DNA of 64,000 bases, from positions 2,418,001-2,482,000 of the forward strand of contig NZ_CP106855.1 of the NCBI RefSeq assembly GCF_002209355.2, given 5' to 3'. This DNA is from Bdellovibrio sp. SKB1291214 (GTDB lineage Bacteria > Bdellovibrionota > Bdellovibrionia > Bdellovibrionales > Bdellovibrionaceae). Of the stretch, positions 1 through 64,000 are shown one piece after another. The notes below the pieces were generated by a model. That model was not told the origin of the DNA. It saw only the letters and a program-made list of their open reading frames with translations, and did no database searches. Numbering within the stretch: the first letter of the stretch is position 1; each line of letters starts with the position of its first letter. The translations under genes were made by a program, and so were the position numbers.

Positions 1-721
1 TGGTGTGGGGTGTGGTAATAATAAGATGGCCGTTGCTGAGTCCACAGCTGTTGTGAATACTTCTAATGGCGGCGGAACAGGGACAATTCCAACATCACCT
101 GATGGCTCATCCACGGGTACTGATGGATCAACTAGTTATTCCAATGAAGCGACGTTCACGCCGGTATCTATTAATGAGCTGAATAATTACGTCGGAACTC
201 GCCCCGTAAATAATCCAACAAACTTTAAGCTTAAGATCCAATTGGCTCAAGTCGGCTCCACTGGGAAATACGCAGGTACTGTGAGCTTGTCTTACACAGA
301 TTCAGGCGTTCTCTACACGGGTACTTTCACAGCAGGTTCTGGTAAAAACTCGAGCTACTCTGGTTTGAAAGATAACAACACTTATGAAGCTGAATACAAC
401 AGATGGTTCACCTCTGGCGGCAAAACGGTCTTCTCTGGTTTTTTCCAAGATCAGTGGGGTGGTGTGGTGCTAGTCGTGGATAACGTTATCAGCCAAGGTG
501 ATGCACAAGGTGGTACGATCGTAACGGGTTCTTTGTACTATAAGAACTTTGCACAATCCTACGCAACTCAATCGCCTTACAGAAGATGCTGGTTCATCTA
601 TGACGGTCCCTATAACTGCCGCTCGGGCTCAGTGATCAATAAATCCGCTGTAGCTCCGAATGATGGATACATCAAACTTGGTACATTCTCCGGAGTGTCG
701 AAGGCAGCAGCTTTCCAGTAA
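1..721 (+). CDS. Putative lipoprotein, 5' end outside the window
   Basis: The reading frame is open from the left edge to the TAA at 719-721, so the true start lies upstream of the window. The first visible residues, G-V-G-C-G-N-N-K, look like the end of a lipobox (Cys at codon 11-13), so this is probably an exported lipoprotein anchored just after its signal peptide. A Gly/Ser/Thr-rich linker of about 40 residues follows, then a roughly 170-residue globular part with alternating polar and aromatic beta-strand character. I recognise no family. A second lipoprotein with a low-complexity region follows on the same strand. Confidence is good that it is a real exported protein, low for function. 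Confidence 0.75.
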   Translation, partial: GVGCGNNKMAVAESTAVVNTSNGGGTGTIPTSPDGSSTGTDGSTSYSNEATFTPVSINELNNYVGTRPVNNPTNFKLKIQLAQVGSTGKYAGTVSLSYTDSGVLYTGTFTAGSGKNSSYSGLKDNNTYEAEYNRWFTSGGKTVFSGFFQDQWGGVVLVVDNVISQGDAQGGTIVTGSLYYKNFAQSYATQSPYRRCWFIYDGPYNCRSGSVINKSAVAPNDGYIKLGTFSGVSKAAAFQ

Positions 722-737
722 TAGATTATTAACCTAA

Positions 738-770
738 AACTCTCCGGTTCTGCCGGAGACGAAACTTTTA
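738..770 (+). terminator. Possible weak terminator hairpin after the first lipoprotein
   Basis: TCTCCGG at 741-747 pairs with CCGGAGA at 753-759 around a 5-base loop. Only a short A/T run follows (gaaactttt), so termination would be inefficient. A second small hairpin (CCCC-ttac-GGGG, 793-804) lies just upstream of the next gene's ribosome-binding site. Confidence 0.4.
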
Positions 771-830
771 AGAGCGATCTAATAAAGGTAATCCCCTTAC
801 GGGGCTTACAGTAAAACGAGGAGTAACTTT

Positions 831-1538
831 ATGGAAAATTCTAATTATAAAAGAATTAATTTTCCGACATTGATCATGCAGCTGATAGCGATGCTTGCCA
901 TTTCGGCATTCATGGCTGCTTGTGGTGATAATGGCGGTGGCGGTACAGCGGGCAATGTCTATGCAAATGGCCAAGGCTTCGTGCAAGCAACGCAAATGGG
1001 TTCTGTACAAAGTGTGAATCCTATGAACAGCGTTTCAATGGCGTTGAATGTGATCGTGGATAGTGGTGTGAACAACACTTACAACACGTATAATAATGGT
1101 TATTACAATAACGGTTATTATAATACGGGCTACTATAACAACGGCTATTATAATGGAAGCGCGACAACGCCGATCAGTGGCACTGCAACGAATATCGCCG
1201 GTTACTCCAATCTTGGAACAAACTTGAATCTTTATAATGGTCCGGTGGCTTTCCAAGGGACTATGGTTGTTGGTACAAACTGGTATGACCTTTACGGTTC
1301 TGGCTGTCAGGTTCCTCCAGGCACGTACACAGTCGATACTATTACGACCGGTACAATGGGCTCTGGTGGATTGATGTCGACAGTGAGAGTGGTTGCGAAC
1401 CCAGGTAACATCATCATGGAAATCAACGGCGGTATGATCAATGGCAACCGTTTGGTCGCTTTGCCCCCAGGTGGTATCCACGTAGCGCAAGCTAACGGTA
1501 TCAATTGCAGCCCCGTGTTTGGCGGCTCGTTCAACTAG
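831..1538 (+). CDS. Lipoprotein with Tyr/Asn/Gly repeat tract
   Basis: 235 residues with a strong Shine-Dalgarno (GAGGAG at 818-823). The hydrophobic signal segment (about residues 12-31) ends in the lipobox M-A-A-C, with Cys31 as the acylation site. Residues about 82-105 form a low-complexity tract built on the motif (N)NGYYN repeated several times, with Thr and Ala variants. A globular C-terminal part of about 120 residues follows, rich in Gly and Val, with two or three Cys that could form disulfides. No known family is recognised. The repeat tract resembles flexible surface linkers or aromatic self-association motifs. It stands alone with its own terminator. Confidence 0.8.
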   Translation: MENSNYKRINFPTLIMQLIAMLAISAFMAACGDNGGGGTAGNVYANGQGFVQATQMGSVQSVNPMNSVSMALNVIVDSGVNNTYNTYNNGYYNNGYYNTGYYNNGYYNGSATTPISGTATNIAGYSNLGTNLNLYNGPVAFQGTMVVGTNWYDLYGSGCQVPPGTYTVDTITTGTMGSGGLMSTVRVVANPGNIIMEINGGMINGNRLVALPPGGIHVAQANGINCSPVFGGSFN

Positions 1539-1566
1539 GTCGTTCTGTTTCAGATATATATCAAAA

Positions 1567-1606
1567 AATGCCTTTCACTGACCTCGCAGTGAAGGGCATT
1601 TTTTAT
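1567..1606 (+). terminator. Rho-independent terminator
   Basis: An AATGCCTTTCACTG arm pairs with CAGTGAAGGGCATT around a 6-base loop, followed by a T-rich run. It closes the 831-1538 lipoprotein transcript. Confidence 0.9.
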
Positions 1607-1629
1607 TTTAAATCGTGACATAATATCTC

Positions 1630-1658
1630 TTGCGCTTGGTCTAAAGTCTGGTTCTAAT
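1630..1658 (+). promoter_or_regulatory. Sigma-70-like promoter for the Xer gene (leaderless geometry)
   Basis: TTGCGC (1630-1635), 17-base spacer, TCTAAT (1653-1658; 5 of 6 matches to TATAAT). The ATG of the recombinase is only 7 bases after the -10 box and no Shine-Dalgarno is visible, so the mRNA probably starts at or next to the start codon. Confidence 0.5.
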
Positions 1659-1665
1659 ATTCACT

Positions 1666-2544
1666 ATGGAACTACCTCTTTGGATCGACTTCTTTGATGA
1701 ACTACAAAATGTGCGTGGACGTTCCCAAAATACGGTGATGGCTTATCGTCGTGATCTGGAACTCTATATCGAGTATCGCAAAACCCACAACAATGTGACT
1801 GGCTTTTATGAGTTTATGAAAAAGAATAAACTCTCCACTCGCTCTCAGGCGCGGGTGATTTCGTCACTTCGTACTTACTTCAAATTTTGTGAAACTCGTG
1901 GTCACAACAGCCCTGAACTTCGTGAACTTCGCCCACCCAAGGTCAAAGTGGGACTTCCTAAAGTTTTAACTCCGCAGGAATTTCAGCAGCTATTCGATGC
2001 CGCAGAGGTGACTGATCCAGTGAAGACAGCACGCAATCAACTCACGTTGTTGTTTTTGTACGGTTTGGGGTGCCGTGTTTCTGAGTTGATCGCATTGAAT
2101 GTGACAGACTTTAATCAAACAGATCGTTGGATCAAGGTTTTGGGGAAAGGCAGCAAGGAGCGTTTGGTTCCTTTGACTGAAAAATTAGCGGACACGTTGA
2201 CGACTTACCTTCGTGAACATCGTTCCGTTTTGATGAAGGACACCACGCCTTCTATCTTGATCAATGATCGTGGGCATCGTCCGTCCCGCGTGGATGTGTG
2301 GAGATGGCTTGCCAGCTGGTCGACACGTGCGGGCTTCGCTGAACCCGTTAATCCTCATCGCTTCCGTCATGGTTGTGCGACGGCTTTGCTGGAAAGTGGC
2401 GCGGACCTTCGTTCGATCCAAATGTTGTTAGGTCACGCAAGCATCCAGACAACTCAGATATATACGAATGTGACGACGAACACGATGACTCGCACAATCG
2501 AGGAGCACCATCCACTTTCGCAAATGGCAGAAGTGGAAAAGTAA
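1666..2544 (+). CDS. Tyrosine recombinase of the XerC/XerD family
   Basis: 292 residues, a typical Xer length. An N-terminal SAM-like core-binding domain (about 1-90, with the N-T-V-M-A-Y-R-R-D-L signature) precedes the catalytic domain. The catalytic set is complete: Arg137 (GCRVSEL), a Lys near 161 (GKGSKER), H231-x-x-R234, His257 (LLGHAS) and the nucleophile Tyr266 (TQIYTNV). The expected role is resolution of chromosome dimers at dif with a partner recombinase. The sequence alone does not decide between XerC and XerD, although the N-terminus looks slightly XerD-like. It has no mobile-element neighbours, so I read it as housekeeping. It ends in a terminator and is followed by comM. Confidence 0.92.
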   Translation: MELPLWIDFFDELQNVRGRSQNTVMAYRRDLELYIEYRKTHNNVTGFYEFMKKNKLSTRSQARVISSLRTYFKFCETRGHNSPELRELRPPKVKVGLPKVLTPQEFQQLFDAAEVTDPVKTARNQLTLLFLYGLGCRVSELIALNVTDFNQTDRWIKVLGKGSKERLVPLTEKLADTLTTYLREHRSVLMKDTTPSILINDRGHRPSRVDVWRWLASWSTRAGFAEPVNPHRFRHGCATALLESGADLRSIQMLLGHASIQTTQIYTNVTTNTMTRTIEEHHPLSQMAEVEK

Positions 2545-2580
2545 TCCGACCTTCGGTTTTAAATTGAAGCGAGATGTCTA

Positions 2581-2613
2581 AAAAAGCCCACCGCAGTTGT
2601 GGGCTTTTTTTTG
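2581..2613 (+). terminator. Rho-independent terminator after the Xer gene
   Basis: AGCCCAC pairs with GTGGGCT around a short loop and is followed by eight T residues. A GTG inside this hairpin (2599) could be mistaken for the start of comM. Confidence 0.9.
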
Positions 2614-2628
2614 CTCTGTCGCAGGCTC

Positions 2629-4077
2629 ATGAAAATAAAATCCCTTATTCGCGAAAATGAGATTCTTGTTCCGGTCGAAGTCGAAATCAATTTCACCGCG
2701 GGTCTTCCGCAAATTCAATTTTTAGGTCTGCCGGACCAGGGCATTCGCGAAAGTATTCACAGAATCAAAAGTGCCATTCGTGCCCAGGGTTTTGAATTTC
2801 CCAAGGCGCAACAGGTCTTGGTAAATCTTCGTCCGAATCATTTAAAAAAATCGTCTCGGGGGCTGGAGCTCGCAGTGGCATTGGGAATTTTGTGGGAGTC
2901 AGAGCAGCTGGCAAAACCAGCGGACTCCATAATGGTGTACGGGGAGTTGGGATTACTTGGTGAAGTTTTTGAGCCCGAAGATCTAACCACTGATTTTGAG
3001 CCTGACGGAAATGTCTTAGTATGGACGGGGCAGTCTCAGAATACTAAAGCGGTTTTCGATCGAAGGGTGATGAGTTGTTTGCAGGATATTCGTGAGCCGG
3101 TCGAGATCGCAGCCGTTCCCCGAGAATTCGAAGTGCGCAGACCCCATGGTGACCTTAACCTTCAGTTTCCGGAAAGGCAGGCACGGCTTCTGGAAGTTAT
3201 CGCTTTGGGCGAGCACTCGGTCTTACTCGCGGGGCCCGCGGGCTCCGGCAAAAGCACCATCGCACGAACTTTGTCGGCGCTCTTAAGCGCTCCCACTCAG
3301 GATGACATGCATACAATTTCAAAAAATAATCGGGGCGGCAGCGAGGCCCCTCTTCGCTGGCGTCCCGTGGTGCACCCCCATCATTCTACCACCGCTCTTG
3401 GGTTGATTGGTGGGGGTATTCCACCTTTTAAGGGGGAAATCACTCGCGCTCACAAAGGTGTGATGATTTTAGATGAACTCTTAGAGTTCAACGTGCGTGC
3501 GCAGGAAGCTTTGCGTGAACCCATGGAGGAGGCGATGATTCGCATTCGTCGCGGCCGTTATGTGGAGGAATTTCCCGCTGAGACCTTAATGATCGCGACC
3601 ACGAACCTGTGCCCGTGTGGTGATTGGGTGCCAAAATCGAAAGTCGTCTGTGGCAGATCTTTAAAAAAGTGCCAGTCTTATATGGAAAGACTTTCGGGAC
3701 CCTTGGTGGATCGCTTTCATATCACTTTCTTCACCCAAAAACGGGAGCAGGGGGCTTCAGTGTCGGGCGAGGAATTGCTAGCCCGCCTTGAATCCTGTCG
3801 CATGTTTAGGGCTCGTTTGGCGCTAAAAGATGCCCGCTTTAAAAAACTTGCCAGCCGTTGGAATTACGAGGAGCTGATCGCCGATTTACCTAGCTTTTAC
3901 ATGAAAGAACTTTTCCCCAAGGAGATTTCCAGCCGTCGCCGCGAACTCGCAACGCTGCGAGTCGCAAGAACCATGGCCGACCTCGAGCAGGCCGAAAGGC
4001 TTCAACCGCACCATGTAGAGAGTGCATTAAAAATGACCTACGAACCAGTTGAGGCACTTAAAAGGCTCGGTTGCTAG
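2629..4077 (+). CDS. comM: ComM/YifB family AAA+ ATPase (Mg-chelatase-like)
   Basis: 482 residues from the ATG at 2629; an in-frame GTG at 2599 lies within the preceding terminator and is rejected. The N-terminal ChlI-like domain (about 1-170) carries the family signature around FLGLPDQGIRES. An AAA+ core follows with Walker A GPAGSGKST (about 202-210, Lys208) and Walker B GVMILDELLEF. A Cys cluster (CPCGDW...CGRSLKKCQ) and the C-terminal Mg-chelatase domain complete it. ComM is a hexameric helicase that drives branch migration of integrating single strands during natural transformation. The length matches the family (about 500). No strong Shine-Dalgarno is visible. Confidence 0.93.
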   Translation: MKIKSLIRENEILVPVEVEINFTAGLPQIQFLGLPDQGIRESIHRIKSAIRAQGFEFPKAQQVLVNLRPNHLKKSSRGLELAVALGILWESEQLAKPADSIMVYGELGLLGEVFEPEDLTTDFEPDGNVLVWTGQSQNTKAVFDRRVMSCLQDIREPVEIAAVPREFEVRRPHGDLNLQFPERQARLLEVIALGEHSVLLAGPAGSGKSTIARTLSALLSAPTQDDMHTISKNNRGGSEAPLRWRPVVHPHHSTTALGLIGGGIPPFKGEITRAHKGVMILDELLEFNVRAQEALREPMEEAMIRIRRGRYVEEFPAETLMIATTNLCPCGDWVPKSKVVCGRSLKKCQSYMERLSGPLVDRFHITFFTQKREQGASVSGEELLARLESCRMFRARLALKDARFKKLASRWNYEELIADLPSFYMKELFPKEISSRRRELATLRVARTMADLEQAERLQPHHVESALKMTYEPVEALKRLGC

Positions 4078-4084
4078 GAATATA

Positions 4085-4113
4085 TTGACTAAAAACACCT
4101 ATTTAACTAGATT
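4085..4113 (+). promoter_or_regulatory. Promoter of tRNA-Cys
   Basis: TTGACT (4085-4090), 17-base spacer, TAGATT (4108-4113). The expected start of transcription lies about 10 bases before the tRNA 5' end. It is one of the best sigma-70 matches in the window. Confidence 0.75.
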
Positions 4114-4128
4114 GGCGTCTCACTCTGG

Positions 4129-4202
4129 GGTGATGTGGCCGAGTGGCTAGGCTCAGCTCTGCAAAAGCTGCTACAGCGGTTCAAGTCCGCTCGTCACCTC
4201 CA
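4129..4202 (+). tRNA. tRNA-Cys (anticodon GCA)
   Basis: The acceptor stem GGTGATG (4129-4135) pairs with CGTCACC (4192-4198), with one G-T wobble. The discriminator is U (4199), the usual Cys identity element, and CCA is encoded (4200-4202). The anticodon arm is CAGCT-ctGCAaa-AGCTG with GCA at 4161-4163, and the T arm is AGCGG-TTCAAGT-CCGCT. It has its own promoter and a terminator 15 bases downstream. Confidence 0.96.
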
Positions 4203-4216
4203 AATTTAAAAAATCC

Positions 4217-4255
4217 AAAACCCGCTTAGCGAAAACTAGGCGGGTTTTTTCTTTT
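4217..4255 (+). terminator. Terminator after tRNA-Cys, probably bidirectional
   Basis: AAAACCCGCTTAG pairs with CTAGGCGGGTTTT (one mismatch) followed by TTTTTTCTTTT. A-runs on the other side let it serve the convergent thioesterase gene, whose stop codon at 4254-4256 touches it. Confidence 0.85.
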
Positions 4256-4646
4256 AGCGGCGGTACTTGAACGATCCTTGGCCTGACGCGATCAGTGCGC
4301 CGTCGTCGGCATAGACTTCGGCTTCGGAGAAGAAGATGTTTTTTCCACCGCCAATTTTTTTCGCCTTGGCGTGCAGTGTTCCTTGCTTGGTGCTTGAGAC
4401 GAAATTCACATTTAAAGTAATCGTTACCCCATGCACTTCCGGAGAACCGGGCGGAGAATAGAATCCAGCATAGCTGCAGGCGGCGTCCACTAAAGTTGAA
4501 ACGACTCCACCTTGTAGTGCGCCCTGGCGATTCATGTGCCAAGTTTGAATCGGCATTTCAAATTCAGCAGCCCCCTCCGACCACTTTATGAGCTTGATAC
4601 CCATATGTTCCAAGAAGGGATTGTTAGGCTGTGAAATCTGTGTCAT
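4254..4646 (-). CDS. PaaI-type hotdog-fold thioesterase
   Basis: 130 residues from the ATG at 4646, chosen because GGAGG lies 5-6 bases upstream; the longer frame lacks a site. The hotdog-fold signature is clear: N-R-Q-G-A-L-Q-G-G-V-V-S-T-L-V-D-A-A, the helix and catalytic region of the PaaI/YbgC group, with VHGVTITLNVNFVSST as the central strand. Family members hydrolyse acyl- or phenylacetyl-CoA, usually in the cytoplasm as tetramers; the substrate here is unknown. The His-Gly-Gly motif typical of PaaI is Q-G-G here. It is convergent with tRNA-Cys, and the MFS gene lies upstream on the same strand after about 50 bases. Confidence 0.85.
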   Translation of the reverse strand: MTQISQPNNPFLEHMGIKLIKWSEGAAEFEMPIQTWHMNRQGALQGGVVSTLVDAACSYAGFYSPPGSPEVHGVTITLNVNFVSSTKQGTLHAKAKKIGGGKNIFFSEAEVYADDGALIASGQGSFKYRR

Positions 4647-4697
4647 TGGATCCTCCGCAACTGTTATTTTTCCTGAAAACCAGAGGTATGGCAATTT

Positions 4698-5975
4698 TCA
4701 AAACTCGCGTTTTTTTAAAATGAAATTACCCAAAGTGTTCTTATTCTTAAGGCAATAGGTATACGCACAGCCAAAGCTTATAACCGCAATGGCGATGATA
4801 TAAATGATACCCCCATATTTGGAATTAAAGTGGTCATAGACCGAAAAACTAACCAGATAAGCTGTGCCGCCCACGATCCCTGTCGCGACATTATAGGCCA
4901 CTCCGTAAATCGTATACCGATGGCCCGGGTGAATGTGATCACAGATCAGCATCACAAAGGGACCAAAACATGCAGTCGCAATTAAACTGATCCCTACCGA
5001 GAAAAAGAAAATGAAAAACCACGAGGTCGAGAAAGGATTGATGTGTCCACCTTCAGCAAACACTTCAAATCCGTAAAAAAGAGGAAGTAGAAAAAATATC
5101 CCCGCAATCAATCCCCACACAGAGACCTTATATGCCCCCACGCGATCGGCAAGAGCTCCCCACATTGCATAAGTGGGAGCATAGAGAATTGTTGAGTATG
5201 CGATGATGTGGTTTGCGGTGAGCGGATCTATTTTTAAAAGAGATTTTAAAAAGAAACCTTTAATGTTAACTCCGCTGATGGCGATCGAGCCAATCGCGGT
5301 GGCCATTAGCAAATAAAATATGACATTCTTTTTTTCCGCTGTGGTCCACGCCGAGGGAACCTCTTTATGGGGAGTTCCCATATCAGCTTCGACTTTGATT
5401 AAAAGTTTATTGAGTTGCCACCAAACGGGGAACATAAATGCGCTATAGATAAATGCAACTCTCCATCCATTATTCAGAAAGTTCACTTCACCGATAATCA
5501 TTCGCGATATAATCGTGACTGCGATTGCAAACAGATAGCCTGCAGGAACAGAAGTTTGAAACAAGCCCGTATACAAACCTCTATTCTGGGTGGGAGCTGT
5601 TTCGTAAATGATCACACTTAAGATAGGATAGCAGCCGCCGAGGGCGAAACCTTGCACAACTCTTAAGATATAATACGACCAGTGTTCGCTGTCAGGTATC
5701 AAACAAACTAAACAAGAGGACGTGGCGATTAAAAGCACACTCCAACGAAGCCCCCGCAGACGACTTTGCCTGTCCGCTACAGATCCCAGGAAGTAGGCTC
5801 CCACGGGTCTTACGATGAAACCAATCAGATAGGAAGACATCGAAAATAGAAATGAGGAGGGAAGCGACTTGGAAAATTCAGTTAACAACATTCCTGGTAA
5901 ATAAAAGGAATAGAAGGTGAAAAGGTTCAGCAAAGATGCATAGGACAAGACGTCCTGTATTCTTCGATGCGGCAC
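4698..5975 (-). CDS. MFS transporter of the metabolite:H+ symporter (MHS/ProP-like) group
   Basis: 425 residues, about 12 hydrophobic segments, inner membrane. The loop after TM2 reads G-S-V-A-D-R-Q-S-R-L-R, the MFS signature. The segment R-V-V-Q-G-F-A-L-G-G and the later motif around R-Y-T-I-Y-G-V-A-Y-N are typical of the ProP/ShiA/MHS family, which carries osmolytes, carboxylates or shikimate with protons. The substrate cannot be read from sequence. The start is a GTG with AGGAGG only three bases upstream, which is tight; a TTG a few codons in could be used instead. It lies upstream of the thioesterase, possibly co-transcribed. Confidence 0.85.
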   Translation of the reverse strand: MPHRRIQDVLSYASLLNLFTFYSFYLPGMLLTEFSKSLPSSFLFSMSSYLIGFIVRPVGAYFLGSVADRQSRLRGLRWSVLLIATSSCLVCLIPDSEHWSYYILRVVQGFALGGCYPILSVIIYETAPTQNRGLYTGLFQTSVPAGYLFAIAVTIISRMIIGEVNFLNNGWRVAFIYSAFMFPVWWQLNKLLIKVEADMGTPHKEVPSAWTTAEKKNVIFYLLMATAIGSIAISGVNIKGFFLKSLLKIDPLTANHIIAYSTILYAPTYAMWGALADRVGAYKVSVWGLIAGIFFLLPLFYGFEVFAEGGHINPFSTSWFFIFFFSVGISLIATACFGPFVMLICDHIHPGHRYTIYGVAYNVATGIVGGTAYLVSFSVYDHFNSKYGGIIYIIAIAVISFGCAYTYCLKNKNTLGNFILKKREF

Positions 5976-6060
5976 AAGCCTCCTGGAGCTTTTTAGTCAC
6001 TCTAAATGGCTTGCAGTCCAAAGTATTGGTTATTTGTCGAAGGCTGCCTTAATGCAAAAA

Positions 6061-6354
6061 TCAAAGCAACTGACGTAGCATTGAGGTTTCGTGGGACTCG
6101 TTACCAAACTTCCATTTAAGGGCCAGGATTGTCAGATTCAATGCTAAAGTTACGGCATTGGTAATGATGATGGCGAGCTCTTCTTGGAGGACGCCGAATA
6201 ATATCCACAATGCGGCTCCGACGCTGAGTGAAAGAAACATTTTGTAGGAAACATCCTTAGCTGATTTGGTATTCCAGATTTTAAGGGCTTGAGGCACACC
6301 ACACAGACTGGTGAACGCTCCCGCTATCAGCCCCAATATAGTTACTTGATCCAT
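6061..6354 (-). CDS. SemiSWEET-type PQ-loop sugar transporter
   Basis: 97 residues from ATG 6354 (AGGA about 8 bases upstream; an in-frame ATG at 6372 is less well placed). Three transmembrane helices form one PQ-loop repeat. The first carries G-V-P-Q-A-L-K-I-W with the conserved Pro-Gln, followed by the family motif (T)KSAKDVS. SemiSWEETs are about 90-100 residues and dimerise to form a facilitative sugar channel. The gene starts 18 bases after the stop of the DUF4334 gene upstream, and its Shine-Dalgarno sits in that gap, so the two form an operon. The family assignment is strong; the sugar is unknown. Confidence 0.88.
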   Translation of the reverse strand: MDQVTILGLIAGAFTSLCGVPQALKIWNTKSAKDVSYKMFLSLSVGAALWILFGVLQEELAIIITNAVTLALNLTILALKWKFGNESHETSMLRQLL

Positions 6355-6372
6355 AAAATAAATCCTGTTCAA

Positions 6373-6924
6373 TTAAAGTTCTATTTCGAGAGAAAGGTCA
6401 TCTCTTTCAAGAATAAAGGCATAAGGTTTTTGAGAACCTTTTAAATCCATAATTCCCAAGAGGTGTTTTTCATCTAATTTTGCAAAGTGGTCGATGATGG
6501 GTTTTGCATCATAAATCATCGATGCGGTTAATTTACCACGATACTGGATTAATCTTGTGCGGGCCTTGGGTGTTTTGGTTTGTATAACTGGTTTCGCAAG
6601 ACTTACAAATTGCTGCAAACTTTTCGAGCGCGGCACATACTCGCTGATGCACAGAGGAACCAAAAGAGGGTCGATCGCAAATACAGACTGTTTGTCGTGG
6701 GAATAGAAAAGTAAAGGATGCACATCATTGGTGTCTTTAAATAGTTTCCCGTACCAACCCGAATTTTCAAGCAGACCGTCAAGGGGATGCTCGGTTTTAA
6801 CTTCAAATCCCTTCCATCGACCGTTTAAAAAATCTAAGTCCGCTGGAGGAAGTGAATCGAATAAAGCCAAAATTTCCTCGGTCGTCGCTATTTTATCAAG
6901 CAGGATCTGTTCTGAAGTTTTCAC
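6373..6924 (-). CDS. GXWXG/DUF4334 domain protein
   Basis: 183 residues from a GTG at 6924 preceded by GGGGAGG at a 6-base spacing. An upstream in-frame ATG would add 55 residues without a ribosome site or homology-like pattern. The N-terminal half has the GXWXG motif (L-N-G-R-W-K-G) followed by a Gly-Trp-Tyr-Gly-Lys segment. The C-terminal half matches DUF4334 in pattern (R-G-K-L-T-A-S-M-I-Y-D followed by P-I-I-D-H-F). It is cytosolic with no signal peptide. Proteins of this two-domain type have no established function. It is first in an operon with the SemiSWEET gene and divergent from the secreted protein gene at 7088. Confidence 0.82.
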   Translation of the reverse strand: MKTSEQILLDKIATTEEILALFDSLPPADLDFLNGRWKGFEVKTEHPLDGLLENSGWYGKLFKDTNDVHPLLFYSHDKQSVFAIDPLLVPLCISEYVPRSKSLQQFVSLAKPVIQTKTPKARTRLIQYRGKLTASMIYDAKPIIDHFAKLDEKHLLGIMDLKGSQKPYAFILERDDLSLEIEL

Positions 6925-7087
6925 GGTAAGCCTCCCCAGCACAGTGCCATTAAAATAGAACGAGAGAGGTTTTTCCACCGAGACCGACAACAAACAAAAA
7001 CAAAAGAGGTCATTTAAATCAGATGCGGTATAAATTTGTCTAAAACAGGATGTGACAAAGAGTGAATTGTAATGAACAATTTTAAAC

Positions 7088-7513
7088 ATGAAATACGCAG
7101 CCCTTATTTTGATGTGCTCATTTTCCTGCTCAGCCTTCGCTAAAGGCGACTACAAATCTCATTGTTTTACGCAGCCATGTTTTATCGAAGGTGATTTCGA
7201 TGGCGATGGCATGAAAGATCGTGCCGAATTAGTCGAGGCCGATCATAAGAAGGGTATCGAGTTCACTCTGCATTCTGGGAAGACCGTGGTCGTCGGAGCT
7301 GGAAATAAAATCGGCAAAGGTCGCGAAGATTTCTTGTGGATGGATAAATGGGAACTTCACAAAAAGGAAACGAAAATCGAAAAGCCAAATAAGAAAGCTG
7401 CAAAACCTCCAACTCCCAAAGGCGACAGCCTTTTGGTGGCACAAGAATGGAAGTCTTCGGCTATCATCTATTGGAATGGCAAAAAGTTCGACTGGTACCA
7501 ATTAGAAAACTAA
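7088..7513 (+). CDS. Small secreted protein with Asp-rich calcium-loop-like motif
   Basis: 141 residues with a signal peptide (about 1-18, ending A-F-A). Near residue 36 it carries D-F-D-G-D-G-M-K-D-R-A-E, a DxDxDG loop as in FG-GAP or dockerin/EF-hand calcium sites, which suggests a metal-stabilised extracellular fold. Two Cys (26 and 31) flank a short loop and may form a disulfide. A Lys/Pro-rich linker lies near residue 100 and the C-terminus ends in an aromatic strand. No named family is recognised. It is divergent from the DUF4334 gene and convergent with the HAD gene. Confidence 0.75.
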   Translation: MKYAALILMCSFSCSAFAKGDYKSHCFTQPCFIEGDFDGDGMKDRAELVEADHKKGIEFTLHSGKTVVVGAGNKIGKGREDFLWMDKWELHKKETKIEKPNKKAAKPPTPKGDSLLVAQEWKSSAIIYWNGKKFDWYQLEN

Positions 7514-7534
7514 AATCGCATGAAACGCAAAAGC

Positions 7535-8143
7535 CTATTTCTGAGCGTGGGTGAGGGCGTAAGCTTCATCGACCATCAAGACATTCATGCCGGCGGATTG
7601 GGCTGCTTGCATTCCTAGAATGGCGTCTTCAAAAACCAAGCAGTCTGAGGGTGCGATGCTAAGCTTGTTAGCGGCCATCAGGAAACAGTCGGGTGCGGGC
7701 TTGCCATTGGTGTAGTCCTCGGCACAAACAAGCAGATCAAAATAAGGTTGTAGACCCAATTGATTCATTGTCAATTCGACGATTTTGCGGCGAGAACCGG
7801 TCACGATGGCCATGGGAATTTGACGGTGATAGTGTCTAATCACGTTCATCACAGAAGCAATTGTCGTGACTTCGTGTAAAGACGACAGATAGTGCACTTC
7901 TTTCTCAGCCAAGAACTGCTGGGGATCGATCGTGGCATTGTGAAGCTCATTCATCATCTCCACAATTCGCAGAGTTGGGCGGCCCGCCCAGGCCTGATGT
8001 TGTTCTCGGCTTAGCGACAAATTATATTTTGCCAAGGCCTTGTTCCATGCGCCTAAATGCGCTGGCATCGTGTCGGCAATTGTGCCGTCAAAGTCGAACA
8101 ACAGGGCTTTAAATTCATGCTGGGGAAAAAATGATTTCAACAT
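7535..8143 (-). CDS. HAD-superfamily phosphatase/phosphomutase (beta-PGM-like)
   Basis: 202 residues; AGGA lies about 7 bases before the ATG. All HAD motifs are present: motif I F-D-F-D-G-T-I-A-D-T (nucleophile and acid/base Asp, about residues 17-22), motif II V-T-G-S-R, motif III Lys in G-K-P-A-P-D, motif IV F-E-D-A-I-L-G. The helical cap after motif I resembles beta-phosphoglucomutase and YqaB-type sugar phosphatases. It is a cytosolic enzyme acting on a small phosphorylated metabolite; the substrate is unknown. It is monocistronic, with FKBP about 70 bases upstream on the same strand. Confidence 0.88.
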   Translation of the reverse strand: MLKSFFPQHEFKALLFDFDGTIADTMPAHLGAWNKALAKYNLSLSREQHQAWAGRPTLRIVEMMNELHNATIDPQQFLAEKEVHYLSSLHEVTTIASVMNVIRHYHRQIPMAIVTGSRRKIVELTMNQLGLQPYFDLLVCAEDYTNGKPAPDCFLMAANKLSIAPSDCLVFEDAILGMQAAQSAGMNVLMVDEAYALTHAQK

Positions 8144-8216
8144 ACAGCGATCCTAACACAAGTTCGTAAAGTCTGCCAGCGACCTTCAGGAAACTAGAGG
8201 GACTTATACTTGAGAA

Positions 8217-8555
8217 TTACTCGCGCGGGCGGGATTCTAGAAGCTCTATTTCAAAGATCAAATCAGAGTGGGGCGGAATCTTTCCCATCGAGCGCTCCCC
8301 ATAGGCCAAAGGGGCAGGAATGTGGATTTTGCGTCGGCCTCCGACCTTCATGCCTAAAATTCCCTGGCTCATACCTTGAATGACTTTTTTCGACCCGACC
8401 ACGAATTCAAAGGGACGCCCATGGTTATAGGAGGAGTCAAACACCGTTCCATCGGTCAATGTGCCAGTATAGTGAATAAATACCAAGGCGCCTTTGCTGG
8501 CCAATTCGCCGCTGCCTGTATTGTAGTCGGTAATGGTGACTTCTAAGGTACTCAT
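8217..8555 (-). CDS. FKBP-type peptidyl-prolyl cis-trans isomerase
   Basis: 112 residues, a single FKBP domain with no signal peptide, so probably cytosolic. Hallmark segments are present in order: V-F-I-H-Y-T-G, D-G-T-V-F-D-S-S, F-E-F-V-V-G, V-I-Q-G, G-M-K-V-G-G-R-R-K, L-A-Y-G, and I-P-P-H-S-D-L-I-F-E-I-E-L-L. These supply the aromatic active-site pocket. It catalyses cis-trans isomerisation of prolyl bonds during protein folding. It is divergent from the regulator gene at 8683. Confidence 0.95.
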   Translation of the reverse strand: MSTLEVTITDYNTGSGELASKGALVFIHYTGTLTDGTVFDSSYNHGRPFEFVVGSKKVIQGMSQGILGMKVGGRRKIHIPAPLAYGERSMGKIPPHSDLIFEIELLESRPRE

Positions 8556-8682
8556 AGGTGCAACTTAAACGTAAAGGGCCCCTCTGTCACGACCTCATGC
8601 TCTGAATAAACTCTAATATAAACAAATGTCCTTTACTTGGAGCTAAATTCCGGACAATTCTGCGCGCAAGGAGTATCTTTTA

Positions 8683-9564
8683 ATGAAATCTGCGGCCGCT
8701 AGGATCAGCAAGGGATTGTCTCTTGATACATTAGAGCGCATCCGTCAAGTGACTCAGCTTTCTGAAAGTCAGTGGCAGGATTTGTTGCAGGTCACTTGGT
8801 GGGATTACACCTTGATTCGCACGGGAGAACGCAAGCTCTCGGAAAGCTCCTTATTTCGACTGTCCAGTCATATTCAATGTGCTCCCGAGCAAATTATTTC
8901 CGGTCACATCGACTTTCACGGTTTGCAAATTCTGACTGATAAAGAAAGCTCTTGGCAGATGCCAGAAGCTTATTCCTATGCGATGTATGGTCGACGTCGT
9001 ACGACGATCACAACATTTGAGTACATCGAACGGTACCATGGCTGGAAGATGCGCATGGATGTCTTAAGGCACCTTGGGCTGAGCGAAGCGATGTTGCAAG
9101 ATCCATTTGCGCCAATTAGCATGCGCGTGATCACCGATGCGTTGGAGTATTTATCCAAACGTGGCTTTAAAGACCGGGACTTCTTCGCGATGGGTCTTTA
9201 CACCTACATCGGAAACTCCCAGACAATTTTAGGTCAGCATTACGGCCAGATGGCTAATCCCAAAGAAGTCATCGCTCATATGTGGAGCGACTGTTTGAAA
9301 TTTTACGAACAAAATTGCCGCTACCGCTTCTTAAAATTAAATGATCAAGGGGCGGTCATCGAAGTCGTTTCGGAAAAGCATGTTGCGGAAGAAATGGGCG
9401 TCAAACATTTGGGAAACCAGCACGTTTGCCAATTAAAGGCGGGGATGATGGCTTCTGCACCGATGTATTTATGGCAGGCACCCGCGAAAACGACAGAGAT
9501 ATGTTGTGCGCATAAAGGTGCTCAAGCCTGTGTATTTGAAATTAGCTTTGCATCTCTTGTTTAG
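8683..9564 (+). CDS. Putative regulator: HTH-like N-terminus plus V4R-like sensor domain
   Basis: 293 residues; AAGGAG lies 9 bases before the ATG. Residues about 8-70 resemble a degenerate XRE-type helix-turn-helix (S-E-S-Q-W-Q-D-L followed by R-T-G-E-R-K-L-S-E-S-S-L-F-R-L). The middle region is helical. The C-terminus ends with I-C-C-A-H-K-G-A-Q-A-C-V-F-E, the paired-Cys signature of V4R/heme-NO-binding-like small-molecule domains. It therefore looks like a one-component sensor-regulator, or an accessory sensor for the hybrid histidine kinase that starts 140 bases downstream on the same strand. The domain identification is by pattern only. Confidence 0.6.
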   Translation: MKSAAARISKGLSLDTLERIRQVTQLSESQWQDLLQVTWWDYTLIRTGERKLSESSLFRLSSHIQCAPEQIISGHIDFHGLQILTDKESSWQMPEAYSYAMYGRRRTTITTFEYIERYHGWKMRMDVLRHLGLSEAMLQDPFAPISMRVITDALEYLSKRGFKDRDFFAMGLYTYIGNSQTILGQHYGQMANPKEVIAHMWSDCLKFYEQNCRYRFLKLNDQGAVIEVVSEKHVAEEMGVKHLGNQHVCQLKAGMMASAPMYLWQAPAKTTEICCAHKGAQACVFEISFASLV

Positions 9565-9705
9565 AACCCTTGCCTCTGCGCAATGTAACAGTCAGTGAAC
9601 TAAGCAGTTGGGCCATGGCTGGGATAAAAAATATAATAAATAAGATAAGTTTTAATGCCTTCAACACATTAAGGTAAAACCGATCCCACTTTAGTGAGGA
9701 GCAAA

Positions 9706-11772
9706 ATGAGTGGTCAATTTCAACTTTCGGAGATCGAAGCAGAGATGTGGAAATATATCTTCTTTGCGACGCATGTGCCGATTTTGATCACGACTCTCGA
9801 CGAGCGTGTCCTGCAGATGAATGACTCGGCTCGCGATCTGTTGAGCTTTGAGGGTGACATTGGCTATCACAAGCTAGAGGGCCTTCTCGCGCGTCTGAAA
9901 CCTTCTTTGCGCCAAATGATTCGTCTGCAAAAAGTCTTGGCTCCGGCCCCCTATAGCGACCATCTTTTGGTGTATCTGCAGAACACTCGCGAAAACTATT
10001 ATGCAGAACGATTGCTAACATTTTATGCTACCACGCTAAAATCTTTGGATAGAAATTTTGATTTAACCGCATGTGCAAACCAAGTTGCAAGTGGTGCCGC
10101 GATGGTTGCCATCGAAAGTATGGCTGATTGGTGCCGTATTGATTTACGTGAAGATTTGGGAGTGGGTAAGGGGACTGTCGCGCATAACGATGAATCCTTA
10201 CTTCCATATCTTAAAGAACTTCAAGACCTTCCGGCCAGCAGCTTTGATGAAGTCTTAAGTCCCATGCGAGTGTTGCGTTCGGGGGCTGCGGTTTTTCAAG
10301 AAGATGTTGCCCATGAGCTGTTCTTACTGCTTTCCGGTTCGCCGCAAATCTATGATCTATACACTAAGGTGGGACTGCGCTCTTATATCTGTGTGCCTAT
10401 TAAACAAAACGGAGACACCATTGGTTCTATGACTTGGGCTCGCGGCCCCTCCAATGCACATTTTGATGCCGTTGATATGATGATGGCCGAAGAGTTTGCA
10501 AATAAACTTGCGGTGAACTTAGAGAGAGCATTGCTCTATAAAAATTTGGCGGAAATGAAAGATGCAGCTGAGGCCGCCAATCGTGCAAAGACAAATTTTA
10601 TCGCCAACGTCAGTCATGAAATTCGCACACCGTTAGGTGCTATCATTGGCTTCTCAGATCTATTAACGGGCTCTGCTTCGACGTTACTGGAAAGACAGGA
10701 GTGGGCTTCTAAAGTTCGCACCAACAGCAATTATCTGTTGAGAATTATCGATGACATCTTAGACATTTCCAAAGTTGAAGCTGGTAAAGTTGAGTTGGAA
10801 ATCACCGAGATTGATTTGCGCGAACTTTTGCGGGAGATGAAGCTTTTTGCAGATTCTCGTGTGGAAAACAAGGACGTCCAATTTAAAGTGGCTATTCAAG
10901 GCCCTTCACCACGTTTCATCAAGTCAGATCCGACGCGACTTTCTCAAGTTTTATCGAATCTGATTGGTAATGCCATAAAATTCACAAGCTCGGGTTTTGT
11001 CACGTTGACCGTCAGCAAGTTGGAGACTCACGAGTCACTGAGTTTTGAAATTGCGGATTCGGGAATTGGTATTTCTTCCGCTCAGGCTGAAATCTTATTC
11101 CAGCCTTTTACTCAAGCAGATGCCTCTCACACTCGTCAATTTGGTGGCACTGGGTTGGGCCTTGCTTTATCTCGAACGCTGGCCCGCCGATTAGGTGGGG
11201 ATTTAGTATTGATGGAATCAGAGCTGGGCCGCGGCAGTACGTTTCTGGTCACGATCGAGTCTGTCAGCGCTGATGACGGGCCAAGCTTCACGGATTTGCT
11301 CGAGCAAGAAGGTGAGCGCAGGGTTCAGGTCCTGGATGTGACGGCGATTAGCTTTTCAGACACGCTGAAAGGTCGTGAAATCTTGTTGGTTGAGGACTCC
11401 ACTGATATCCAAGTTTTGATTAAACGCTTCTTAGAGGGCGCCGGTGCTGTGATTTCTATAGCCCATAATGGTGAAGAATGTGTGCAGATGGCATCGCAAA
11501 AAACTTTTGATGTCATATTAATGGACGTGCAGATGCCTGTGAAAGACGGCTGTCAGGCGGCATCGGAATTGCGCGCTAGTGGCTATTCAAATTTAATTGT
11601 GGCATTAACTGCAAATGCAATGAAGGAAGAGCGCGAGCGTTGTTTGGCAGCGGGCTATGATGCTCACTTAAGTAAGCCGATTCGTCGTCATGACTTGATT
11701 CAAAAGCTGATGGGATTTTTGGGAGAGTCTAAAAACGCACGTACAAGTGAAAGTTTACGCCCGGATTTCTGA
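9706..11772 (+). CDS. Hybrid sensor histidine kinase/response regulator
   Basis: 688 residues from ATG 9706; GAGGAG lies 5 bases upstream, and the in-frame GTG at 9694 is part of that site. A PAS-like segment covers about residues 15-60 and a GAF-like domain about 130-285. A helix leads into HisKA with N-V-S-H-E-I-R-T-P (phosphoacceptor His near 304). The HATPase domain follows (N-L-I-G-N-A-I-K-F, D-S-G-I-G-I, G-G-T-G-L-G-L). A receiver domain completes it, with E-D-S, the phospho-Asp near 607 (I-L-M-D-V-Q-M-P), a Thr and the Lys of L-S-K-P-I. No transmembrane helix is seen, so it is a cytosolic sensor. The last 44 bases overlap the convergent outer-membrane gene. The HTH/V4R-like gene upstream is a plausible partner. 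Confidence 0.93.
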   Translation: MSGQFQLSEIEAEMWKYIFFATHVPILITTLDERVLQMNDSARDLLSFEGDIGYHKLEGLLARLKPSLRQMIRLQKVLAPAPYSDHLLVYLQNTRENYYAERLLTFYATTLKSLDRNFDLTACANQVASGAAMVAIESMADWCRIDLREDLGVGKGTVAHNDESLLPYLKELQDLPASSFDEVLSPMRVLRSGAAVFQEDVAHELFLLLSGSPQIYDLYTKVGLRSYICVPIKQNGDTIGSMTWARGPSNAHFDAVDMMMAEEFANKLAVNLERALLYKNLAEMKDAAEAANRAKTNFIANVSHEIRTPLGAIIGFSDLLTGSASTLLERQEWASKVRTNSNYLLRIIDDILDISKVEAGKVELEITEIDLRELLREMKLFADSRVENKDVQFKVAIQGPSPRFIKSDPTRLSQVLSNLIGNAIKFTSSGFVTLTVSKLETHESLSFEIADSGIGISSAQAEILFQPFTQADASHTRQFGGTGLGLALSRTLARRLGGDLVLMESELGRGSTFLVTIESVSADDGPSFTDLLEQEGERRVQVLDVTAISFSDTLKGREILLVEDSTDIQVLIKRFLEGAGAVISIAHNGEECVQMASQKTFDVILMDVQMPVKDGCQAASELRASGYSNLIVALTANAMKEERERCLAAGYDAHLSKPIRRHDLIQKLMGFLGESKNARTSESLRPDF

Positions 11773-12679
11773 CAAAGTTGTGGGCCTGGGAAAAATCAAT
11801 ATTCGGTTGGATCTGATAATCCAGAACATTTCTGTACAGAATCTGGCTAAACGCCGCTGAAAAGTTGTAGGCGTATAACTGATAATTAGGTCGATTTGTC
11901 GACGTCACGAAAAAGTTGTAGGAAATATTCGCGGTCTTACTAAACCACTGTCCCAGCGCCACACCATTGGTCACCGTGTAGGTGGCAACACGGTCCACAT
12001 AATCCCCCTCGTTGACGAAGGTTAAGCTGTAAAACCGGCTCAAATTAAAGTTAAAGTTCAGCGCCTGAAACATGCCGGGACCCTTATCCGCGTCAGCATA
12101 AAACTGAAACTTAGGATTTACGCGATAGGATTTGGTCTTTTCCACGATGCTTTCGAAAGAAAGGGTGTGAGAGATCTTGAAGGCTCCCGCGAAGCTCACG
12201 CGGGGCTGAAAAGACGTTCGGACGTTACCTAGTTGTTTAAAAAAACCTAAAGTCGCCCCGTAATTTCGTTCACGTGGTCCGGATCTTAGATATTCTTGGC
12301 TGACACCACGCTCTGCGGTTTGGTCATATGAGGTAAATGTCACTTGCCAGTATTCTTCAACGTTTGGCAGTCGCAGGTTGAAGTCCAAACTGACGTCATT
12401 CTTTAATCCGGTCAAAGAATTGTAATAGGCCGAGGTTTCAAAAATCGCCGATGTTGTGTTGGGTTTATCTGTGTACTGTTGTCCCGCTAAAAACAGATCT
12501 AAACCATTCGCCATACTGTCAAAGAAACGAGAAATATAGATATTGCTTTTGATAAGGTCTTCTTCAAGCGTGGTGTCGTTTTCTTCAGCATGGGCTGGAG
12601 CTGATAAAAGCAGCATGATCGCAAGAATTCTTTGCGCATGTATTTTTATAGATAAAGATAATGATTTTTGGCTCATCAA
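11729..12679 (-). CDS. Predicted outer-membrane beta-barrel protein
   Basis: 316 residues with an N-terminal signal peptide (hydrophobic core about 15-30, cleavage near A-H-A-E-E). The rest is built from alternating hydrophobic/polar strands rich in Tyr, Phe and Asn, and the chain ends in L-Y-V-R-F, the C-terminal aromatic typical of BAM substrates. No named family is recognised. It starts 16 bases from the divergent barrel protein at 12696. Its 3' end overlaps the last 44 bases of the histidine kinase gene on the opposite strand. Confidence 0.75.
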   Translation of the reverse strand: MMSQKSLSLSIKIHAQRILAIMLLLSAPAHAEENDTTLEEDLIKSNIYISRFFDSMANGLDLFLAGQQYTDKPNTTSAIFETSAYYNSLTGLKNDVSLDFNLRLPNVEEYWQVTFTSYDQTAERGVSQEYLRSGPRERNYGATLGFFKQLGNVRTSFQPRVSFAGAFKISHTLSFESIVEKTKSYRVNPKFQFYADADKGPGMFQALNFNFNLSRFYSLTFVNEGDYVDRVATYTVTNGVALGQWFSKTANISYNFFVTSTNRPNYQLYAYNFSAAFSQILYRNVLDYQIQPNIDFSQAHNFVRNPGVNFHLYVRF

Positions 12680-12695
12680 CTATTAGGCTCCAACT

Positions 12696-13469
12696 ATGGT
12701 CTATCTTAAACGGACACTTTCCATTCTGTCTCTGAGTATTATTGTTCTGTGCGCAGAATTTGCTGAAGCCTATGTGCCTCAGCGCGGAAATGTGATGGCT
12801 TATTTAGGCACTTATACTTATCGCACTCTCTATGAGGGTGAGCTTTCCGATATCAATGAAACATTGCCCGGTTTTTCTTTGATCGCCTCTGGGGATGTCA
12901 GCAATCATGGCGCGTTGGAAATGGCGGCCATCTATTTCAATAAGTATTATTTCCGCGAGGAGGCGGGCGGGCGGAATCTCGCAGAGCGGGTGCAGGCAAT
13001 TCATATATCAATTGCTTATCGCCGCTATTGGGCTCCGTCCTTTGCAACGTCTGTGGGCGTTTATACTTCGTATCCGATGGGGGGAGTAAAAACGATTCAC
13101 ACTGATTTTGCGCCCACCGAAGGAGTGCAGACCTCAGCGTGGTACAGTTCAGAGAGTGGAATCGATGTCGGTCTGCAGGGAGAAATCTGGCAATCGGGAC
13201 TGTGGGCCGTCATGGCCGAGGCTCGTTATTCCTATGCGATCACCAAACAGCCCAACGAATATTCAGATCAGGCGGGATTTTTTCTGGGAGTGCGCTATTT
13301 TATTCAAAGCCGCGTAGAGCATCCTAAAACATTGCAAGCTGTTGAGGAAAAGAAACCAGCAGAGATCAAAACAGAAGTGGAAAACAAACAAGATGAGACT
13401 GCGCCTCCAGAAAAAGGCACGACAAAGCCTAAGTCGAAACGGAAGGCCGAACCCTCCGCTTCGCCGTAG
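12696..13469 (+). CDS. Predicted small outer-membrane barrel with charged C-terminal tail
   Basis: 257 residues with a signal peptide (about 1-25, ending A-E-A). Residues about 30-205 have amphipathic beta-strand patterns (Y-L-G-T-Y-T-Y, I-S-I-A-Y-R-R-Y-W, G-F-F-L-G-V-R-Y-F), consistent with an 8-stranded barrel similar to OmpA/OmpW-like proteins. The last about 45 residues are Lys/Glu/Pro-rich and probably disordered. There is no clear Shine-Dalgarno. It is divergent from the barrel gene at 11729-12679; only 16 bases separate the two start codons. Function unknown. Confidence 0.7.
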   Translation: MVYLKRTLSILSLSIIVLCAEFAEAYVPQRGNVMAYLGTYTYRTLYEGELSDINETLPGFSLIASGDVSNHGALEMAAIYFNKYYFREEAGGRNLAERVQAIHISIAYRRYWAPSFATSVGVYTSYPMGGVKTIHTDFAPTEGVQTSAWYSSESGIDVGLQGEIWQSGLWAVMAEARYSYAITKQPNEYSDQAGFFLGVRYFIQSRVEHPKTLQAVEEKKPAEIKTEVENKQDETAPPEKGTTKPKSKRKAEPSASP

Positions 13470-13482
13470 TTGAAAATAAAAA

Positions 13483-13767
13483 TTAAGCTTTTTCTGTTTT
13501 TAGATGTTTTCGTTCAAACCAAAATGTACCGAAAGGTAAAACCGCTGCCAGGAAAGCTGCGACGCGAGTTTTTCCCGACCATCTTAATTCACTAGCCAAG
13601 AAGTTTGCGAAAAGAACATAACCGATGAATAAGAAACCGTGAATAGGCCCCATCGATTTTACCAGGGCAGGGTTGCCTCCCATATATTTCAATGGCATTG
13701 CGATAAAAAGAAGAGTTAAGAAAGAAGCACCTTCTAACCAACCAAGAATTTTAAAAGCTTGAATCAT
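13483..13767 (-). CDS. DUF3817 family membrane protein
   Basis: 94 residues; GAGGT lies about 6 bases before the ATG. Three hydrophobic segments and the family pattern are visible: G-W-L-E-G-A-S-F-L-T-L-L near the start, the P-L-K-Y-M segment, and G-P-I-H-G-F-L-F-I-G-Y-V in the middle. DUF3817 proteins are small inner-membrane proteins of unknown function, sometimes fused to or near transporters. It stands between the barrel gene (convergent) and rnhA (divergent). Confidence 0.85.
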   Translation of the reverse strand: MIQAFKILGWLEGASFLTLLFIAMPLKYMGGNPALVKSMGPIHGFLFIGYVLFANFLASELRWSGKTRVAAFLAAVLPFGTFWFERKHLKTEKA

Positions 13768-13875
13768 ATTTTACCTCGCTTACGACAGAGGGATATCTTG
13801 AAGTTCTCTCTCGCGCATCGAAAATCTTTGCGTTAATTCCGCAACAAATTACTGCGTTTATCAAATGTTTATGGA

Positions 13876-14361
13876 ATGCTTTGGTATATGTACTGGATAT
13901 TGCAAAGATTGCGTCGATTGTTGTCAGGAAATGTTTTTGAAATCTACACGGATGGTAGTTTCAAGCATGGAAAAGGTTCTTGGGCTTATGTGATTACTCG
14001 CAAGGGCTCCATCATTTGTGAAGGCTCTGCAGGTCAAAAGAAAACCTCCAGCAATCGCATGGAGTTTCAAGCAGCGATTGAAGCACTTAAGGCTTTACCT
14101 GAAAACAGCCGAGCCCGTCTTTATACTGATTCTCGAGTTATGATTGAGGCTTTGGAAAAAAGTCCGCGTTGGGCCAGCAATGGTTGGGTTAAAAATCAAG
14201 GCCAGCCGATTCCTGAGGTCGACCTGATTCGCGAGCTGCACGAATTACAGACCCTGCATAAAATCGAATGGGAGTGGGTAAAGGCGCATTCTGGCATTGA
14301 GTTCAATGAAAGATGTGACGAACTCTGTGTTCGTGCTAGAAGCAAAGACGTGGAGATCTAA
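13876..14361 (+). CDS. rnhA: Ribonuclease HI
   Basis: 161 residues. The four carboxylates of type 1 RNase H are visible: Asp in I-Y-T-D-G-S, Glu in N-R-M-E-F-Q-A, Asp in L-Y-T-D-S-R and Asp in R-C-D-E-L-C. The W-V-K-A-H-S-G segment supplies the catalytic-loop His. It degrades RNA in RNA-DNA hybrids. About 20 N-terminal residues precede the usual first strand and the start has no evident Shine-Dalgarno, so the true start may be slightly downstream. The stop TAA is immediately followed by the ATG of the yheU-like gene, indicating translational coupling. Confidence 0.92.
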   Translation: MLWYMYWILQRLRRLLSGNVFEIYTDGSFKHGKGSWAYVITRKGSIICEGSAGQKKTSSNRMEFQAAIEALKALPENSRARLYTDSRVMIEALEKSPRWASNGWVKNQGQPIPEVDLIRELHELQTLHKIEWEWVKAHSGIEFNERCDELCVRARSKDVEI

Positions 14362-14646
14362 ATGGATTTTATTGATGATAACAACTCGCCGGAAAATGAT
14401 GTCAAACCACCGATTGCCATCGAGTTGGATCGCTTAAGTGCAGACGTCATCGATGCGGTGATCGAAGCGTTTATTTTGCGCGAAGGCACTGATTACGGTG
14501 TGGTCGAAATTTCTTTGGATAAGAAAAAAGAACAAGTCTTAAAGCAGCTCAATAAAAAAGAACTGCACATCGTATATGATTTCAATACAGATTCGGTCAC
14601 GGTGATGACGGACCGAGATTGGAAGAAGCTGCCGAGGTCCGAGTAA
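14362..14646 (+). CDS. YheU family (UPF0270) protein
   Basis: 94 residues starting directly at the stop of rnhA (TAA-ATG). After an acidic N-terminal extension of about 22 residues, the family core is present: L-S-A-D-V-I-D-A-V-I-E-A-F-I-L-R-E-G-T-D-Y-G, then V-L-K-Q-L. E. coli YheU (about 72 residues) has the same L-R-E-G-T-D-Y-G signature; its function is unknown. The acidic extension is an addition to the usual length. It is followed by a poly-C run and a convergent small secreted gene. Confidence 0.85.
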   Translation: MDFIDDNNSPENDVKPPIAIELDRLSADVIDAVIEAFILREGTDYGVVEISLDKKKEQVLKQLNKKELHIVYDFNTDSVTVMTDRDWKKLPRSE

Positions 14647-14681
14647 ATCTCTGCCCCCCCCCGGCAGACTTTAAATCGCGA

Positions 14682-14975
14682 TTAGTTGCAGTTTACGTTT
14701 GCCCACGCGTTCACGAAAAAGAACGGAGGGTAAGCGTTCACCCAAGCAGTGCGGTATTGGAATGGACCAACCCAGTCAGCAAACCAAGCGTTGAACACTT
14801 GGCCGTTTTGAGCTTGAGCATTTACATAACCTTGGCAGAAAGCCATGTAACCAGTTGGGTTGTACATAGTTACAGCAGCTTGATAGCCATTGATTTGATA
14901 GTTCCACTGAGGCCACCACGCAAACGCAGAGCTAGAGATTAATAGAGAAGCAATTGCTGTCATTAGAAAACGCAT
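14682..14975 (-). CDS. Small secreted aromatic-rich protein
   Basis: 97 residues; AAGGGAT lies upstream of the ATG. A signal peptide (1-19, A-F-A) is followed by a short mature chain of about 78 residues very rich in Trp, Tyr, Phe, Asn and Ala, with two Cys near its ends that could form a disulfide. No family is recognised. The composition suggests a secreted or surface protein. It is monocistronic and convergent with the yheU-like gene. Confidence 0.7.
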   Translation of the reverse strand: MRFLMTAIASLLISSSAFAWWPQWNYQINGYQAAVTMYNPTGYMAFCQGYVNAQAQNGQVFNAWFADWVGPFQYRTAWVNAYPPFFFVNAWANVNCN

Positions 14976-15154
14976 AACGATCCCTTCATTGAAAAGTTAT
15001 AGATGATAGGGATAAATCGCGATTTTGTGCCTCAATCAATAAAAATGCGACATAACGGGGCGATCAGCCGGTTTATTGAAAACCAACCCAATTGACACAG
15101 CGCGCATCTGTAAATTGTAAAAGCTGTTTAAACGGAACCAAGTGTTTCTGATGG

Positions 15155-15670
15155 CTAAGGAGCCATAAAACCACGAAGGATCGCGGGCCCATAGGAAAGC
15201 CAGATATAAAACCCTGCGCAGTTAAAGAAAAAAGCCATGACCAAACGAGTGCGCGACAGTCGAGACAAAGGCATCTCTTTACCTAAAACTCGGAAGCCCA
15301 AAATCATTGAATACAAGTTGCAGACCACCGGAATAATAAGGCAACCCAGCACCGCATTTACCAAGCACTTCTTAGCCATGTTCTGGCTTTCAGTCAGGGC
15401 TTGGTCTTTTGCAAGTTCGACGTCTTCCTCGCCCGCGATTTTAAGTCCCTTGGAATCTTGCAGACTTTCCAAGGCGGCAGAGGCCTCTAAAAATTCATCT
15501 TGGGGAATATCAATAATCAGTTTTCCTAAGAATTGCTCGAGATGAGGAGCGACGGCGCGAGTTTGTTCATCACGCAAGCGCGGGTGAAATCCTTGGGCAA
15601 CCAAGAATGATTTCACCACTTGTGCTTGCGGAAAGTCGGCTACTTCTGTCAGAAAAACGTGTGAACTCAT
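15155..15670 (-). CDS. DUF2007-like membrane protein
   Basis: 171 residues from ATG 15670, which overlaps the stop of the upstream acyltransferase-like gene (ATGA), fixing the start. Residues about 1-75 match the pattern of the DUF2007 'putative signal transducing' domain (Q-A-Q-V-V-K-S-F-L-V-A-Q-G-F followed by an I-D-I-P strand). Two hydrophobic segments (about 100-125 and 145-165) anchor it in the inner membrane. Function unknown. Coupling to the acyltransferase-like gene suggests joint action. It is last in that operon. Confidence 0.65.
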   Translation of the reverse strand: MSSHVFLTEVADFPQAQVVKSFLVAQGFHPRLRDEQTRAVAPHLEQFLGKLIIDIPQDEFLEASAALESLQDSKGLKIAGEEDVELAKDQALTESQNMAKKCLVNAVLGCLIIPVVCNLYSMILGFRVLGKEMPLSRLSRTRLVMAFFFNCAGFYIWLSYGPAILRGFMAP

Positions 15671-16629
15671 ATCTCTATCGTATCGACAAAACTTCTTTCC
15701 GAGCAAGCAGCACTCTGTTTTTCGAGCTGCAGGGAATCAATGACCTCGATATCAGACCCTATATTCATGCGCTCGTGAAGGCGAATCAGAGTTTCTGCGG
15801 GGCCGATATTAATGAATTTACTCACCCCCAGTTCCTGAATCATCCAGCGATAGGTTTGCCACCATTTTACGGGGCCGGTCATATTCATCGTCATATCCCG
15901 AAGTAAATCTTCAGACGATTCAATCAGACGACTTTCTGTTGCAGAAATCATGGGCATTTTGAATGGTCCGATCAAAAGATCTCCCATCCCAGCAAAGGCA
16001 TGATCTTTACTGCGATTCATAAATGTTGAATGCAAAGGTTTGTCACAGAGCGGGCGTATGGAATACAGAGCCTTGGTACTTTGCGAATCGATCCAGGCAT
16101 TTAAAATTTCATCCGGGCCACCGACTAAGAAATGATGAGGTGTCTGATAAACTGCCACATACAAACCATGGCTTTGAATCAGCTCCACTTCAATTTCGGA
16201 TAAGGGAGAAAACAGGCTTTTCACGCAGACCACAGACCCGCCATGAAGCTTTTCCCCATGATCCCCATAGTGGAAAGTTCCCATCAGGAGTTGTTCAAAA
16301 GACAATGCGCCCGAACAAACAATCCGGGCAATATCACCCAGCGAACACCCCACTAAATAATCGGGCGGAGCATGAAACTTCAACAAGAGATCGTACAAAC
16401 CCACATGTGTCGCGGCTCCAATCAAGGCTTTGATAGCAAGACTGCTGTGAAAGATCTGATCAGAAGCGCTTAGGTAATCAATCAAGGACACGGAGCTTTC
16501 AACATCATCTAGATAAAACTGAGCTTTATCGAGACGATCTAAGACCTCTGGCATTTTCAAAACTTGTAAACGATGTTCGACCTTATCTAAGCAATCAATA
16601 CCGGAAAACATGACGGCTGTTTTCGACAT
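15667..16629 (-). CDS. Acyltransferase-domain protein (FabD-like)
   Basis: 320 residues; AGGAG lies 6 bases before the ATG. The malonyl/acyl-transferase fold is suggested by the nucleophile motif G-C-S-L-G (residues about 94-98; usual G-H-S-x-G), a preceding hydrophobic Y-L-V strand, and a later P-L-H-S-T-F-M segment that matches the P-F-H-S catalytic His of FabD. A C-terminal I-N-I-G-P-A-E-T-L matches the E-x-G-P-G-x-x-L region. The His before Ser is Cys and the usual Glu after GHSxGE is Asp, so substrate choice or activity may differ. It is not next to fatty-acid genes and is probably not the housekeeping FabD. Coupled (ATGA) to the DUF2007-like gene. Confidence 0.72.
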   Translation of the reverse strand: MSKTAVMFSGIDCLDKVEHRLQVLKMPEVLDRLDKAQFYLDDVESSVSLIDYLSASDQIFHSSLAIKALIGAATHVGLYDLLLKFHAPPDYLVGCSLGDIARIVCSGALSFEQLLMGTFHYGDHGEKLHGGSVVCVKSLFSPLSEIEVELIQSHGLYVAVYQTPHHFLVGGPDEILNAWIDSQSTKALYSIRPLCDKPLHSTFMNRSKDHAFAGMGDLLIGPFKMPMISATESRLIESSEDLLRDMTMNMTGPVKWWQTYRWMIQELGVSKFINIGPAETLIRLHERMNIGSDIEVIDSLQLEKQSAACSERSFVDTIEI

Positions 16630-16740
16630 GGGTGACTCCTATTTTGTTTTGTCGGTCTTCGTATCTGAACAAAGCACTTTGACTTCGTCCAATACGATAG
16701 GGGTCGAATGTTTAAGATCATCGAAATCTAAATCGAAATG

Positions 16741-17385
16741 TCAGTGGTGGTTAAAAAAGATGAAGCTCCAGACAGAATAGACAGAAGCGAGAATTAAAAT
16801 TGAACCCGCAATTCGTTGTTGCCGAAGTGGAATTTGTCGAAGGCCATTGCGAATCATGGAGGGCAGAACACTTAAGGACGGAAGCCCTCCGACCCAGAAC
16901 AGAAACATCAGGGCGCCACCCATCATGGGGCTTTGTAAAGCAACGGCCGCTGTCACGTATGTATAAAGCCATCCGCAGGGCAGTAAACCTGTCAGTGCAC
17001 CGACGATAAAACCTGATTGGTTTAAATGAAATTTACGAAGCTTGCGGAAAACGATCATCAATCCGTGAGGATCCACTTGAGGAAAAAACCTTTCTGTCAA
17101 ACGTGGGGTGATCAATCGAAGACCCATGCTGAGCAAAATGAACGCAAACAATATGGCAGAGGCGGTTCTAAGCCACATGTACTGAGAATCTAAAAGAACT
17201 TGTCCCAAGCTTCCAGCGATCACTCCTAAAACGACATAAGCCGTAAGACGTCCTAGGTGATAGGCGAGCAAAGATTTACGTTCTCCCATCAAGCATGCAA
17301 TAGGCCCGCACATGGCAGCACAGTGCCAGCTTCCTAAGAAGCTCGTGCTAAGAATTCCTATGGCAAGCAGCATTCCTTCGTTCAT
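16741..17385 (-). CDS. Sulfite exporter TauE/SafE-family membrane protein of the cco cluster
   Basis: 214 residues, about six transmembrane helices. The N-terminus has G-S-W-H-C-A-A-M-C-G-P, the H-x-x-x-M-C-G-P motif of cco-cluster TauE/SafE-like proteins, thought to help copper handling or oxidase assembly. A second motif, L-L-P-C-G-W-L-Y, lies in the middle. Its start overlaps the ccoG stop by 4 bases (17382-17385). It occupies the position where CcoH/FixH is often found; no FixH is seen here. After the TGA stop the same frame stays open for 33 protein-like codons to the Shine-Dalgarno of the next gene. Confidence 0.85.
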   Translation of the reverse strand: MNEGMLLAIGILSTSFLGSWHCAAMCGPIACLMGERKSLLAYHLGRLTAYVVLGVIAGSLGQVLLDSQYMWLRTASAILFAFILLSMGLRLITPRLTERFFPQVDPHGLMIVFRKLRKFHLNQSGFIVGALTGLLPCGWLYTYVTAAVALQSPMMGGALMFLFWVGGLPSLSVLPSMIRNGLRQIPLRQQRIAGSILILASVYSVWSFIFFNHH

Positions 17386-18788
17386 AGTCCTTGAGGTCCC
17401 ATTAAAATAAGCTCTTTATCACTGCGTGAATATTCAGTCCCGTGATGACTTTCGATTGTCACTCGAGATTTGATTTTACCATGCGATCCTTTGAACATTG
17501 ATTCTGGCAGACGCACAAAGAAGTACCATTCGTGGGCCGCTTGGGGTTTGAGGGTGATTGGATTTTCGCCCACGGTCACTTTCGCACCAGCTTTCACCAA
17601 TTCTGGATCAATGGAAATCGTGTAGGTGGAGTCTTCGCGTTCCTGATTTTGGATGTGGATTTTGAATTGGTTTTGAACGATATCCTTGATTTCACCTTCT
17701 TGAACATAGGAGTAAGGAAGTCCTTGGCCGCGCAACAGGGTCCAATGGAAAGGGGCTCTGGTGGCAATCGCGTAAGAAAGGCCAGACACCAAGGCTAGGA
17801 TCACTGCCATATAAATAAGAGGACGAGGGCGAGTGAGTTTAATTTTACTAAAATCCAAAGTGTCATAGCGAATAAGGCCCTTTGGCTTTTTCACTTTTTC
17901 CATGATTTCGTCACAAGCATCGACACATGCAGTACACGCAATGCACTCCATTTGCAGACCGTTGCGAATATCAATGCCGGTAGGACAGGCGTTCACGCAG
18001 CGATTGCAAGCAACGCAGTCTCCTTGAGGTTCATTTGCAGCATTGCGCCCGCGGCGAGGTTCGCCACGTTTGACATCATAAATAACTGCAAGGGATTTAT
18101 TATCAATGAGCAGGGACTGAAAACGTCCGTAAGGGCACATAATCACGCAGAACTGCTCACGGAACCAGGCAAAGTCGAAAAGGACCACGGCTGTGACAAC
18201 GGAGACTAAAATAAAATATGTCCAGTTTTCACCAGGGGGTTGCTCCATCATTTGCAGCAAATCTTTAGCCCCAACAAAATAGGCGATAAAACTGTGAGCA
18301 ATCAGTGAAGAGACGATGACGAATAAGATCCATTTAAGGCCGGTTTTTTTAAGCTTATTCAGTGTCAGTGCTTCGTCGCGCAGTTTGCGACGTTCAATGT
18401 AACCACCTTCCGTCCATTGCTCGATACGACGGAAAACAGATTCAATAAATACGGTTTGTGGGCAGGCCCAGCCGCACCACACACGTCCCCAGACGGCGGT
18501 GACGAAGGCTAAGCCGATGACGATCGTACCCAGAATAAAAAATAAGAGAGGCGCATCATGGGCATGAAACAAAAGACCAAAGAATGAAAACTCGCGGTCT
18601 GGAATATTGATCAAAATTGTTTGCACGCCACGGATGGTGGTCCACGGCAGTGCCAAAAAAATCACCAACAAAACGGCATGCACCCACGTGCGATGCCTTT
18701 TGTAATAGCCCCTCACTTCAGCAGGTATAATGCTGATTCTGTCACCATTTTCATCGACGGATGTGAGGATGCCTGGATCTAAACTCAT
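17382..18788 (-). CDS. ccoG: Cytochrome c oxidase accessory protein CcoG (FixG/RdxA)
   Basis: 468 residues, the normal family length. Four to five transmembrane helices, an N-terminal 4Fe-4S-related segment C-G-W-A-C-P-Q-T, and two ferredoxin cysteine clusters, C-V-A-C-N-R-C-V-N-A-C-P and C-I-A-C-T-A-C-V-D-A-C. The C-terminus is an Ig-like periplasmic domain. CcoG reduces Cu(II) to Cu(I) during cbb3 oxidase assembly. ATG 18788 overlaps the ccoP stop (ATGA). It lies between ccoP and the TauE/SafE-like gene. Confidence 0.96.
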   Translation of the reverse strand: MSLDPGILTSVDENGDRISIIPAEVRGYYKRHRTWVHAVLLVIFLALPWTTIRGVQTILINIPDREFSFFGLLFHAHDAPLLFFILGTIVIGLAFVTAVWGRVWCGWACPQTVFIESVFRRIEQWTEGGYIERRKLRDEALTLNKLKKTGLKWILFVIVSSLIAHSFIAYFVGAKDLLQMMEQPPGENWTYFILVSVVTAVVLFDFAWFREQFCVIMCPYGRFQSLLIDNKSLAVIYDVKRGEPRRGRNAANEPQGDCVACNRCVNACPTGIDIRNGLQMECIACTACVDACDEIMEKVKKPKGLIRYDTLDFSKIKLTRPRPLIYMAVILALVSGLSYAIATRAPFHWTLLRGQGLPYSYVQEGEIKDIVQNQFKIHIQNQEREDSTYTISIDPELVKAGAKVTVGENPITLKPQAAHEWYFFVRLPESMFKGSHGKIKSRVTIESHHGTEYSRSDKELILMGPQGL

Positions 18789-19357
18789 TTGACTTCTTCC
18801 CCTTGTGGAGCTTTCGCTCCTGCCGGTTTTGAATCCAATTTGGACATAATATATTTCGCCACAGAGTACAGTTCGTCACGTTTCAAGACCGGTCCCCAAG
18901 GTGGCATTCCCTTATCAGCAGCCCCTTCACGGATAACTTTTACTATATCCATGCGAGTGCCTTTGCCATGAATCCAGAAGTGATCTGTCAGGTTAGGACC
19001 GATCAGACCTTGCAACTCTTGCCCGTGACAAGCAGCACATTTTCCGGTGAAAACCGCCGCACCTGCATTGACGTCAATTTTATCAAATTCTTCTTTCAAA
19101 GAATCTTCGGTTTCAACCGGTGCGCTTGCTTGCGAGCTTGCTTTGGATTTTTCAAGCTCTGTCATATGGATGGCAAGTTCGTCTTTTAAAGTCGGACCAC
19201 CCGCAATTTCATAGTGCAGGAAATAGAGGAACGCAAAAATGATCGTTAAAAAGAACGTCCACAGCCACCAAGTCGGCAAGGGATTGTCGTGTTCAACGAT
19301 GCCATCGTACTCGTGAAACAGCTGTTTATAGTCTTTGCCGTCTTTAGTCTCTTGCAT
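18785..19357 (-). CDS. ccoP: cbb3 oxidase subunit III, mono-heme form (CcoP)
   Basis: 190 residues. The N-terminal soluble part carries the CcoP_N pattern (Y-D-G-I-V-E-H-D-N-P-L-P-T-W-W-L), then one transmembrane helix (about 30-50), a charged linker and a single cytochrome c domain with C-A-A-C-H (near residue 116) and the distal Met in M-P-P-W-G. Most CcoP proteins have two heme domains and about 300 residues; this has one. It brings electrons to CcoO/CcoN. The start overlaps ccoQ by 14 bases. Confidence 0.94.
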   Translation of the reverse strand: MQETKDGKDYKQLFHEYDGIVEHDNPLPTWWLWTFFLTIIFAFLYFLHYEIAGGPTLKDELAIHMTELEKSKASSQASAPVETEDSLKEEFDKIDVNAGAAVFTGKCAACHGQELQGLIGPNLTDHFWIHGKGTRMDIVKVIREGAADKGMPPWGPVLKRDELYSVAKYIMSKLDSKPAGAKAPQGEEVK

Positions 19358-19526
19358 CGGTAAACTCCTGTTCTTTCAGAGGCATGTTTTGCATTTCGCC
19401 GTAAAAGTATTTGCTGTCTTTGCGAAACACCCAAAACAGCACGCAGATAAAGAACGTAAAGAAAATAATCAATCCCATCGAAGTCAGATGAAGATCGGTA
19501 AAGTATTTTAGTCCTTCTTGTTTCAT
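19344..19526 (-). CDS. ccoQ: cbb3 oxidase subunit IV (CcoQ)
   Basis: 60 residues with one transmembrane helix (about 17-33) followed by the conserved W-V-F-R-K-D-S-K and a Y-F-Y-G-E segment, as expected for CcoQ, which stabilises the oxidase. It overlaps ccoNO by 4 bases upstream and ccoP by 14 bases downstream. Confidence 0.88.
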   Translation of the reverse strand: MKQEGLKYFTDLHLTSMGLIIFFTFFICVLFWVFRKDSKYFYGEMQNMPLKEQEFTDARD

Positions 19527-21649
19527 TGTGCTTTTCCTTTCTGACCCAGTGCCTGTAGGTAAGCGATCAAAGCGACGATTTCTTTTTTCTCCATGCCGCG
19601 AGGCCCGCCATTGGCTTCAAGGTCGGCAGCAATTTCTTTGGCTTGTTTTTGGGCGATGCCATCAGCATTTGCCACCGTGTTGTCGTCATACGGAACGCCC
19701 AACAGTCTTAGCACCGATAATTCTTTGCGCAGGCGCAAGAAGTTCGTGTCTTTTTCTGCCAACCAAGGATAGTTCGGCATGATGGACGATGGCGTGACAG
19801 CGCGTGGATCCATCATATGACTAAAGTGCCACAAGTTAGGATATTTCTTACCCACTCTGGCAAGGTCAGGTCCTGTGCGCTTTGAACCCCATTGGAAGGG
19901 GTGGTCCCACATCGACTCTTCAATCGTGGAAGCATTTCCGTAGCGAATGACTTCGGAAACAATCGGCCGAATCTGTTGCGAGTGGCAGACATAACAACCT
20001 TCACGTTGATAAATACTACGTCCCGCGATTTCAAGAGCTGTATAGGGCTCTGTGACTTTAGTTGGCGTGATGTACTTATGAAGTGCTAGTGTTGGATAGA
20101 TTTCGATAAAAGAACCCACAGCAATTGCCAGGAAAGCAAGTACAGAGAAGACAAAACCCATTCCTTCAAGTTTGCGGTGAGTTGTATCTGGTACCTCTGT
20201 GTAGCCTGTGCGGGTCACTTCGACGACTTCTTCGCTTGTCTGATTTTTTGGGGCAAGCTTGATCGTCATATAGATGTTGTAACACATCATCAAAAAGCCC
20301 ACGAGGAATAGCAAGCCCCCTAAGGCACGGACCCAGTAAAGGGGTACGATACGAACGACAGTCTCCATAAAGTCAGGATATGCCAAAGTGCCGTCTTTGT
20401 TCGTTGCTCTCCACATCAAACCCTGTGTGATGCCGGCAACGACCATCGAAACGTAATACATAATGACGCCCAAAAGGCCTGTCCAGAAATGATTCTCTAA
20501 AAGTTTTTTAGAGTACAGTTCCGTTTTCCATAGGCGGGGGATCATATAATAAAGCATCCCGAATGTTAGAAAGCCATTCCAACCCAAAGTTCCTGCGTGT
20601 ACGTGACCGATAATCCAATCTGTGTAGTGTCCTAGAGCACTAACAGATTTGATAGATAATAGAGGCCCTTCGAATGTCGCCATACCATAGAAGGTCAAAG
20701 CGGCGACAAAGAATTTCAAAACGGGTTGAGTACGAAGAAGATTCCAAGAACCTTTCAACGTTAAAAGCCCGTTGATCATGCCGCCCCAAGAGGGCGCCCA
20801 CAGCATCACCGAGAAAATCATTCCCAGAGTCTGAGCCCAATCTGGCATGGAAGTGTAGAGCAAGTGATGAGGGCCGGCCCAGATATAAATAAATACCAGG
20901 GACCAAAAGTGCACAATCGACAGACGGTAAGAATAAACAGGACGATTCGCAACTTTAGGCACATAGTAATACATCAAGCCCAGGAATGGAGTGGTTAGGA
21001 AGAATGCCACTGCATTGTGCCCATACCACCACTGAACCATGGCATCTTGGATCCCAGCGTACACTGGGAAAGATTTCATCGCTGCCACCGGAATTTCGAT
21101 GGAGTTCACGATATGAAGTACTGCCACTGTGATGATAGTGGAAATATAGAACCATAAAGCGACGTACAAATGTTTCTCACGACGACGATGAATCGTCATA
21201 AAAAAGTTCACAGCAAAGATCACCCAAACGACCGCGATTGCAATATCGATGGGCCATTCAAGCTCTGCATATTCTTTGGCTTGGGAATAACCCAATGGCA
21301 AAGTGATTGCTGCGGCAACGATGATCAACTGCCAGCCCCAGAAATGCATTCTGGACAGAAGGTCAGAGAACATTCGCGTTTTCAGTAAGCGTTGCGATGA
21401 GTGATAGATTCCGGCAAAGATTGCATTACCACCAAAGGCAAAAATAGCCGCATTGGTGTGCAGGGGTCTCATACGCCCGAAGGTCACCCATTCCATGTTT
21501 AAGTTCGCTGGCCACCAGGGAATCTGGATAGCCGCGATAAGTCCAAAAAGAAATGCAGCGACCGCCCAAATCATTGTAGCGAGCGCGAACTTCTTTACTA
21601 TATCGTCATCGTAGATAATTTTTTCTACGAGATTACCGTTTGTGTTCAC
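19523..21649 (-). CDS. ccoNO: Fused cbb3 oxidase subunits I and II (CcoN-CcoO)
   Basis: 708 residues, a fusion of CcoN (about 1-480) and CcoO (about 500-708). CcoN has 12 hydrophobic helices and conserved His ligands in L-H-T-N-A-A, W-W-Y-G-H-N-A-V (Cu_B/active-site region), G-P-H-H-L-L-Y and H-V-H-A-G-T-L-G-W-N-G (heme b and heme b3). CcoO has one helix, then C-Y-V-C-H-S-Q-Q-I-R-P (heme c) with Met in S-S-I-M-P-N-Y-P-W. It catalyses high-affinity O2 reduction coupled to proton pumping. The start is GTG at 21649, overlapping ccoS by 17 bases. Fusions of N and O are known from some lineages. Confidence 0.97.
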   Translation of the reverse strand: MNTNGNLVEKIIYDDDIVKKFALATMIWAVAAFLFGLIAAIQIPWWPANLNMEWVTFGRMRPLHTNAAIFAFGGNAIFAGIYHSSQRLLKTRMFSDLLSRMHFWGWQLIIVAAAITLPLGYSQAKEYAELEWPIDIAIAVVWVIFAVNFFMTIHRRREKHLYVALWFYISTIITVAVLHIVNSIEIPVAAMKSFPVYAGIQDAMVQWWYGHNAVAFFLTTPFLGLMYYYVPKVANRPVYSYRLSIVHFWSLVFIYIWAGPHHLLYTSMPDWAQTLGMIFSVMLWAPSWGGMINGLLTLKGSWNLLRTQPVLKFFVAALTFYGMATFEGPLLSIKSVSALGHYTDWIIGHVHAGTLGWNGFLTFGMLYYMIPRLWKTELYSKKLLENHFWTGLLGVIMYYVSMVVAGITQGLMWRATNKDGTLAYPDFMETVVRIVPLYWVRALGGLLFLVGFLMMCYNIYMTIKLAPKNQTSEEVVEVTRTGYTEVPDTTHRKLEGMGFVFSVLAFLAIAVGSFIEIYPTLALHKYITPTKVTEPYTALEIAGRSIYQREGCYVCHSQQIRPIVSEVIRYGNASTIEESMWDHPFQWGSKRTGPDLARVGKKYPNLWHFSHMMDPRAVTPSSIMPNYPWLAEKDTNFLRLRKELSVLRLLGVPYDDNTVANADGIAQKQAKEIAADLEANGGPRGMEKKEIVALIAYLQALGQKGKAQ

Positions 21650-21800
21650 GTTCAGTCCTTTCGTTTTCGTCTAAAAGCATTCGATGAGCGGGAGTTTCAA
21701 GGTCATCAAACTGACCTTTTTTATTTGCCCAGAAAAAGGCATATAAAAAACCAGCTCCCATGAGTAACGCCATTGGAATCATAAGTATGATGATGTTCAT
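21633..21800 (-). CDS. ccoS: cbb3 oxidase maturation protein CcoS
   Basis: 55 residues from ATG 21800, which overlaps the ccoI stop (ATGA), to TAA at 21635-21633 inside ccoNO. The N-terminus M-N-I-I-I-L-M-I-P-M-A forms one transmembrane helix, followed by F-Y/F-W-A-N-K-K-G-Q-F-D-D-L-E-T-P-A-H-R-M-L, the diagnostic CcoS pattern (F-D-D-L-E-x-P-A). CcoS is needed for cofactor insertion into CcoN. It is too short for many gene callers. Its 3' end overlaps ccoNO by 17 bases. Confidence 0.93.
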   Translation of the reverse strand: MNIIILMIPMALLMGAGFLYAFFWANKKGQFDDLETPAHRMLLDENERTEREHKR

Positions 21801-24064
21801 CGCATCCCCCAAAGTGAGGTCAGAACAATCAGTACGGAGCTAATTGGCATCAAGATCGCTGCCATCATCGGGTTGATAAAACCCAAGAGTGCTGCGGCTC
21901 CACCCAGGCAGTTGTAAACCAGAGAAACCGTTAAAGTCCGCGCCAGCACATTGCGGGTTTTTTCAGTTAAAGCAAAAAGATCCATCAGGGGTTGCAAGCC
22001 ACCGCGAGTGAAATAGATGTCGGCGTGTTGCAGACTTAAATCAACGCTACCTTTGACAGCGATACCAACAGTCGCATTTTGCAATGACAGGGAATCGTTG
22101 GCGCCGTCACCAATCATGCAGGTATTGGAATAGTTTTTAATCAGTTCGAATTTAGCCTGCGGAGTTAGATCACCGTAGGCATTTTGCAAAGGAATGTTGC
22201 AGCGTTGAGCTGCATCTTTAGCACGGAATGTTTTATCTCCGGAGATCAGAAACGTGTGTAGACCGCGCGCTTGCAATTGTTTGACGATTTGTTCGGAATC
22301 TTCGCGCATACGGTCTGCAAAGAAGATCTGACAGAGACTGCGGTGATTTTTTAGGACTTCAATCGCGATTTGGCTGCCTGGCAGGGCAGTATTGTAGGGA
22401 AAGACCTCGTAAAGATCATGACCCACGTAACCACGAACTCCTTGGCCAAGAATTTCTTGAACGTCTGAAACATTTTTTGCAGCTGGCAAATGAGACCATG
22501 CTTTGCGAATGGCAAAGGCGACCGGATGGTGAGAATGCGCCTCCAGTGCTAAAACAATTTGTTGCACGCTGACGGGTAAGGCTTCCGGGGTGGATTTGAC
22601 CAAAGTCAGATTGCCCTCGGTCAACGTTCCGGTTTTATCAAAGAAGACATTTTTAAGATTCAGGATCTTTTCAAAAGTGTTTGCACTCTTCATCAGAATT
22701 CCTAAGCGCTGCGCTTTTTTAACCGCAAGACCCAACGTAAGCGGCGAACCAAAGGCTAAGGCGCACGGGCAGGCAACCACAATCAAAGCTAAAGCACGTT
22801 GAAAGGCTTCGAATGGATTTACGAAAGAATAAAGAATTGCGAATACAGCAGCTAGTCCAAAAACAACCGCAATCAGTCGTTGTGACAAGCGATCCGTCAA
22901 ACTTACGAAATCACTTTTTTGATAACTTTTCTGATCAAGGTCAGTGAACAGCTTACCAATTTGACTTTGTTCAAAATGGGAAACAGCACGAACTGTGACA
23001 CTCTCGCTTAAAAGCTGTGTCCCGCCCAATAAAGTCATTCCAGCGCTATAGACTTGAGGTAACGATTCCCCATTAAAGAGTGATAAGTCCACTGTGGCTT
23101 GTTCGCTGAGTAATTCGCAATCCGTTGGCAGAGTTTGCCCTTGTTTTAACAAAATGCGATCACCCATCTTAATTTGGTTCCAAGGAACTAAAGAAGTGTG
23201 GGAGTCCTCGATGCGTTCGTATGTTTGATCCTTGAAGTAAGTTTGCATTCTTGCGGGTGCAAGATAGTTTTGCTGCACTCTTTTTAGTAAATATCTTGCG
23301 CTCAGAATCAGAAATAAAAAGCTGGCAGTGCTGTCATAATAGATTCCGTCCTGCTTCTGAATAAAATTCCAAGTGGAAAAAACAAAACCGCTCAGCATAG
23401 CGATGGTGATAGGCAAGTCCACATTCATCATGCGGAATTTCAAAGCATTCACGGATCCTTGGTAAAACGGAATGGCGCTGTAAAATAAAATTGGTAAAAA
23501 CAAGGCCAAGCCCACAGCATTGAACACGTGAGCCCACGAGCCTTCAAGTCCAGCGTAAATGGGAATCGTGAACAACATAATGTTGCCCGCACAAAAACCT
23601 GCAACAGCGATGCGCTTTAAAAAGGTGCGATTTTCCTCTTTGTATTTTTCTTGGATGTTGTCCTCAGGACTCAAGATTTTAGGAGTGTAACCAAGCTCTG
23701 CGATACTTTGAACAGCTTTCGCCAAAGACGCATCCTTGCTTAATTTTACTGCAATAGTGGACTGACCGAAGTTTGCGCGGGCCTCTAGGATACCAGGACA
23801 AAATTCTGGAAGCTTTTCTAAAAGGTGCACACAAGAAGAACAGTGCATGCCTTCGGCAAAGATAAGGTAGTCGTAATCCTTACTCTCATCCTGTTTATAA
23901 AGTGCTTTAAACTGCGGCTCATCCAAGTACGCAAAGGGATTTGCTTCCGCTAAGTTCAGAGGACCTACTTGGGTATCAAGGACCTTGCATGCTTCACAAC
24001 AGTACTCGGCTCCATCAGAGGGGCTTTGACAGTATTTACAATTGAGTTGCCGATCTAGCTCCAT
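21797..24064 (-). CDS. ccoI: Copper-translocating P1B-type ATPase CcoI (FixI)
   Basis: 755 residues from ATG 24064, chosen because TTAGGAG lies 8 bases upstream; in-frame starts up to 24223 are less supported. The N-terminal region has two Cys-rich segments (C-K-Y-C and Y-C-C-E-A-C) typical of CcoI, then a heavy-metal domain with G-M-H-C-S-S-C. Eight membrane helices follow, with C-P-C-A-L-A-F in the copper path, F-D-K-T-G-T-L-T (phosphorylated Asp) and G-D-G-A-N-D-S. It exports Cu(I) to supply the cbb3 oxidase. It is first in the operon, ahead of ccoS. Confidence 0.95.
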   Translation of the reverse strand: MELDRQLNCKYCQSPSDGAEYCCEACKVLDTQVGPLNLAEANPFAYLDEPQFKALYKQDESKDYDYLIFAEGMHCSSCVHLLEKLPEFCPGILEARANFGQSTIAVKLSKDASLAKAVQSIAELGYTPKILSPEDNIQEKYKEENRTFLKRIAVAGFCAGNIMLFTIPIYAGLEGSWAHVFNAVGLALFLPILFYSAIPFYQGSVNALKFRMMNVDLPITIAMLSGFVFSTWNFIQKQDGIYYDSTASFLFLILSARYLLKRVQQNYLAPARMQTYFKDQTYERIEDSHTSLVPWNQIKMGDRILLKQGQTLPTDCELLSEQATVDLSLFNGESLPQVYSAGMTLLGGTQLLSESVTVRAVSHFEQSQIGKLFTDLDQKSYQKSDFVSLTDRLSQRLIAVVFGLAAVFAILYSFVNPFEAFQRALALIVVACPCALAFGSPLTLGLAVKKAQRLGILMKSANTFEKILNLKNVFFDKTGTLTEGNLTLVKSTPEALPVSVQQIVLALEAHSHHPVAFAIRKAWSHLPAAKNVSDVQEILGQGVRGYVGHDLYEVFPYNTALPGSQIAIEVLKNHRSLCQIFFADRMREDSEQIVKQLQARGLHTFLISGDKTFRAKDAAQRCNIPLQNAYGDLTPQAKFELIKNYSNTCMIGDGANDSLSLQNATVGIAVKGSVDLSLQHADIYFTRGGLQPLMDLFALTEKTRNVLARTLTVSLVYNCLGGAAALLGFINPMMAAILMPISSVLIVLTSLWGMR

Positions 24065-24304
24065 GTGAACAGCTCCTAACATGTGCTTGAGATTGTTATC
24101 GGGTAAACGTGCGAAATTAGCAATGATGGCAGTCATACTGTCTACAAAATCAACAGGGGGTGGAGAGGAAAAATTGCTGGCATGATAGAGACAAAAGTAC
24201 CATTTTTCGGCACAGCATTTCACATGTTTTCACGCATAAAAAAGGCTTCGCTTTCACTGTCATTTGTCTGATACTTTAAAGCTCGTTCAGCTTTGGGAGG
24301 CCTT

Positions 24305-25339
24305 ATGAAATTGTTGCGTGTTTTTGCACTGATAGGAGTCATGGGGAGCATGGCTTTGACAGCTTGTGGAGGCGCGGACCAATTTACAGCATATAATACC
24401 CAAGGCGATGACAATTCTCCCGCGGCTTTTTCTAATCAAAGCATTCAAGACGAAGGCACGGACCTATGGGCGTTGCCAACTCAAAAAGCGACAGTAGGGA
24501 AACCTGAGAATTTTCCAACTCCGGCTCATCCACCAACTGTGGTCGAAGAAGGGGATCCAACTTCTGCTCAAGTTTCTACGCTTCCTACGCAACCGGCGAC
24601 AGTGGACCCCAACGCAGAAACTCCCGCGACTCCCACTCATGGCCAAGTCTCTGAAGATCAAATTGCGAAAGATCGTCCCGCTTCCAAAGACGTTCAAGGC
24701 ACTTCGTCGCTAAAACCGACCGTTTATTTTTTTCCCGTTTTTGATGAAGATAAAAAAACTTGTTCTGATTCTGAAAAAGTCACTTTGCACGGGCAGGGTG
24801 GTAAAGCTTTGATTCGTGTTTGCAAAAAGAACTCTTTGGCTTGTGGTCTGCAAGGTTCTTGCACGATCAAACAAAAAGGTAAAATTCGCATGTTGAATAT
24901 TTTGGCTCGTATCAAGGGTCAGAATCGCTACTTCGAAATCAACCGCGAGGAATGCAAATATGGTTATGGTGTTTCCAGTGTATGCTTGGATCCATTCCAC
25001 ACATTGGCAGCTGACTTAAGTGTTTATAAACTGGGAGAAGTTATCTATATTCCATCGGTGATCGGTTTGATCTTGCCAGACGGTTCTTTGCACGATGGTT
25101 ATTTTATCATCCGCGATAAGGGCGCTGGTATCAATGGGCGTGGTCGCTTTGACTTCTACTCAGGATTCGTACCATGGTACGAAAAAACAAATCCATTCAA
25201 TCGTATTGGTTTGGCTGATAAGAATACAGCAGTACCATACCTAAGAATCACGGGTGCAAAAGCAGCCGAGATCAAAGCCCGTCGCGCTTTTCCTCGCATT
25301 CCTGCTGATAATCAGCCTTTAAAACCTGCTAACAACTAA
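24305..25339 (+). CDS. Lipoprotein with 3D (Asp-Asp-Asp) domain
   Basis: 344 residues from ATG 24305 (GGGAGG 6 bases upstream). The signal peptide ends in L-T-A-C, with Cys21 acylated. Residues about 40-140 are a Pro/Thr/Ser-rich linker with repeated T-x-P-A-T-V segments. The C-terminal domain (about 140-320) contains the 3D pattern: a Y-F-I-I-R-D-K-G-A-G-I-N-G strand and G-R-F-D-F-Y, with the Asp residues that in MltA and related enzymes act on peptidoglycan. Four Cys in the middle may form disulfides. It may be a periplasmic glycan-active protein; the activity is inferred. Monocistronic with a terminator. Confidence 0.72.
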   Translation: MKLLRVFALIGVMGSMALTACGGADQFTAYNTQGDDNSPAAFSNQSIQDEGTDLWALPTQKATVGKPENFPTPAHPPTVVEEGDPTSAQVSTLPTQPATVDPNAETPATPTHGQVSEDQIAKDRPASKDVQGTSSLKPTVYFFPVFDEDKKTCSDSEKVTLHGQGGKALIRVCKKNSLACGLQGSCTIKQKGKIRMLNILARIKGQNRYFEINREECKYGYGVSSVCLDPFHTLAADLSVYKLGEVIYIPSVIGLILPDGSLHDGYFIIRDKGAGINGRGRFDFYSGFVPWYEKTNPFNRIGLADKNTAVPYLRITGAKAAEIKARRAFPRIPADNQPLKPANN

Positions 25340-25347
25340 AGCTTCGA

Positions 25348-25386
25348 ACGACCGAGCTAGAGACGCTCGGTCGTGCTTGGGGTTTT
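25348..25386 (+). terminator. Rho-independent terminator
   Basis: ACGACCGAGC (25348-25357) pairs with GCTCGGTCGT (25365-25374), followed by a T-rich run beginning about 10 bases later. It lies between the 3D lipoprotein and the convergent ybaK-like gene. Confidence 0.7.
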
Positions 25387-25408
25387 TGTTTTAATTTTTA
25401 AAATCGGA

Positions 25409-25900
25409 TTATCCGGGGATCCCCACGGTGACGAGGGTGGGAGATAGGATTTTTTGGACTTCCTGGGGGGAGAGGCCTACGAGGAAGCCTCTTTTGCCGC
25501 CGTTGATGTAGATTTTCGGGAGCGCTAGGATTGTTTCTTCCATGTAGATGGGCATTTTCTTTTTGGTGCCGAAGGGGGAGGTGCCTCCAACTTGGTAGCC
25601 TGTGTGGCGGTCGGCTACTTCGGGTTTGCAAGGGGTGATGGATTTTTTGCCTAGGGTTCTAGCTAGGTTTTTTGTAGAGACTTGCATGTCTCCGTGCATG
25701 AGGACGACCAGTGGCTCTTTGTTTTCGTCTTCCATGATCAGGGTTTTGATGACGGCGTGTTCTTCAACTCCCATTTCTTTGGAGGAGTGGGCTGTGCCGC
25801 CTTTTTCCAGATACGTGAAGAGGTGATAAGTGAGCTCTACGCCGTGCTTTTCTAACTCACGCAACGCCATGGTCATTGGAGGTTTTTCTTGATGGCTCAT
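25409..25900 (-). CDS. ybaK: YbaK/EbsC-family Cys-tRNA(Pro) deacylase
   Basis: 163 residues. The YbaK editing-domain signatures are present: V-I-K-T-L-I strand with the conserved Lys, G-D-M-Q-V-S, and the Gly/Pro loop V-G-G-T-S-P-F-G-T-K-K. YbaK hydrolyses Cys-tRNA(Pro) mischarged by ProRS. ATG 25900 overlaps the stop of the Kef-type antiporter (4 bases), so it is translationally coupled and downstream in that operon. There is no obvious functional tie between the two. Confidence 0.92.
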   Translation of the reverse strand: MSHQEKPPMTMALRELEKHGVELTYHLFTYLEKGGTAHSSKEMGVEEHAVIKTLIMEDENKEPLVVLMHGDMQVSTKNLARTLGKKSITPCKPEVADRHTGYQVGGTSPFGTKKKMPIYMEETILALPKIYINGGKRGFLVGLSPQEVQKILSPTLVTVGIPG

Positions 25901-27738
25901 ACGCGGGGCTCCGTTGATGTTGTGATTTCCTCTTTTTTCAAATCTTTGGCATCGATGTACGTTCTGATTTGGTCTTCGCGTAACACCTCTGAAAGCTGCT
26001 GTACCCCTTGTCTTGCTGTATCCAAGAACAGTTTTTGATCGTGACGGACTTTGTATTGTTCCGCCAGCATCAATTCGTCATGACGGTGGAATCGTTCAAT
26101 CACAGCGCGAGCACGCTCTGAAGGAAAGCCTAGATCCACCAGTAATTCCTTCGTTAGCAATAAACTTGATTCCAAAGTTTCGCGGCGGATGTGGCTCATC
26201 TCGATGCCGATATCCAGTAAATCGAAAACGTGAGCGCGATTTCGTGCGCGGACATAGATTTTCAAATTTGGATAGTGTTCTTTGGCCATTTTCGCGAGTT
26301 GTTTTGACGTATCCACATCATCAACCGCGATGATCAAAAATTTCGCTTTACCGGCCCCCGCGGCAGCCATGATTTCGTGGCGAGAAGCATCGCCGTAATA
26401 GACCTTGTTGCCAAACTTTCTTAAAAGTTCAATTTGCTCTGGATCGTGATCAATGGCGGTGAACTTGATTTCTTGGGCTCGCAAGATACGGCCGAAGATC
26501 TGACCGAAACGGCCAAAGCCCGCAATGATAATGTCGTTATCATCAGCTCCTTCGAAGCTGTCCCATTCTTGTTTTGGTTTGTGAGTGGCCATCCATGCTT
26601 CGATGCGTGCATTCGCTAAAATCACAAACGGACTTAAGATCATCGATAACGTCACAATCAAGGTCAGCGTGTCTGATAGTTCGGGAGTTAAGACATTGGA
26701 TGTTTGACCGACACCAAAAATGACGAAAGCGAACTCACCCCCTTGGGCTAAGTAAGCGGCCATGTTTCGCGAAGCGGCTGTGTTGAGTTTTAAGACGCGG
26801 CCCACTCCATACAACATGATGGCTTTTACCATCATGTACATCAAGGTCGCAAAGATCACGAACATAGGATTTTTCATAATCAGTGCCAGATTCACGGACA
26901 TCCCGACAGAGATAAAGAAAAGACCCATCAACAAACCTTTAAACGGTTCAAGGTCGGCTTCCAATTCGTGGCGGTATTCTGATTCAGATAAAAGCACTCC
27001 GGCTAAGAAGGCTCCTAAGGCCATCGAAATCCCCATGTGCTCCATCAAGTAAGCAACACCAATGACGATTGTTAAGGTCACCCCCGTGAATAATTCGCGA
27101 CTGCGCAAAGCTGCCACTTGGCGCAAGAACGGTCCCATCAAGGTGTAATTGAAGATTAACAATCCTAAGAAAATTCCCAAAGCCCCCAGCCAATTGACTT
27201 CGCCTTGAGTCGTTGCTTGAACCAATCCCAACGTGGGAATGATGGCTAAGGCTGGGATCGCAAGAACGTCTTGCATTAAAAGAATTGCAAAAGAGGATCT
27301 TCCAAATTCCGTGTTTAAAACTTTACGCTCAGACATGGCCTGCAGCGCAAACGCCGTTGAGGAGAGGCTCAGTGCAAAGCCTGCCACCCAAGCGCTGTTC
27401 CAAGAGGCTCCCAGGGATTTTACAAGCACACCCAAGGCCAGGGTGCAGACGAGCATCTGCAACCCCCCAAAGCCCACCAAAGTTCGCTTCATAGCCAATA
27501 GTTTTTTGGGTTGAAGTTCCAAACCAATCAAGAACAAAAGAAACACCACACCGAACTCTGCCAGATTCTGAGCGGCTTTGACGTCGACGATCAGATGGGC
27601 CCCTTGAGGGCCGATTAAGATCCCCGCAGCCAAGTAGCCAAGAATGCTTCCCAGGCCTAATTTTTGAAAAATGGGTACAAGGATCACCGAGGATCCCAAG
27701 AATGCAAGGGCTTGAAGTAAATGCGCGTGTTCTAACAT
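25897..27738 (-). CDS. Kef-type K+/H+ antiporter (CPA2) with RCK domain
   Basis: 613 residues. An N-terminal Na+/H+-exchanger membrane domain of about 12 helices (1-390) has L-G-Y-L-A-A-G-I-L-I-G-P and L-L-F-L-I-G-L-E-L. A cytosolic TrkA-N/RCK Rossmann domain follows, with I-I-I-A-G-F-G-R-F-G-Q (GxGxxG, about 410-425), and then a short tail. This is the KefB/KefC arrangement: glutathione-adduct-gated K+ efflux that acidifies the cytoplasm under electrophile stress. KefB and KefC cannot be told apart by eye. It is coupled to the ybaK-like gene by a 4-base overlap. Confidence 0.92.
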   Translation of the reverse strand: MLEHAHLLQALAFLGSSVILVPIFQKLGLGSILGYLAAGILIGPQGAHLIVDVKAAQNLAEFGVVFLLFLIGLELQPKKLLAMKRTLVGFGGLQMLVCTLALGVLVKSLGASWNSAWVAGFALSLSSTAFALQAMSERKVLNTEFGRSSFAILLMQDVLAIPALAIIPTLGLVQATTQGEVNWLGALGIFLGLLIFNYTLMGPFLRQVAALRSRELFTGVTLTIVIGVAYLMEHMGISMALGAFLAGVLLSESEYRHELEADLEPFKGLLMGLFFISVGMSVNLALIMKNPMFVIFATLMYMMVKAIMLYGVGRVLKLNTAASRNMAAYLAQGGEFAFVIFGVGQTSNVLTPELSDTLTLIVTLSMILSPFVILANARIEAWMATHKPKQEWDSFEGADDNDIIIAGFGRFGQIFGRILRAQEIKFTAIDHDPEQIELLRKFGNKVYYGDASRHEIMAAAGAGKAKFLIIAVDDVDTSKQLAKMAKEHYPNLKIYVRARNRAHVFDLLDIGIEMSHIRRETLESSLLLTKELLVDLGFPSERARAVIERFHRHDELMLAEQYKVRHDQKLFLDTARQGVQQLSEVLREDQIRTYIDAKDLKKEEITTSTEPRV

Positions 27739-27947
27739 GTCAAAAATCGTAGCAATTGCTCTAGCTTAAACCAAGATAAAAAGTACAGCACCTGTGCTGG
27801 TATTTAATCACACCACACTGTCCCGATTTAACAAGTGTCCCGTTTACGAAAATTTCATTTTGGGTTTCAGGGGAGTGGGTGTAGAACCCAGCTCGAAATT
27901 GATTAACGACTCCGACAAAGTTGGGGTATATCCGGTGGGGTTTTACA

Positions 27948-28757
27948 ATGGAAACTATGAAGCTTTTGGTATCAGGTGTCTTGGCAGCAGCGACACTTTC
28001 TGCATGTGCTCCAAACAACAATAACGGGACAGTCAACGCGGATAACAACGCCCAAATCATCGGTGGCGAGGAAGTCAAAACTGGATCACGCGTGATGCGT
28101 GCGACCGTGGGTCTGTACGACACGAAAGTGGGCGCCTTGTGCTCTGGCACTTTGATCGCAGATAATATCGTGTTAACGGCTGCTCACTGTGTAGGCCCAA
28201 ATCCCAAAGCCATGATGGTGTTCTTTACGGGTAACGTTGAAAAAGCAAAAAAAGACCAAGTTCGTATCGTAGATGCTGCCATCGTGAACAAAGACTATGA
28301 TTCAAAACGTTCGCAAAATGCGGGTGACATCGCTCTTATCAGATTTGCTGGCACTGCGCCGGCAAGCTATACGCCAGCTAAAATTTTGAAAAACTCGGGT
28401 TCCTTGCGTGAAGGAACAACAACGGTTGTTGCGGGCTACGGCTTGAATCGTTCATGGGTTGTTAAATCCGGTGCTGGTGTTTTAAGAACGACAACATTGA
28501 CGATTGCAAATCCAGATTTCACGGCCACTGAAACTTCTTTGAATAATACGTGGAAACGTGGGGTGTGCTCGGGTGACTCTGGTGGTCCGGCGTACCTTGA
28601 TGTGAATGGCGAACTTCAAGTTTGGGGTGTTGCAAGTAAGTCAGATGCTTTGCCGTCCCGTTTGACTCCTGATTGCTTTTTAATGTCTATTTATACTCGT
28701 GCTGACATCTACGCAAAGTGGATCGCCGACAACATGGCTGATCTTAAAGCTAAATAA
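27948..28757 (+). CDS. Trypsin-like (S1) serine protease with lipoprotein-type leader
   Basis: 269 residues from ATG 27948 (GGTGGGG 7 bases upstream). The signal peptide ends in L-S-A-C, so the protein may be lipid-anchored. A short Asn-rich linker leads to I-I-G-G-E-E, the usual mature N-terminus of trypsin-fold zymogens. The catalytic triad is complete: T-A-A-H-C, G-D-I-A-L-I and G-D-S-G-G-P. It has several Cys for disulfides. It is an envelope or secreted protease, possibly used for prey digestion if the host is a predator (inference). Monocistronic with a strong terminator. Confidence 0.93.
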   Translation: METMKLLVSGVLAAATLSACAPNNNNGTVNADNNAQIIGGEEVKTGSRVMRATVGLYDTKVGALCSGTLIADNIVLTAAHCVGPNPKAMMVFFTGNVEKAKKDQVRIVDAAIVNKDYDSKRSQNAGDIALIRFAGTAPASYTPAKILKNSGSLREGTTTVVAGYGLNRSWVVKSGAGVLRTTTLTIANPDFTATETSLNNTWKRGVCSGDSGGPAYLDVNGELQVWGVASKSDALPSRLTPDCFLMSIYTRADIYAKWIADNMADLKAK

Positions 28758-28782
28758 ATAATTTGCTGAAAATGATTAGATG

Positions 28783-28813
28783 AAAGGGAGATCAGAAGTG
28801 ATCTCCCTTTTTT
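28783..28813 (+). terminator. Rho-independent terminator
   Basis: AAAGGGAGATCA pairs perfectly with TGATCTCCCTTT around GAAG, followed by further T residues. It closes the protease gene. Confidence 0.93.
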
Positions 28814-28955
28814 CGTCTCGTTCGTCACAGTCATTCAGTTTGGAGATCTAAATTCTTTGTTGTTGGATTGCAAATAAAGTCCTGTGCTTTGTCAGAAATG
28901 TGGCCATGGATTTATAGCGTGGTGATTTCCCCTTAGAATTGGGGGGAGGTCGAAT

Positions 28956-31900
28956 ATGCGTATTTCTGACGTCTCCATTCGTAATGCGGTCTTTTCTTGG
29001 ATGCTCTTTGGAGCATTCATTATTTTTGGTGCGATCTCGTTTTTTCGATTGGGAGTGAGTCAGCTCCCTGACGTCGACTTTCCGGTGGTGAATGTTTCAA
29101 TCACTCTTCTGGGGGCGGCCCCTGAAATTATGGAAACGTCCGTGGTCGATCCTGTCGAGGACGCTTTGTCATCTGTTGAAGGCGTTGAACGCATTAGTTC
29201 GGTGAGTAAGACAGGAATTGCAAATATCACGATTGAATTTGAATTAGATCGCAACATTGATGTGGCTTTGCAAGAGGTCCAAACCAAAGTGGCCCAGGCC
29301 CAACGGCTTTTGCCAGCTGCTGTGGATCCTCCGATTATTACTAAAACCAATCCTGACGATCAGCCGATCTTATGGTTGGCCTTAATGTATGAAAAAAATG
29401 ATCCGTACTTTTTGATGACCTATGCAAAGGACTATCTGAAAGATCGCTTTACGATGGTTTCCGGTGTGGGCGATATTATTTTAGGTGGATACACGGACCC
29501 AGCGATGCGTGTTTGGGTCAATGCCGATAAGTTGAAGCGGAAAAATATAGCCGTGAATGATGTCATGGCATCGATCACAGCTCAACATACTGAGGTGCCC
29601 GGCGGCTTTATCCAAAATCCCAAAAATGCCTATAACGTTCGAACTCTGGGCGAGTTTAAAGACGCCAAGGGCTTTGATAATATGATTATCAATAAACGCG
29701 CCGGGATGGTGATCCAAGATCCGTTTAATACCATTCGGCTGAAAGACGTGGGGTTCGCCCAAGAATCCTTAGCGGAAGTGTATCGTATTTCTCGTTTTGA
29801 CGGTGTGATGGCTTTGGGGCTGGGGATTAAAAAGCAAATTGGTTCTAATGCGGTGGCTGTAGCAAACGCCGTTAAAGAGCAGATGAAAACGATCCAAGAC
29901 ACATTGCCTGAGGGCATGAAACTGGGGATCAATTTTGACTCTTCCAGATACATCGAACAAAGTATTCACGAAATGATTAAGCATTTGATCTTGGCGGTTA
30001 TTTTAACCTCGATCGTATGTTGGGTTTTCTTAGGCAGTTTTACAGCGACGCTGAATGTTTTGCTGGCCATTCCGACCTCCATCATGGGGGCTTTCATTGG
30101 TCTTTATTTTTTTGGTTTTACTTTAAATACTTTCACACTGTTGGGCTTAACGCTGGCGATTGGTATTGTCGTCGATGATGCCATCATGGTTCTGGAAAAT
30201 ATATTTAGGTACAATGAAAAAGGCTTAAGGCCGATTGAATCGGCCATCATCGGTGCACGAGAGATTACGTTTGCAGCACTCGCTGCCAGTATTGCAATCA
30301 TCGCGATTTTCTTACCCGTAGCCTTTATGAAGGGGGTGATCGGGAAATTTTTCCTGCAATACGGGATCACAATTTCTTTTGCGGTGATGCTTTCATTGTT
30401 AGAGTCGTTGACGATTACACCCATGCGTTGTTCTTCATTCGTGCACACCGGGCATCGCACCACTCGCATCGGTAAAGCCTTTGAAACGTTCATGGAGAAA
30501 TGGAAAGAGTTCTATTCAAAATCTTTGAATTGGACCTTGGCGCATCGTTGGCCGGTTCTTGGAATCTCCGTAGCATTCGTCGCTGTTTCTTTTGCAACGG
30601 TGGGTGGCTTAAATAAAGAAATGACGCCGACCCAAGATCAAAGCCTTTTCATTATGCGTTTGTTTTTACCAATCGGTACGTCGCTTGCTTCTTCGGATCA
30701 AAAAACGCGGGAAATCGAAAAATGGATGCGCTCTCAACCCGAAGTGAAGCACGTCTATGCAAGCGTGGGTGGTTTAGGTTCAGGTGGTGGCAGTGATGCG
30801 AACACGGGGATGATGTTTATCACCTTGAAAGATAAAGGCGAGCGGGGCACCAACAAGGAACTGGGTCGAGAAGTTTCCCAGCAAGAGTTTATGTCCTATG
30901 CCCGCAAAGAACTTGCTAAAAATGTCAAAGGCGTTCAGGTCTTTATGATGGACCCTTCCAGTCGTGGTTTTTCCACAGGGAAAGGTTATCCTATCGAATT
31001 TATCTTGCAGGGCCCGGATTGGGCAAAACTGGAAGAGATTAATAATAAATTTAAAGAAGACATGAAAAAATCGGGCCTGATGGTCGACGTTGACTCTGAT
31101 TACTTGGCAGGTATGCCAGAAATCCAAGTCACGCCTTCACGGGACCGCGCGGCCCGCCGGGGCGTAAGTGCGGAAGATATCGGGGTCACCGTCCAAGCCA
31201 TGATCGGTGGTGTAAAGAATGGTCAATACACTAAAGACGGACATCGTTATGACGTTTACGTGCAATTGCAAAAATCCAAAGACCCCCGGGACGAGTTTTC
31301 AAAACTCTTAATTGCCAATGATAGAAATAATTTGATCCCGATTTCCCAGGTCGCAGATATTGAACAAAGGTCAAGCCTGCAACAGGTGACGCGCGTGAAT
31401 CGCCAACGGGCTATCACGATGTATGCAAACTTAGCCTCGGGGGCATCTCAACAAAAAGCTCTGGATTTTGTTTTTGCAAAAGCCAAAGAATTACCTGAGG
31501 GCTATAGTATCGCGCAATCCGGTGCTGCAAAAACCTTTCGGGAGTCCTTCGATAGTTTATTGTTTGCCTTGGCCTTAGGGATCATCGTGGCCTATATGGT
31601 CTTAGCCAGTCAGTTTAATTCGTTCTTAGATCCGATTACGATCTTGATGGCCTTGCCGTTTAGTTTTTCGGGGGCCTTTTTTGCCCTAAGCCTGACCGGG
31701 CAAACCATCAATATGTATTCGATGATTGGTATTTTGCTGCTGATGGGAATCGTGAAAAAGAATTCCATTCTGCTTATCGACTTTACCAACTCTGTTCGCG
31801 ATCGAGGTCATAACATCACCGCCGAAGGTGCTTTGAAGGAAGCGTGCCCGGTTCGCTTACGTCCCATTATCATGACAAGTGTCGCAACAATCACGGCGGC

Positions 31901-32429
31901 TTTACCCTCAGCCTTGGCAAGTGGTGCGGGTTCGGAAACATTTAAGCCCATGGCCATTACTTTGATCGGTGGTGTGCTGGTTTCAACGATGCTGACCTTG
32001 TATGTGGTACCAGTGGTTTATTCTTTGTCAGACAGATTTCGTCGCCGTGACCGCCGTCAGGAAGATGTGCGTGAAGCCTTCTTACAAGTGGGCGAGGCGA
32101 CCTCCATCACGCCAGAAGGTGTTCCAGTTTTAAATAACGGAGAAGGGCCACAACCAACGAAGCCTGAGCAAAGCTTGCAAGTAAAGTCTGATGAATATTT
32201 TAAACAAGAACAGCAGATGCCAGAGATTGAGCAAAACGTGGATGTGCAGCCTGTCGCAGACGAAAAGCGTGTGGCGGACGATAAGAATATTCCATCTGAC
32301 AGCAATCAAGATATTCGCGATCGGGCGCGTGAGGCGCGACGGCAAGCTCGCGCTCAAAGGCGCGAAGCCAAGGGTTCCATGATCAGTCAAAAACCTCATC
32401 GGGATCGAGACCGAGATCGCGATATTTAA
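28956..32429 (+). CDS. RND-family efflux permease (AcrB/MdtB-like)
   Basis: 1157 residues; GGGGGGAGG lies 7 bases before the ATG. It has the 12-helix RND plan: TM1 at about 12-30, a first porter loop, TM4 with G-I-V-V-D-D-A-I (the proton-relay Asp pair), and a second half with S-G-A-A-K-T-F-R-E-S and the G-I-V-K-K-N-S-I-L-L-I-D-F motif of TM10. It exports drugs or other amphiphiles. The C-terminal about 115 residues after TM12 are unusual: hydrophilic, Gln/Glu/Lys-rich and ending in an Arg-Asp dipeptide run. No membrane-fusion protein or TolC-type gene lies next to it. The stop is only 2 bases from the convergent gene. Confidence 0.94.
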   Translation: MRISDVSIRNAVFSWMLFGAFIIFGAISFFRLGVSQLPDVDFPVVNVSITLLGAAPEIMETSVVDPVEDALSSVEGVERISSVSKTGIANITIEFELDRNIDVALQEVQTKVAQAQRLLPAAVDPPIITKTNPDDQPILWLALMYEKNDPYFLMTYAKDYLKDRFTMVSGVGDIILGGYTDPAMRVWVNADKLKRKNIAVNDVMASITAQHTEVPGGFIQNPKNAYNVRTLGEFKDAKGFDNMIINKRAGMVIQDPFNTIRLKDVGFAQESLAEVYRISRFDGVMALGLGIKKQIGSNAVAVANAVKEQMKTIQDTLPEGMKLGINFDSSRYIEQSIHEMIKHLILAVILTSIVCWVFLGSFTATLNVLLAIPTSIMGAFIGLYFFGFTLNTFTLLGLTLAIGIVVDDAIMVLENIFRYNEKGLRPIESAIIGAREITFAALAASIAIIAIFLPVAFMKGVIGKFFLQYGITISFAVMLSLLESLTITPMRCSSFVHTGHRTTRIGKAFETFMEKWKEFYSKSLNWTLAHRWPVLGISVAFVAVSFATVGGLNKEMTPTQDQSLFIMRLFLPIGTSLASSDQKTREIEKWMRSQPEVKHVYASVGGLGSGGGSDANTGMMFITLKDKGERGTNKELGREVSQQEFMSYARKELAKNVKGVQVFMMDPSSRGFSTGKGYPIEFILQGPDWAKLEEINNKFKEDMKKSGLMVDVDSDYLAGMPEIQVTPSRDRAARRGVSAEDIGVTVQAMIGGVKNGQYTKDGHRYDVYVQLQKSKDPRDEFSKLLIANDRNNLIPISQVADIEQRSSLQQVTRVNRQRAITMYANLASGASQQKALDFVFAKAKELPEGYSIAQSGAAKTFRESFDSLLFALALGIIVAYMVLASQFNSFLDPITILMALPFSFSGAFFALSLTGQTINMYSMIGILLLMGIVKKNSILLIDFTNSVRDRGHNITAEGALKEACPVRLRPIIMTSVATITAALPSALASGAGSETFKPMAITLIGGVLVSTMLTLYVVPVVYSLSDRFRRRDRRQEDVREAFLQVGEATSITPEGVPVLNNGEGPQPTKPEQSLQVKSDEYFKQEQQMPEIEQNVDVQPVADEKRVADDKNIPSDSNQDIRDRAREARRQARAQRREAKGSMISQKPHRDRDRDRDI

Positions 32430-32431
32430 TA

Positions 32432-33331
32432 TTAACGTTGCCAGCGCGTTTGAAAGCTCAAAGTCACGGTTTTCGACAAGCTCGAGTTTTCTGGCATACC
32501 GAACAAGGTCTGATCGGCGTAAGAAAGAGTCCAAGCATTTTCAAGACCCATCATATAATTCGCCATGACCGACCACGTGATGTTTTGCTGCGGGGATCCG
32601 CTGGATTTTTGTGCTCCCGAAATTTCAATCGCGTCTTCATAGAGACCCGTGAAGCTGGTACCCCATCTCCAATCGCCGTGGTTCCATCCTCCACCAACGG
32701 TCCAGCTGTGTCCTAGATGAGGAGTCGCTGTGATAGTTCCACCCGCAGCGGAGCTTGAGAAATCACGAGCGAAAGACTTGTGAAGCTCAACACTGCTGTT
32801 CGCGTCCCATTTGCCAAAGACTTTAATAAGCGCGAAACCACCACCGATAGTAAAAAAGCCACGTCCCCGAGAGTCCGCTGCTAAAATATTTTCAGAATCG
32901 TAAATGGAAGGCGACGTCGGTAGTGTCATTTGAAGGAACGTGACACCCTTTGGCTTCCAAGGTGAATAACTAAGCTCAGGCAAAGTTTCGTGGCCCAAGT
33001 TTAGAGAAACATCTCCCAGGCCCGTGCTGTTTTCATGAGCGACCTTGCGATTGACAACGGGAATGGAAATTCCCGATTGAAATGTGTCAGACAGTAAAGT
33101 GGCGGCTTCGATTTTCAATGTCTGACTAAGGTTTCCATCTTCGCGCTTGATCCACTTTTGGTTGGGTAAAACATCGTCCGTCACTTTGCCATAGCTTAAA
33201 GAGCTTGTGATCTGTGCTTTATCGTCTCCCATAATCAAGGCAGGGAAGGCGAACCCGCCGCCGCAACAGCTTGCCGCAAGCGTTTCCCTTTGAAGACTAA
33301 AAATCAAAACAAATAAAGCGATGTTTTTCAC
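32432..33331 (-). CDS. Secreted or outer-membrane protein with Cys-Cys-Gly-Gly N-terminus
   Basis: 299 residues with a signal peptide (about 1-20). The mature protein begins near S-C-C-G-G-G-F-A-F-P. The remainder alternates strand-like segments rich in Ser, Thr, Trp and Gly (for example G-L-G-D-V-S-L-N-L, G-G-G-W-N-H-G-D-W-R-W-G-T-S-F) and ends in S-F-Q-T-R-W-Q-R, suggesting a barrel of the 'transporter/phenol degradation' type. It is last in a three-gene operon (redoxin, YtkA-like lipoprotein, this gene), starting with a 4-base overlap. The vicinal Cys pair could bind a metal. Confidence 0.7.
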   Translation of the reverse strand: MKNIALFVLIFSLQRETLAASCCGGGFAFPALIMGDDKAQITSSLSYGKVTDDVLPNQKWIKREDGNLSQTLKIEAATLLSDTFQSGISIPVVNRKVAHENSTGLGDVSLNLGHETLPELSYSPWKPKGVTFLQMTLPTSPSIYDSENILAADSRGRGFFTIGGGFALIKVFGKWDANSSVELHKSFARDFSSSAAGGTITATPHLGHSWTVGGGWNHGDWRWGTSFTGLYEDAIEISGAQKSSGSPQQNITWSVMANYMMGLENAWTLSYADQTLFGMPENSSLSKTVTLSFQTRWQR

Positions 33332-33768
33332 AGAACCAAACTCACAGTCGCTTGATCAAGGGTTGTGGCTCCATTTTTTAAAAAGAATCTTACTTCCCAA
33401 TCGCCCGGCATAATAAAGTAAACTCGACGAACGCGGTAAGTGCCTGTTTCAATTTTTTCAATAGTGACGGGTGAAGAACCGTGCCCCATCGACGGCATCC
33501 ACAAAACAACACTTAAAGTGTTTGCGGGATCTACGAACGGACCATTTTCTGAACCAGAAGTTTTATCCCAGACTTTTAAAATGAACTCGGACTCCGCCGG
33601 GGTTTGCGGTCCCATGGTCCACGCGATAGAGGCACAAAGATTTGAATTCACAAGTTCTATCGAGCAGGCACTATCAGCGCCCTGATTTTTTTGCACAGTC
33701 TTGGGATCAATATAATCGGGACGAGCACAGGCCGATAAAAACAGAAAAGCTAAGAAAAAATATTTCAT
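33328..33768 (-). CDS. Lipoprotein with FixH/YtkA-like domain
   Basis: 146 residues, lipobox L-S-A-C with Cys14 or 15. The C-terminal domain has V-V-L-W-M-P-S-M-G-H-G and then a Y-F-I-M-P-G-D-W-E-V-R-F strand, the pattern of FixH/YtkA-like immunoglobulin-type domains. In these proteins, Met and His in the M-P-x-M-x-H loop are candidate copper ligands. It follows the redoxin gene directly (TAA-ATG junction) and overlaps the outer-membrane gene by 4 bases. The context suggests an envelope copper or redox module; the metal is inferred, not seen. Confidence 0.7.
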   Translation of the reverse strand: MKYFFLAFLFLSACARPDYIDPKTVQKNQGADSACSIELVNSNLCASIAWTMGPQTPAESEFILKVWDKTSGSENGPFVDPANTLSVVLWMPSMGHGSSPVTIEKIETGTYRVRRVYFIMPGDWEVRFFLKNGATTLDQATVSLVL

Positions 33769-34329
33769 TTACGCATCCTCGCGCTGAATAAAACAGCCGA
33801 GGGCGCGGCCCTCTTTCATCCGCACTGTTTTTCCAGCCTGCAGATCTTCCAAAGCGTCCTTTAAGAATTGTTTTTTCGCCGAGGGGCCCACGTGACTGTC
33901 CGTCACTCCACCTTGATACAACACCTCTCCTGCAGGGCTTAGGACGAAAGCGTGAGGTGTTTTTAATGCTCCCAATTCATTGGCCAAACGGGACTTTGAA
34001 TCTTGAATGACAGGAAATGGTAAAGATGCTTCTGCGAAATGATTTTTTGTAACCTCAGAAGTTTCATCTGAGTTCGAGTGAACCGCGATAAAATTAAAAT
34101 CTTTATACTGTGCGGACATGTCTTTCAGTAAAGACTCGTGACTGGCAGAGCACGGGCACTTCGCTGACATGAAAATCACCACGGTCCCTTTCTTAGCTGA
34201 TTTCGTTTCCAGATGAACAAATTTGCCATTTAACACATCTGTTCCATCAACAGACGTGAGTTGTTTGGTGGTCGCAAAAACATTTACTGACACCAATGCG
34301 ATCGATAGGAGAAGAAGGATTTGTTTCAT
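33769..34329 (-). CDS. Secreted thioredoxin-fold redoxin (AhpC/TSA-like)
   Basis: 186 residues; AAGGA lies 4-5 bases before the ATG. A signal peptide (about 1-19, V-F-A) is followed by a redoxin domain with S-A-K-C-P-C-S-A-S-H (a CPC active-site-like motif near residue 60), F-I-A-V-H-S-N, F-P-V-I-Q-D-S, and T-P-H-A-F-V-L-S, the cis-Pro segment. It probably acts in periplasmic thiol or peroxide chemistry. It is first in the operon with the YtkA-like lipoprotein and the CCGGG outer-membrane protein, and divergent from the SpecificRecomb gene. Confidence 0.82.
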   Translation of the reverse strand: MKQILLLLSIALVSVNVFATTKQLTSVDGTDVLNGKFVHLETKSAKKGTVVIFMSAKCPCSASHESLLKDMSAQYKDFNFIAVHSNSDETSEVTKNHFAEASLPFPVIQDSKSRLANELGALKTPHAFVLSPAGEVLYQGGVTDSHVGPSAKKQFLKDALEDLQAGKTVRMKEGRALGCFIQREDA

Positions 34330-34439
34330 GCAGTCCTTCTAACACAGGGGGTCTTACTAGCCTAGAATGCAAATCGTTGCACCCACCATTTTGACGCGCC
34401 TTGCTTGCAGGTTCTGCGGCTCTCGTGCAAAATTCCCCT

Positions 34440-36530
34440 ATGTTTGAGCAACTTCGCAAGTATTTCCATCGTTTTAAGCTTCACAGACAACGCGGTAACA
34501 TTCACAGTGATTTAGATGCGCTTTTAAGTTTTGCCGCTGATCAAAAACAACTCGAAGACCAACTTCACTGGTTGGTAAATCTTTTGCGCTGGATTCGCTA
34601 TGAGGGCACAGCAGTCGAGGGACTGGATAATACTTCGGGGCATATTCAAATCGCGCGACTGCGATTTGTGTTGATGGTGTTAGATCGCAATCCTGAATGG
34701 AAACGCGATGTCGCGATTATCCTGAGATCGGTCATTAAAAACGTCAGTGGTCTTGAACTTTACACGGAAACAGGACTGCCTCACGAAGTCGGTATCATTG
34801 GCGAGTTTTTTGATCGTATGCTGATGAAGATCTTGCCAAGTCCGCCCTTGGATCACGAGCTGGGTTATTTGTTTTGGGAGTTATTTCCAAGTGTAAAAGA
34901 TCCGGTTTGGATTGCATCGATTGATCATGTTTTATTCGATAAGTTAGTGGAGCTATTCAATTACCACGTCGATCCCGCCGAAGCCGATTGGAATCGTATG
35001 GACCGGGACATGGAAGACGCTTTGATTTATCTGGGAATCCAGGTGCGCGCCATTGGTTTGTCTCCAGCCATTCGTCATCGCCTGGATAAACAATCCTTCC
35101 GCGACTCTGCGTTTTTCAATGTCGTACGGGTCTTGGAAGAGTTTTTGGCCGCTCATCAATCAGGAAAACCAGAGATCTTTTTTGAAAAAGCATCACGTCT
35201 CCGCTTGATCGTGTGGGAGTGTCGTCGCGAACTGACTCAAGTTTACAAACACTTGGACGAGTACGGGGTAAGCATCAATTTGGTTTTCCAAATGACTCGC
35301 TTAAGAATTTTCCTTCAACGTATCGATAGCTTGGTTGATATTTTGATCACGGATGTTCCTGACGCTAAAAAGGTCACGTTTTTCCTCGCAGGCTTGATCG
35401 AAGAAAATCATGAGCTGCAAAGTGTGGGAGCATTGTTCTCTCAAAATATTAATTTGCTGGCGAAAAAAGTCGTCGAGCGTGCCGCAGAAACAGGTGAGCA
35501 TTACATCACTCGTACCAAAGAAGAATACCGTCGCATGGTTGCGGCGGCCAGCGGCGGTGGTTTTGTAACTGCATTTACTGTTTATATAAAAGTTGGAATT
35601 TTAGCGACGGGTTTGCCGGAGTTTATGATCGGGGTTTTAGCCTCTACAAACTACGCGGTCAGTTTCATTATTATCCATCTTGCCGGGTTCACGCTGGGAA
35701 CGAAACAACCCGCAATGACGGGACCGGCCCTGGCGGAACAAATGCGAGACGTGGATTCCGAAGAGGGGATGGAAAAACTAGTGGATCAAATCGCTCATTT
35801 GATTCGCTCTCAAGTGGCAGCCGTCGGCGGAAATATTTTGTTGGTAGTCCCAACAACTCTATTAATAGATGCGATTTATTTCCTAGCCTCCGGAAAGCAC
35901 ATCATGTCTGAAGCAACGGCGATGAAGGCTTTCACTTCCGTTGATATTCTCGGACCTGCTATCTTTTACGCTGCCTTCACCGGAATTTTGCTGTGGCTTT
36001 CAAGTTTGTTTGCGGGTTGGGGCGATAACTGGTTTGCGCTGAATGCTCTTCGTACTCGTTTGGCGCGAAGTCCAACACTGATGACGATCTTTGGTAAAAT
36101 CGGTGCCCGCAGAATCGCGACCTTCTTTGAAAAGAACATTTCGGGTCTGTTGGGGAATGGTTCTTTGGGTATTTTATTAGGGATGACTCCCGAGGTGATG
36201 CATTTCATTGGTATTCCTTTGGATGTGCGCCACGTAACTCTGTCTTCGGGGACAATGGGTGCAGCTATGCCGGTTATGGGAGTGGCTTTCATGAAGACTT
36301 GGATTTTCTGGAGAGCGGTGATCGGTGTGTTATGCATTGGTTTCTTTAACGTATCAGTGAGTTTTGCCATGGCCTTTATGGTGGCAATTAAAGCCCGTGG
36401 CGTGAACACACCCACTCGTCGCGCGATTCGCAAGGCGGTCTTCCGTCGTCTTTTGAATCAACCACTCAGCTTCATTTTGCCTGTGGGTAAAACCGTCGTG
36501 AATTCCACATCGGGTGGTCCTTCTCACTAA
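34440..36530 (+). CDS. SpecificRecomb (gcr-like) family membrane protein
   Basis: 696 residues from ATG 34440 (first in-frame ATG; an earlier TTG at 34401 gives no recognisable sequence). The family (Pfam name 'site-specific recombinase', related to gonococcal gcr) is recognised by its long soluble helical N-terminal half and a C-terminal half with at least six transmembrane helices, including G-T-K-Q-P-A-M-T-G and the S-S-G-T-M-G-A-A segment. Despite the name it has no recombinase motifs and looks like an inner-membrane protein of unknown function. Monocistronic with a terminator. Confidence 0.78.
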   Translation: MFEQLRKYFHRFKLHRQRGNIHSDLDALLSFAADQKQLEDQLHWLVNLLRWIRYEGTAVEGLDNTSGHIQIARLRFVLMVLDRNPEWKRDVAIILRSVIKNVSGLELYTETGLPHEVGIIGEFFDRMLMKILPSPPLDHELGYLFWELFPSVKDPVWIASIDHVLFDKLVELFNYHVDPAEADWNRMDRDMEDALIYLGIQVRAIGLSPAIRHRLDKQSFRDSAFFNVVRVLEEFLAAHQSGKPEIFFEKASRLRLIVWECRRELTQVYKHLDEYGVSINLVFQMTRLRIFLQRIDSLVDILITDVPDAKKVTFFLAGLIEENHELQSVGALFSQNINLLAKKVVERAAETGEHYITRTKEEYRRMVAAASGGGFVTAFTVYIKVGILATGLPEFMIGVLASTNYAVSFIIIHLAGFTLGTKQPAMTGPALAEQMRDVDSEEGMEKLVDQIAHLIRSQVAAVGGNILLVVPTTLLIDAIYFLASGKHIMSEATAMKAFTSVDILGPAIFYAAFTGILLWLSSLFAGWGDNWFALNALRTRLARSPTLMTIFGKIGARRIATFFEKNISGLLGNGSLGILLGMTPEVMHFIGIPLDVRHVTLSSGTMGAAMPVMGVAFMKTWIFWRAVIGVLCIGFFNVSVSFAMAFMVAIKARGVNTPTRRAIRKAVFRRLLNQPLSFILPVGKTVVNSTSGGPSH

Positions 36531-36566
36531 TTTGGATGCTTAAGTTTTGCTCATTATCATATTTTA

Positions 36567-36600
36567 AACACCGCAATGCGTCGCTTGCGGTGTTTTAATT
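36567..36600 (+). terminator. Rho-independent terminator
   Basis: AACACCGCAA pairs with TTGCGGTGTT followed by a short T run. The next about 270 bases to the subtilisin gene show no convincing ORF. They must hold its promoter, but no good -35/-10 pair stands out. Confidence 0.75.
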
Positions 36601-36868
36601 TTAAGCACACACAACGAGTAAAAATTGGGTCTTCCATAAGCACTTCTAATACTTAAGCGCGAAATGGTTCTAGTTTTGAGTTGAGTGCCATTTTGGAACT
36701 GCAATGTTTTGCGAATGCTTTGACAGACAATTTCACTTTTTAAAGGCTCAAAAAAAAATTCAGGTGGTTCCAAAACAGTACTTGATAAAATGTTCAGCAT
36801 GAAATGAAGTGCCTCTCCATAAGGACTTCTAAAGGGTGAAGTCCACGGAATTAGGGGGGACCTATTCA

Positions 36869-38488
36869 ATGAAACTTAATTTGTTTTCACTTATCCTTTC
36901 TCTGTTGGTTGCGACATCTGCTCATGCTGAGCGCGTTATCGTTATCATGAAAGACTCACAAACGTTCCAAGCTGCTCACATGGCCTATAAGTCTAAAGGT
37001 TCTGGCGCTCTTAGAACTGGTAAAGCAGTAGCAACTCCCGTTGACGCTGATATCGAACAATCACTTGAAAACTTGAACACGTTGATCGTGAATGCAAGAA
37101 ACGAAAACGAAATCTCTAAACTTCAAAACGACCCAGCAGTTGCTTACGTTGAAAAAGAAGTTTTCCACCCAGCACCACTTCCAGTGGCAGGTTGGTTGTC
37201 TACTCCTGTTAAAAACACTCCGACAGTTCCAGGCGCTAAAACTCCATGGGGGATTATGGCAGTTAAAGCTCCTCAAGCTTGGGCGAAATCAAATCAAGGT
37301 CAAGGCGCTCGCGTTCTTGTTCTAGATACTGGTATTGATCAAAATCACCCATCTTTGAAAGCAAACTTTGAAGCTGGTAAAGACTTTACTGGTGAATCAG
37401 ACGGCTCTGATTTCTCTGATAAAGTAGGTCACGGTTCACACTGCTCTGGTACGATTGCAGGTGTCTTGGATAACAACGGTTTTACAGGTGTTGCTCCTCA
37501 AGCGAAAATTTTGATGGGTCGCGTGTGCTCTGAAAACGGTTGCTCGAATGCAGCTATCGCAGCGGGTATCAACTGGGGTATCACTCAAAAAGTTGATGTT
37601 ATCTCTATGTCACTGGGTGGCGCATGGTCGACTCCAGGTGAGCGCGATGCTATCGCAAAAGCAGCTAAAGCAGGTCTTACTGTTGTAGCAGCTTCTGGTA
37701 ACGATGGTTCTGCTAAAGTTTCTTACCCTGCAGCTCTTCCAACTGTTATCGCGGTTGGCGCAGTAAACAGCGATCTTAAGAAAACTGATTTCTCTCAATA
37801 CGGTCCTGAGTTGGCAGTTGTTGCTCCAGGTGCAGCGGTAGTTTCTACAGTTCCACAAGGTACGGGTCGTGAATCTTCGGTTGAAATCGTAGTGGGTGGT
37901 AAATCTGCGAAAGTGAACTCTACAACTTTCCAAGGTGCTCGTGAAGTTTTGAAAGCTGAAACGAACACATTGGTTGATTGCGGTCTGGGTAAAGACACTG
38001 ACTTTGCTGGCAAAAACGTGAAGGGTAAATACGCTCTTATCGGTCGCGGCGAAATCAACTTCTCTGTGAAAATCCAAAACGCTATCAAAGCGGGTGCATT
38101 GGGTGCAGTTATCTATAACAACGCTCCTGGTTTGATCCAAGGTGCTCTGACGTCTGACGGTACAGTTCTTCCAGTGGCTGTGTTCATGATCGAACAAGAC
38201 ATGGGTAAGAAAATCCAAGCTTCTTTGGCAGCAGGCACTGAAGTTAAAGCGACTCTTCAAACAGTTGCGACGGACTATGCAGCTTTCGATGGTACTTCAA
38301 TGGCAACTCCGCACGTTGCTGGTGTTGTAGCTCTTATCAAAGCGGCTAACAAAAACCTTAACGGTGCACAAGTTAAGCAAATCTTGCAATCTACTGCGAC
38401 TCAATTGGGTCCTAACAATAATAACGAATACGGTGCAGGTATCGTTAATGCGGAAGCTGCAGTTTCTGCTGCTCTTTCAGCAAAATAA
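36869..38488 (+). CDS. Subtilisin-like (S8) secreted serine protease with PA-domain insert
   Basis: 539 residues from ATG 36869 (GGGGGG about 8 bases upstream). Signal peptide 1-20 (A-H-A), then an inhibitor I9-like propeptide (about 21-100). The S8 catalytic domain has Asp in V-L-D-T-G-I-D, His in G-H-G-S-H-C-S-G-T, Asn in A-A-S-G-N-D-G and Ser in G-T-S-M-A-T-P-H-V-A-G. Between the Asn and Ser regions sits a PA-type insert (about 340-460, with G-K-Y-A-L-I-G-R-G), often used for substrate access. Codons are strongly T-ending and uniform, more so than its neighbours, pointing to high expression. It is an extracellular or periplasmic protease. Confidence 0.95.
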   Translation: MKLNLFSLILSLLVATSAHAERVIVIMKDSQTFQAAHMAYKSKGSGALRTGKAVATPVDADIEQSLENLNTLIVNARNENEISKLQNDPAVAYVEKEVFHPAPLPVAGWLSTPVKNTPTVPGAKTPWGIMAVKAPQAWAKSNQGQGARVLVLDTGIDQNHPSLKANFEAGKDFTGESDGSDFSDKVGHGSHCSGTIAGVLDNNGFTGVAPQAKILMGRVCSENGCSNAAIAAGINWGITQKVDVISMSLGGAWSTPGERDAIAKAAKAGLTVVAASGNDGSAKVSYPAALPTVIAVGAVNSDLKKTDFSQYGPELAVVAPGAAVVSTVPQGTGRESSVEIVVGGKSAKVNSTTFQGAREVLKAETNTLVDCGLGKDTDFAGKNVKGKYALIGRGEINFSVKIQNAIKAGALGAVIYNNAPGLIQGALTSDGTVLPVAVFMIEQDMGKKIQASLAAGTEVKATLQTVATDYAAFDGTSMATPHVAGVVALIKAANKNLNGAQVKQILQSTATQLGPNNNNEYGAGIVNAEAAVSAALSAK

Positions 38489-38518
38489 TCTGAGTTTTAA
38501 AAATTAGATTTTAAATGA

Positions 38519-38546
38519 GGCTCGCAGGGATTGCGGGCCTTTTTTA
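38519..38546 (+). terminator. Rho-independent terminator
   Basis: GGCTCGCA pairs with TGCGGGCC (one T-G wobble) followed by TTTTTTATT. It closes the subtilisin transcript. Confidence 0.88.
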
Positions 38547-38547
38547 T

Positions 38548-38652
38548 TAAAAGCGGTGACAATGGCCTGACTGCTTCGTCGGGCATTGAGCCCGCCTGCT
38601 CTGCGCGGGGATGTCCCTCCGCCTTGCATTCAAACCATTTTGACCGCTTTTA
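38548..38652. repeat. Structured inverted-repeat element
   Basis: The outer arms TAAAAGCGGTGACAATGG (38548-38565) and its near-complement at 38635-38652 (16 of 18 matching) enclose about 69 bases. Inside are two further hairpins: GGGC-attga-GCCC near 38581-38593 and GCGG...CCGC near 38604-38622. The layout is that of a cloverleaf-like intergenic repeat (REP/MITE-type) or a structured RNA. No second copy is seen in this window. Confidence 0.6.
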
Positions 38653-38672
38653 GTTGTTAAGTTTTGCATTGC

Positions 38673-38690
38673 TCCCTCCTTGGGGAGGGC
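38673..38690 (+). promoter_or_regulatory. Hairpin covering a Shine-Dalgarno-like G-rich stretch
   Basis: CCCTCC (38674-38679) pairs with GGAGGG (38684-38689) around TTGG. GGGGAGGG is the only Shine-Dalgarno-like sequence upstream of the antiporter ATG at 38704, although its spacing (about 14 bases) is long. Confidence 0.4.
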
Positions 38691-38703
38691 TTAACCTTAG
38701 TGA

Positions 38704-40923
38704 ATGCATAGTCTTCCAGCATTGATCAGTGATTTGGCTCTTATTCTTGGTACCGCGGGTATCGTTACACTTCTCTTTAAAAGATTAAATCAGCCAGTGG
38801 TGCTTGGTTATTTAGTTGCGGGTTTCCTGATTGGCCCAAACGTCGGTCTTTTTGGTACTGTCAGCAGTTCTGAAGGCGTTCAGCTGTGGGCCGATATCGG
38901 TGTGATTTTTCTTTTGTTCGCCTTGGGCTTAGAGTTCAGTTTCAAAAAACTTTTCCGCGTGGGTGGTTCAGCAAGCTTCACGGCTTTGTTTGAAGTGGGT
39001 TTTATGACCATCATTGGTTTCACGACGGGGAAACTTTTGGGGTGGGATCTCATGGACTGCCTTTTCTTAGGCGGTATTTTGGGGATTTCTTCGACATCGA
39101 TTGCAATGCGTACCATTGATGAAATGGGTTTAAAGAATAAAAAGTTTGTTAGCATCGTGATGGGTGTTCTGGTTATCGAAGACCTTGTGGCGGTGATGCT
39201 TTTGGTCTTTTTGACTTCAATCGCTTTGACTCGCGAATTCGCGGGCAGTGACATGTTGTTATCATTCTTGAAGCTGGCATTTTACCTCTCACTTTGGTTT
39301 GTTGTGGGAATTTTCTGGTTACCCACGGCGCTTAAGAAAATGCAGAGCATGCTGAACGAAGAAACCCTTTTAGTGGTGGCTGTTGGGCTTTGCTTGGCAA
39401 TGGTGGTCTTTGCCGTGAAGGTGGGATTCTCGGCGGCATTGGGTGCGTTTATCACGGGTTCGATCTTAGCTGAAACTATCGAAGGCGAACGTATTCATCA
39501 CCTTGTCACTCCCATTAAAACATTATTTTCGGCGGTGTTTTTTATATCGGTAGGAATGTTGATCGATCCTGATGTGATTGCCACTCATTGGCAGGTCATT
39601 GTCCTGTTATCAGTTTTGGTGCTGATCGGAAAAACCTTGGGCGTGACCGTCGGCGCGGTTTTATCCGGACAAACTTTGAAATCCAGTTTGCAAACCGGGA
39701 TGACCTTGTCTCAGATTGGCGAATTCTCATTTATTATCGCGACGGTCGGGGTGGGTTTTAAAGTCGTTAGGCCCGAGCTGTATCCCTTAGCTGTTTCAGT
39801 CAGCGTAGTGACTGCCTTTACAACTCCCTTCATGATTCGTATGGCAGATGGGACGTACAAGTTTTTAGAAAAGAAAATGCCCACTGATTTTATCCAGGCC
39901 CTGGATCGTTACTCCATGTTTTCGTTCACGATGGCGGCTCACAAGGAATCTCGTGATCAGGTTCGTGCTTATGTGTTTAAAATTTTCTTAAATGCCGTGA
40001 TTGTGATCGGTGTGTTTTTATTGATGGCAAAAGTGACGTTGCCCTATTTGCTAAACCACCAAGTCGAGGAGGGGTCTGCAAAGTTCCTGACTCTGACGGC
40101 AACCCTGATCATGAGTTCTCCGTTTTTATGGGCCTTGGCGTTTGGTCGCACTAAGCAGTTTGATAGCTTGGTGGCGGGTGATGGTCGTGGGACGCAAAAC
40201 TATGTCTTCATTATTTCTCGAGTCATGGTAGCTGTCGGATTAGTTGGAGCGATGGTGGCACAGTTTGTACCACTGGGATGGGCCTTGGGGATTACCGCGT
40301 GGATGGCTGTTGTCGTGGGTTATGTTTTGTCGACCAAGCTTCGCGCCATCTATCAGTGGTTTGAAAATCGCTTTATCACGAACCTGACGGAAGAAGTTCA
40401 CAAGGTGACACCACGAACTCACACTCAAGCCCTGGCTCCTTGGGATGCCCATTTGACAGAGTTCAAAGTTCCAGCGGAAGCGCAATATCTGGGAATTCCT
40501 TTAGCACAGCTTTCCATTCGCGAACGTTTCGGAGTGACGGTGGCTTTGATTGAACGCGGGCGTCGCAAGATCATGGCTCCGGGGCGCGATGTGATGTTGA
40601 TGCCTCAAGATATTGTGTTTGTGATTGGGAATGACGATCAGCTCGCAAACTTCAAAGGCTTCATCGATGCCGAACAGGATTATCAAAACCTGGATGAAGA
40701 CCTTTCTGAATACACGTTAGAAAAGTACATACTGACCGAGCAGTCTAAGTTCTTAGGTAAAACGATTCGCGACAGCGGACTTCGTGAAAGCACCAACGGA
40801 TTAGTGGTCGGTATCGAACGCGAGGGCGAGCGCATCTTAAACCCAGATTCCGGTGAAGTTCTAAAACTCAGCGATCTTCTATGGATCGTAGGCGATCGCT
40901 CCAGAATCCGGGATTTGGTGTAG
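38704..40923 (+). CDS. CPA2 cation/proton antiporter with two TrkA-C domains
   Basis: 739 residues. The Na+/H+-exchanger membrane domain (about 1-390) carries V-L-G-Y-L-V-A-G-F-L-I-G-P and L-L-F-A-L-G-L-E-F, plus G-I-L-G-I-S-S-T-S-I-A in the transport core. More hydrophobic helices follow (about 430-540), and the C-terminus has two TrkA-C-like beta domains (about 575-660 and 665-735; P-A-E-A-Q-Y-L-G-I-P-L and S-K-F-L-G-K-T-I-R). Unlike the antiporter at 25897, it has no Rossmann TrkA-N domain. It exchanges K+ or Na+ for H+ across the inner membrane. Monocistronic. Confidence 0.9.
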   Translation: MHSLPALISDLALILGTAGIVTLLFKRLNQPVVLGYLVAGFLIGPNVGLFGTVSSSEGVQLWADIGVIFLLFALGLEFSFKKLFRVGGSASFTALFEVGFMTIIGFTTGKLLGWDLMDCLFLGGILGISSTSIAMRTIDEMGLKNKKFVSIVMGVLVIEDLVAVMLLVFLTSIALTREFAGSDMLLSFLKLAFYLSLWFVVGIFWLPTALKKMQSMLNEETLLVVAVGLCLAMVVFAVKVGFSAALGAFITGSILAETIEGERIHHLVTPIKTLFSAVFFISVGMLIDPDVIATHWQVIVLLSVLVLIGKTLGVTVGAVLSGQTLKSSLQTGMTLSQIGEFSFIIATVGVGFKVVRPELYPLAVSVSVVTAFTTPFMIRMADGTYKFLEKKMPTDFIQALDRYSMFSFTMAAHKESRDQVRAYVFKIFLNAVIVIGVFLLMAKVTLPYLLNHQVEEGSAKFLTLTATLIMSSPFLWALAFGRTKQFDSLVAGDGRGTQNYVFIISRVMVAVGLVGAMVAQFVPLGWALGITAWMAVVVGYVLSTKLRAIYQWFENRFITNLTEEVHKVTPRTHTQALAPWDAHLTEFKVPAEAQYLGIPLAQLSIRERFGVTVALIERGRRKIMAPGRDVMLMPQDIVFVIGNDDQLANFKGFIDAEQDYQNLDEDLSEYTLEKYILTEQSKFLGKTIRDSGLRESTNGLVVGIEREGERILNPDSGEVLKLSDLLWIVGDRSRIRDLV

Positions 40924-41058
40924 TTTTGAGTGTCATATTCGAGTGAGCTGTCTAAATTATGTCTATTTAGAGCTCCTCTAGGTCGATCTATTGATTTTGA
41001 GGATGGCACAAAACTGGCTATGTTTTCCATATCTAAATTTTGATTATGGAGAGCTCCC

Positions 41059-41715
41059 ATGAAAATGACCACGTTTGTAATTGCTTCTTTGCTCTTGGTC
41101 TTGAACTCTCATGCGTCTGAATCTGTGAGCAGCAAAGACGCCGAACTGAAAATAGAATCTAACAAGGCCTTAGTTTCATTATCGAGTGTGCTGAATATCC
41201 AGATCGGCAAACAGCCGATAGTGTTTCGCGGGATTGTTGAAAGTCTGTCTTTAAGTGAATCAGGCACTGCTGCCAACTTAAAGGGTGCGGTCGCAGAAGA
41301 CCTGGAATGCACGCTTTATATATCGGACTATCAAGGTCCTGGTGTTCATGTGGAGCTTTCGCGAAAAGGCAGTGATGAAGGCTCTCGTAAGTTCGTAACG
41401 AGTGTTCGCTTTGAAGGGTCTTATGAAGACGAAGACAACTTTACGAAAAGTTCAGCAGAGCTTTCAAATGGCAATGTAGCCATATCTCAACTTAAAATGT
41501 TTAAGACCTCTCTGGATTATCGCGGGGGAGGAACGTACAAAAGCAAGGCTCTAACGCAAATTACGATAGCCCCGATTATCGATGATCGCATCGAGAAGGT
41601 CGTTTTCGCAGATTATTTCCGTGACTCAGACTTTTGGAATCTGATCCCGATCCCTGTTATGAGTTCCTCCAAAGATACCGGCACATGCAAGGATCTAAAG
41701 CGAATCAATAGGTAA
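41059..41715 (+). CDS. Secreted protein of unknown function
   Basis: 218 residues with a signal peptide (about 1-19, S-H-A). The mature chain is charged and beta-strand rich with two Cys (about residues 83 and 213). No family is recognised. The Shine-Dalgarno is part of the palindrome GGAGAGCTCC (41048-41057). The last 11 bases overlap the convergent RAYT gene, and its stop codon TAG is formed at the start of the left REP-like palindrome. Confidence 0.7.
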   Translation: MKMTTFVIASLLLVLNSHASESVSSKDAELKIESNKALVSLSSVLNIQIGKQPIVFRGIVESLSLSESGTAANLKGAVAEDLECTLYISDYQGPGVHVELSRKGSDEGSRKFVTSVRFEGSYEDEDNFTKSSAELSNGNVAISQLKMFKTSLDYRGGGTYKSKALTQITIAPIIDDRIEKVVFADYFRDSDFWNLIPIPVMSSSKDTGTCKDLKRINR

Positions 41716-42358
41716 CAGTTCCCTTTCTGTACTGCGCTTCGTCTAACGGGCTTTTCTTTTTGGTTGAGGTTTTCGGAGGTGAAAACTCACGCCTGCGAAG
41801 CCCTTTCTGAATACTTTCTTCAATTTCTTTTTGAAAAGGCTCGTTAAGCCATTCGCAGTCGGGGGTTATTTTTGGTTTCTCTGGATGAAACCAATCAGCA
41901 AGATCCCAATGCCATTTGTGCGGTGAATTGTTTAGCGATGAGAAAAGATAGCCTTCAACCTTCTCGCATATACCTGCACGAACTGGGTTTCTAAAGACAT
42001 ATTTTATGCAATTCCAGTAGTAATCTTCGCGGTTAATTACTGACCACTTATACCGTCCACCGAAAAAGTGATTGATCCGCTGAGTGTCCTTGTTCGCTTT
42101 TCTTGCCACTTCTCGATGGAGGTACTTCATAGCTTCACCCAAGTTTTTCCGCGGCGTGCTTAAGATAAGGTGGTAGTGATTGGACATCAAAACGAATGAG
42201 TGAATCTCACAGTGGAACTGCTTTTTTAGCTCATGGAGGCATTCCAGAAAAATGGGCCATAGGAATGGATTTTCTAAATAAAAGTTCTCACGGTTATTAG
42301 ATCTATTTGTCACGTGATAGGGAAATTCGTCTGTAATTATTAATATTTTTCTTGGCAT
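41705..42358 (-). CDS. REP-associated tyrosine transposase (RAYT, IS200/Y1-like)
   Basis: 217 residues. The Y1-transposase-like fold is recognised by Y-H-V-T-N-R-S-N-N-R near the start, the HUH-type metal motif in M-S-N-H-Y-H-L-I-L, F-G-G-R-Y-K-W-S-V, and Y-V-F-R-N-P-V-R-A-G-I. RAYTs are single-copy, domesticated relatives of IS200 that act on nearby REP palindromes. Inverted REP-like sequences lie at both sides here. The protein ends in K-G-T-V-T-Y, encoded by the left palindrome. The ATG has AGAGG directly abutting it, a poor ribosome site. The catalytic Tyr could not be placed with certainty. Confidence 0.85.
   Translation of the reverse strand: MPRKILIITDEFPYHVTNRSNNRENFYLENPFLWPIFLECLHELKKQFHCEIHSFVLMSNHYHLILSTPRKNLGEAMKYLHREVARKANKDTQRINHFFGGRYKWSVINREDYYWNCIKYVFRNPVRAGICEKVEGYLFSSLNNSPHKWHWDLADWFHPEKPKITPDCEWLNEPFQKEIEESIQKGLRRREFSPPKTSTKKKSPLDEAQYRKGTVTY
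41711..41737. repeat. REP-like palindrome, left copy
   Basis: It begins GGTAACAGTTCCCTTT (41711-41726) and ends ACTGCGC (41731-41737). The same two blocks occur inverted at 42415-42446, flanking the RAYT gene. Read on the minus strand it encodes the RAYT C-terminus R-K-G-T-V-T. Confidence 0.75.
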
Positions 42359-42414
42359 CCTCTGGGCGAATGCTTGCAGCGGGCCAGGCCCTATATGGTA
42401 CCGATTGATTTATG

Positions 42415-42446
42415 GCGCAGTGGGTTCCGAAAAGGGAACTGTTACC
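42415..42446. repeat. REP-like palindrome, right copy
   Basis: GCGCAGT (42415-42421), then GGTTCC-gaaaa-GGGAAC hairpin, then TGTTACC to 42446. The block 42431-42446 is the exact reverse complement of 41711-41726. The TAA stop of the aldehyde dehydrogenase (42444-42442) lies inside it. Confidence 0.75.
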
Positions 42447-43836
42447 CCATGAGCTTTTTGATCAGGTCGACTTTTTTGGCGTTGTAGGGTGGATAGATGA
42501 GTTTCATCAATCGGCCGAAGGGGCCTTGCATGAAGATGGCTTTTTTGTGGCTGAAGGTCTCAAATCCATAAAGTCCGTGATAACTTCCCAGCCCGCTGGC
42601 GCCCACGCCCCCAAAGGGGAGGTTTGGATTCATCATTGAAACCATCGAATCATTCACTGAAAAAGTTCCTGATGAAGTTTCCTTCATGATTTTTTGGATG
42701 TTATGGCGAGCATGGGAGTACATATAGATCGTCAAAGGTTTCGGGCGATCGTTGATAAAGTGAACGACTTCGGTGATTTCCTTAAATTTTAAAATTGGTA
42801 AAATCGGCCCAAAGATTTCTTCGTTCATCACCTTCGTGTGCACATCAACGTCATCAAGCAGAGTAGGTGCCACATAGTTTTGCTCAAGGTCCACTTCACC
42901 GCCGACAATTAAACTTGCGCGATTCGCCAAAGCATCTTCAAGTAAACCTTTAAGACGATAGGTGTGTTTTGCATTAATGATACGAGCAAAGCTATGAGAC
43001 GATTTTACCTCATTCTTATTGCTTCCATAGTACTCTTCAAGTTGAGCTTTAAGTATATGGATGAATTCTTGATGAATATGTTCTTGAACGAAAAGGTAAT
43101 CAGGCGCGATGCAAGTTTGTCCCGCATTCAAGAATTTGGCCCAAATGATCTTTTGCGCCGCCAATTTTAGATCTGCCGTCGTATCCACAATCGTCGGAGA
43201 TTTCCCACCCAGCTCCAAAGTCAGTCTTGGAAGTTGGGGTGCTGATTGTTGCATAATAATTCTGCCAACCTCGGTGCTGCCAGTGAAAAAGACGTGATCA
43301 AATGGCAGTTTTAAAAGGGCCGTCGTTGTCTCGGGTCCCCCCTCAACCACGGCGACCTGTTCAGATTTAAAATATTTTGATAGCAAAGCATGCAGTAGTC
43401 GGCTGGTATGGGGTGCATATTCAGAAGGTTTCACCACCGCAGAATTTCCGGCAGCCAATGCTGAAATCAGGGGAGCAATGGTCAAGTAAACCGGATAATT
43501 CCAAGGTGATATAATCAGGCAAGAACCTAAGGATTCATAACGTGTATAGCTTTTTGATCCAAATAAAAGAAAAGGCGTACTTACGCGTTTAGGTTTCATC
43601 CATTTCTTTAAGTTTTTTTGGGCAAAACGCAGCTCTTTTAAAAGAGGCATGATCTCGGTGGATAAGGATTCCAGATGGGGCTTTTTAAAATCGTGATGCA
43701 GGGCTTTGCAAATTTCAGATTGATGCTCGGTCAAAAGTTTTTCCAAAACCTCAAGATGATCGAATCGTTGGTGCCAGGATTCTGTGCGGCTGTGTTGTGC
43801 GAAAGATTTTTGACGAAGCACGAGTTGTTCAAGCAT
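42442..43836 (-). CDS. Aldehyde dehydrogenase, class 3/fatty-aldehyde type
   Basis: 464 residues, typical of class 3 ALDH (about 450-485). NAD(P)-binding motifs I-S-P-W-N-Y-P-V-Y and F-T-G-S-T-E-V-G are followed by the catalytic Glu in L-E-L-G-G-K-S-P and the nucleophile Cys in N-A-G-Q-T-C-I-A-P-D-Y. The C-terminal M-N-P-N-L-P-F-G-G-V-G-A-S-G motif is present. It oxidises medium or long-chain aldehydes to acids; a hydrophobic C-terminal helix suggests membrane association. Its stop codon falls in the REP-like palindrome at 42415-42446. Confidence 0.93.
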   Translation of the reverse strand: MLEQLVLRQKSFAQHSRTESWHQRFDHLEVLEKLLTEHQSEICKALHHDFKKPHLESLSTEIMPLLKELRFAQKNLKKWMKPKRVSTPFLLFGSKSYTRYESLGSCLIISPWNYPVYLTIAPLISALAAGNSAVVKPSEYAPHTSRLLHALLSKYFKSEQVAVVEGGPETTTALLKLPFDHVFFTGSTEVGRIIMQQSAPQLPRLTLELGGKSPTIVDTTADLKLAAQKIIWAKFLNAGQTCIAPDYLFVQEHIHQEFIHILKAQLEEYYGSNKNEVKSSHSFARIINAKHTYRLKGLLEDALANRASLIVGGEVDLEQNYVAPTLLDDVDVHTKVMNEEIFGPILPILKFKEITEVVHFINDRPKPLTIYMYSHARHNIQKIMKETSSGTFSVNDSMVSMMNPNLPFGGVGASGLGSYHGLYGFETFSHKKAIFMQGPFGRLMKLIYPPYNAKKVDLIKKLMG

Positions 43837-43892
43837 GCCCTAAGTTTAGGCACGTATAGGGGGAAGGTAAAGCAATCGTTGGATGTGTGAAG

Positions 43893-43922
43893 ACAAAAAA
43901 ATGGGGGAGCACCTGCTCCCCC
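43893..43922 (-). terminator. Rho-independent terminator of the 37-aa gene
   Basis: On the minus strand, GGGGGAGCA pairs with TGCTCCCCC and is followed by ATTTTTTTGTC. It separates the small gene at 43973-44086 from the aldehyde dehydrogenase. Confidence 0.9.
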
Positions 43923-43972
43923 TAGATCGAAGAGGGGAACCACCAAACCCTCATGATCTACCAAAAATGATT

Positions 43973-44086
43973 CTATCTGTTTCGCGATCTTACTCGTTCG
44001 GGTTTGCGCCCCACCGTCAGCCACAGGGTGTATAAGACAACTCCTGAGTAGAAGAGGCAGAACATTGCAACTTCTCTTAATTCCAT
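43973..44086 (-). CDS. 37-residue single-pass membrane protein
   Basis: Starts at ATG 44086 with a strong GGAGGTAGG site 6-8 bases upstream and stops at TAG 43975-43973. The peptide begins M-E-L-R-E-V-A-M and has a hydrophobic helix (about residues 8-27) followed by a basic tail (R-K-P-E-R-V-R-S-R-N-R), a typical inside-positive small membrane protein. It is followed by a strong terminator and preceded by a 300-base region with several short hairpins. It has no recognisable family. Position, ribosome site and terminator argue that it is real; it is too short for standard gene finders. Confidence 0.6.
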   Translation of the reverse strand: MELREVAMFCLFYSGVVLYTLWLTVGRKPERVRSRNR

Positions 44087-44398
44087 AAATTCCTACCTCC
44101 TTCTAAAGATCGTTTTCCTTTTTGAGGGTGTCAGCTGGCCTTCCCTGGCCTTCATCCCCCTCTCAGAGCGTCCATGCTCTGTTGTAAGTAAGACGATCTG
44201 CCCCCTGACAGGGGTTAATCGGGGAAAAATATTTTTGCGAAAAAATCAGGCAAAAGTGACAACCTTCGGGTGAACGAGCCCTATTAGGGCCCTTTTTATC
44301 CATTTTAAACTCTGTATTCAAATTTATGGCATTTGGCGCTGGAATAAAAATAGCAAACATGTCTTCGGATTATTAATGGCTCTTTTTTAGGAGAGTTT
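44087..44398. other. 312-base intergenic region with short hairpins
   Basis: No convincing ORF on either strand. It holds CAGAGC-gtccat-GCTCTG (about 44165-44183), CCCCTG-acaGGGG (about 44203-44216) and a direct repeat of TGGCCTTC (about 44131-44149). It must contain the promoter of the 37-aa gene (minus) and of the 44399 gene (plus). I cannot name a known riboswitch in it. Confidence 0.5.
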
Positions 44399-44692
44399 AT
44401 GGCGATCGCAAAGATTCTTGGTTCAGCTCTTTTAGCTTCTTTACTGATGGGCTCGGTGGCTCAGGCAGCGCAAAGCTCGTGTTTGATCACGATCAGCAAT
44501 TGCGAAACGAAGAGCTATTCGAATTATTCCCGTGGAAATCAGTTCGAGCAAGACAACGAACAAAGATTCTATTTGATGGTGGTGGAGGCGATGGGCCCCA
44601 ACCGCAAGCAAACCGTTTTTGACTTCGCCGATGCTCAATCTTGCGAAAATGGCAAAAAGTCGTTTGAACAAACGTACTCTCGCTGCCAATAA
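44399..44692 (+). CDS. Small secreted protein
   Basis: 97 residues; AGGAGAG lies 4-5 bases before the ATG. A signal peptide (1-23, A-Q-A) is followed by a short mature domain with four Cys (S-S-C-L, S-N-C-E, Q-S-C-E, S-R-C-Q), enough for two disulfides, and many Gln, Asn and Tyr residues. No family is recognised. It is followed after about 60 bases by a FlbD-like gene on the same strand, with a weak hairpin between them. Confidence 0.75.
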   Translation: MAIAKILGSALLASLLMGSVAQAAQSSCLITISNCETKSYSNYSRGNQFEQDNEQRFYLMVVEAMGPNRKQTVFDFADAQSCENGKKSFEQTYSRCQ

Positions 44693-44710
44693 TACTAGAT
44701 AGGGAATTTA

Positions 44711-44740
44711 ACGACACGGGGATCGTGTCGTGTGCCTTTT
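44711..44740 (+). terminator. Weak hairpin between the 44399 and 44754 genes
   Basis: ACGACACG (44711-44718) pairs with CGTGTCGT (44724-44731), followed by TGTGCCTTTTCT. The T-run is poor, so partial read-through to the FlbD-like gene is likely. Confidence 0.45.
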
Positions 44741-44753
44741 CTAGGAGTGAGTC

Positions 44754-44954
44754 ATGAAGTTTGTTAAAGTCACACGCGGCTACGAAGTTGTTTACCTAAA
44801 TGCTGATCACATCCACTTGATGACTGAAGCTGAAAAAAACGACGAAAACGGAAACGGCAAGGCTTGGGTGACAACAATTCGTTTCAGTCTAGAACCCCAC
44901 GACAAAATTGAAGTCAAAGAACGCGTTGAAGAGATTCTTAAACAACTCTCTTAG
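44754..44954 (+). CDS. Small FlbD-like cytosolic protein
   Basis: 66 residues; AGGAGTGA precedes the ATG. The layout V-T-R-G-Y-E-V-V-Y-L-N-A-D-H-I-H-L, then a strand T-T-I-R-F, then I-E-V-K-E-R-V-E-E-I-L-K-Q-L resembles the FlbD/swarming-motility family (V-T-R-x-x-x-x-x-x-L-N-A-D-x-I, then V-K-E-S-V-E-E-V). Those proteins are found in flagellar clusters of Gram-positives and spirochaetes; here no flagellar gene is adjacent. An acidic insert (E-K-N-D-E-N-G-N-G-K) is unusual. The assignment is by pattern only. Confidence 0.55.
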   Translation: MKFVKVTRGYEVVYLNADHIHLMTEAEKNDENGNGKAWVTTIRFSLEPHDKIEVKERVEEILKQLS

Positions 44955-45074
44955 CAGTTGCGCATCGGTGAGGTCTGCGTACTTTCACCGTATCTGAAAG
45001 CTGATTGATAAAAATCAGCGTCTTATTTGTCAATTAAGCCCGTCTATGACATGAATTTCTCCTTTGGAGGGTTC

Positions 45075-45920
45075 ATGCAATTCGCAAAATTTTTTATTTC
45101 ATTTCTGTTAGCAGGTTTCGCTTCGTCTCAAGCGGTGGCTGCTTACACTGTCCAAGATGTGGGTATTATCGGCCTGATGTCTCATGATGTTTTTTCTTGG
45201 GATCATAAATTAGAAAAGAACGTCGAAAATGGTCGCTTGGATCTAAGCACTATATTTGATTTCGACGGCGGTCGCAGATGGTATTTGGGTGGCAACACAA
45301 AAAACTCTGAAAACGCAGCAGTGTACTCTGTAGCAATGAGACTCGTTAATCAATATACGGAATTTATGAAGCAAGGTTACTCTCCTTTGGAGGCGCGTAA
45401 GGCGACGGTGCTTGTGTTTCATGGAATGATTCGTGAATTTTATGAACGTGCTTTGGATGAAAAATTCCCTGCTACCGCTTTAAAAGCGATGCCTACAAAT
45501 AGGGAGCAAGCTGCGATCCGCGGTTTCCATGATTTGCTTCCTGGTCGTATCAACCTTTACGACCGGGCTCTTCGTCATGAATTGAAATTAACGAACATCA
45601 TCTTGGCGAAAACTTTCCTGAATGATCGTGAGTTGGCTCAGGAGCTTAAACCCTTCGATGGTGATTATGACGAGGAATACAAGGCGCTTAAGATTCCATT
45701 CACGAAAGTGGTTTTGAATTTGAAAGAGATCGACAGAAAGTTTATCGAAAGATTCAGCGATTTCAAACAAGCCGACATGCTGGCTCAACTTAAAAAAGTG
45801 GGTGCAGGTGAAATGTCTATTCATGACATCTCATTTGCTCCACCAGTGAAGGATTTATTCAGAAAAGCGATGTGCGGTGAGGGCAATCGCTATATGCCTC
45901 AACACATTGTCTGCGAGTAG
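45075..45920 (+). CDS. Secreted protein of unknown function
   Basis: 281 residues from ATG 45075; GGAGGG lies 3-4 bases upstream, and the earlier in-frame GTG/ATG starts lack a site. A signal peptide (about 1-22, A-V-A-A) is followed by a mostly helical mature protein with D-L-S-T-I-F-D-F-D-G-G-R-R-W-Y-L-G-G-N near residue 55 and many charged residues. Two Cys lie near the C-terminus. No family is recognised. Monocistronic, with a strong terminator shared with the glutathione peroxidase gene. Confidence 0.75.
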   Translation: MQFAKFFISFLLAGFASSQAVAAYTVQDVGIIGLMSHDVFSWDHKLEKNVENGRLDLSTIFDFDGGRRWYLGGNTKNSENAAVYSVAMRLVNQYTEFMKQGYSPLEARKATVLVFHGMIREFYERALDEKFPATALKAMPTNREQAAIRGFHDLLPGRINLYDRALRHELKLTNIILAKTFLNDRELAQELKPFDGDYDEEYKALKIPFTKVVLNLKEIDRKFIERFSDFKQADMLAQLKKVGAGEMSIHDISFAPPVKDLFRKAMCGEGNRYMPQHIVCE

Positions 45921-45933
45921 TTCGCTTCAATAA

Positions 45934-45965
45934 GAAAAGCCTGGGTGACCAGGCTTTTTATTTTC
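45934..45965. terminator. Bidirectional Rho-independent terminator
   Basis: AAAAGCCTGG pairs with CCAGGCTTTT around GTGA, with A-rich and T-rich flanks on the two sides. It serves the secreted-protein gene and the convergent glutathione peroxidase gene. Confidence 0.9.
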
Positions 45966-46510
45966 TATTTAAGAGCACTTTCAATCGCTTGAATCAACAT
46001 CGGATCATCCGGTGTCACATTCGGAGCAAACCGCGCGATGATCTTGCCATCACGACCAATTAAGAACTTTTCAAAGTTCCACAAGATATCTTTTTGGTTT
46101 TCACGGCGAATACCGTAACCTTTAAGTACTTCTTCAAAGTCTTCGCCAGCTTTCTTTTGAGCGGTGGGTTCAGTCTCTGTCAGATATTTATAAAGGGGGT
46201 GTTGGTCTTTCCCTTTGACGATGATTTTTTCAAACATCGGAAATGTCACCCCAAAGTTAGCGCGGCAGAAATCTTGAATCTCCGAATTTGTGCCGGGCTC
46301 TTGGCCTTCAAATTCATTGGCAGGAAAACCCAGGACGGCAAAATCTTGGGATTGGTATTTTGCAAAAGCTTTTTCAAGGCCCTGATATTGCGGAGTTAAT
46401 CCGCACTGGGATGCGACGTTTACGACCAATAACACTTTGCCTTTAAAGTCGCTCAAGTTCTTGTTAACACCGTTAATACTTTTCATCGAAAAATCATAAA
46501 TAGAAGTCAT
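45965..46510 (-). CDS. Glutathione peroxidase-family protein (Cys type)
   Basis: 181 residues from ATG 46510 (M-T-S-I-Y-D-F, the usual N-terminus); an ATG at 46528 would add six residues. Family motifs: V-N-V-A-S-Q-C-G-L-T with the peroxidatic Cys, L-G-F-P-A-N-E-F with the conserved Asn-Gln-Phe-like strand, and W-N-F-E-K-F-L-I with the catalytic Trp. A Cys in I-Q-D-F-C-R-A-N-F may act as resolving Cys, making it thioredoxin-dependent. It reduces peroxides. Monocistronic, convergent with the secreted-protein gene. Confidence 0.93.
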   Translation of the reverse strand: MTSIYDFSMKSINGVNKNLSDFKGKVLLVVNVASQCGLTPQYQGLEKAFAKYQSQDFAVLGFPANEFEGQEPGTNSEIQDFCRANFGVTFPMFEKIIVKGKDQHPLYKYLTETEPTAQKKAGEDFEEVLKGYGIRRENQKDILWNFEKFLIGRDGKIIARFAPNVTPDDPMLIQAIESALK

Positions 46511-46583
46511 AATCGAAGTAAATCTCATCCGATCAGCGTTGTCCAGTGTCGATCCAGGCCGTTCTCTTGCAGTCTAAGATCGT

Positions 46584-47339
46584 ATGGAAATTAGTAAGTT
46601 TCTAATAGCCTTTATATTCACTTTAGCAGTCTCTAGTGCCCACGCCGTTGACAGCTGTTCAGCCGTTTTTGGGTCGGAAAGTCCGATTCATACTTTTATC
46701 AGTGAATACCGCCAGGCCCACATCCAATCAGTCGATAGCACAATGCCCGTATCTGAAGCCGGCTATAAAATTATCGGAAAGCTCGGGCAATCCACGGCAA
46801 AAGTTTATTTAGCCCTGGAACCCTCAACTCAAGCATCCGTTGTCGTAAAAATGAACTCCACAATTCCTATGTTTTGGCGCGAACTAATGGTGACCGATTA
46901 CCTTATCAGTATGGGCGAAACCGTTCCAAAAATTTTAAAAGCCTACCTTAAAGAAGACGGCACAACTGTCATCGTACGGGAATACTTCAAAGGCTTAACG
47001 GGTCATGAACTGAAGAAAGAACGCAGCCTTGGTAACAAAGACCTGCCGCAGGAGCTTGCAACCACGGGTTGGCACTCCCTTGATGCAGAAAGAAAACGTT
47101 TGGATGACCTTTTCAGTTTTGGCGGTCAAGGCCGTCCTTCTTTTAGCACTTGGTATAAAAGCAATGCATCTCGGTTGGAGAGTAAGTATCGCGACTCTTG
47201 GAATAGAATTGCCGAAATGAAGTCTCAAGACCCCAAACTAAACTACGACATTTATGACATTCTCTATGTTCAGGATTTTCATAAGGGGAATTTTTTGTAC
47301 GAAATCCAGCGCAATCGCTGGGTTGTCTTTGATCCATAA
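46584..47339 (+). CDS. Secreted protein with kinase-like motifs, ending at the metal-binding Asp
   Basis: 251 residues with a signal peptide (about 1-22, A-H-A). The mature chain resembles a protein-kinase/aminoglycoside-kinase fold: I-I-G-K-L-G-Q-S-T-A-K-V-Y-L-A (glycine loop, about 62-76), a strand V-V-V-K-M with a candidate ATP-binding Lys, V-R-E-Y-F-K-G-L (hinge), and Y-V-Q-D-F-H-K-G-N-F (catalytic-loop-like, Asp and Asn) followed by W-V-V-F-D-P, like the DFG/IDP metal site. The chain stops right after F-D-P, so the rest of a C-lobe is absent. The stop is one base from the 3' end of the convergent tRNA-Leu. Kinase assignment is by motif and unproven. Confidence 0.6.
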   Translation: MEISKFLIAFIFTLAVSSAHAVDSCSAVFGSESPIHTFISEYRQAHIQSVDSTMPVSEAGYKIIGKLGQSTAKVYLALEPSTQASVVVKMNSTIPMFWRELMVTDYLISMGETVPKILKAYLKEDGTTVIVREYFKGLTGHELKKERSLGNKDLPQELATTGWHSLDAERKRLDDLFSFGGQGRPSFSTWYKSNASRLESKYRDSWNRIAEMKSQDPKLNYDIYDILYVQDFHKGNFLYEIQRNRWVVFDP

Positions 47340-47340
47340 A

Positions 47341-47423
47341 TGGTGCGCGGAGAGGGACTTGAACCCTCACGCTTGCGCATACGCCCCTCAAACGTACGTG
47401 TCTACCAATTCCACCATCCGCGC
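47341..47423 (-). tRNA. tRNA-Leu (anticodon GAG)
   Basis: Acceptor stem GCGCGGA pairs with TCCGCGC; the discriminator is A and CCA is encoded (47343-47341). The anticodon loop is TTGAGGG between TACGT and GCGTA stems, with GAG as anticodon. A long variable arm and the T arm GAGGG-TTCAAGT-CCCTC fit class II tRNA. 83 bases with CCA. Its 3' end is one base from the stop of the kinase-like gene. Confidence 0.95.
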
Positions 47424-47432
47424 GCACCGAAA

Positions 47433-47455
47433 AGAAAAAGCTCCCCGAGGAGCTT
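47433..47455 (-). terminator. Terminator-like hairpin in the tRNA-Leu leader
   Basis: On the minus strand, AAGCTCC pairs with GGAGCTT around TCGG, followed by TTTCTTTTC. It ends the PAP2 phosphatase transcript, or it acts as an attenuator in the tRNA-Leu leader, since the best tRNA promoter lies upstream of it. Confidence 0.7.
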
Positions 47456-47469
47456 GTAAAGGGACTTAA

Positions 47470-47499
47470 ACGTTAACCTTGCTGGTGGATACCAGTCAA
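47470..47499 (-). promoter_or_regulatory. Possible promoter of tRNA-Leu
   Basis: Minus strand: TTGACT (47499-47494), 18-base spacer, TAACGT (47475-47470; keeps T, A and T at the three strongest positions). Transcription from it would pass the hairpin at 47433-47455 before reaching the tRNA. Confidence 0.4.
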
Positions 47500-47533
47500 T
47501 GTGACGCCTTTTAGTCGCAATGCTTCATGCTGT

Positions 47534-48172
47534 TTAGTGAGGCAAAAGCTTCGTGTAAGACGGATCCGCCAGCAGCATTTTGCAAAGTTGCTCGCCCAGG
47601 ATTTTGCCTGCCTCTACATCCGAGGGGTAGTGAACTCCAACGACTGTGCGTAAAGTACCCAATCGATCGCCATATCTTAAAATCTGCTCAGCGCGGTCTG
47701 GAAAGACGGATGCCATAAGGCAAGCATCAACCATGGCGACAGCTGCATGCATGCTAGGATAGGACTTGGAGCCTCCTGGCGGAGGTATGCAAGGGCGCAG
47801 TCGGGAATAGTCACTGTAAGGGCGTGGGCGGCGATAGTGGTCTTTGAACTGTTCTGAAATTTTTGAAGCTAGACTGGAAGCTTGAACCAAAGGGCGTTGA
47901 ATTTTTGCGTATTCGTCAGCAGTGAATAAACCAGATTTTTTATAGAAAGCGTCGAAGGTGGGGCTTTGCTGTTTTTCCGCCATCGCACATTCAGCTTCAG
48001 AACGTCGATTTTGCAGATCAAACATCATATCGACCTCTGCCTTTTCAACGGACGAGCCTGAAACAGGAGGATCTTGCATAGTGAAATCACGAGCAGAGAT
48101 CTGTGTCCAGTTGGCCTGCGTAAGCAGCGGAAAGGCCAAAATCAAAGAATTAACAAATGTAAATATCTTCAT
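47534..48172 (-). CDS. PAP2-type (class A) acid phosphatase, secreted
   Basis: 212 residues with a signal peptide (about 1-20). PAP2 motifs are present: K-D-H-Y-R-R-P-R-P (motif 1, about 109-117), P-S-M-H (motif 2, usual PSGH), and R-T-V-V-G-V-H-Y-P-S-D (motif 3, with the nucleophile His and Asp). Class A non-specific acid phosphatases of the PhoN type release phosphate from many organic phosphates in the periplasm. The C-R-P-C-I-P-P-P-like loop and two Cys suggest a disulfide. The terminator-like hairpin lies downstream. Confidence 0.9.
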   Translation of the reverse strand: MKIFTFVNSLILAFPLLTQANWTQISARDFTMQDPPVSGSSVEKAEVDMMFDLQNRRSEAECAMAEKQQSPTFDAFYKKSGLFTADEYAKIQRPLVQASSLASKISEQFKDHYRRPRPYSDYSRLRPCIPPPGGSKSYPSMHAAVAMVDACLMASVFPDRAEQILRYGDRLGTLRTVVGVHYPSDVEAGKILGEQLCKMLLADPSYTKLLPH

Positions 48173-48279
48173 AGGACCGTTCTAGGCAGCATTTTCTGCT
48201 CATTCAAGAGAATAATGCGTCCCAAAAGCAGTTTTGGCAGAAACCTAACTAATTTGAATTAAAATGGGGTTTTACTATT

Positions 48280-48771
48280 CTATAAGCCCTCTTCATTTTT
48301 TGCGGCTCGTCCCATTAGCTTGTCGAATAGTTTAGAGAAAATTAGAAAACGGAGAGCGAGTCCGGCGGCAACAGGCACAGGCAGCGTCGTAAGAAGAACT
48401 CCCAGGACAGTAAAAACAGTCTGAAATATGATTCCGAAATGTGACCAATTGAACGACCTCCGCGTAAGCGAGCTGATAATAAGGATTATAAGTAAAACAG
48501 TGAATATTGCCAATACGGGTGGAGAAATGATGATTAGAATTCTTTTATTTGCCCTAAGGAGTCGGTCGCAAAATAAGGCCTCGTTAAAAACGCAAGTCCC
48601 AAGTACTATCATTATACTGTAAGCGGTGAAATCATTATTGAAATGAAAGCGTTCATCAAGACGGCTAAAGCTAATTACGCACATGGAGATGCAAAAGATC
48701 ACGGCAGTCCAAATATTGCATCTTAGAACTTTCTCTCGATGATTCACTATCCATGTGGCGATTTTTTGCAT
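48280..48771 (-). CDS. Membrane protein of unknown function
   Basis: 163 residues from ATG 48771 (an upstream TTG frame lacks support). Four hydrophobic segments (about 22-42, 53-72, 78-102 and 115-140) separated by short charged loops: an inner-membrane protein. No family is recognised. The Shine-Dalgarno is weak (AGGA about 12 bases upstream). Codon use is AT-richer than many neighbours. It lies on the same strand just downstream of the 48827-49984 gene (56 bases), possibly in one transcript. Confidence 0.6.
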   Translation of the reverse strand: MQKIATWIVNHREKVLRCNIWTAVIFCISMCVISFSRLDERFHFNNDFTAYSIMIVLGTCVFNEALFCDRLLRANKRILIIISPPVLAIFTVLLIILIISSLTRRSFNWSHFGIIFQTVFTVLGVLLTTLPVPVAAGLALRFLIFSKLFDKLMGRAAKNEEGL

Positions 48772-48826
48772 AGTGTTCAGTTTATCCTGACGAGTACCAA
48801 AATGGAAAACAAAATACAATTTATTA

Positions 48827-49984
48827 TTACTGTGAGAAAACGGCGCTGCAAGCTACGCGACGATGGAGTCGAAGTTTGTTGGTAACAGCAGTGAATACAT
48901 CCACGAAGCGCATGACGAAGAGTTTGAGCGAGCCTTTGACGTCACCAACCTCCATGCGAACAAAGCCTTTTACGATCGGTGAGACAGTGATACGGATCAG
49001 GCTGTGGCTTTCAAATTTATTCGTATACATCATCACATCGGAAAACGGCGGTGGAGGAAAGCCTAAGCTTGAACTGAATCCAGCCGTGAAATATTCAGAC
49101 GATGTCATGCTGTAGGCGGGAAGCATCGGCGGGTAAAAGGCACTGCCTTTTTGAGTTTCGGAACCGTTGCGGCGAGAAATCATCAGACCTGCTTTACCGA
49201 CTAAGCCAAATACGGTGAAGGCACCCTTGGTGCTATCGAATTTTTCCGAGTTGTGAAAGATCTCAAAAACAAAAGCCTTTGATGACTTGTTATATCCAAG
49301 ATTAATTCCGACCTCTTCGATACCGCCTGCACCTCGGCGCATGATTCCTGTTTCTGCTAGAAATCCTGCGGCAACACTGATGCCGAATTCATTGGACTCC
49401 ATCACCAAGGGAGCTTGGGACCACAGTTTATAATCGATTCCTCTAAGTAAGGCTTCAGTGACTTGGTGGCTGCGCTCCTTGAAGGTGCGTTTTTCCTTGG
49501 GCTCTTGTTCTCCACCTTTACCGAAGACTTTTTTAACTTTTACTGTGATAAAGCTAAAACCGTCACCGACCAAGCTGCCTGCGCCTAATGCAAATTTTGA
49601 TGCATTTAAAATACGTGCGGCATTGGTCAAAAAGTGAATGCGCATGTTTTTAAATTTTACTTTTTGCTCCTCAGACATGCTTTCGAAGGGCGCCAAGGGA
49701 TCGACCTCTTCAATAGAGCCCCCTTTAGCCAGAATTTGCTTTTGGAGTTTTTCTGGGATCTTTAAGCCCAGGGCCTCCCGCATGGCTTCGCGATCAGGAG
49801 TGCTATCGAGTTCAAAGATTTTGTCTTCAGCCAAGCGAATGTAGGTCTTACCGTTATCCGCAACCTTTGCCGGGTCTAACTGCTTTTCAATGACTTCGGT
49901 TTCAAGGGATTGCTCCTCGGCTTGTGCTGCGGTCCAAGGAATCACTACAAATGTCAGTGCTAGCAAAAGTTTGATTTTTTTCAT
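48827..49984 (-). CDS. Large secreted protein of unknown function
   Basis: 385 residues with a signal peptide (about 1-22, A-Q-A-E-E). The first 150 residues are acidic and helical. The C-terminal about 230 residues are Gly/Phe/Ser-rich with strand-like patterns and might form an outer-membrane or surface domain. A Cys occurs near the extreme C-terminus. No family is recognised. It sits in a run of minus-strand secreted proteins (47.5-53.4 kb). Confidence 0.65.
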   Translation of the reverse strand: MKKIKLLLALTFVVIPWTAAQAEEQSLETEVIEKQLDPAKVADNGKTYIRLAEDKIFELDSTPDREAMREALGLKIPEKLQKQILAKGGSIEEVDPLAPFESMSEEQKVKFKNMRIHFLTNAARILNASKFALGAGSLVGDGFSFITVKVKKVFGKGGEQEPKEKRTFKERSHQVTEALLRGIDYKLWSQAPLVMESNEFGISVAAGFLAETGIMRRGAGGIEEVGINLGYNKSSKAFVFEIFHNSEKFDSTKGAFTVFGLVGKAGLMISRRNGSETQKGSAFYPPMLPAYSMTSSEYFTAGFSSSLGFPPPPFSDVMMYTNKFESHSLIRITVSPIVKGFVRMEVGDVKGSLKLFVMRFVDVFTAVTNKLRLHRRVACSAVFSQ

Positions 49985-50107
49985 ACTAAACGTAAATGCA
50001 ATTATGGTTCCGCTATACAGGTCAGGTAACCTTGTGAATACTCGTGTGTTTTGTGTTTAGTGAGTGTTAAGCGGCTGCGCAGGTGACCGGTAACGGCATT
50101 GGCAGAA

Positions 50108-50139
50108 TGAAAAACGCCGCCCATTTCGAGGGCGGCGTT
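50108..50139 (-). terminator. Rho-independent terminator
   Basis: On the minus strand, AACGCCGCCC pairs perfectly with GGGCGGCGTT around a 7-base loop, then TTTC. It closes the 50149-50562 gene. Confidence 0.85.
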
Positions 50140-50148
50140 AAAGAATCT

Positions 50149-50562
50149 TTATAACATCGGAGAGTCTAAAAGGTACTTGGCTTTAAAAAGTTCTTTCTCG
50201 ATTTCGAGTTTTTTCATTCCCGCATCTTTAAACTGTTTATCCAGGTAATAGACTTCGAACTCATGACTTTTTGCGGAGGCAATCTGCTCGCAATATTTCT
50301 GCGAGAGAACTTTAGGCGTGACGGCCATATTAGGGTCCTGATCATTTCTTTCTGCAGCGTCTTGCAGTTCAAATGTCACATTCATCAGCCAGTCATTAAT
50401 ATAAGCGTAGGCATATCGAGGTTTGATTTTATCCATCCCCGTAATGAATTTTTCAGAACGGGATTTGCAACCACTGCTTAAAGATTCAAGAATAGTGGGC
50501 TGTTTTGCATTGGCGTGGAGGCAGTACATCAGTAAATTAAGAATGATAAATGCTTTTTTCAT
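50149..50562 (-). CDS. Small secreted protein of unknown function
   Basis: 137 residues from ATG 50562 (the frame extends upstream without a ribosome site). The signal peptide M-K-K-A-F...A-N-A is followed by a mature domain of about 117 residues, helical, with two Cys. It is Lys/Tyr/Glu-rich and unlike any family I recognise. Monocistronic with a strong terminator. Confidence 0.65.
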   Translation of the reverse strand: MKKAFIILNLLMYCLHANAKQPTILESLSSGCKSRSEKFITGMDKIKPRYAYAYINDWLMNVTFELQDAAERNDQDPNMAVTPKVLSQKYCEQIASAKSHEFEVYYLDKQFKDAGMKKLEIEKELFKAKYLLDSPML

Positions 50563-50734
50563 AATGTGTTTTTCGCAACGTGATTCCGGAGCGTTCCGCG
50601 ACTCATGTTGCGATCCTTTCACAGTCTATAAAAGCAAAACTTGGCCCAGCGAAAGTCCGCTCATTTCATCTTCAAATCAAAATTTCGCTGAAAGTGACAG
50701 AGTAGGGAACTGGCTGTCTAGGGAGTTGTGACCT

Positions 50735-50772
50735 CAAAAAAACAAAACGAGCTTGCTCCAGCAAACTCGTTC
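50735..50772 (-). terminator. Rho-independent terminator
   Basis: On the minus strand AACGAG-TTTGCT pairs with AGCAAG-CTCGTT (one internal mismatch), followed by TTGTTTTTTT. It closes the 50801-51214 gene. Confidence 0.85.
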
Positions 50773-50800
50773 CATGAGACAGACATTTAAGACCAGGGAT

Positions 50801-51214
50801 TTAAGGATTTTTTTGTTTGCTTGCCGGAAGTCTGCCAGAAAGCTCTTCAAGCTTTTTACGTTGCTCGGGGCTCCATGTTTTTAGGAAGGCCTCGGGGTCC
50901 TTTTGGGCTTGTTGCATGGTCTGCATAATTTGCTCTTGGGACATACCCTTCATATTACCCATAACGTCAGCAGCAAGGCTGTACATGTCTTGTTCGTTCG
51001 CTCCGCCACCCGATATTGACTTAACCTGCGCTGCGGCCTTATCCGCGTCGCTAGACCCTTTGATCATCTCTGCGCGGGAGTTGGCGTTTTTAAGATCGTT
51101 TTGTGTTTTTTCAATCGCAGAAGCCATATCTGCCGCATCATCCGCATAAGCTGTGCAGAAAATAGAGGCGATAACTAAAACAACGGCGAGTGATTTACCG
51201 ATAAGCTTCAACAT
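50801..51214 (-). CDS. Small secreted Gln/Met-rich helical protein
   Basis: 137 residues with a signal peptide (about 1-24, A-Y-A). The mature chain is hydrophilic and helical (M-A-S-A-I-E-K-T-Q-N-D-L, E-Q-I-M-Q-T-M-Q-Q-A-Q), ending in a Lys/Gln-rich tail. No Cys is present after the signal peptide and no family is recognised. The composition suggests a coiled-coil or periplasmic chaperone-like protein; this is only an impression. Confidence 0.65.
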   Translation of the reverse strand: MLKLIGKSLAVVLVIASIFCTAYADDAADMASAIEKTQNDLKNANSRAEMIKGSSDADKAAAQVKSISGGGANEQDMYSLAADVMGNMKGMSQEQIMQTMQQAQKDPEAFLKTWSPEQRKKLEELSGRLPASKQKNP

Positions 51215-51337
51215 GTTTCATGGCCTTTCAGAAGTACCTGCATGATAAATCGGCGTTTTTTAGATGAAGCATGAGGATTTTAGTACTGTATCAAATTAAG
51301 ACTCTAAACTGATTCGAATTGGGTATGGTTTGCCAAT

Positions 51338-52771
51338 CTAAGGAACATAAGCTGGAAGCTGGATAGGTTTAATGCTTTTAAGGCGGTTCAGATAAATCTC
51401 CGCATTAAAGCGCCCTAGGCCGGTGTCTTGTTTGATCGCCGTCTGTAAGGCTTTTTTGAAGTTGGCATCTAAAAGGTTCAAATCTCGAAGGGCAGCACTT
51501 TCTGAATAGTTATGAATGACGGCTTCGCCAGCCTGAATGCGAATTTTATCCTGAAGTTTTGCTGGTGAGGTGCGGATCAGGGCCATGTTCTCATAGTAAT
51601 CAGCATTGATGGAATAGCCTTCATTGCGGTAAGCGCAAGCTAGCATTTTGCTGTACTCAACTTTTTCAGAATTCAACAGAAAGTTTTTACGAAGAGTTTC
51701 TGTGTCCTCTTTGTTAAGAACTTGCGTGGGATTATTGCAAACACTTTTAATTGCGTCACTCATCGCTAATGGCGGAAACGTGAAATTTCGTTTTGACTCT
51801 AGTTCTTTGGCGACGCAAGAGGCCTCGCTGTCACAGAGCTCCCGCACTTTCATCGCAACACGCACTGCTTTATAGCTATTTAAAAGACCTGCGTGATTAA
51901 TATTTGAATACAGCCTGTGTAGTGACGGATGAGCCGTTCTTTTTAGAAGTAAATCCGCCTGCGCGCGATTTAGCGAAGGCAGCAGCGCCTTAAGATTTGC
52001 AATAGTTCCAGAAATAAGGGGCGCGGCCCCACTGGTCGCCCCAAATAAATCAGCTTCACCACTGGCGTTGATTGAAGCCAAATAATCATCAGAGGGAGCT
52101 AAGATATCGAGCTCTTTTGATTCTTGCGAATAGATCGTTTGCAGCCCACGGGGAGAATAAGATCCTGCAATAATCACATGTGGTGTTTGCTCATAGCTTT
52201 CGACGGGCTCGGGATGGTTATTACCTCCCGCTAAAACCCAGATCAAACCTTGATGATCTAGTTTTTCGGCAAGGGCTGTGACCTTTTCCCCTGGCCACCC
52301 CATGGAATTCGAGATGATCATGGGAGGATTTTGTAATTTTGAGATTTCTTCGATAGCTTGGAAATAAAACGCACCGGGATTCACTCGACGAAGTTGGACG
52401 TAATCAACGAGTTCTGAAACGGAGATCATTCCACGCCCGTTGATGAGATTAGCAACTTTAGTCCCGTGGTTAGCGCGCATCTTTCTGCCACGGTCTTCTT
52501 CGCGGTCGACAGGAATATCCCGTAAAAGATGGATGTACTGTTTTTCAAAGCCCCCATCGTATATGGCAAAGGGGACTGGTTTTAAGTCACTGATCCGGCG
52601 AAGTTCTTCTTTCACAAGGTCCGCACCGATATATTCCTGTGCCCAATAAGGTGTAAGCCTTCCGCCTTCGACGTCTAAGGGCTGGCGGTCCTCAAGCTCC
52701 ACAAAACTGTGGGCCACAGAAGAGAGTAGCAAAATTAAAGGCGCAACAAGGCGACGAAGGTTCAATGCCAT
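51338..52771 (-). CDS. Secreted subtilase-like (S8) protease
   Basis: 477 residues with a signal peptide (about 1-22). S8 motifs: Asp in F-A-I-Y-D-G-G-F (usual D-T/S-G), His in N-H-G-T-K-V-A-N-L, an oxyanion Asn region A-G-G-N-N, and Ser in G-A-T-S-G-A-A-P-L-I-S-G-T. Residues about 310-470 form an additional helical C-terminal domain with four Cys. The Asp motif and the GATSGAAP serine loop differ from classical subtilisins, so specificity may be altered. It is the second S8 protein in the window, unrelated in layout to the one at 36869. Confidence 0.85.
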   Translation of the reverse strand: MALNLRRLVAPLILLLSSVAHSFVELEDRQPLDVEGGRLTPYWAQEYIGADLVKEELRRISDLKPVPFAIYDGGFEKQYIHLLRDIPVDREEDRGRKMRANHGTKVANLINGRGMISVSELVDYVQLRRVNPGAFYFQAIEEISKLQNPPMIISNSMGWPGEKVTALAEKLDHQGLIWVLAGGNNHPEPVESYEQTPHVIIAGSYSPRGLQTIYSQESKELDILAPSDDYLASINASGEADLFGATSGAAPLISGTIANLKALLPSLNRAQADLLLKRTAHPSLHRLYSNINHAGLLNSYKAVRVAMKVRELCDSEASCVAKELESKRNFTFPPLAMSDAIKSVCNNPTQVLNKEDTETLRKNFLLNSEKVEYSKMLACAYRNEGYSINADYYENMALIRTSPAKLQDKIRIQAGEAVIHNYSESAALRDLNLLDANFKKALQTAIKQDTGLGRFNAEIYLNRLKSIKPIQLPAYVP

Positions 52772-52902
52772 CGTTTGTGCATCTTGCGAGAGTCATTCCA
52801 TAACGGGGGCCGATCAGCAGCGATATAGCGGCTTTAAAAGAGTCAGAGGGACCCTGATGCTCAAGAACGCCGTCTGTGTCTAGGGACTCGACAAACTGGG
52901 GG

Positions 52903-53436
52903 CTACTCTAGAAATGCCGTTTCTGGAGAAAGAACCTCGTCCCCCTCGCTAGTTGATGCTTTTAAAAATTCATCGCTGTCGCGATTGATGCCAAGGCTGA
53001 CAGTAGCCACGCGATAAATTTTGCCATTTTGATCTTTCAGTATTAAAAAATCGACGGGGCCTGAGCCTGAATCCATGGTTGTGATTCCGTGCTTAGTCAC
53101 GGAAACGTATTTGATGATTTGAAACTCTAGATTTGATTTTTCATCGATCAAAGACTTTTGACCTTTTTCAGTGCCTGCGTATTGGACTTCGACGATATGA
53201 TTCGTGTATTGACTCATGATTGGCAGGCAAGCGTACTCCGCAGGCTTCCCGCTGATCACAGCTGCTTGGCGAATCAAGGAAATTTGAGCACTCACAAAAC
53301 GGGGAGAAACAGTTCTTTCCTCCTCCGTGTAAATACAGTTTCGGGTTAAAGAGCCATAATAACTATAACGAGCACCTATTGCGACGATAATAAGCCCGAT
53401 AACACCCATGATGAGTTTTTTTAGATTTCCGTTCAT
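52903..53436 (-). CDS. Membrane-anchored protein of unknown function
   Basis: 177 residues from ATG 53436. One N-terminal transmembrane helix (about 7-25), then a soluble domain with two Cys (N-C-I-Y and Y-A-C-L-P) and a mixed alpha/beta pattern (L-I-L-K-D-Q-N-G-K-I-Y-R-V-A-T). It is probably anchored with the domain outside. No family is recognised. No strong Shine-Dalgarno is seen. It is the last gene of the minus-strand run. Confidence 0.6.
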   Translation of the reverse strand: MNGNLKKLIMGVIGLIIVAIGARYSYYGSLTRNCIYTEEERTVSPRFVSAQISLIRQAAVISGKPAEYACLPIMSQYTNHIVEVQYAGTEKGQKSLIDEKSNLEFQIIKYVSVTKHGITTMDSGSGPVDFLILKDQNGKIYRVATVSLGINRDSDEFLKASTSEGDEVLSPETAFLE

Positions 53437-53591
53437 ATATAAATCGTAAGATGTTGTTTCCGGCAATTCAATGTCGATTAGTTAGACGGTTTGTCTAGAG
53501 AATGTGAAATAAATAATCGCCAACTTTTAGACGTTCCTGAATTTTGCGTACCGACCTGAGAAGGGTGTTAGGTATCATCTCTGTTCCCTTG

Positions 53592-53597
53592 TATACT
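53592..53597 (+). promoter_or_regulatory. -10 element of the 53-aa gene (leaderless geometry)
   Basis: TATACT lies 7 bases before the ATG at 53605. No good -35 is visible and no Shine-Dalgarno lies between the box and the ATG. Confidence 0.45.
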
Positions 53598-53604
53598 GGC
53601 CAGC

Positions 53605-53766
53605 ATGGAAAGACTTAAGGCATTCGGTTTTTTGATTTTGGTGATGGCGGTACTAGGTGGCGGATATGCTCTGGTGAGTGGCTCTGCAGAATATCGTGCA
53701 CAGCAAGATGCCAAAACGATCACAATTCACGTCAGCTCCACATCCGCGATCGCAGCTGGGGAATAG
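53605..53766 (+). CDS. 53-residue single-pass membrane protein
   Basis: Starts at ATG 53605 and stops at TAG 53764-53766. It begins M-E-R-L-K-A-F-G, has one hydrophobic helix (about 9-25) and a short polar tail rich in Ala, Ser and Thr. Its -10 box is 7 bases upstream and its stop codon lies inside the terminator hairpin, so the whole unit spans under 190 bases. No family is recognised. The compact promoter-ORF-terminator layout supports it being real. Confidence 0.6.
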   Translation: MERLKAFGFLILVMAVLGGGYALVSGSAEYRAQQDAKTITIHVSSTSAIAAGE

Positions 53767-53779
53767 TCCCCCTTTTTTT
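53758..53779 (+). terminator. Terminator of the 53-aa gene, overlapping the next promoter
   Basis: GGGGA (53758-53762) pairs with TCCCC (53767-53771) around ATAG, then seven T residues (53773-53779). The T-run supplies the first bases of the following TTGACA. Confidence 0.8.
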
Positions 53780-53806
53780 GACAAGATTTTTTTAAACTGC
53801 TAGAGT
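53778..53806 (+). promoter_or_regulatory. Sigma-70 promoter of the 108-aa gene (leaderless geometry)
   Basis: Consensus TTGACA (53778-53783), 17-base spacer, TAGAGT (53801-53806). The GTG start is 8 bases after the -10 box with no Shine-Dalgarno. Confidence 0.75.
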
Positions 53807-53814
53807 GGACGTCT

Positions 53815-54141
53815 GTGAAACTCTCAGGCTTTTTATTTCTTTTAGCATTTTTGTTTTTTGCGAGCTTCCCGCAAGTGGAGATCGTGGGCGGCTCTGATGC
53901 GAAAATCGTTTCTGTTCAACGATTGGTTCCTAGTCCTTCATTGGCCTTCGAAGTTTCTAACCCTCTTCGTTTCTTTAAAAACACGGATCGTCTTCCTACA
54001 GAATTTTCAACCGTCAATGAGTTTACGTTGGAAAAACCTGAACTCCACTACGGTCACAGGGATCCTGTTTATTACCGTTATCACAGTCTTGTCGAATTCA
54101 ATTGGTCGCAATCTCGCGCGCCGCCAGCATTCAACGCCTAA
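53815..54141 (+). CDS. Small secreted protein, probably translated from a leaderless mRNA
   Basis: 108 residues starting at GTG 53815. An N-terminal hydrophobic helix (about 4-18) acts as signal peptide or anchor (F-L-F-L-L-A-F-L-F-F-A). The mature part has no Cys and several Pro, Phe and Tyr residues (E-V-S-N-P-L-R-F-F, R-D-P-V-Y-Y-R-Y-H). No family is recognised. A very good promoter sits directly in front, which fixes the start as the first codon of the transcript. Confidence 0.6.
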   Translation: MKLSGFLFLLAFLFFASFPQVEIVGGSDAKIVSVQRLVPSPSLAFEVSNPLRFFKNTDRLPTEFSTVNEFTLEKPELHYGHRDPVYYRYHSLVEFNWSQSRAPPAFNA

Positions 54142-54198
54142 CTTCTTCAGTTAATTTAAATTATTAAATTTTCACTCGAAAGAGTGTGATGCTGCTTG

Positions 54199-54218
54199 CC
54201 TTTGCTCGAACGCAAAGG
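54199..54218 (+). promoter_or_regulatory. Hairpin that pairs with the Shine-Dalgarno of the 44-aa gene
   Basis: CCTTTGC (54199-54205) pairs with GCAAAGG (54212-54218) around a 6-base loop. The Shine-Dalgarno AAAGGAG (54214-54220) is mostly inside the stem, so translation may depend on unfolding. Confidence 0.5.
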
Positions 54219-54226
54219 AGATTGGA

Positions 54227-54361
54227 ATGAGTTATATGGAAAAAACTCCTGAAAATGCGCCACCGGCTGTCAGACAAAATTCTCGCGGAATTATTATCCT
54301 AGGCGTGCTTGTCGTTCTCTTAATTATTTTCAAATTATTTGTGTACCCGCACTTCGAATAG
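54227..54361 (+). CDS. 44-residue single-pass membrane protein
   Basis: ATG 54227 (AAAGGAG 6 bases upstream) to TAG 54359-54361. A hydrophilic N-terminus of about 20 residues (K-T-P-E-N-A-P-P-A-V-R-Q) is followed by one strongly hydrophobic helix (about 22-39, I-I-I-L-G-V-L-V-V-L-L-I-I-F) and a short tail. No family is recognised. A strong terminator follows, and the ribosome site is inside a hairpin. The unit looks like a complete small gene. Confidence 0.7.
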   Translation: MSYMEKTPENAPPAVRQNSRGIIILGVLVVLLIIFKLFVYPHFE

Positions 54362-54375
54362 CGGTCGCACTGAAA

Positions 54376-54406
54376 AGGCCCCGGTTGTCTCCCGGGGCTT
54401 TTTTTC
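54376..54406. terminator. Rho-independent terminator
   Basis: GCCCCGG (54378-54384) pairs with CCGGGGC (54392-54398), then seven T residues. It closes the 44-aa gene and abuts the stop of the convergent OsmC gene. Confidence 0.92.
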
Positions 54407-54846
54407 TAGGCGAATTGTGCTTGATCAGTGGCGACGGTTTCGCCATTTACTTGCACGGTGTAAAAGATAGGAACTGCTTTTGATAACATGGCTGCCGTCC
54501 CGCTATATTGATGAGTCGAACGTTTCACAGCTTCAACAACCTGAGTTGCGTCTATCTCAGAACCTTTGACAGAATAAGTTAAGTCAATGCGGTTGAAGAT
54601 CTTTGGGTGTTTGTCGGTTAAGCCTGCACGCGCTTCCAATTCCAAACTTTCATAAGTCACTTTGAATTTGGCCATCAGGTCGATGATGTCGGTTCCTGTG
54701 CAACCACAAAGTGCAGCGAGTATGAGTTCCTTGGGACTGGGGCCTTGTGCTTTTACTTCAGGGGCAGCAACATCAATATCTCCCTGCATGCCGCGAACTT
54801 CAAACTTGAAATGATGACCATCTATTCTGTGGACCTTTGCTCGCAT
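54406..54846 (-). CDS. OsmC/Ohr-superfamily protein
   Basis: 146 residues from ATG 54846 (AGAGG 6 bases upstream; the longer frame is rejected). OsmC-fold signatures: the dimer strand near G-H-H-F-K-F-E-V-R-G, G-P-S-P-K-E-L-I-L-A-A-L-C-G-C-T-G-T-D with the first catalytic Cys, and the second-helix H-Q-Y-S-G-T-A-A-M-L-S-K-A. In relatives that position reads Y-C-G-V-S-A-M-L; the second Cys is Ser here, so the usual disulfide cycle may not operate. It probably handles organic peroxides or is a non-peroxidase family member. Convergent with the 44-aa gene. Confidence 0.85.
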   Translation of the reverse strand: MRAKVHRIDGHHFKFEVRGMQGDIDVAAPEVKAQGPSPKELILAALCGCTGTDIIDLMAKFKVTYESLELEARAGLTDKHPKIFNRIDLTYSVKGSEIDATQVVEAVKRSTHQYSGTAAMLSKAVPIFYTVQVNGETVATDQAQFA

Positions 54847-54968
54847 AACGAACCTCTTTTGAAAGGTATTAAAACTTTTCTTAGCCTGTGGGTCAACACG
54901 GGAAAAAATCTTGCGCAGATCTGCTGCTAGGAACAACCTAGAGTATCACCTTTGAAAGGATCTGTTAG

Positions 54969-56543
54969 ATGACTTACGATCTTCCTGCATTCCCCGGTAT
55001 TCCTCAAATTAACGGCCGAATCCTGATTAACGGCGAAATTCGTGAACAAGGATATGAAAGACAACCCGTGTTTTCAACTTGCACAGATGACGGGAAACCC
55101 CAACAGATAGGGACTACACCTCATGTCAGTGCGGATGTCTTGCGTGAAGCAGTCGAGGGCGCCTCCCAAGCCTGGGCAAAGGGGCTTGGCGATTGGTCCA
55201 CGTCTCGTATGGAGGATCGAATTAACGCCGTCATCGCATTTAGAAACGGAATGCTTGAACAACGCGAACTCATCTGCCGCTTGCTAATGTGGGAGATTGG
55301 TAAAAACTGGGCAGACTCCCAAGGGGAGTTTGATCGGACCATTCAGTACATCGATGATACGGTGAATGAAGTAAAAAACATGGACCGCGAAGCAAGTCGC
55401 TTTCAATTTTCTGGGGGAGTCATGGCGCAAATTCGCAGAGCGCCCCTGGGAGTGACTTTGTGCATGGGTCCTTTTAACTATCCTTTGAATGAAACATTCA
55501 CGACTCTGATTCCTGCTTTGATTATGGGGAATACAGTAGTGGTGAAGCTTGCCCGCTATGGACAGCTCTTGTGGGAGCCTCTGCTTGAACCTTTTCAGAA
55601 AGCTTTTCCTAAAGGCGTCGTCAACATCATCAACGGATTGGGTCGCGAAATTGTAAATCCAGTGGTTAAAGATGGTAAAATTGATGTCTTGGCCTTTATC
55701 GGAACCAGCCGAGTGGCAAATCAAATTAAGGTTTCCCATCCTCAGCCTTTCCGTTTCCGCAGTATCTTAAGTTTGGAAGCAAAAAATCCTGCGATTATTT
55801 TGGAAGATGCTGATTTAGATAATGCTGTGAATGAATGTGTGCGTGGAGCTTTGTCTTTCAACGGGCAGCGCTGTACAGCTCTAAAAATGATCTTCGTGCA
55901 TAAAAAGATTTCAGCTGAGTTCACTAAAAAACTTGTGCAGAAGGTGAATAGCATGGTGCCCGGCATGCCGTGGGATAAAGGCGTTTCCATCACACCACTT
56001 CCTGATCCAGAAAAACCAAAATATCTGCAAGGGCTGATTGATGATGCGGTTGCAAAAGGCGCAAAGCTAGCCAATCCCGAACAAGGTGGAAAGCTTAAAG
56101 GGAATATTTTCTTCCCAGCGATCTTAGCAAATGTTCCTTTGACGGCCCGAGCTGCCATCGAAGAACAATTCGGTCCCGTGATTCCTTTAGCAGAATACGA
56201 AAGCTTTAAAGAAATCGAAGAATATATTCTGAATTCTCCTTACGGCAATCAAGCCAGCGTCTTTGGTCAGGATGCAACGAATATGGGGCAAATGATTGAT
56301 CGCTTGAGCAATCAAGTTTGTCGCATCAACATCAACAGCCAGTGTCAACGTGGACCCGATGTCTATCCTTTCACAGGTCGCAAGAATTCTGCTGAAGGGA
56401 CTTTAAGTGTTTACGATGCTCTTCGTTCTTTCAGTATTCGCTGCATGGTTGCGGCGAAACAAGATCAGGCAGGCCGCAAGGTGATCCAAGGAATTTTGCA
56501 TCAGGATAGTTCCAAGTTCTTATCAACAAACGTTGTGCTTTAA
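54969..56543 (+). CDS. gapN: NADP-dependent glyceraldehyde-3-phosphate dehydrogenase-like ALDH (GapN)
   Basis: 524 residues; AGGA lies about 9 bases before the ATG. Aldehyde dehydrogenase fold with M-G-P-F-N-Y-P-L-N (cofactor loop), F-I-G-T-S-R-V, catalytic Glu in S-L-E-A-K-N-P-A-I and nucleophile Cys in F-N-G-Q-R-C-T-A-L-K, followed by the E-E-Q-F-G-P-V-I-P segment. The R-C-T-A-L-K active-site segment and the Y-P-F-T-G-R-K-N-S-A-E-G C-terminus match the non-phosphorylating GapN group, which makes NADPH while converting GAP directly to 3-phosphoglycerate. Monocistronic, divergent from OsmC. Confidence 0.85.
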   Translation: MTYDLPAFPGIPQINGRILINGEIREQGYERQPVFSTCTDDGKPQQIGTTPHVSADVLREAVEGASQAWAKGLGDWSTSRMEDRINAVIAFRNGMLEQRELICRLLMWEIGKNWADSQGEFDRTIQYIDDTVNEVKNMDREASRFQFSGGVMAQIRRAPLGVTLCMGPFNYPLNETFTTLIPALIMGNTVVVKLARYGQLLWEPLLEPFQKAFPKGVVNIINGLGREIVNPVVKDGKIDVLAFIGTSRVANQIKVSHPQPFRFRSILSLEAKNPAIILEDADLDNAVNECVRGALSFNGQRCTALKMIFVHKKISAEFTKKLVQKVNSMVPGMPWDKGVSITPLPDPEKPKYLQGLIDDAVAKGAKLANPEQGGKLKGNIFFPAILANVPLTARAAIEEQFGPVIPLAEYESFKEIEEYILNSPYGNQASVFGQDATNMGQMIDRLSNQVCRININSQCQRGPDVYPFTGRKNSAEGTLSVYDALRSFSIRCMVAAKQDQAGRKVIQGILHQDSSKFLSTNVVL

Positions 56544-56599
56544 CTTGACATAACCCGCTGCTCCCTTGGAAATAGATTCTGACAACAAGGGAGCAGAGC

Positions 56600-57706
56600 G
56601 TGTTTAATCTTTCAAATCTCCGTTTAGTAACTTCATGGGGCTCGGTCCTTTTATACTTCCTTGTTCTTTCTAGTTGGATGGACACCGTTACCTCGCCTGC
56701 GATGTTAATGGTTCTCTTTACATTATTCTTTGCAGTGATTTTGTGGTCTGCCTTTGGCGTTGTTCACGAGGCCGAAGAACTTGCGGAGCTCATGGGCGAG
56801 CCTTATGGCACTTTGATTCTGACATTATCAATCGTCGTGATCGAAGTGGCCTTGGTCGCCGCCGTCATGCTTGGTTCAAACGCAGCCCCTACAATGGGGC
56901 GTGATACGATGTTCTCGGTTCTAATGATCGTTATGAATGGCGTTGTAGGGCTTGGGTTATTCATCGGTGGTCTTAAACACCGCGAGCAATCCTACAACCT
57001 TCAGGGAGCAGCTTCCTATTTGTCTGTGTTAATTCCATTAACCTGTATCGCATTGATCTTGCCCAACTTCACTACATCTACTGAATCTGGGACATTGTCG
57101 TTTTGGCAGTCTACGTACTTTTCAATTTTCTCGATCGCATTGTATGGCGTTTTCTTGATTACGCAGACAGGTCGGCACCGTGCTTTCTATGTTCATCAGA
57201 TCGAGGGGAAAGTCGACGAAGACATAGATGCTCCACGGCCCCCGATGAATTGGTCCAAAATGAAAATCCACGTAACTTTGCTGTTAGCGAATATCTTGCC
57301 GATAGTATTGTTATCAAAGGGGCTCGCAAAAATCTTGGACGCTGAAATCAAAGCCTTGAACTTGCCATTAGCTCTGGGCGGGGTGGTTGTTGCTGCCATC
57401 GTATTTGCACCAGAAGGTATCAGCGCCTTGCGTGCGGTTGCGCGTAACGACCTCCAACGCACTATCAACCTGTGCTTAGGAGCTGCGACATCCACAGTCG
57501 GTCTCACAGTTCCAGTGATCCTTGCGATCGCATCGTTCACAGGTCAAAAAGTTGTTCTGGGACTTGCACCCCGAGAAGTCACGTTGTTGGGGATGACACT
57601 CATCCTAAGTACTCTGACGTTTTCGAATAGAAGAACCACAATGCTTGAAGGAACAGTTCACTTGGTTCTGTTTTTTGTGTTCTTAGTTCTGGTATTCAAT
57701 CCGTAA
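56600..57706 (+). CDS. chaA: Ca2+(Na+)/H+ antiporter, ChaA-like
   Basis: 368 residues from a GTG start with GGGAGC upstream. About 11 hydrophobic helices with two CaCA repeat motifs: V-H-E-A-E-E-L-A-E-L-M-G-E-P-Y-G-T-L-I-L-T in the first half and P-E-G-I-S-A-L-R-A-V-A-R-N-D-L-Q-R-T-I-N-L-C-L-G-A-A in the second. The acidic and Asn residues form the cation site. It exports Ca2+ or Na+ (and K+) in exchange for protons at the inner membrane. The length matches E. coli ChaA (366). Confidence 0.93.
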   Translation: MFNLSNLRLVTSWGSVLLYFLVLSSWMDTVTSPAMLMVLFTLFFAVILWSAFGVVHEAEELAELMGEPYGTLILTLSIVVIEVALVAAVMLGSNAAPTMGRDTMFSVLMIVMNGVVGLGLFIGGLKHREQSYNLQGAASYLSVLIPLTCIALILPNFTTSTESGTLSFWQSTYFSIFSIALYGVFLITQTGRHRAFYVHQIEGKVDEDIDAPRPPMNWSKMKIHVTLLLANILPIVLLSKGLAKILDAEIKALNLPLALGGVVVAAIVFAPEGISALRAVARNDLQRTINLCLGAATSTVGLTVPVILAIASFTGQKVVLGLAPREVTLLGMTLILSTLTFSNRRTTMLEGTVHLVLFFVFLVLVFNP

Positions 57707-57781
57707 AGATTTTTATCTAAAAGAGAGCTACTCACATCGATAGGTAAGTAACTACCTTTTGGGTGGACCTAGTTATCCGCG

Positions 57782-59038
57782 TTATCCGCGGGTTTGGCCT
57801 GTGCCATCTATGAGCCAGCGTGCGTTGGTTAACTCACGCAAGCCCACGGGGCCGCGCACGTGCAGCTTCTGGGTGCTGATACCGAGTTCTCCGCCTAGGC
57901 CGAATTCAAAGCCGTCAGTGAAGCGGGTGGAGGCGTTCCAGTAAACGGCGGCGGCGTCGATTTCCTGTTGGAATAAACGAGCGTGAACTTCAGATTTCGT
58001 GATGATCGCTTCTGAATGTTTACTGCCGTGTTTTTCGATGTGGGCCATGGCTTCGTCGATGCCAGAAACCACTCGGCAATTTATGATCAAGTCCAAGTAC
58101 TCCGTGTCCCAGTCTTCAGGCTTTGCAGAGCTGACGCGTTCGTGATTTTTCAAGATGAACAATGAAGCGCTGTCCGCATGCCACTGAAGTTTCTTAGAGT
58201 CGGTCTCCGCATACAGCAACGGCAAAAACTGAGCGGCCACTTTTTCATGAACTAAAACTGTCTCTAGGGCATTGCATACGCCAGGACGTTGAGTTTTGGC
58301 GTTCGCCACGATTTTTGCCGCCATTGTTAAATCAGCGTCTTCGTCTACAAATGTATGGCACATGCCACGGTCATTCTTAATAATTGGCATTAGCGCCGTT
58401 CGCTGAACGAAATCAATCAGCTTATCCCCACCGCGAGGAACCACGATATCGATCATGTCCTTGCGCTTTAAAAGCTGCTCGACCAAGCCCCGGTCATAAT
58501 CTTCCACACCATGAAATGGAATGAACTTAAAGCCCACCTCAGCCAAAGAATCACGCATCAATTTGTAAATCGCAGAGGCTGAGTGTTTAGACTCAGACCC
58601 ACCACGAAGCAAAATCACATTGCCAGACTTAAACGCTAATGAAAATGCTTCCAGAATTACATTTGGACGTGATTCAAAGATCATAAAGATCACACCCAAG
58701 GGGGCGCGAACCTTTTTAAGTAATAATCCATTTTTCAAAGTTTGCTTATCGATCATCTCTCCAACAGGATCGGGCAGGGCCGCAACTTGCTTAAGGCTTT
58801 CAATCATTCCATCGATACGCTCTGGATTTAAAGTCAGGCGATCACGAAATGCAGCTGCAGTGTCTGCAGCTAACGCCTCCAGATCTTTTTTGTTCGCAGC
58901 AATAATGTCACTCGAAGCATGGGAAAGTTTTTCGGCAATTTTTAAAAGAGCTTTATTTTTAATCGCACTCTCAAGCTTTCGTTGCTCGCGAGCGGCCTTT
59001 TTTAAATCAGCCAACATCAAATCATTTTGCGAGTTCAT
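57782..59038 (-). CDS. proA: Glutamate-5-semialdehyde dehydrogenase (gamma-glutamyl phosphate reductase)
   Basis: 418 residues from ATG 59038 (GGAGG 5 bases upstream). ProA features: V-R-A-P-L-G-V-I-F-M-I-F-E-S-R-P-N, I-L-L-R-G-G-S-E, I-D-I-V-V-P-R-G-G and the catalytic Cys in R-P-G-V-C-N-A-L-E-T. It reduces gamma-glutamyl phosphate to the semialdehyde, the second step of proline synthesis. It overlaps the end of proB by 17 bases, so the two are coupled. Confidence 0.97.
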   Translation of the reverse strand: MNSQNDLMLADLKKAAREQRKLESAIKNKALLKIAEKLSHASSDIIAANKKDLEALAADTAAAFRDRLTLNPERIDGMIESLKQVAALPDPVGEMIDKQTLKNGLLLKKVRAPLGVIFMIFESRPNVILEAFSLAFKSGNVILLRGGSESKHSASAIYKLMRDSLAEVGFKFIPFHGVEDYDRGLVEQLLKRKDMIDIVVPRGGDKLIDFVQRTALMPIIKNDRGMCHTFVDEDADLTMAAKIVANAKTQRPGVCNALETVLVHEKVAAQFLPLLYAETDSKKLQWHADSASLFILKNHERVSSAKPEDWDTEYLDLIINCRVVSGIDEAMAHIEKHGSKHSEAIITKSEVHARLFQQEIDAAAVYWNASTRFTDGFEFGLGGELGISTQKLHVRGPVGLRELTNARWLIDGTGQTRG

Positions 59039-59810
59039 GGCGACCTCCGAATTGAGTTCCAATACTTGTGCCTTGTGCGATGTGCAGTAAGTTGTTTGGG
59101 ATGTCGCCCTTCACCAGATGAGTGATAATTTTATTTTTTCCAGCAGTTTCTGCCGCGAGTAATTTTGAATACATTCCACCCGTGCCGACTTTGGAAATGG
59201 ACTTGCGATCGGCTAACGCGAATTCAGCCTTGCCAACCTTTGGACGATAACGCACCAGTGTCGCATCAGGATTTTTATTCGGATCAGAATCAAACAGTCC
59301 TTCCACATCCGTCATCAGCACGACACGCTCCGCCTTCATCATCACAGCCACTTTCGCAGCCAATGAGTCATTATCACCGAACTTGATCTCTTCCGTCGCT
59401 ACCGCATCGTTTTCGTTTAAGATAGGGATGACTTTCATTTTAACTAATTCACTCAAAGTATTTTGCAAATTCTTACGGCGAACCGGATCTTTCATATCTC
59501 CAGCAGTTAACAAAACTTGCGATCCCAAAAGGTTCGCGGATTGCAAAGCCAAAACGTACTGGTCCATGACCAACGGTTGACCGATGGCGCTTAAAGCTTG
59601 TTTTTGGGGCAGCGTTCGCTTTGTAGATTTAAAGTTGGTACGAGCCACGGCCCAGGCAATGGCTCCCGAAGTCACCCAAATCACGTCGATGTTATGTTTT
59701 TTCTTAAGCTGAGCTACCTGCAGCATCCAAGCGCGCATAAGCAGCGGACCGCCATCACAGACCATTTTACTTCCAGCTTTAATCACCCAACGTCTATTTT
59801 TTTTAGCCAT
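59022..59810 (-). CDS. proB: Glutamate 5-kinase, short form without PUA domain
   Basis: 262 residues from ATG 59810 (AAGGA 6 bases upstream). Amino-acid-kinase fold: V-I-K-A-G-S-K at the N-terminus, W-V-T-S-G-A-I-A near residue 50, N-E-N-D-A-V-A-T and V-G-T-G-G-M-Y-S-K-L-L-A-A. It phosphorylates glutamate, the first step of proline synthesis. The C-terminal PUA domain of many ProB proteins (about 370 residues) is missing, as in some other bacterial lineages. It forms the proBA operon with the downstream gene. Confidence 0.95.
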   Translation of the reverse strand: MAKKNRRWVIKAGSKMVCDGGPLLMRAWMLQVAQLKKKHNIDVIWVTSGAIAWAVARTNFKSTKRTLPQKQALSAIGQPLVMDQYVLALQSANLLGSQVLLTAGDMKDPVRRKNLQNTLSELVKMKVIPILNENDAVATEEIKFGDNDSLAAKVAVMMKAERVVLMTDVEGLFDSDPNKNPDATLVRYRPKVGKAEFALADRKSISKVGTGGMYSKLLAAETAGKNKIITHLVKGDIPNNLLHIAQGTSIGTQFGGRHELAK

Positions 59811-59878
59811 ACCCAATCCTTGGAACAATGCCTGATTCCAAGTCTAGAGCTGCAGTGATAAGTAGCCAAATGAAAAAT

Positions 59879-60475
59879 CTATTTTTTCAGAGTTTCAAGG
59901 ATAGCTGTTAAAACGAGTAACTGAGTGTCGAACTCCATGGTTGGAAAAGTCTCTCCATCCTTAAGTTGTTCAGGAAGTAAGGGTACATGGATGAAAACAG
60001 CGGGAGTGTTTTTGATATTGGTTAGAACTTTAAAATAAAGGTTATTGCAAACATAGTTCCCTGCGGAGAGTGAAACGCTGACAGGATCATTTTCTAACCA
60101 TGTGTTTAAGGAATCGCGCAGGCTTTCAACCGGTAGGGATGTCATCACTGCATCGGGTTGATTTTCTAAAATCCTTTGAGCTGGAACAACGGGGTTTGTT
60201 TTATCGGCTTTTCTGTTTTCCATCCAGTTGTGAGCAAATCGTTCCAGGCAGATATGTCTGCGGCCCGCGGCTTGCCCGAGCATCACAATCACGTCAAAGG
60301 ACCCGCTGCTTTCAAAGTGCTTTTGCAAAGTCTGAAATGCAGAATCGAAGTTGACCGGCAAGATAAGCTGATCGATCCCGTTCACTGTACGGGAAAGTTT
60401 ATTGGCCAATCTTTCAGAGGGATTAATGACCTGATCCCCAAAGGGTTCAAAGCCGGTTAGCAGGATTCGCTTCAT
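59879..60475 (-). CDS. pcp: Pyrrolidone-carboxylate (pyroglutamyl) peptidase
   Basis: 198 residues of the C15 family. The N-terminus L-L-T-G-F-E-P-F-G is diagnostic. The catalytic triad is Glu in L-G-Q-A-A-G-R-R-H-I-C-L-E-R, Cys in S-A-G-N-Y-V-C-N-N-L-Y-F and His in F-I-H-V-P-L-L-P-E-Q. It removes N-terminal pyroglutamate from peptides in the cytoplasm. It lies upstream of proB on the same strand, about 70 bases away, so it may be cotranscribed. Confidence 0.96.
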   Translation of the reverse strand: MKRILLTGFEPFGDQVINPSERLANKLSRTVNGIDQLILPVNFDSAFQTLQKHFESSGSFDVIVMLGQAAGRRHICLERFAHNWMENRKADKTNPVVPAQRILENQPDAVMTSLPVESLRDSLNTWLENDPVSVSLSAGNYVCNNLYFKVLTNIKNTPAVFIHVPLLPEQLKDGETFPTMEFDTQLLVLTAILETLKK

Positions 60476-60678
60476 AGGGGTCAGTATGCTTTATCCCACG
60501 GTTGTTGGAAACGCATATAATGCTTATTAGGTTTAATAGATTCGCTTTCAGGCCTTTGTGAGGGGAGTAAAAAGCAAGGAACTCTATTTTAGTCTCAGTT
60601 TGAAAGCCAATTGGCGGAACGCTTTACCTCCCAAACCATAATTTGTTAAATTAGAAGAACACCAGAAGGGGAATCCCA

Positions 60679-61482
60679 TTGAAAAAGTACGTTGTTGTTC
60701 TGGCGACCCTTGTTTGCTTTGGTTGCGCCCACAAAAACCAAGAAGTAAAAACTCCTGAAGTTGTTGCCAGTTGTTTTGGTGACGGCGAAAATCAAGAGCT
60801 CTGTAAAGCCGAACGAATCAATGACGAAAATAAAGTCGTCACCACTCGTTGTGTCGGTGCTCAAAACCGAAACGCCTTAGCTTCATTGCGCGGTAAGTGC
60901 GTTGAAAAAATCTGCAGTCCAGGTTCAAATACGGACTGTCAAATTCGCGGCGAGGTCGCAGTTCTTGATCAGTATTCAGAATTAGTTCGCCACCGATTCT
61001 TTGATGACGACGACGGCTCTGCAGAGAACTCGTCGAAAGCGGGTGATGTCGCCAAATCGAATAATAAAAAAGGTAAAAACAAGAAGTCAGAAGAATTGGA
61101 TGTTGATCCAACCGCAAAACTTCCAAAGTTGCCAGCGAAAGCCGAACCTGTCGCTAAAAAAGTAACGCCTAAACCTGTGTCGCAAACTCCTGCTGAGCCT
61201 GCGCCTATTCATGTCACATTGAAGGCAGATACAACAACGACAACTGCGGCTGCTCCAGCTGCAGCCGCAGCGCCTACAGTAGCAAAAGCGACCGGTGCAC
61301 CGAAACAAGCAGTGGCGACAAAAGCAACTGTCGCGAAAGCTTCATCAGCAGCTGCTTCCAAAGGCAGAAAGCCTGCTTCGGTATCTGGTGCCAGTGAAAT
61401 TTCTAAAAAAGGTTGCGCTTCTAAAAAGAAGGACGGCAAGTCCTCAAAAAATGCTAAATGCCTCGTTCGAGCTAAAAACTAA
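60679..61482 (+). CDS. Lipoprotein with Ala/Thr/Pro-rich linker
   Basis: 267 residues from a TTG start with AGAAGGGGA about 6 bases upstream. Signal peptide with the lipobox-like end V-C-F-G-C (Cys16). A Cys-rich N-terminal domain (about 30-95; six or more Cys: S-C-F-G, L-C-K-A, R-C-V-G, K-C-V-E-K-I-C, D-C-Q) is followed by a long low-complexity stretch rich in Ala, Lys, Thr and Pro and a basic Cys-containing C-terminus. No family is recognised. It looks like a cell-envelope protein with an extended, possibly wall-associated linker. The last 11 bases overlap the convergent gene. Confidence 0.75.
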   Translation: MKKYVVVLATLVCFGCAHKNQEVKTPEVVASCFGDGENQELCKAERINDENKVVTTRCVGAQNRNALASLRGKCVEKICSPGSNTDCQIRGEVAVLDQYSELVRHRFFDDDDGSAENSSKAGDVAKSNNKKGKNKKSEELDVDPTAKLPKLPAKAEPVAKKVTPKPVSQTPAEPAPIHVTLKADTTTTTAAAPAAAAAPTVAKATGAPKQAVATKATVAKASSAAASKGRKPASVSGASEISKKGCASKKKDGKSSKNAKCLVRAKN

Positions 61483-62266
61483 GGCCCACAATCCTGCGGG
61501 CCTCCGCTCTATCAAAGTATTCAAATTCAGTTTCAATCATATTTTCTAATTGATCGCGATCCGTGACATAGATGTGAAGCAGGCGCAGGGTTTGCAGTTT
61601 TGGAGCCGTTGCTTGAAACTGACGAAGGATTGCTGTTAAATCCGACGTATAGATACTAGCGCGTTGTGATGTTTCGGAATACGAAGCCGCAAAGTCCGCC
61701 ACATTCTGTAATCGGGAAGTATCATCCTGACTTTCGTGCATGCGACTCATCAGCTCCACCAACGAAATTGTCTGAAAGTGATTGGTGATGATTCTTGAGC
61801 CGCTATAGACCTCAATGGCAGCACCCTCGCGCAAGTGAACATCAATACGTGCATAGCAGTAACCTTTTAAATATTTGATACGACCTTCTGCTGCTTTTAA
61901 GTTGCAGCTTTGCGTTCGATCAGACATTTCAATGATATTGTTCACGCGCCCACGCCGAAGGCCTGAAGAGGTGAGTGAATCCTTACTTATAGTATAGACC
62001 TTAATGATCGCGGTATCTGCAGGTAGAGTTGCGGAATAGATCACATTCACTTTGTCTGCTGCGCTTGGGACATTGACGATAATTTTTTGGACGTCTTTTA
62101 CATCCATATCATTTTGTGAAACTTGGGGGTTATAGTCAGCGCTGACGTTCTCCCATAAGATAGTATTGGAGTCGTGATCATACTCTTTGAGATTTTTATT
62201 TTCGGGTCCACAAGCCGTCATTGCGCACACAAGAAGGCTTCCACAGACGAAATTCTTCAGATTCAT
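61472..62266 (-). CDS. Lipoprotein, possibly DUF4476-like
   Basis: 264 residues with lipobox M-T-A-C (Cys19). The middle is a strand-rich domain with two Cys (S-C-N-L, Y-C-Y-A) that may pair. The C-terminal about 70 residues are helical and resemble the DUF4476 repeat pattern (V-A-D-F-A-A-S-Y-S-E-T-S-Q-R, then A-P-K-L-Q-T-L-R-L-L-H-I-Y-V-T-D). That assignment is tentative. It is monocistronic, and the last 11 bases overlap the lipoprotein at 60679-61482 on the other strand. Confidence 0.7.
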   Translation of the reverse strand: MNLKNFVCGSLLVCAMTACGPENKNLKEYDHDSNTILWENVSADYNPQVSQNDMDVKDVQKIIVNVPSAADKVNVIYSATLPADTAIIKVYTISKDSLTSSGLRRGRVNNIIEMSDRTQSCNLKAAEGRIKYLKGYCYARIDVHLREGAAIEVYSGSRIITNHFQTISLVELMSRMHESQDDTSRLQNVADFAASYSETSQRASIYTSDLTAILRQFQATAPKLQTLRLLHIYVTDRDQLENMIETEFEYFDRAEARRIVGLSF

Positions 62267-62441
62267 TGAACGCTCTTTTGTAAAATAGGTTGAGGGACTG
62301 GAAAAATCTTATGAAGGTCGCCAAAGAATTGTCTCGTGAAACCTTTGAAATGGAACAATCGCGAATGGAGTGTTGTGACGCGCATAGCTAGAGTTAAACC
62401 CCAAATTGTACAATTCCTAACGAGGGATTACACATTTGTGC

Positions 62442-63116
62442 ATGACTCAAGAATCTCTGCTTACGAAAAAAGAAATTCTAAAAATGATGGTCGGCTTTCG
62501 CCGTTTTAGAGAGCGTTACTTTAAAGAGCACAATCACTCTGTTTATGACGCCTTGGCAACAGGTCAAAGTCCAAAAACTTTGATGATTGCTTGCAGTGAC
62601 TCGCGCGTCGATCCGGCAATTTTATTCTCTTCTTCACCTGGAGAAATCTTCGTTGTTCGCAACGTTGCTAACTTGGTTCCGCCCTTTGAATCGAATATGG
62701 GTTTCCACGGGGTTTCCGCTGCCATCGAATTCGCGGTCGTAAATCTGCAAGTGGAAAACATTGTGATCTTAGGTCATCGTCAATGCGGGGGGATTCGTTC
62801 TTTGTTTCAACCCGAAGCTGTTCGCGAAGGTGGTTTCGTACAACAATGGATGACAATTGCGGGACAAGCGAAAGAAAAAGTTTTGAAAGCGCATCCAAAT
62901 GCGGATCTTGATCAGCATTGTCGGGAGTGCGAAAAAACTTCGATCGTGACGTCGATCGAAAATTTGCGCACCTTCCCATTTATCGATTTCGCCATCAAAA
63001 GTCGTGGCCTGCAGTTGATCGGCGTTTACTTCGATTTGGAAGGCGGTCAGTTGTCTTTTTATGATGATCAAACCGATGCATTCCGGGAGCTCGAAATCTC
63101 TAAAGTTCAACCTTAA
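62442..63116 (+). CDS. Beta-class carbonic anhydrase
   Basis: 224 residues from ATG 62442; a TTG two codons earlier has slightly better spacing to GAGGGA and may be the true start. Zinc-site motifs are clear: A-C-S-D-S-R-V-D-P (Cys and Asp-Arg dyad) and G-H-R-Q-C-G-G (His and Cys). The F-V-V-R-N-V-A-N-L-V-P-P segment and the E-F-A-V-V-N-L pattern fit plant/bacterial beta-CAs. It interconverts CO2 and bicarbonate in the cytoplasm. Monocistronic with a hairpin after the stop. Confidence 0.96.
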   Translation: MTQESLLTKKEILKMMVGFRRFRERYFKEHNHSVYDALATGQSPKTLMIACSDSRVDPAILFSSSPGEIFVVRNVANLVPPFESNMGFHGVSAAIEFAVVNLQVENIVILGHRQCGGIRSLFQPEAVREGGFVQQWMTIAGQAKEKVLKAHPNADLDQHCRECEKTSIVTSIENLRTFPFIDFAIKSRGLQLIGVYFDLEGGQLSFYDDQTDAFRELEISKVQP

Positions 63117-63140
63117 TATGAATTCATCTCGGTGGTAGCG

Positions 63141-63184
63141 CCTGAAAAGCGTGCTCAGCGCGCCTTTCAGGTGGAGGGTTTTTT
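63141..63184 (+). terminator. Probable terminator after carbonic anhydrase
   Basis: CCTGAAA-GCG (63141-63151) pairs with CGC-TTTCAGG (63161-63171) around GTGCTCAG-like loop bases. A T-run begins about 8 bases later. Confidence 0.6.
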
Positions 63185-63320
63185 GCTGCTTAAAAATTAA
63201 TCTCCCCAGATTTGGTTTAGTAAACAAAATATCTCTACATTGTTTCCTAACAAAAACCTGACAATTGAGTCTAACCTCTAGATATTCCACTAGATTCCAC
63301 GAATGCAAAATTTTCAATTT

Positions 63321-63339
63321 GCGACTCCATTGGAGTCGC
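63321..63339. promoter_or_regulatory. 19-base perfect palindrome, possible operator
   Basis: GCGACTCCA-T-TGGAGTCGC, 9 bp arms around one central base, starts 19 bases before the candidate -35 of the TIGR02147 gene. The geometry suits a dimeric repressor or activator site. Confidence 0.45.
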
Positions 63340-63357
63340 AGCAGCATGGCATTTGCG

Positions 63358-63386
63358 TTGCGATTGTTTCTGTTTTGAAATAGTTA
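63358..63386 (+). promoter_or_regulatory. Possible promoter of the TIGR02147 gene
   Basis: TTGCGA (63358-63363), 17-base spacer, TAGTTA (63381-63386). The ATG at 63396 is 9 bases after the -10 box and no Shine-Dalgarno is present. Confidence 0.35.
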
Positions 63387-63395
63387 GCTGTATTC

Positions 63396-64000
63396 ATGGG
63401 GAATACATCAATTAAAAAAACATCAGAACTATCAAATTTCTTTAACGAGATTTTCTTAAATCGCCGCCGCAAGAATCCAAAGTATTCTATGCGAGCGTTT
63501 GCTCGCGATCTTTCTCTAACGCAAGGACGTTTGTGGGAGCTGATCCATGGAAGATATATTCCTGGGACAAAAGTGACCGAGCGTATTGCCGAGTTGTTGA
63601 AACTTTCACCGGAAGATAAGGCCCGCATGCAATCTTTGATTGCGGCTGAGAAAGCTCAACCGGTATCCACACTTCGTTCAGTTTCAAGTGATGAGTTCGC
63701 GATGATTTCAGATTGGGAACATTTGGCGATCTTTAACTTGATCTCAACTAAAGGTTTCGATCACACAGTGAATAGCATTGTATCTCGGTTGGAAATTTCT
63801 CAACTGCAAGCTGAGGGCGCTCTCAACCGATTGTTGGATGCAGGTCTTGTGGTGGAAGAAGACGGTCGTTACGTACCGGCTTACACAAACATCACGACTC
63901 AAAACGAAGTTCCCTCTCAAGTGATCCGTGAATTCCACCGTCAAATCATCGATCGCTCTGTCGCATCGTTGCAGCGTGATTCTGTAGAAGCGAGAAGCAT
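63396..64000 (+). CDS. TIGR02147 family regulator, 3' end outside the window
   Basis: About 201 codons are visible. The N-terminal domain (about 20-70) is a XRE-like helix-turn-helix with Y-S-M-R-A-F-A-R-D-L-S-L-T-Q-G-R-L-W-E-L-I-H-G-R, followed by L-L-K-L-S-P-E-D-K. The middle has D-W-E-H-L-A-I-F-N-L-I-S-T-K-G-F (the W-Y/E-H-L motif of TIGR02147) and a second winged helix region around A-L-N-R-L-L-D-A-G-L-V. The family is expanded in Bdellovibrio, Fibrobacter and related bacteria and is thought to be regulatory. Its promoter seems leaderless and lies near a 19-base palindrome. It continues past the window edge. Confidence 0.88.
   Translation, partial: MGNTSIKKTSELSNFFNEIFLNRRRKNPKYSMRAFARDLSLTQGRLWELIHGRYIPGTKVTERIAELLKLSPEDKARMQSLIAAEKAQPVSTLRSVSSDEFAMISDWEHLAIFNLISTKGFDHTVNSIVSRLEISQLQAEGALNRLLDAGLVVEEDGRYVPAYTNITTQNEVPSQVIREFHRQIIDRSVASLQRDSVEARS

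Follow-up and report, generated by a model that had tools for sequence, protein, structure and literature searches.

Genes for REP-associated tyrosine transposases (RAYTs) bracketed by inverted REPs, known as REPtrons, have been described in several studies (Nunvar 2010, PMC2817692; Corneloup 2021, PMC8266576). They combine a Y1/HUH protein, two inverted flanking REPs and dispersed non-autonomous copies, with one RAYT per REP family and the downstream REP at the end of the RAYT. In E. coli the C-terminal tail of the transposase contacts the foot of the REP, and loss of the last 13 residues increases activity (PMC8266576). Inverted pairs of REPs are known as REPINs (Bertels & Rainey 2011, PMC3116915) and as double-foot REPs (subclass 2.4, PMC6006769), and REP types without the canonical GT[AG]G foot are on record (PMC6006769). 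A position at gene ends also has precedents: GTAG-tagged REPs are found no more than 20 bp from the 3' ends of genes in convergent orientation, for which the REP termini frequently supply a TAG stop codon (Di Nocera 2013, PMC3733652), and 260 of 496 E. coli REPs lie at most 15 nt from stop codons, affecting translation (Liang 2015, as cited in PMC12306157). Our literature search found no paper linking Bdellovibrio with RAYTs in substance.

Here we describe a locus of Bdellovibrio sp. SKB1291214 which is of the known RAYT-REP kind and, as far as the literature searched shows, a previously undescribed version of it. It shares with REPtrons all the features listed above, but its foot is AGGTAA rather than GT[AG]G, and its downstream REP encodes the last five or so residues of the transposase. 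As in REPINs and double-foot REPs, an inverted pair forms one palindrome, here of 53 bp, with a foot at each end, whereas the halves lack a fold of their own, the foot is another one and the hosts are Bdellovibrio and its order. Closeness to convergent 3' ends and a stop supplied by the repeat are shared with GTAG-tagged REPs; the difference is that both TAG and TAA are supplied here, and that empty relatives show the native ends to have been kept. The short distance to stop codons recalls the E. coli REPs, although the repeat here often overlaps the stop itself. New are the GTAA foot, the weakly folding single copies and the REP-encoded transposase tail, along with empty sites, both of repeats and of the entire unit, and gene ends which have been hit by two or more families. 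The gene-end phenomenon, to which a first-pass annotation of this DNA had drawn attention, is real but not novel, since REPs supplying stops have already been published (PMC3733652).

The window analysed is a stretch of 64,000 nucleotides, to which five-digit positions refer; longer positions are those of the genome, and G and L numbers are our handles for genomes and loci. Two 16-nt blocks, GGTAACAGTTCCCTTT, are present, as the first-pass annotation had recorded, at 41711-41726 (plus strand) and 42431-42446 (minus strand), with exact, inverted arms 704 nt apart, so that the unit, both blocks included, spans 736 bp. The single gene inside it is the RAYT (41705-42358, minus strand), assigned through Pfam, NCBIfam and orthologues as a TnpA-REP-like Y1 (HUH) transposase of 217 aa. 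Downstream of the RAYT lies the left REP half-element (41711-41737, plus strand; foot GGTAA, core CAGTTCCCTTT) and upstream of it the right one (42415-42446, minus strand; foot GGTAA, core CAGTTCCCTTTTCGGAAC). The right foot contains, as proposed, the TAA stop (42442-42444, minus strand) of the host gene to the right, an aldehyde dehydrogenase (42442-43836, minus strand; Pfam Aldedh, 2e-93). To the left of the unit is a gene for a 218-aa protein of unassigned family (41059-41715, plus strand); the TAG stop once claimed for it proved to be a misreading, as its end reads ..AAT AGG TAA and the stop is the TAA at 41713-41715 within the left foot, at +3 to +5 of the head. The motif ACTGCGC, noted earlier in both copies, is indeed common to these two but is not a feature of the family. 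A 31-mer from the right end was ruled out as a family signature, being unique in the genome within 3 mismatches.

The RAYT call itself was upheld by Pfam PF01797 (Y1_Tnp; E 1.2e-9, over the cut-off). NF047646, the equivalog model of NCBIfam for REP-associated tyrosine transposases, matches at E 1.6e-18 and stays under its cut-off, at 67 bits against 80. The HYH motif in SNHYHL and the Tyr/NPVRAG region, which mark the Y1/HUH domain, are conserved in the RAYT alignment, and a PDB sequence search gave no relative at E 0.001. Orthologues share 75% identity in G010 and G012, 59-61% in G057 and 49% in L331. Codons 41711-41725 (minus strand), supplied by the left repeat, are the C-terminal KGTVT; the annotation had also placed the final Y in the repeat, but its codon (TAT, 41708-41710) and the TGA stop (41705-41707) fall immediately beyond it. 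In all five RAYTs of the clade, KGTVT is encoded by the downstream repeat at or near the C-terminus, followed by Y in this genome and by WDGAREET in one G057 copy. The stops of these five, whether TAA, TGA or TAG, are built partly or wholly from flanking DNA, which means that the reading frame of the transposase extends past the element it belongs to. One stretch of DNA has three jobs here, as presumed transposon end, as the neighbour's stop codon and as code for the tail of the transposase itself.

Rather than an isolated pair, or copies sharing neither palindrome nor spacing, many further copies and a common 53-bp palindrome were found. GGTAACAGTTCCCTTT has 35 exact copies in the genome, a single contig of 3.68 Mb, and the reversed-pattern control has none, so the arms at the locus are not a chance pair. 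A shorter 13-mer has 36 copies here and is present in 8 of 59 other genomes (in two of them as a single copy), also with a control of 0; G006 is one of the genomes that lack the family. A survey of 291 genomes from the phylum places the 16-mer in the same order alone. These 35-36 dispersed REP copies are accompanied by one cognate RAYT in this genome. Twelve-base matches without the CCCTTT part (e.g. at 544280, 1026081, 1042089, 1325478 and 3318145) look like chance and were left out of the counts. GGTAA, the motif used to pick the copies, is the foot of every one of them and of the RAYT's own two ends; GT[AG] is kept and the fourth base is not G, and because REP types without GT[AG]G are known, such a foot bars the canonical subtype and not the RAYT-REP kind.

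The repeats are accompanied by a close RAYT (59-100% identity) in G000, G010, G012 and G057, and the RAYT is bracketed in all four; a second RAYT copy of G057 has a full repeat on its downstream side only. The more distant RAYT of L331 is flanked on both sides by the same repeat family. Repeats are present in G011, G022 and G024, all three covered by the RAYT search, and no close RAYT was found there, so that the repeats appear to outlast the gene; G133 has repeats as well. G024 (L297-L310), from another genus, carries 20 repeats, many as 53-bp palindromes; its flank lacks an A at -1, and nine of its genes end on the repeat's TAA.

The complete element is a near-perfect palindrome of 53 bp, GGTAACAGTTCCCTTTT....AAAAGGGAACTGTTACC, with longer versions of 54-93 bp and with a foot at each end (AGGTAAC...GTTACCT), and such inverted pairs occur in G000, G012, G024 and G057. 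Twenty-three complete elements from these four genomes were aligned; the search criteria dictate the outer 13 pairs and leave the inner pairs free to vary. The inner arms covary (score 0.178 against 0.062 in shuffled alignments, with 0 of 500 shuffles as high), and two-sided changes in the inner pairs fill 39 cells against 13.5 in shuffles, which is not pure proof of selection, as palindrome-restoring replication errors could add to it. Folded as single-stranded DNA, six paired forms are strongly structured (z about -9 to -12), whereas four single copies fold no better than shuffles (z -0.3 to -1.4), including the two of the locus (z -0.6 and -0.3). The strong hairpin thus belongs to the 53-bp pair and not, as had been suggested, to each single copy. 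Sites that are polymorphic between genomes suggest that the 53-bp palindrome spreads as a unit. Short tandem duplications of foot and flank, such as GAAGGTAACCGAAGGTAACAG and TTAGGTAACCTTAGGTAACAG, were observed at L028 (about 1535-1570; genome 3298388), at L216 (about 325-345 and 1084-1105) and at L224; repeated strand transfer, or slippage at the foot, may have left them.

The whole unit also has an empty site. In G010 and G012 it lies between the aldehyde dehydrogenase gene and a convergent gene for a CPA2-type antiporter (38704-40923, plus strand, in the window; named from the sequence itself and compared with L215, L216, L217 and L218), which is its original left neighbour in both; in G012 the TAA of the foot closes both neighbouring genes. 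In G001, G005, G007 and G011 the aldehyde dehydrogenase and antiporter genes directly adjoin. Given the tree of gene ends, ((G000,G012),G011),G010, the simplest history would be a single gain preceding the split of G010, followed by a single loss in G011. The RAYTs of G057 are at other loci (L247, L248). The 41059-41715 gene is extra, standing between antiporter and unit in this genome only and ending on the repeat's TAA; its 218-aa product has no match in Pfam, NCBIfam or PHROG, and its C-terminal 80 aa were found in its own genome only, among the matches listed from 24 genomes.

We consider it very probable that the locus is a RAYT-REP unit, or REPtron, in which a single-copy Y1/HUH transposase is bracketed by its own inverted half-palindromes, its REPs being dispersed in trans and tolerated at stop codons. 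Mobilisation by this RAYT and the strand chemistry are inferred: the RAYT would disperse the 53-bp palindromes in trans, probably nicking the single-stranded, folded element beside its foot as E. coli TnpA-REP does, with single-stranded AGGTAACAGTTCCC as its putative substrate. The insertions observed lie mostly between genes that converge, and there at the stop codon. With a preceding T, the foot AGGTAA carries TAG as well as TAA and closes two of the three frames, so that a gene cut in its last bases would be closed at once at nearly native length and insertions at stops would be tolerated. Counted against the REPtron are the GTAA foot, the weak fold of single copies, the NCBIfam score below cut-off and the genomes without a RAYT.

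That copies lie at gene ends was borne out by a genome-wide count, with gene ends defined by open reading frames of at least 90 aa and positions counted from the first G of the head. The last base of a stop codon falls at -3 to +5 of 20 of the 36 heads in this genome, and at -8 to +5 of 22. The repeat's own bases form the stop in 14 of these 20 stop-linked heads, at +1 (TAG) and +5 (TAA): seven have a TAG completed by the first G of the foot, and in seven the foot's own TAA (GGTAAC) is the stop, while TAA or TGA ends directly ahead of the head's G in four. Stops at -3 to +5 were counted at 13 of 23 heads in G012, 8 of 36 in G057 and 9 of 20 in G024, all nine through the TAA of the foot. Of ten single copies, seven have their head facing a stop, where uniform intergenic placement would give about 1.3 (P about 3e-5, or 1e-3 under the very tight assumption that only 35 nt are free; these values are rough, gene boundaries being ORF calls and two gap lengths being assumed). 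The base at -1 is A in 34 of 36 heads here and in 35 of 36 in G057, also in heads away from stops; beyond it the flank is almost uninformative (T at -3, 0.56 bit). CT, the cleavage dinucleotide in E. coli, is not clearly enriched upstream of heads (18 of 36, against 14 of 40 ordinary gene ends). Both stops of a convergent pair hold single halves at 1057570/1057690 (L006, L007) and at 1482059/1482168 (L013, L014), with a terminator-like hairpin kept between the halves in both cases; relatives have a similar terminator at 1057570/1057690, and the halves there therefore look like two separate insertions.

For 29 host genes, the C-terminal 80 residues were searched in 24 genomes, and the DNA at the relatives' gene ends was then read. 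At most sites, relatives that lack the repeat close the gene at an identical residue or not more than about 3 away, e.g. ..NFQ stop in all relatives at 1057570, ..KAMT or ..KSMT stop in most at 3299000, and ..SVRL, SIRL or SVRV stop at 777248. The repeats thus entered existing gene ends, truncation of the host gene, as a reason why genes stop at the repeat, was ruled out at most sites, and the earlier suggestion that the element sits silently in gene ends fits the native protein lengths which these sequences predict.

The genome holds six Y1_Tnp genes. Besides the RAYT of the locus, four of them (L046, L047, L048, L050) have their own long inverted repeats, GGGGTACCGGTCA, GGGGTATCGGTCAT, AGGTACGGACACACTTTGTCCA and AGGTGCCAGGTCCTATTT, and at least four more RAYT-REP families may thus be present. 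Two of these were followed as sister families B and C, with 13 copies of AGGTACGGACACACTT and 17 of AGGTGCCAGGTCCT; each brackets its own RAYT, and 6 of 13 and 8 of 17 copies, respectively, have a stop at -8 to +5. All these repeat families begin with GGT and lack the canonical GT[AG]G foot. Several gene ends carry one repeat in this genome and another at the very same stop in a different species: 1482168 reads CTT TAG, then GTAACAG here (family A), and CTT TAG, then GTGCCAGG in G011 and G012 (family C); 633053 and 2118199 have family A here and family C in G011; and at 1057690, family A here corresponds to a B-like repeat at the same TAA in G012. Within one family, 3330576 reads TGA, then GGTAAC here and TAG, then GTAAC in G010, with no repeat in G011 or G012, both of which are closer to this genome than G010 is in the tree of gene ends, and 1712984 holds the family at a shifted position between species. 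Some of these differences could stem from one repeat having been replaced by another, or from small indels at a later time.

Why the repeats are found at stops may be explained in several ways, and selection is favoured over targeting. For a selection filter we put the chances at about even: single-strand insertion would be near-random, only insertions at gene ends would survive, and halves would be kept where the foot had become the stop while the other half decays. The two frames closed by AGGTAA, the 14 of 20 heads at +1 and +5, the use of the element's own TAA by every stop-linked head of G024 and the head-first orientation of most singles all agree with such a filter, and other bacteria commonly have REPs beside 3' ends (PMC3733652). 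Insertion 10-60 nt beyond the stop, however, should do no more harm, yet such positions are rarer, and proteins keep their native length within about 3 residues although longer C-terminal losses would often be tolerable.

That insertion is steered to a stop-like sequence such as T-N-A, by the RAYT or by single strand exposed at gene ends, is possible, if somewhat doubtful. Transposases of the IS200/IS605 group choose a short target through a guide. The near-constant A at -1, present in heads away from stops too, would suit targeting, as would different REP families at the same ends in different species (1482168, 633053, 2118199, 1057690) and the shifted positions at 3330576 and 1712984; but the A may belong to the element, the flank beyond it says almost nothing, CT is not clearly enriched and only 8 of 36 heads in G057 are at stops. 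The fuller proposal, in which RAYT-driven insertion is directed at stop codons, several families, each with a different RAYT, choose the same ends repeatedly and the foot regenerates the stop, we regard as rather unlikely.

An RNA-level role at the stop, such as the ribosome stalling or protection of mRNA ends reported for stop-proximal REPs of E. coli, is an improbable reason for the repeats being kept: proposed by analogy, it would match the stop-proximal position of E. coli REPs (PMC12306157) and the strong hairpins of the paired form, but presence is patchy between close species and single halves have no significant fold. An ordinary, freely transposing IS200/IS605 insertion sequence is most improbable, for despite the compact 736-bp unit, the inverted ends, the empty site in relatives and the two copies in G057, the gene is single-copy here and scores 25.6 bits against a cut-off of 55 with the NCBIfam IS200 transposase model NF033573, the dispersed copies are many and non-coding, and the same locus is kept in G000, G010 and G012.

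For the REPtron as for its dispersed repeats, these genomes bear on an open question in the REP literature, namely by which route REPs are disseminated and whether RAYT genes move as units. The lineage offers occupied and empty sites, several RAYT-REP families in a single genome and gene ends hit by different families, and targeting and selection are therefore separable by experiment. If targeting were true, this would be a mobile element aimed at the ends of translation.
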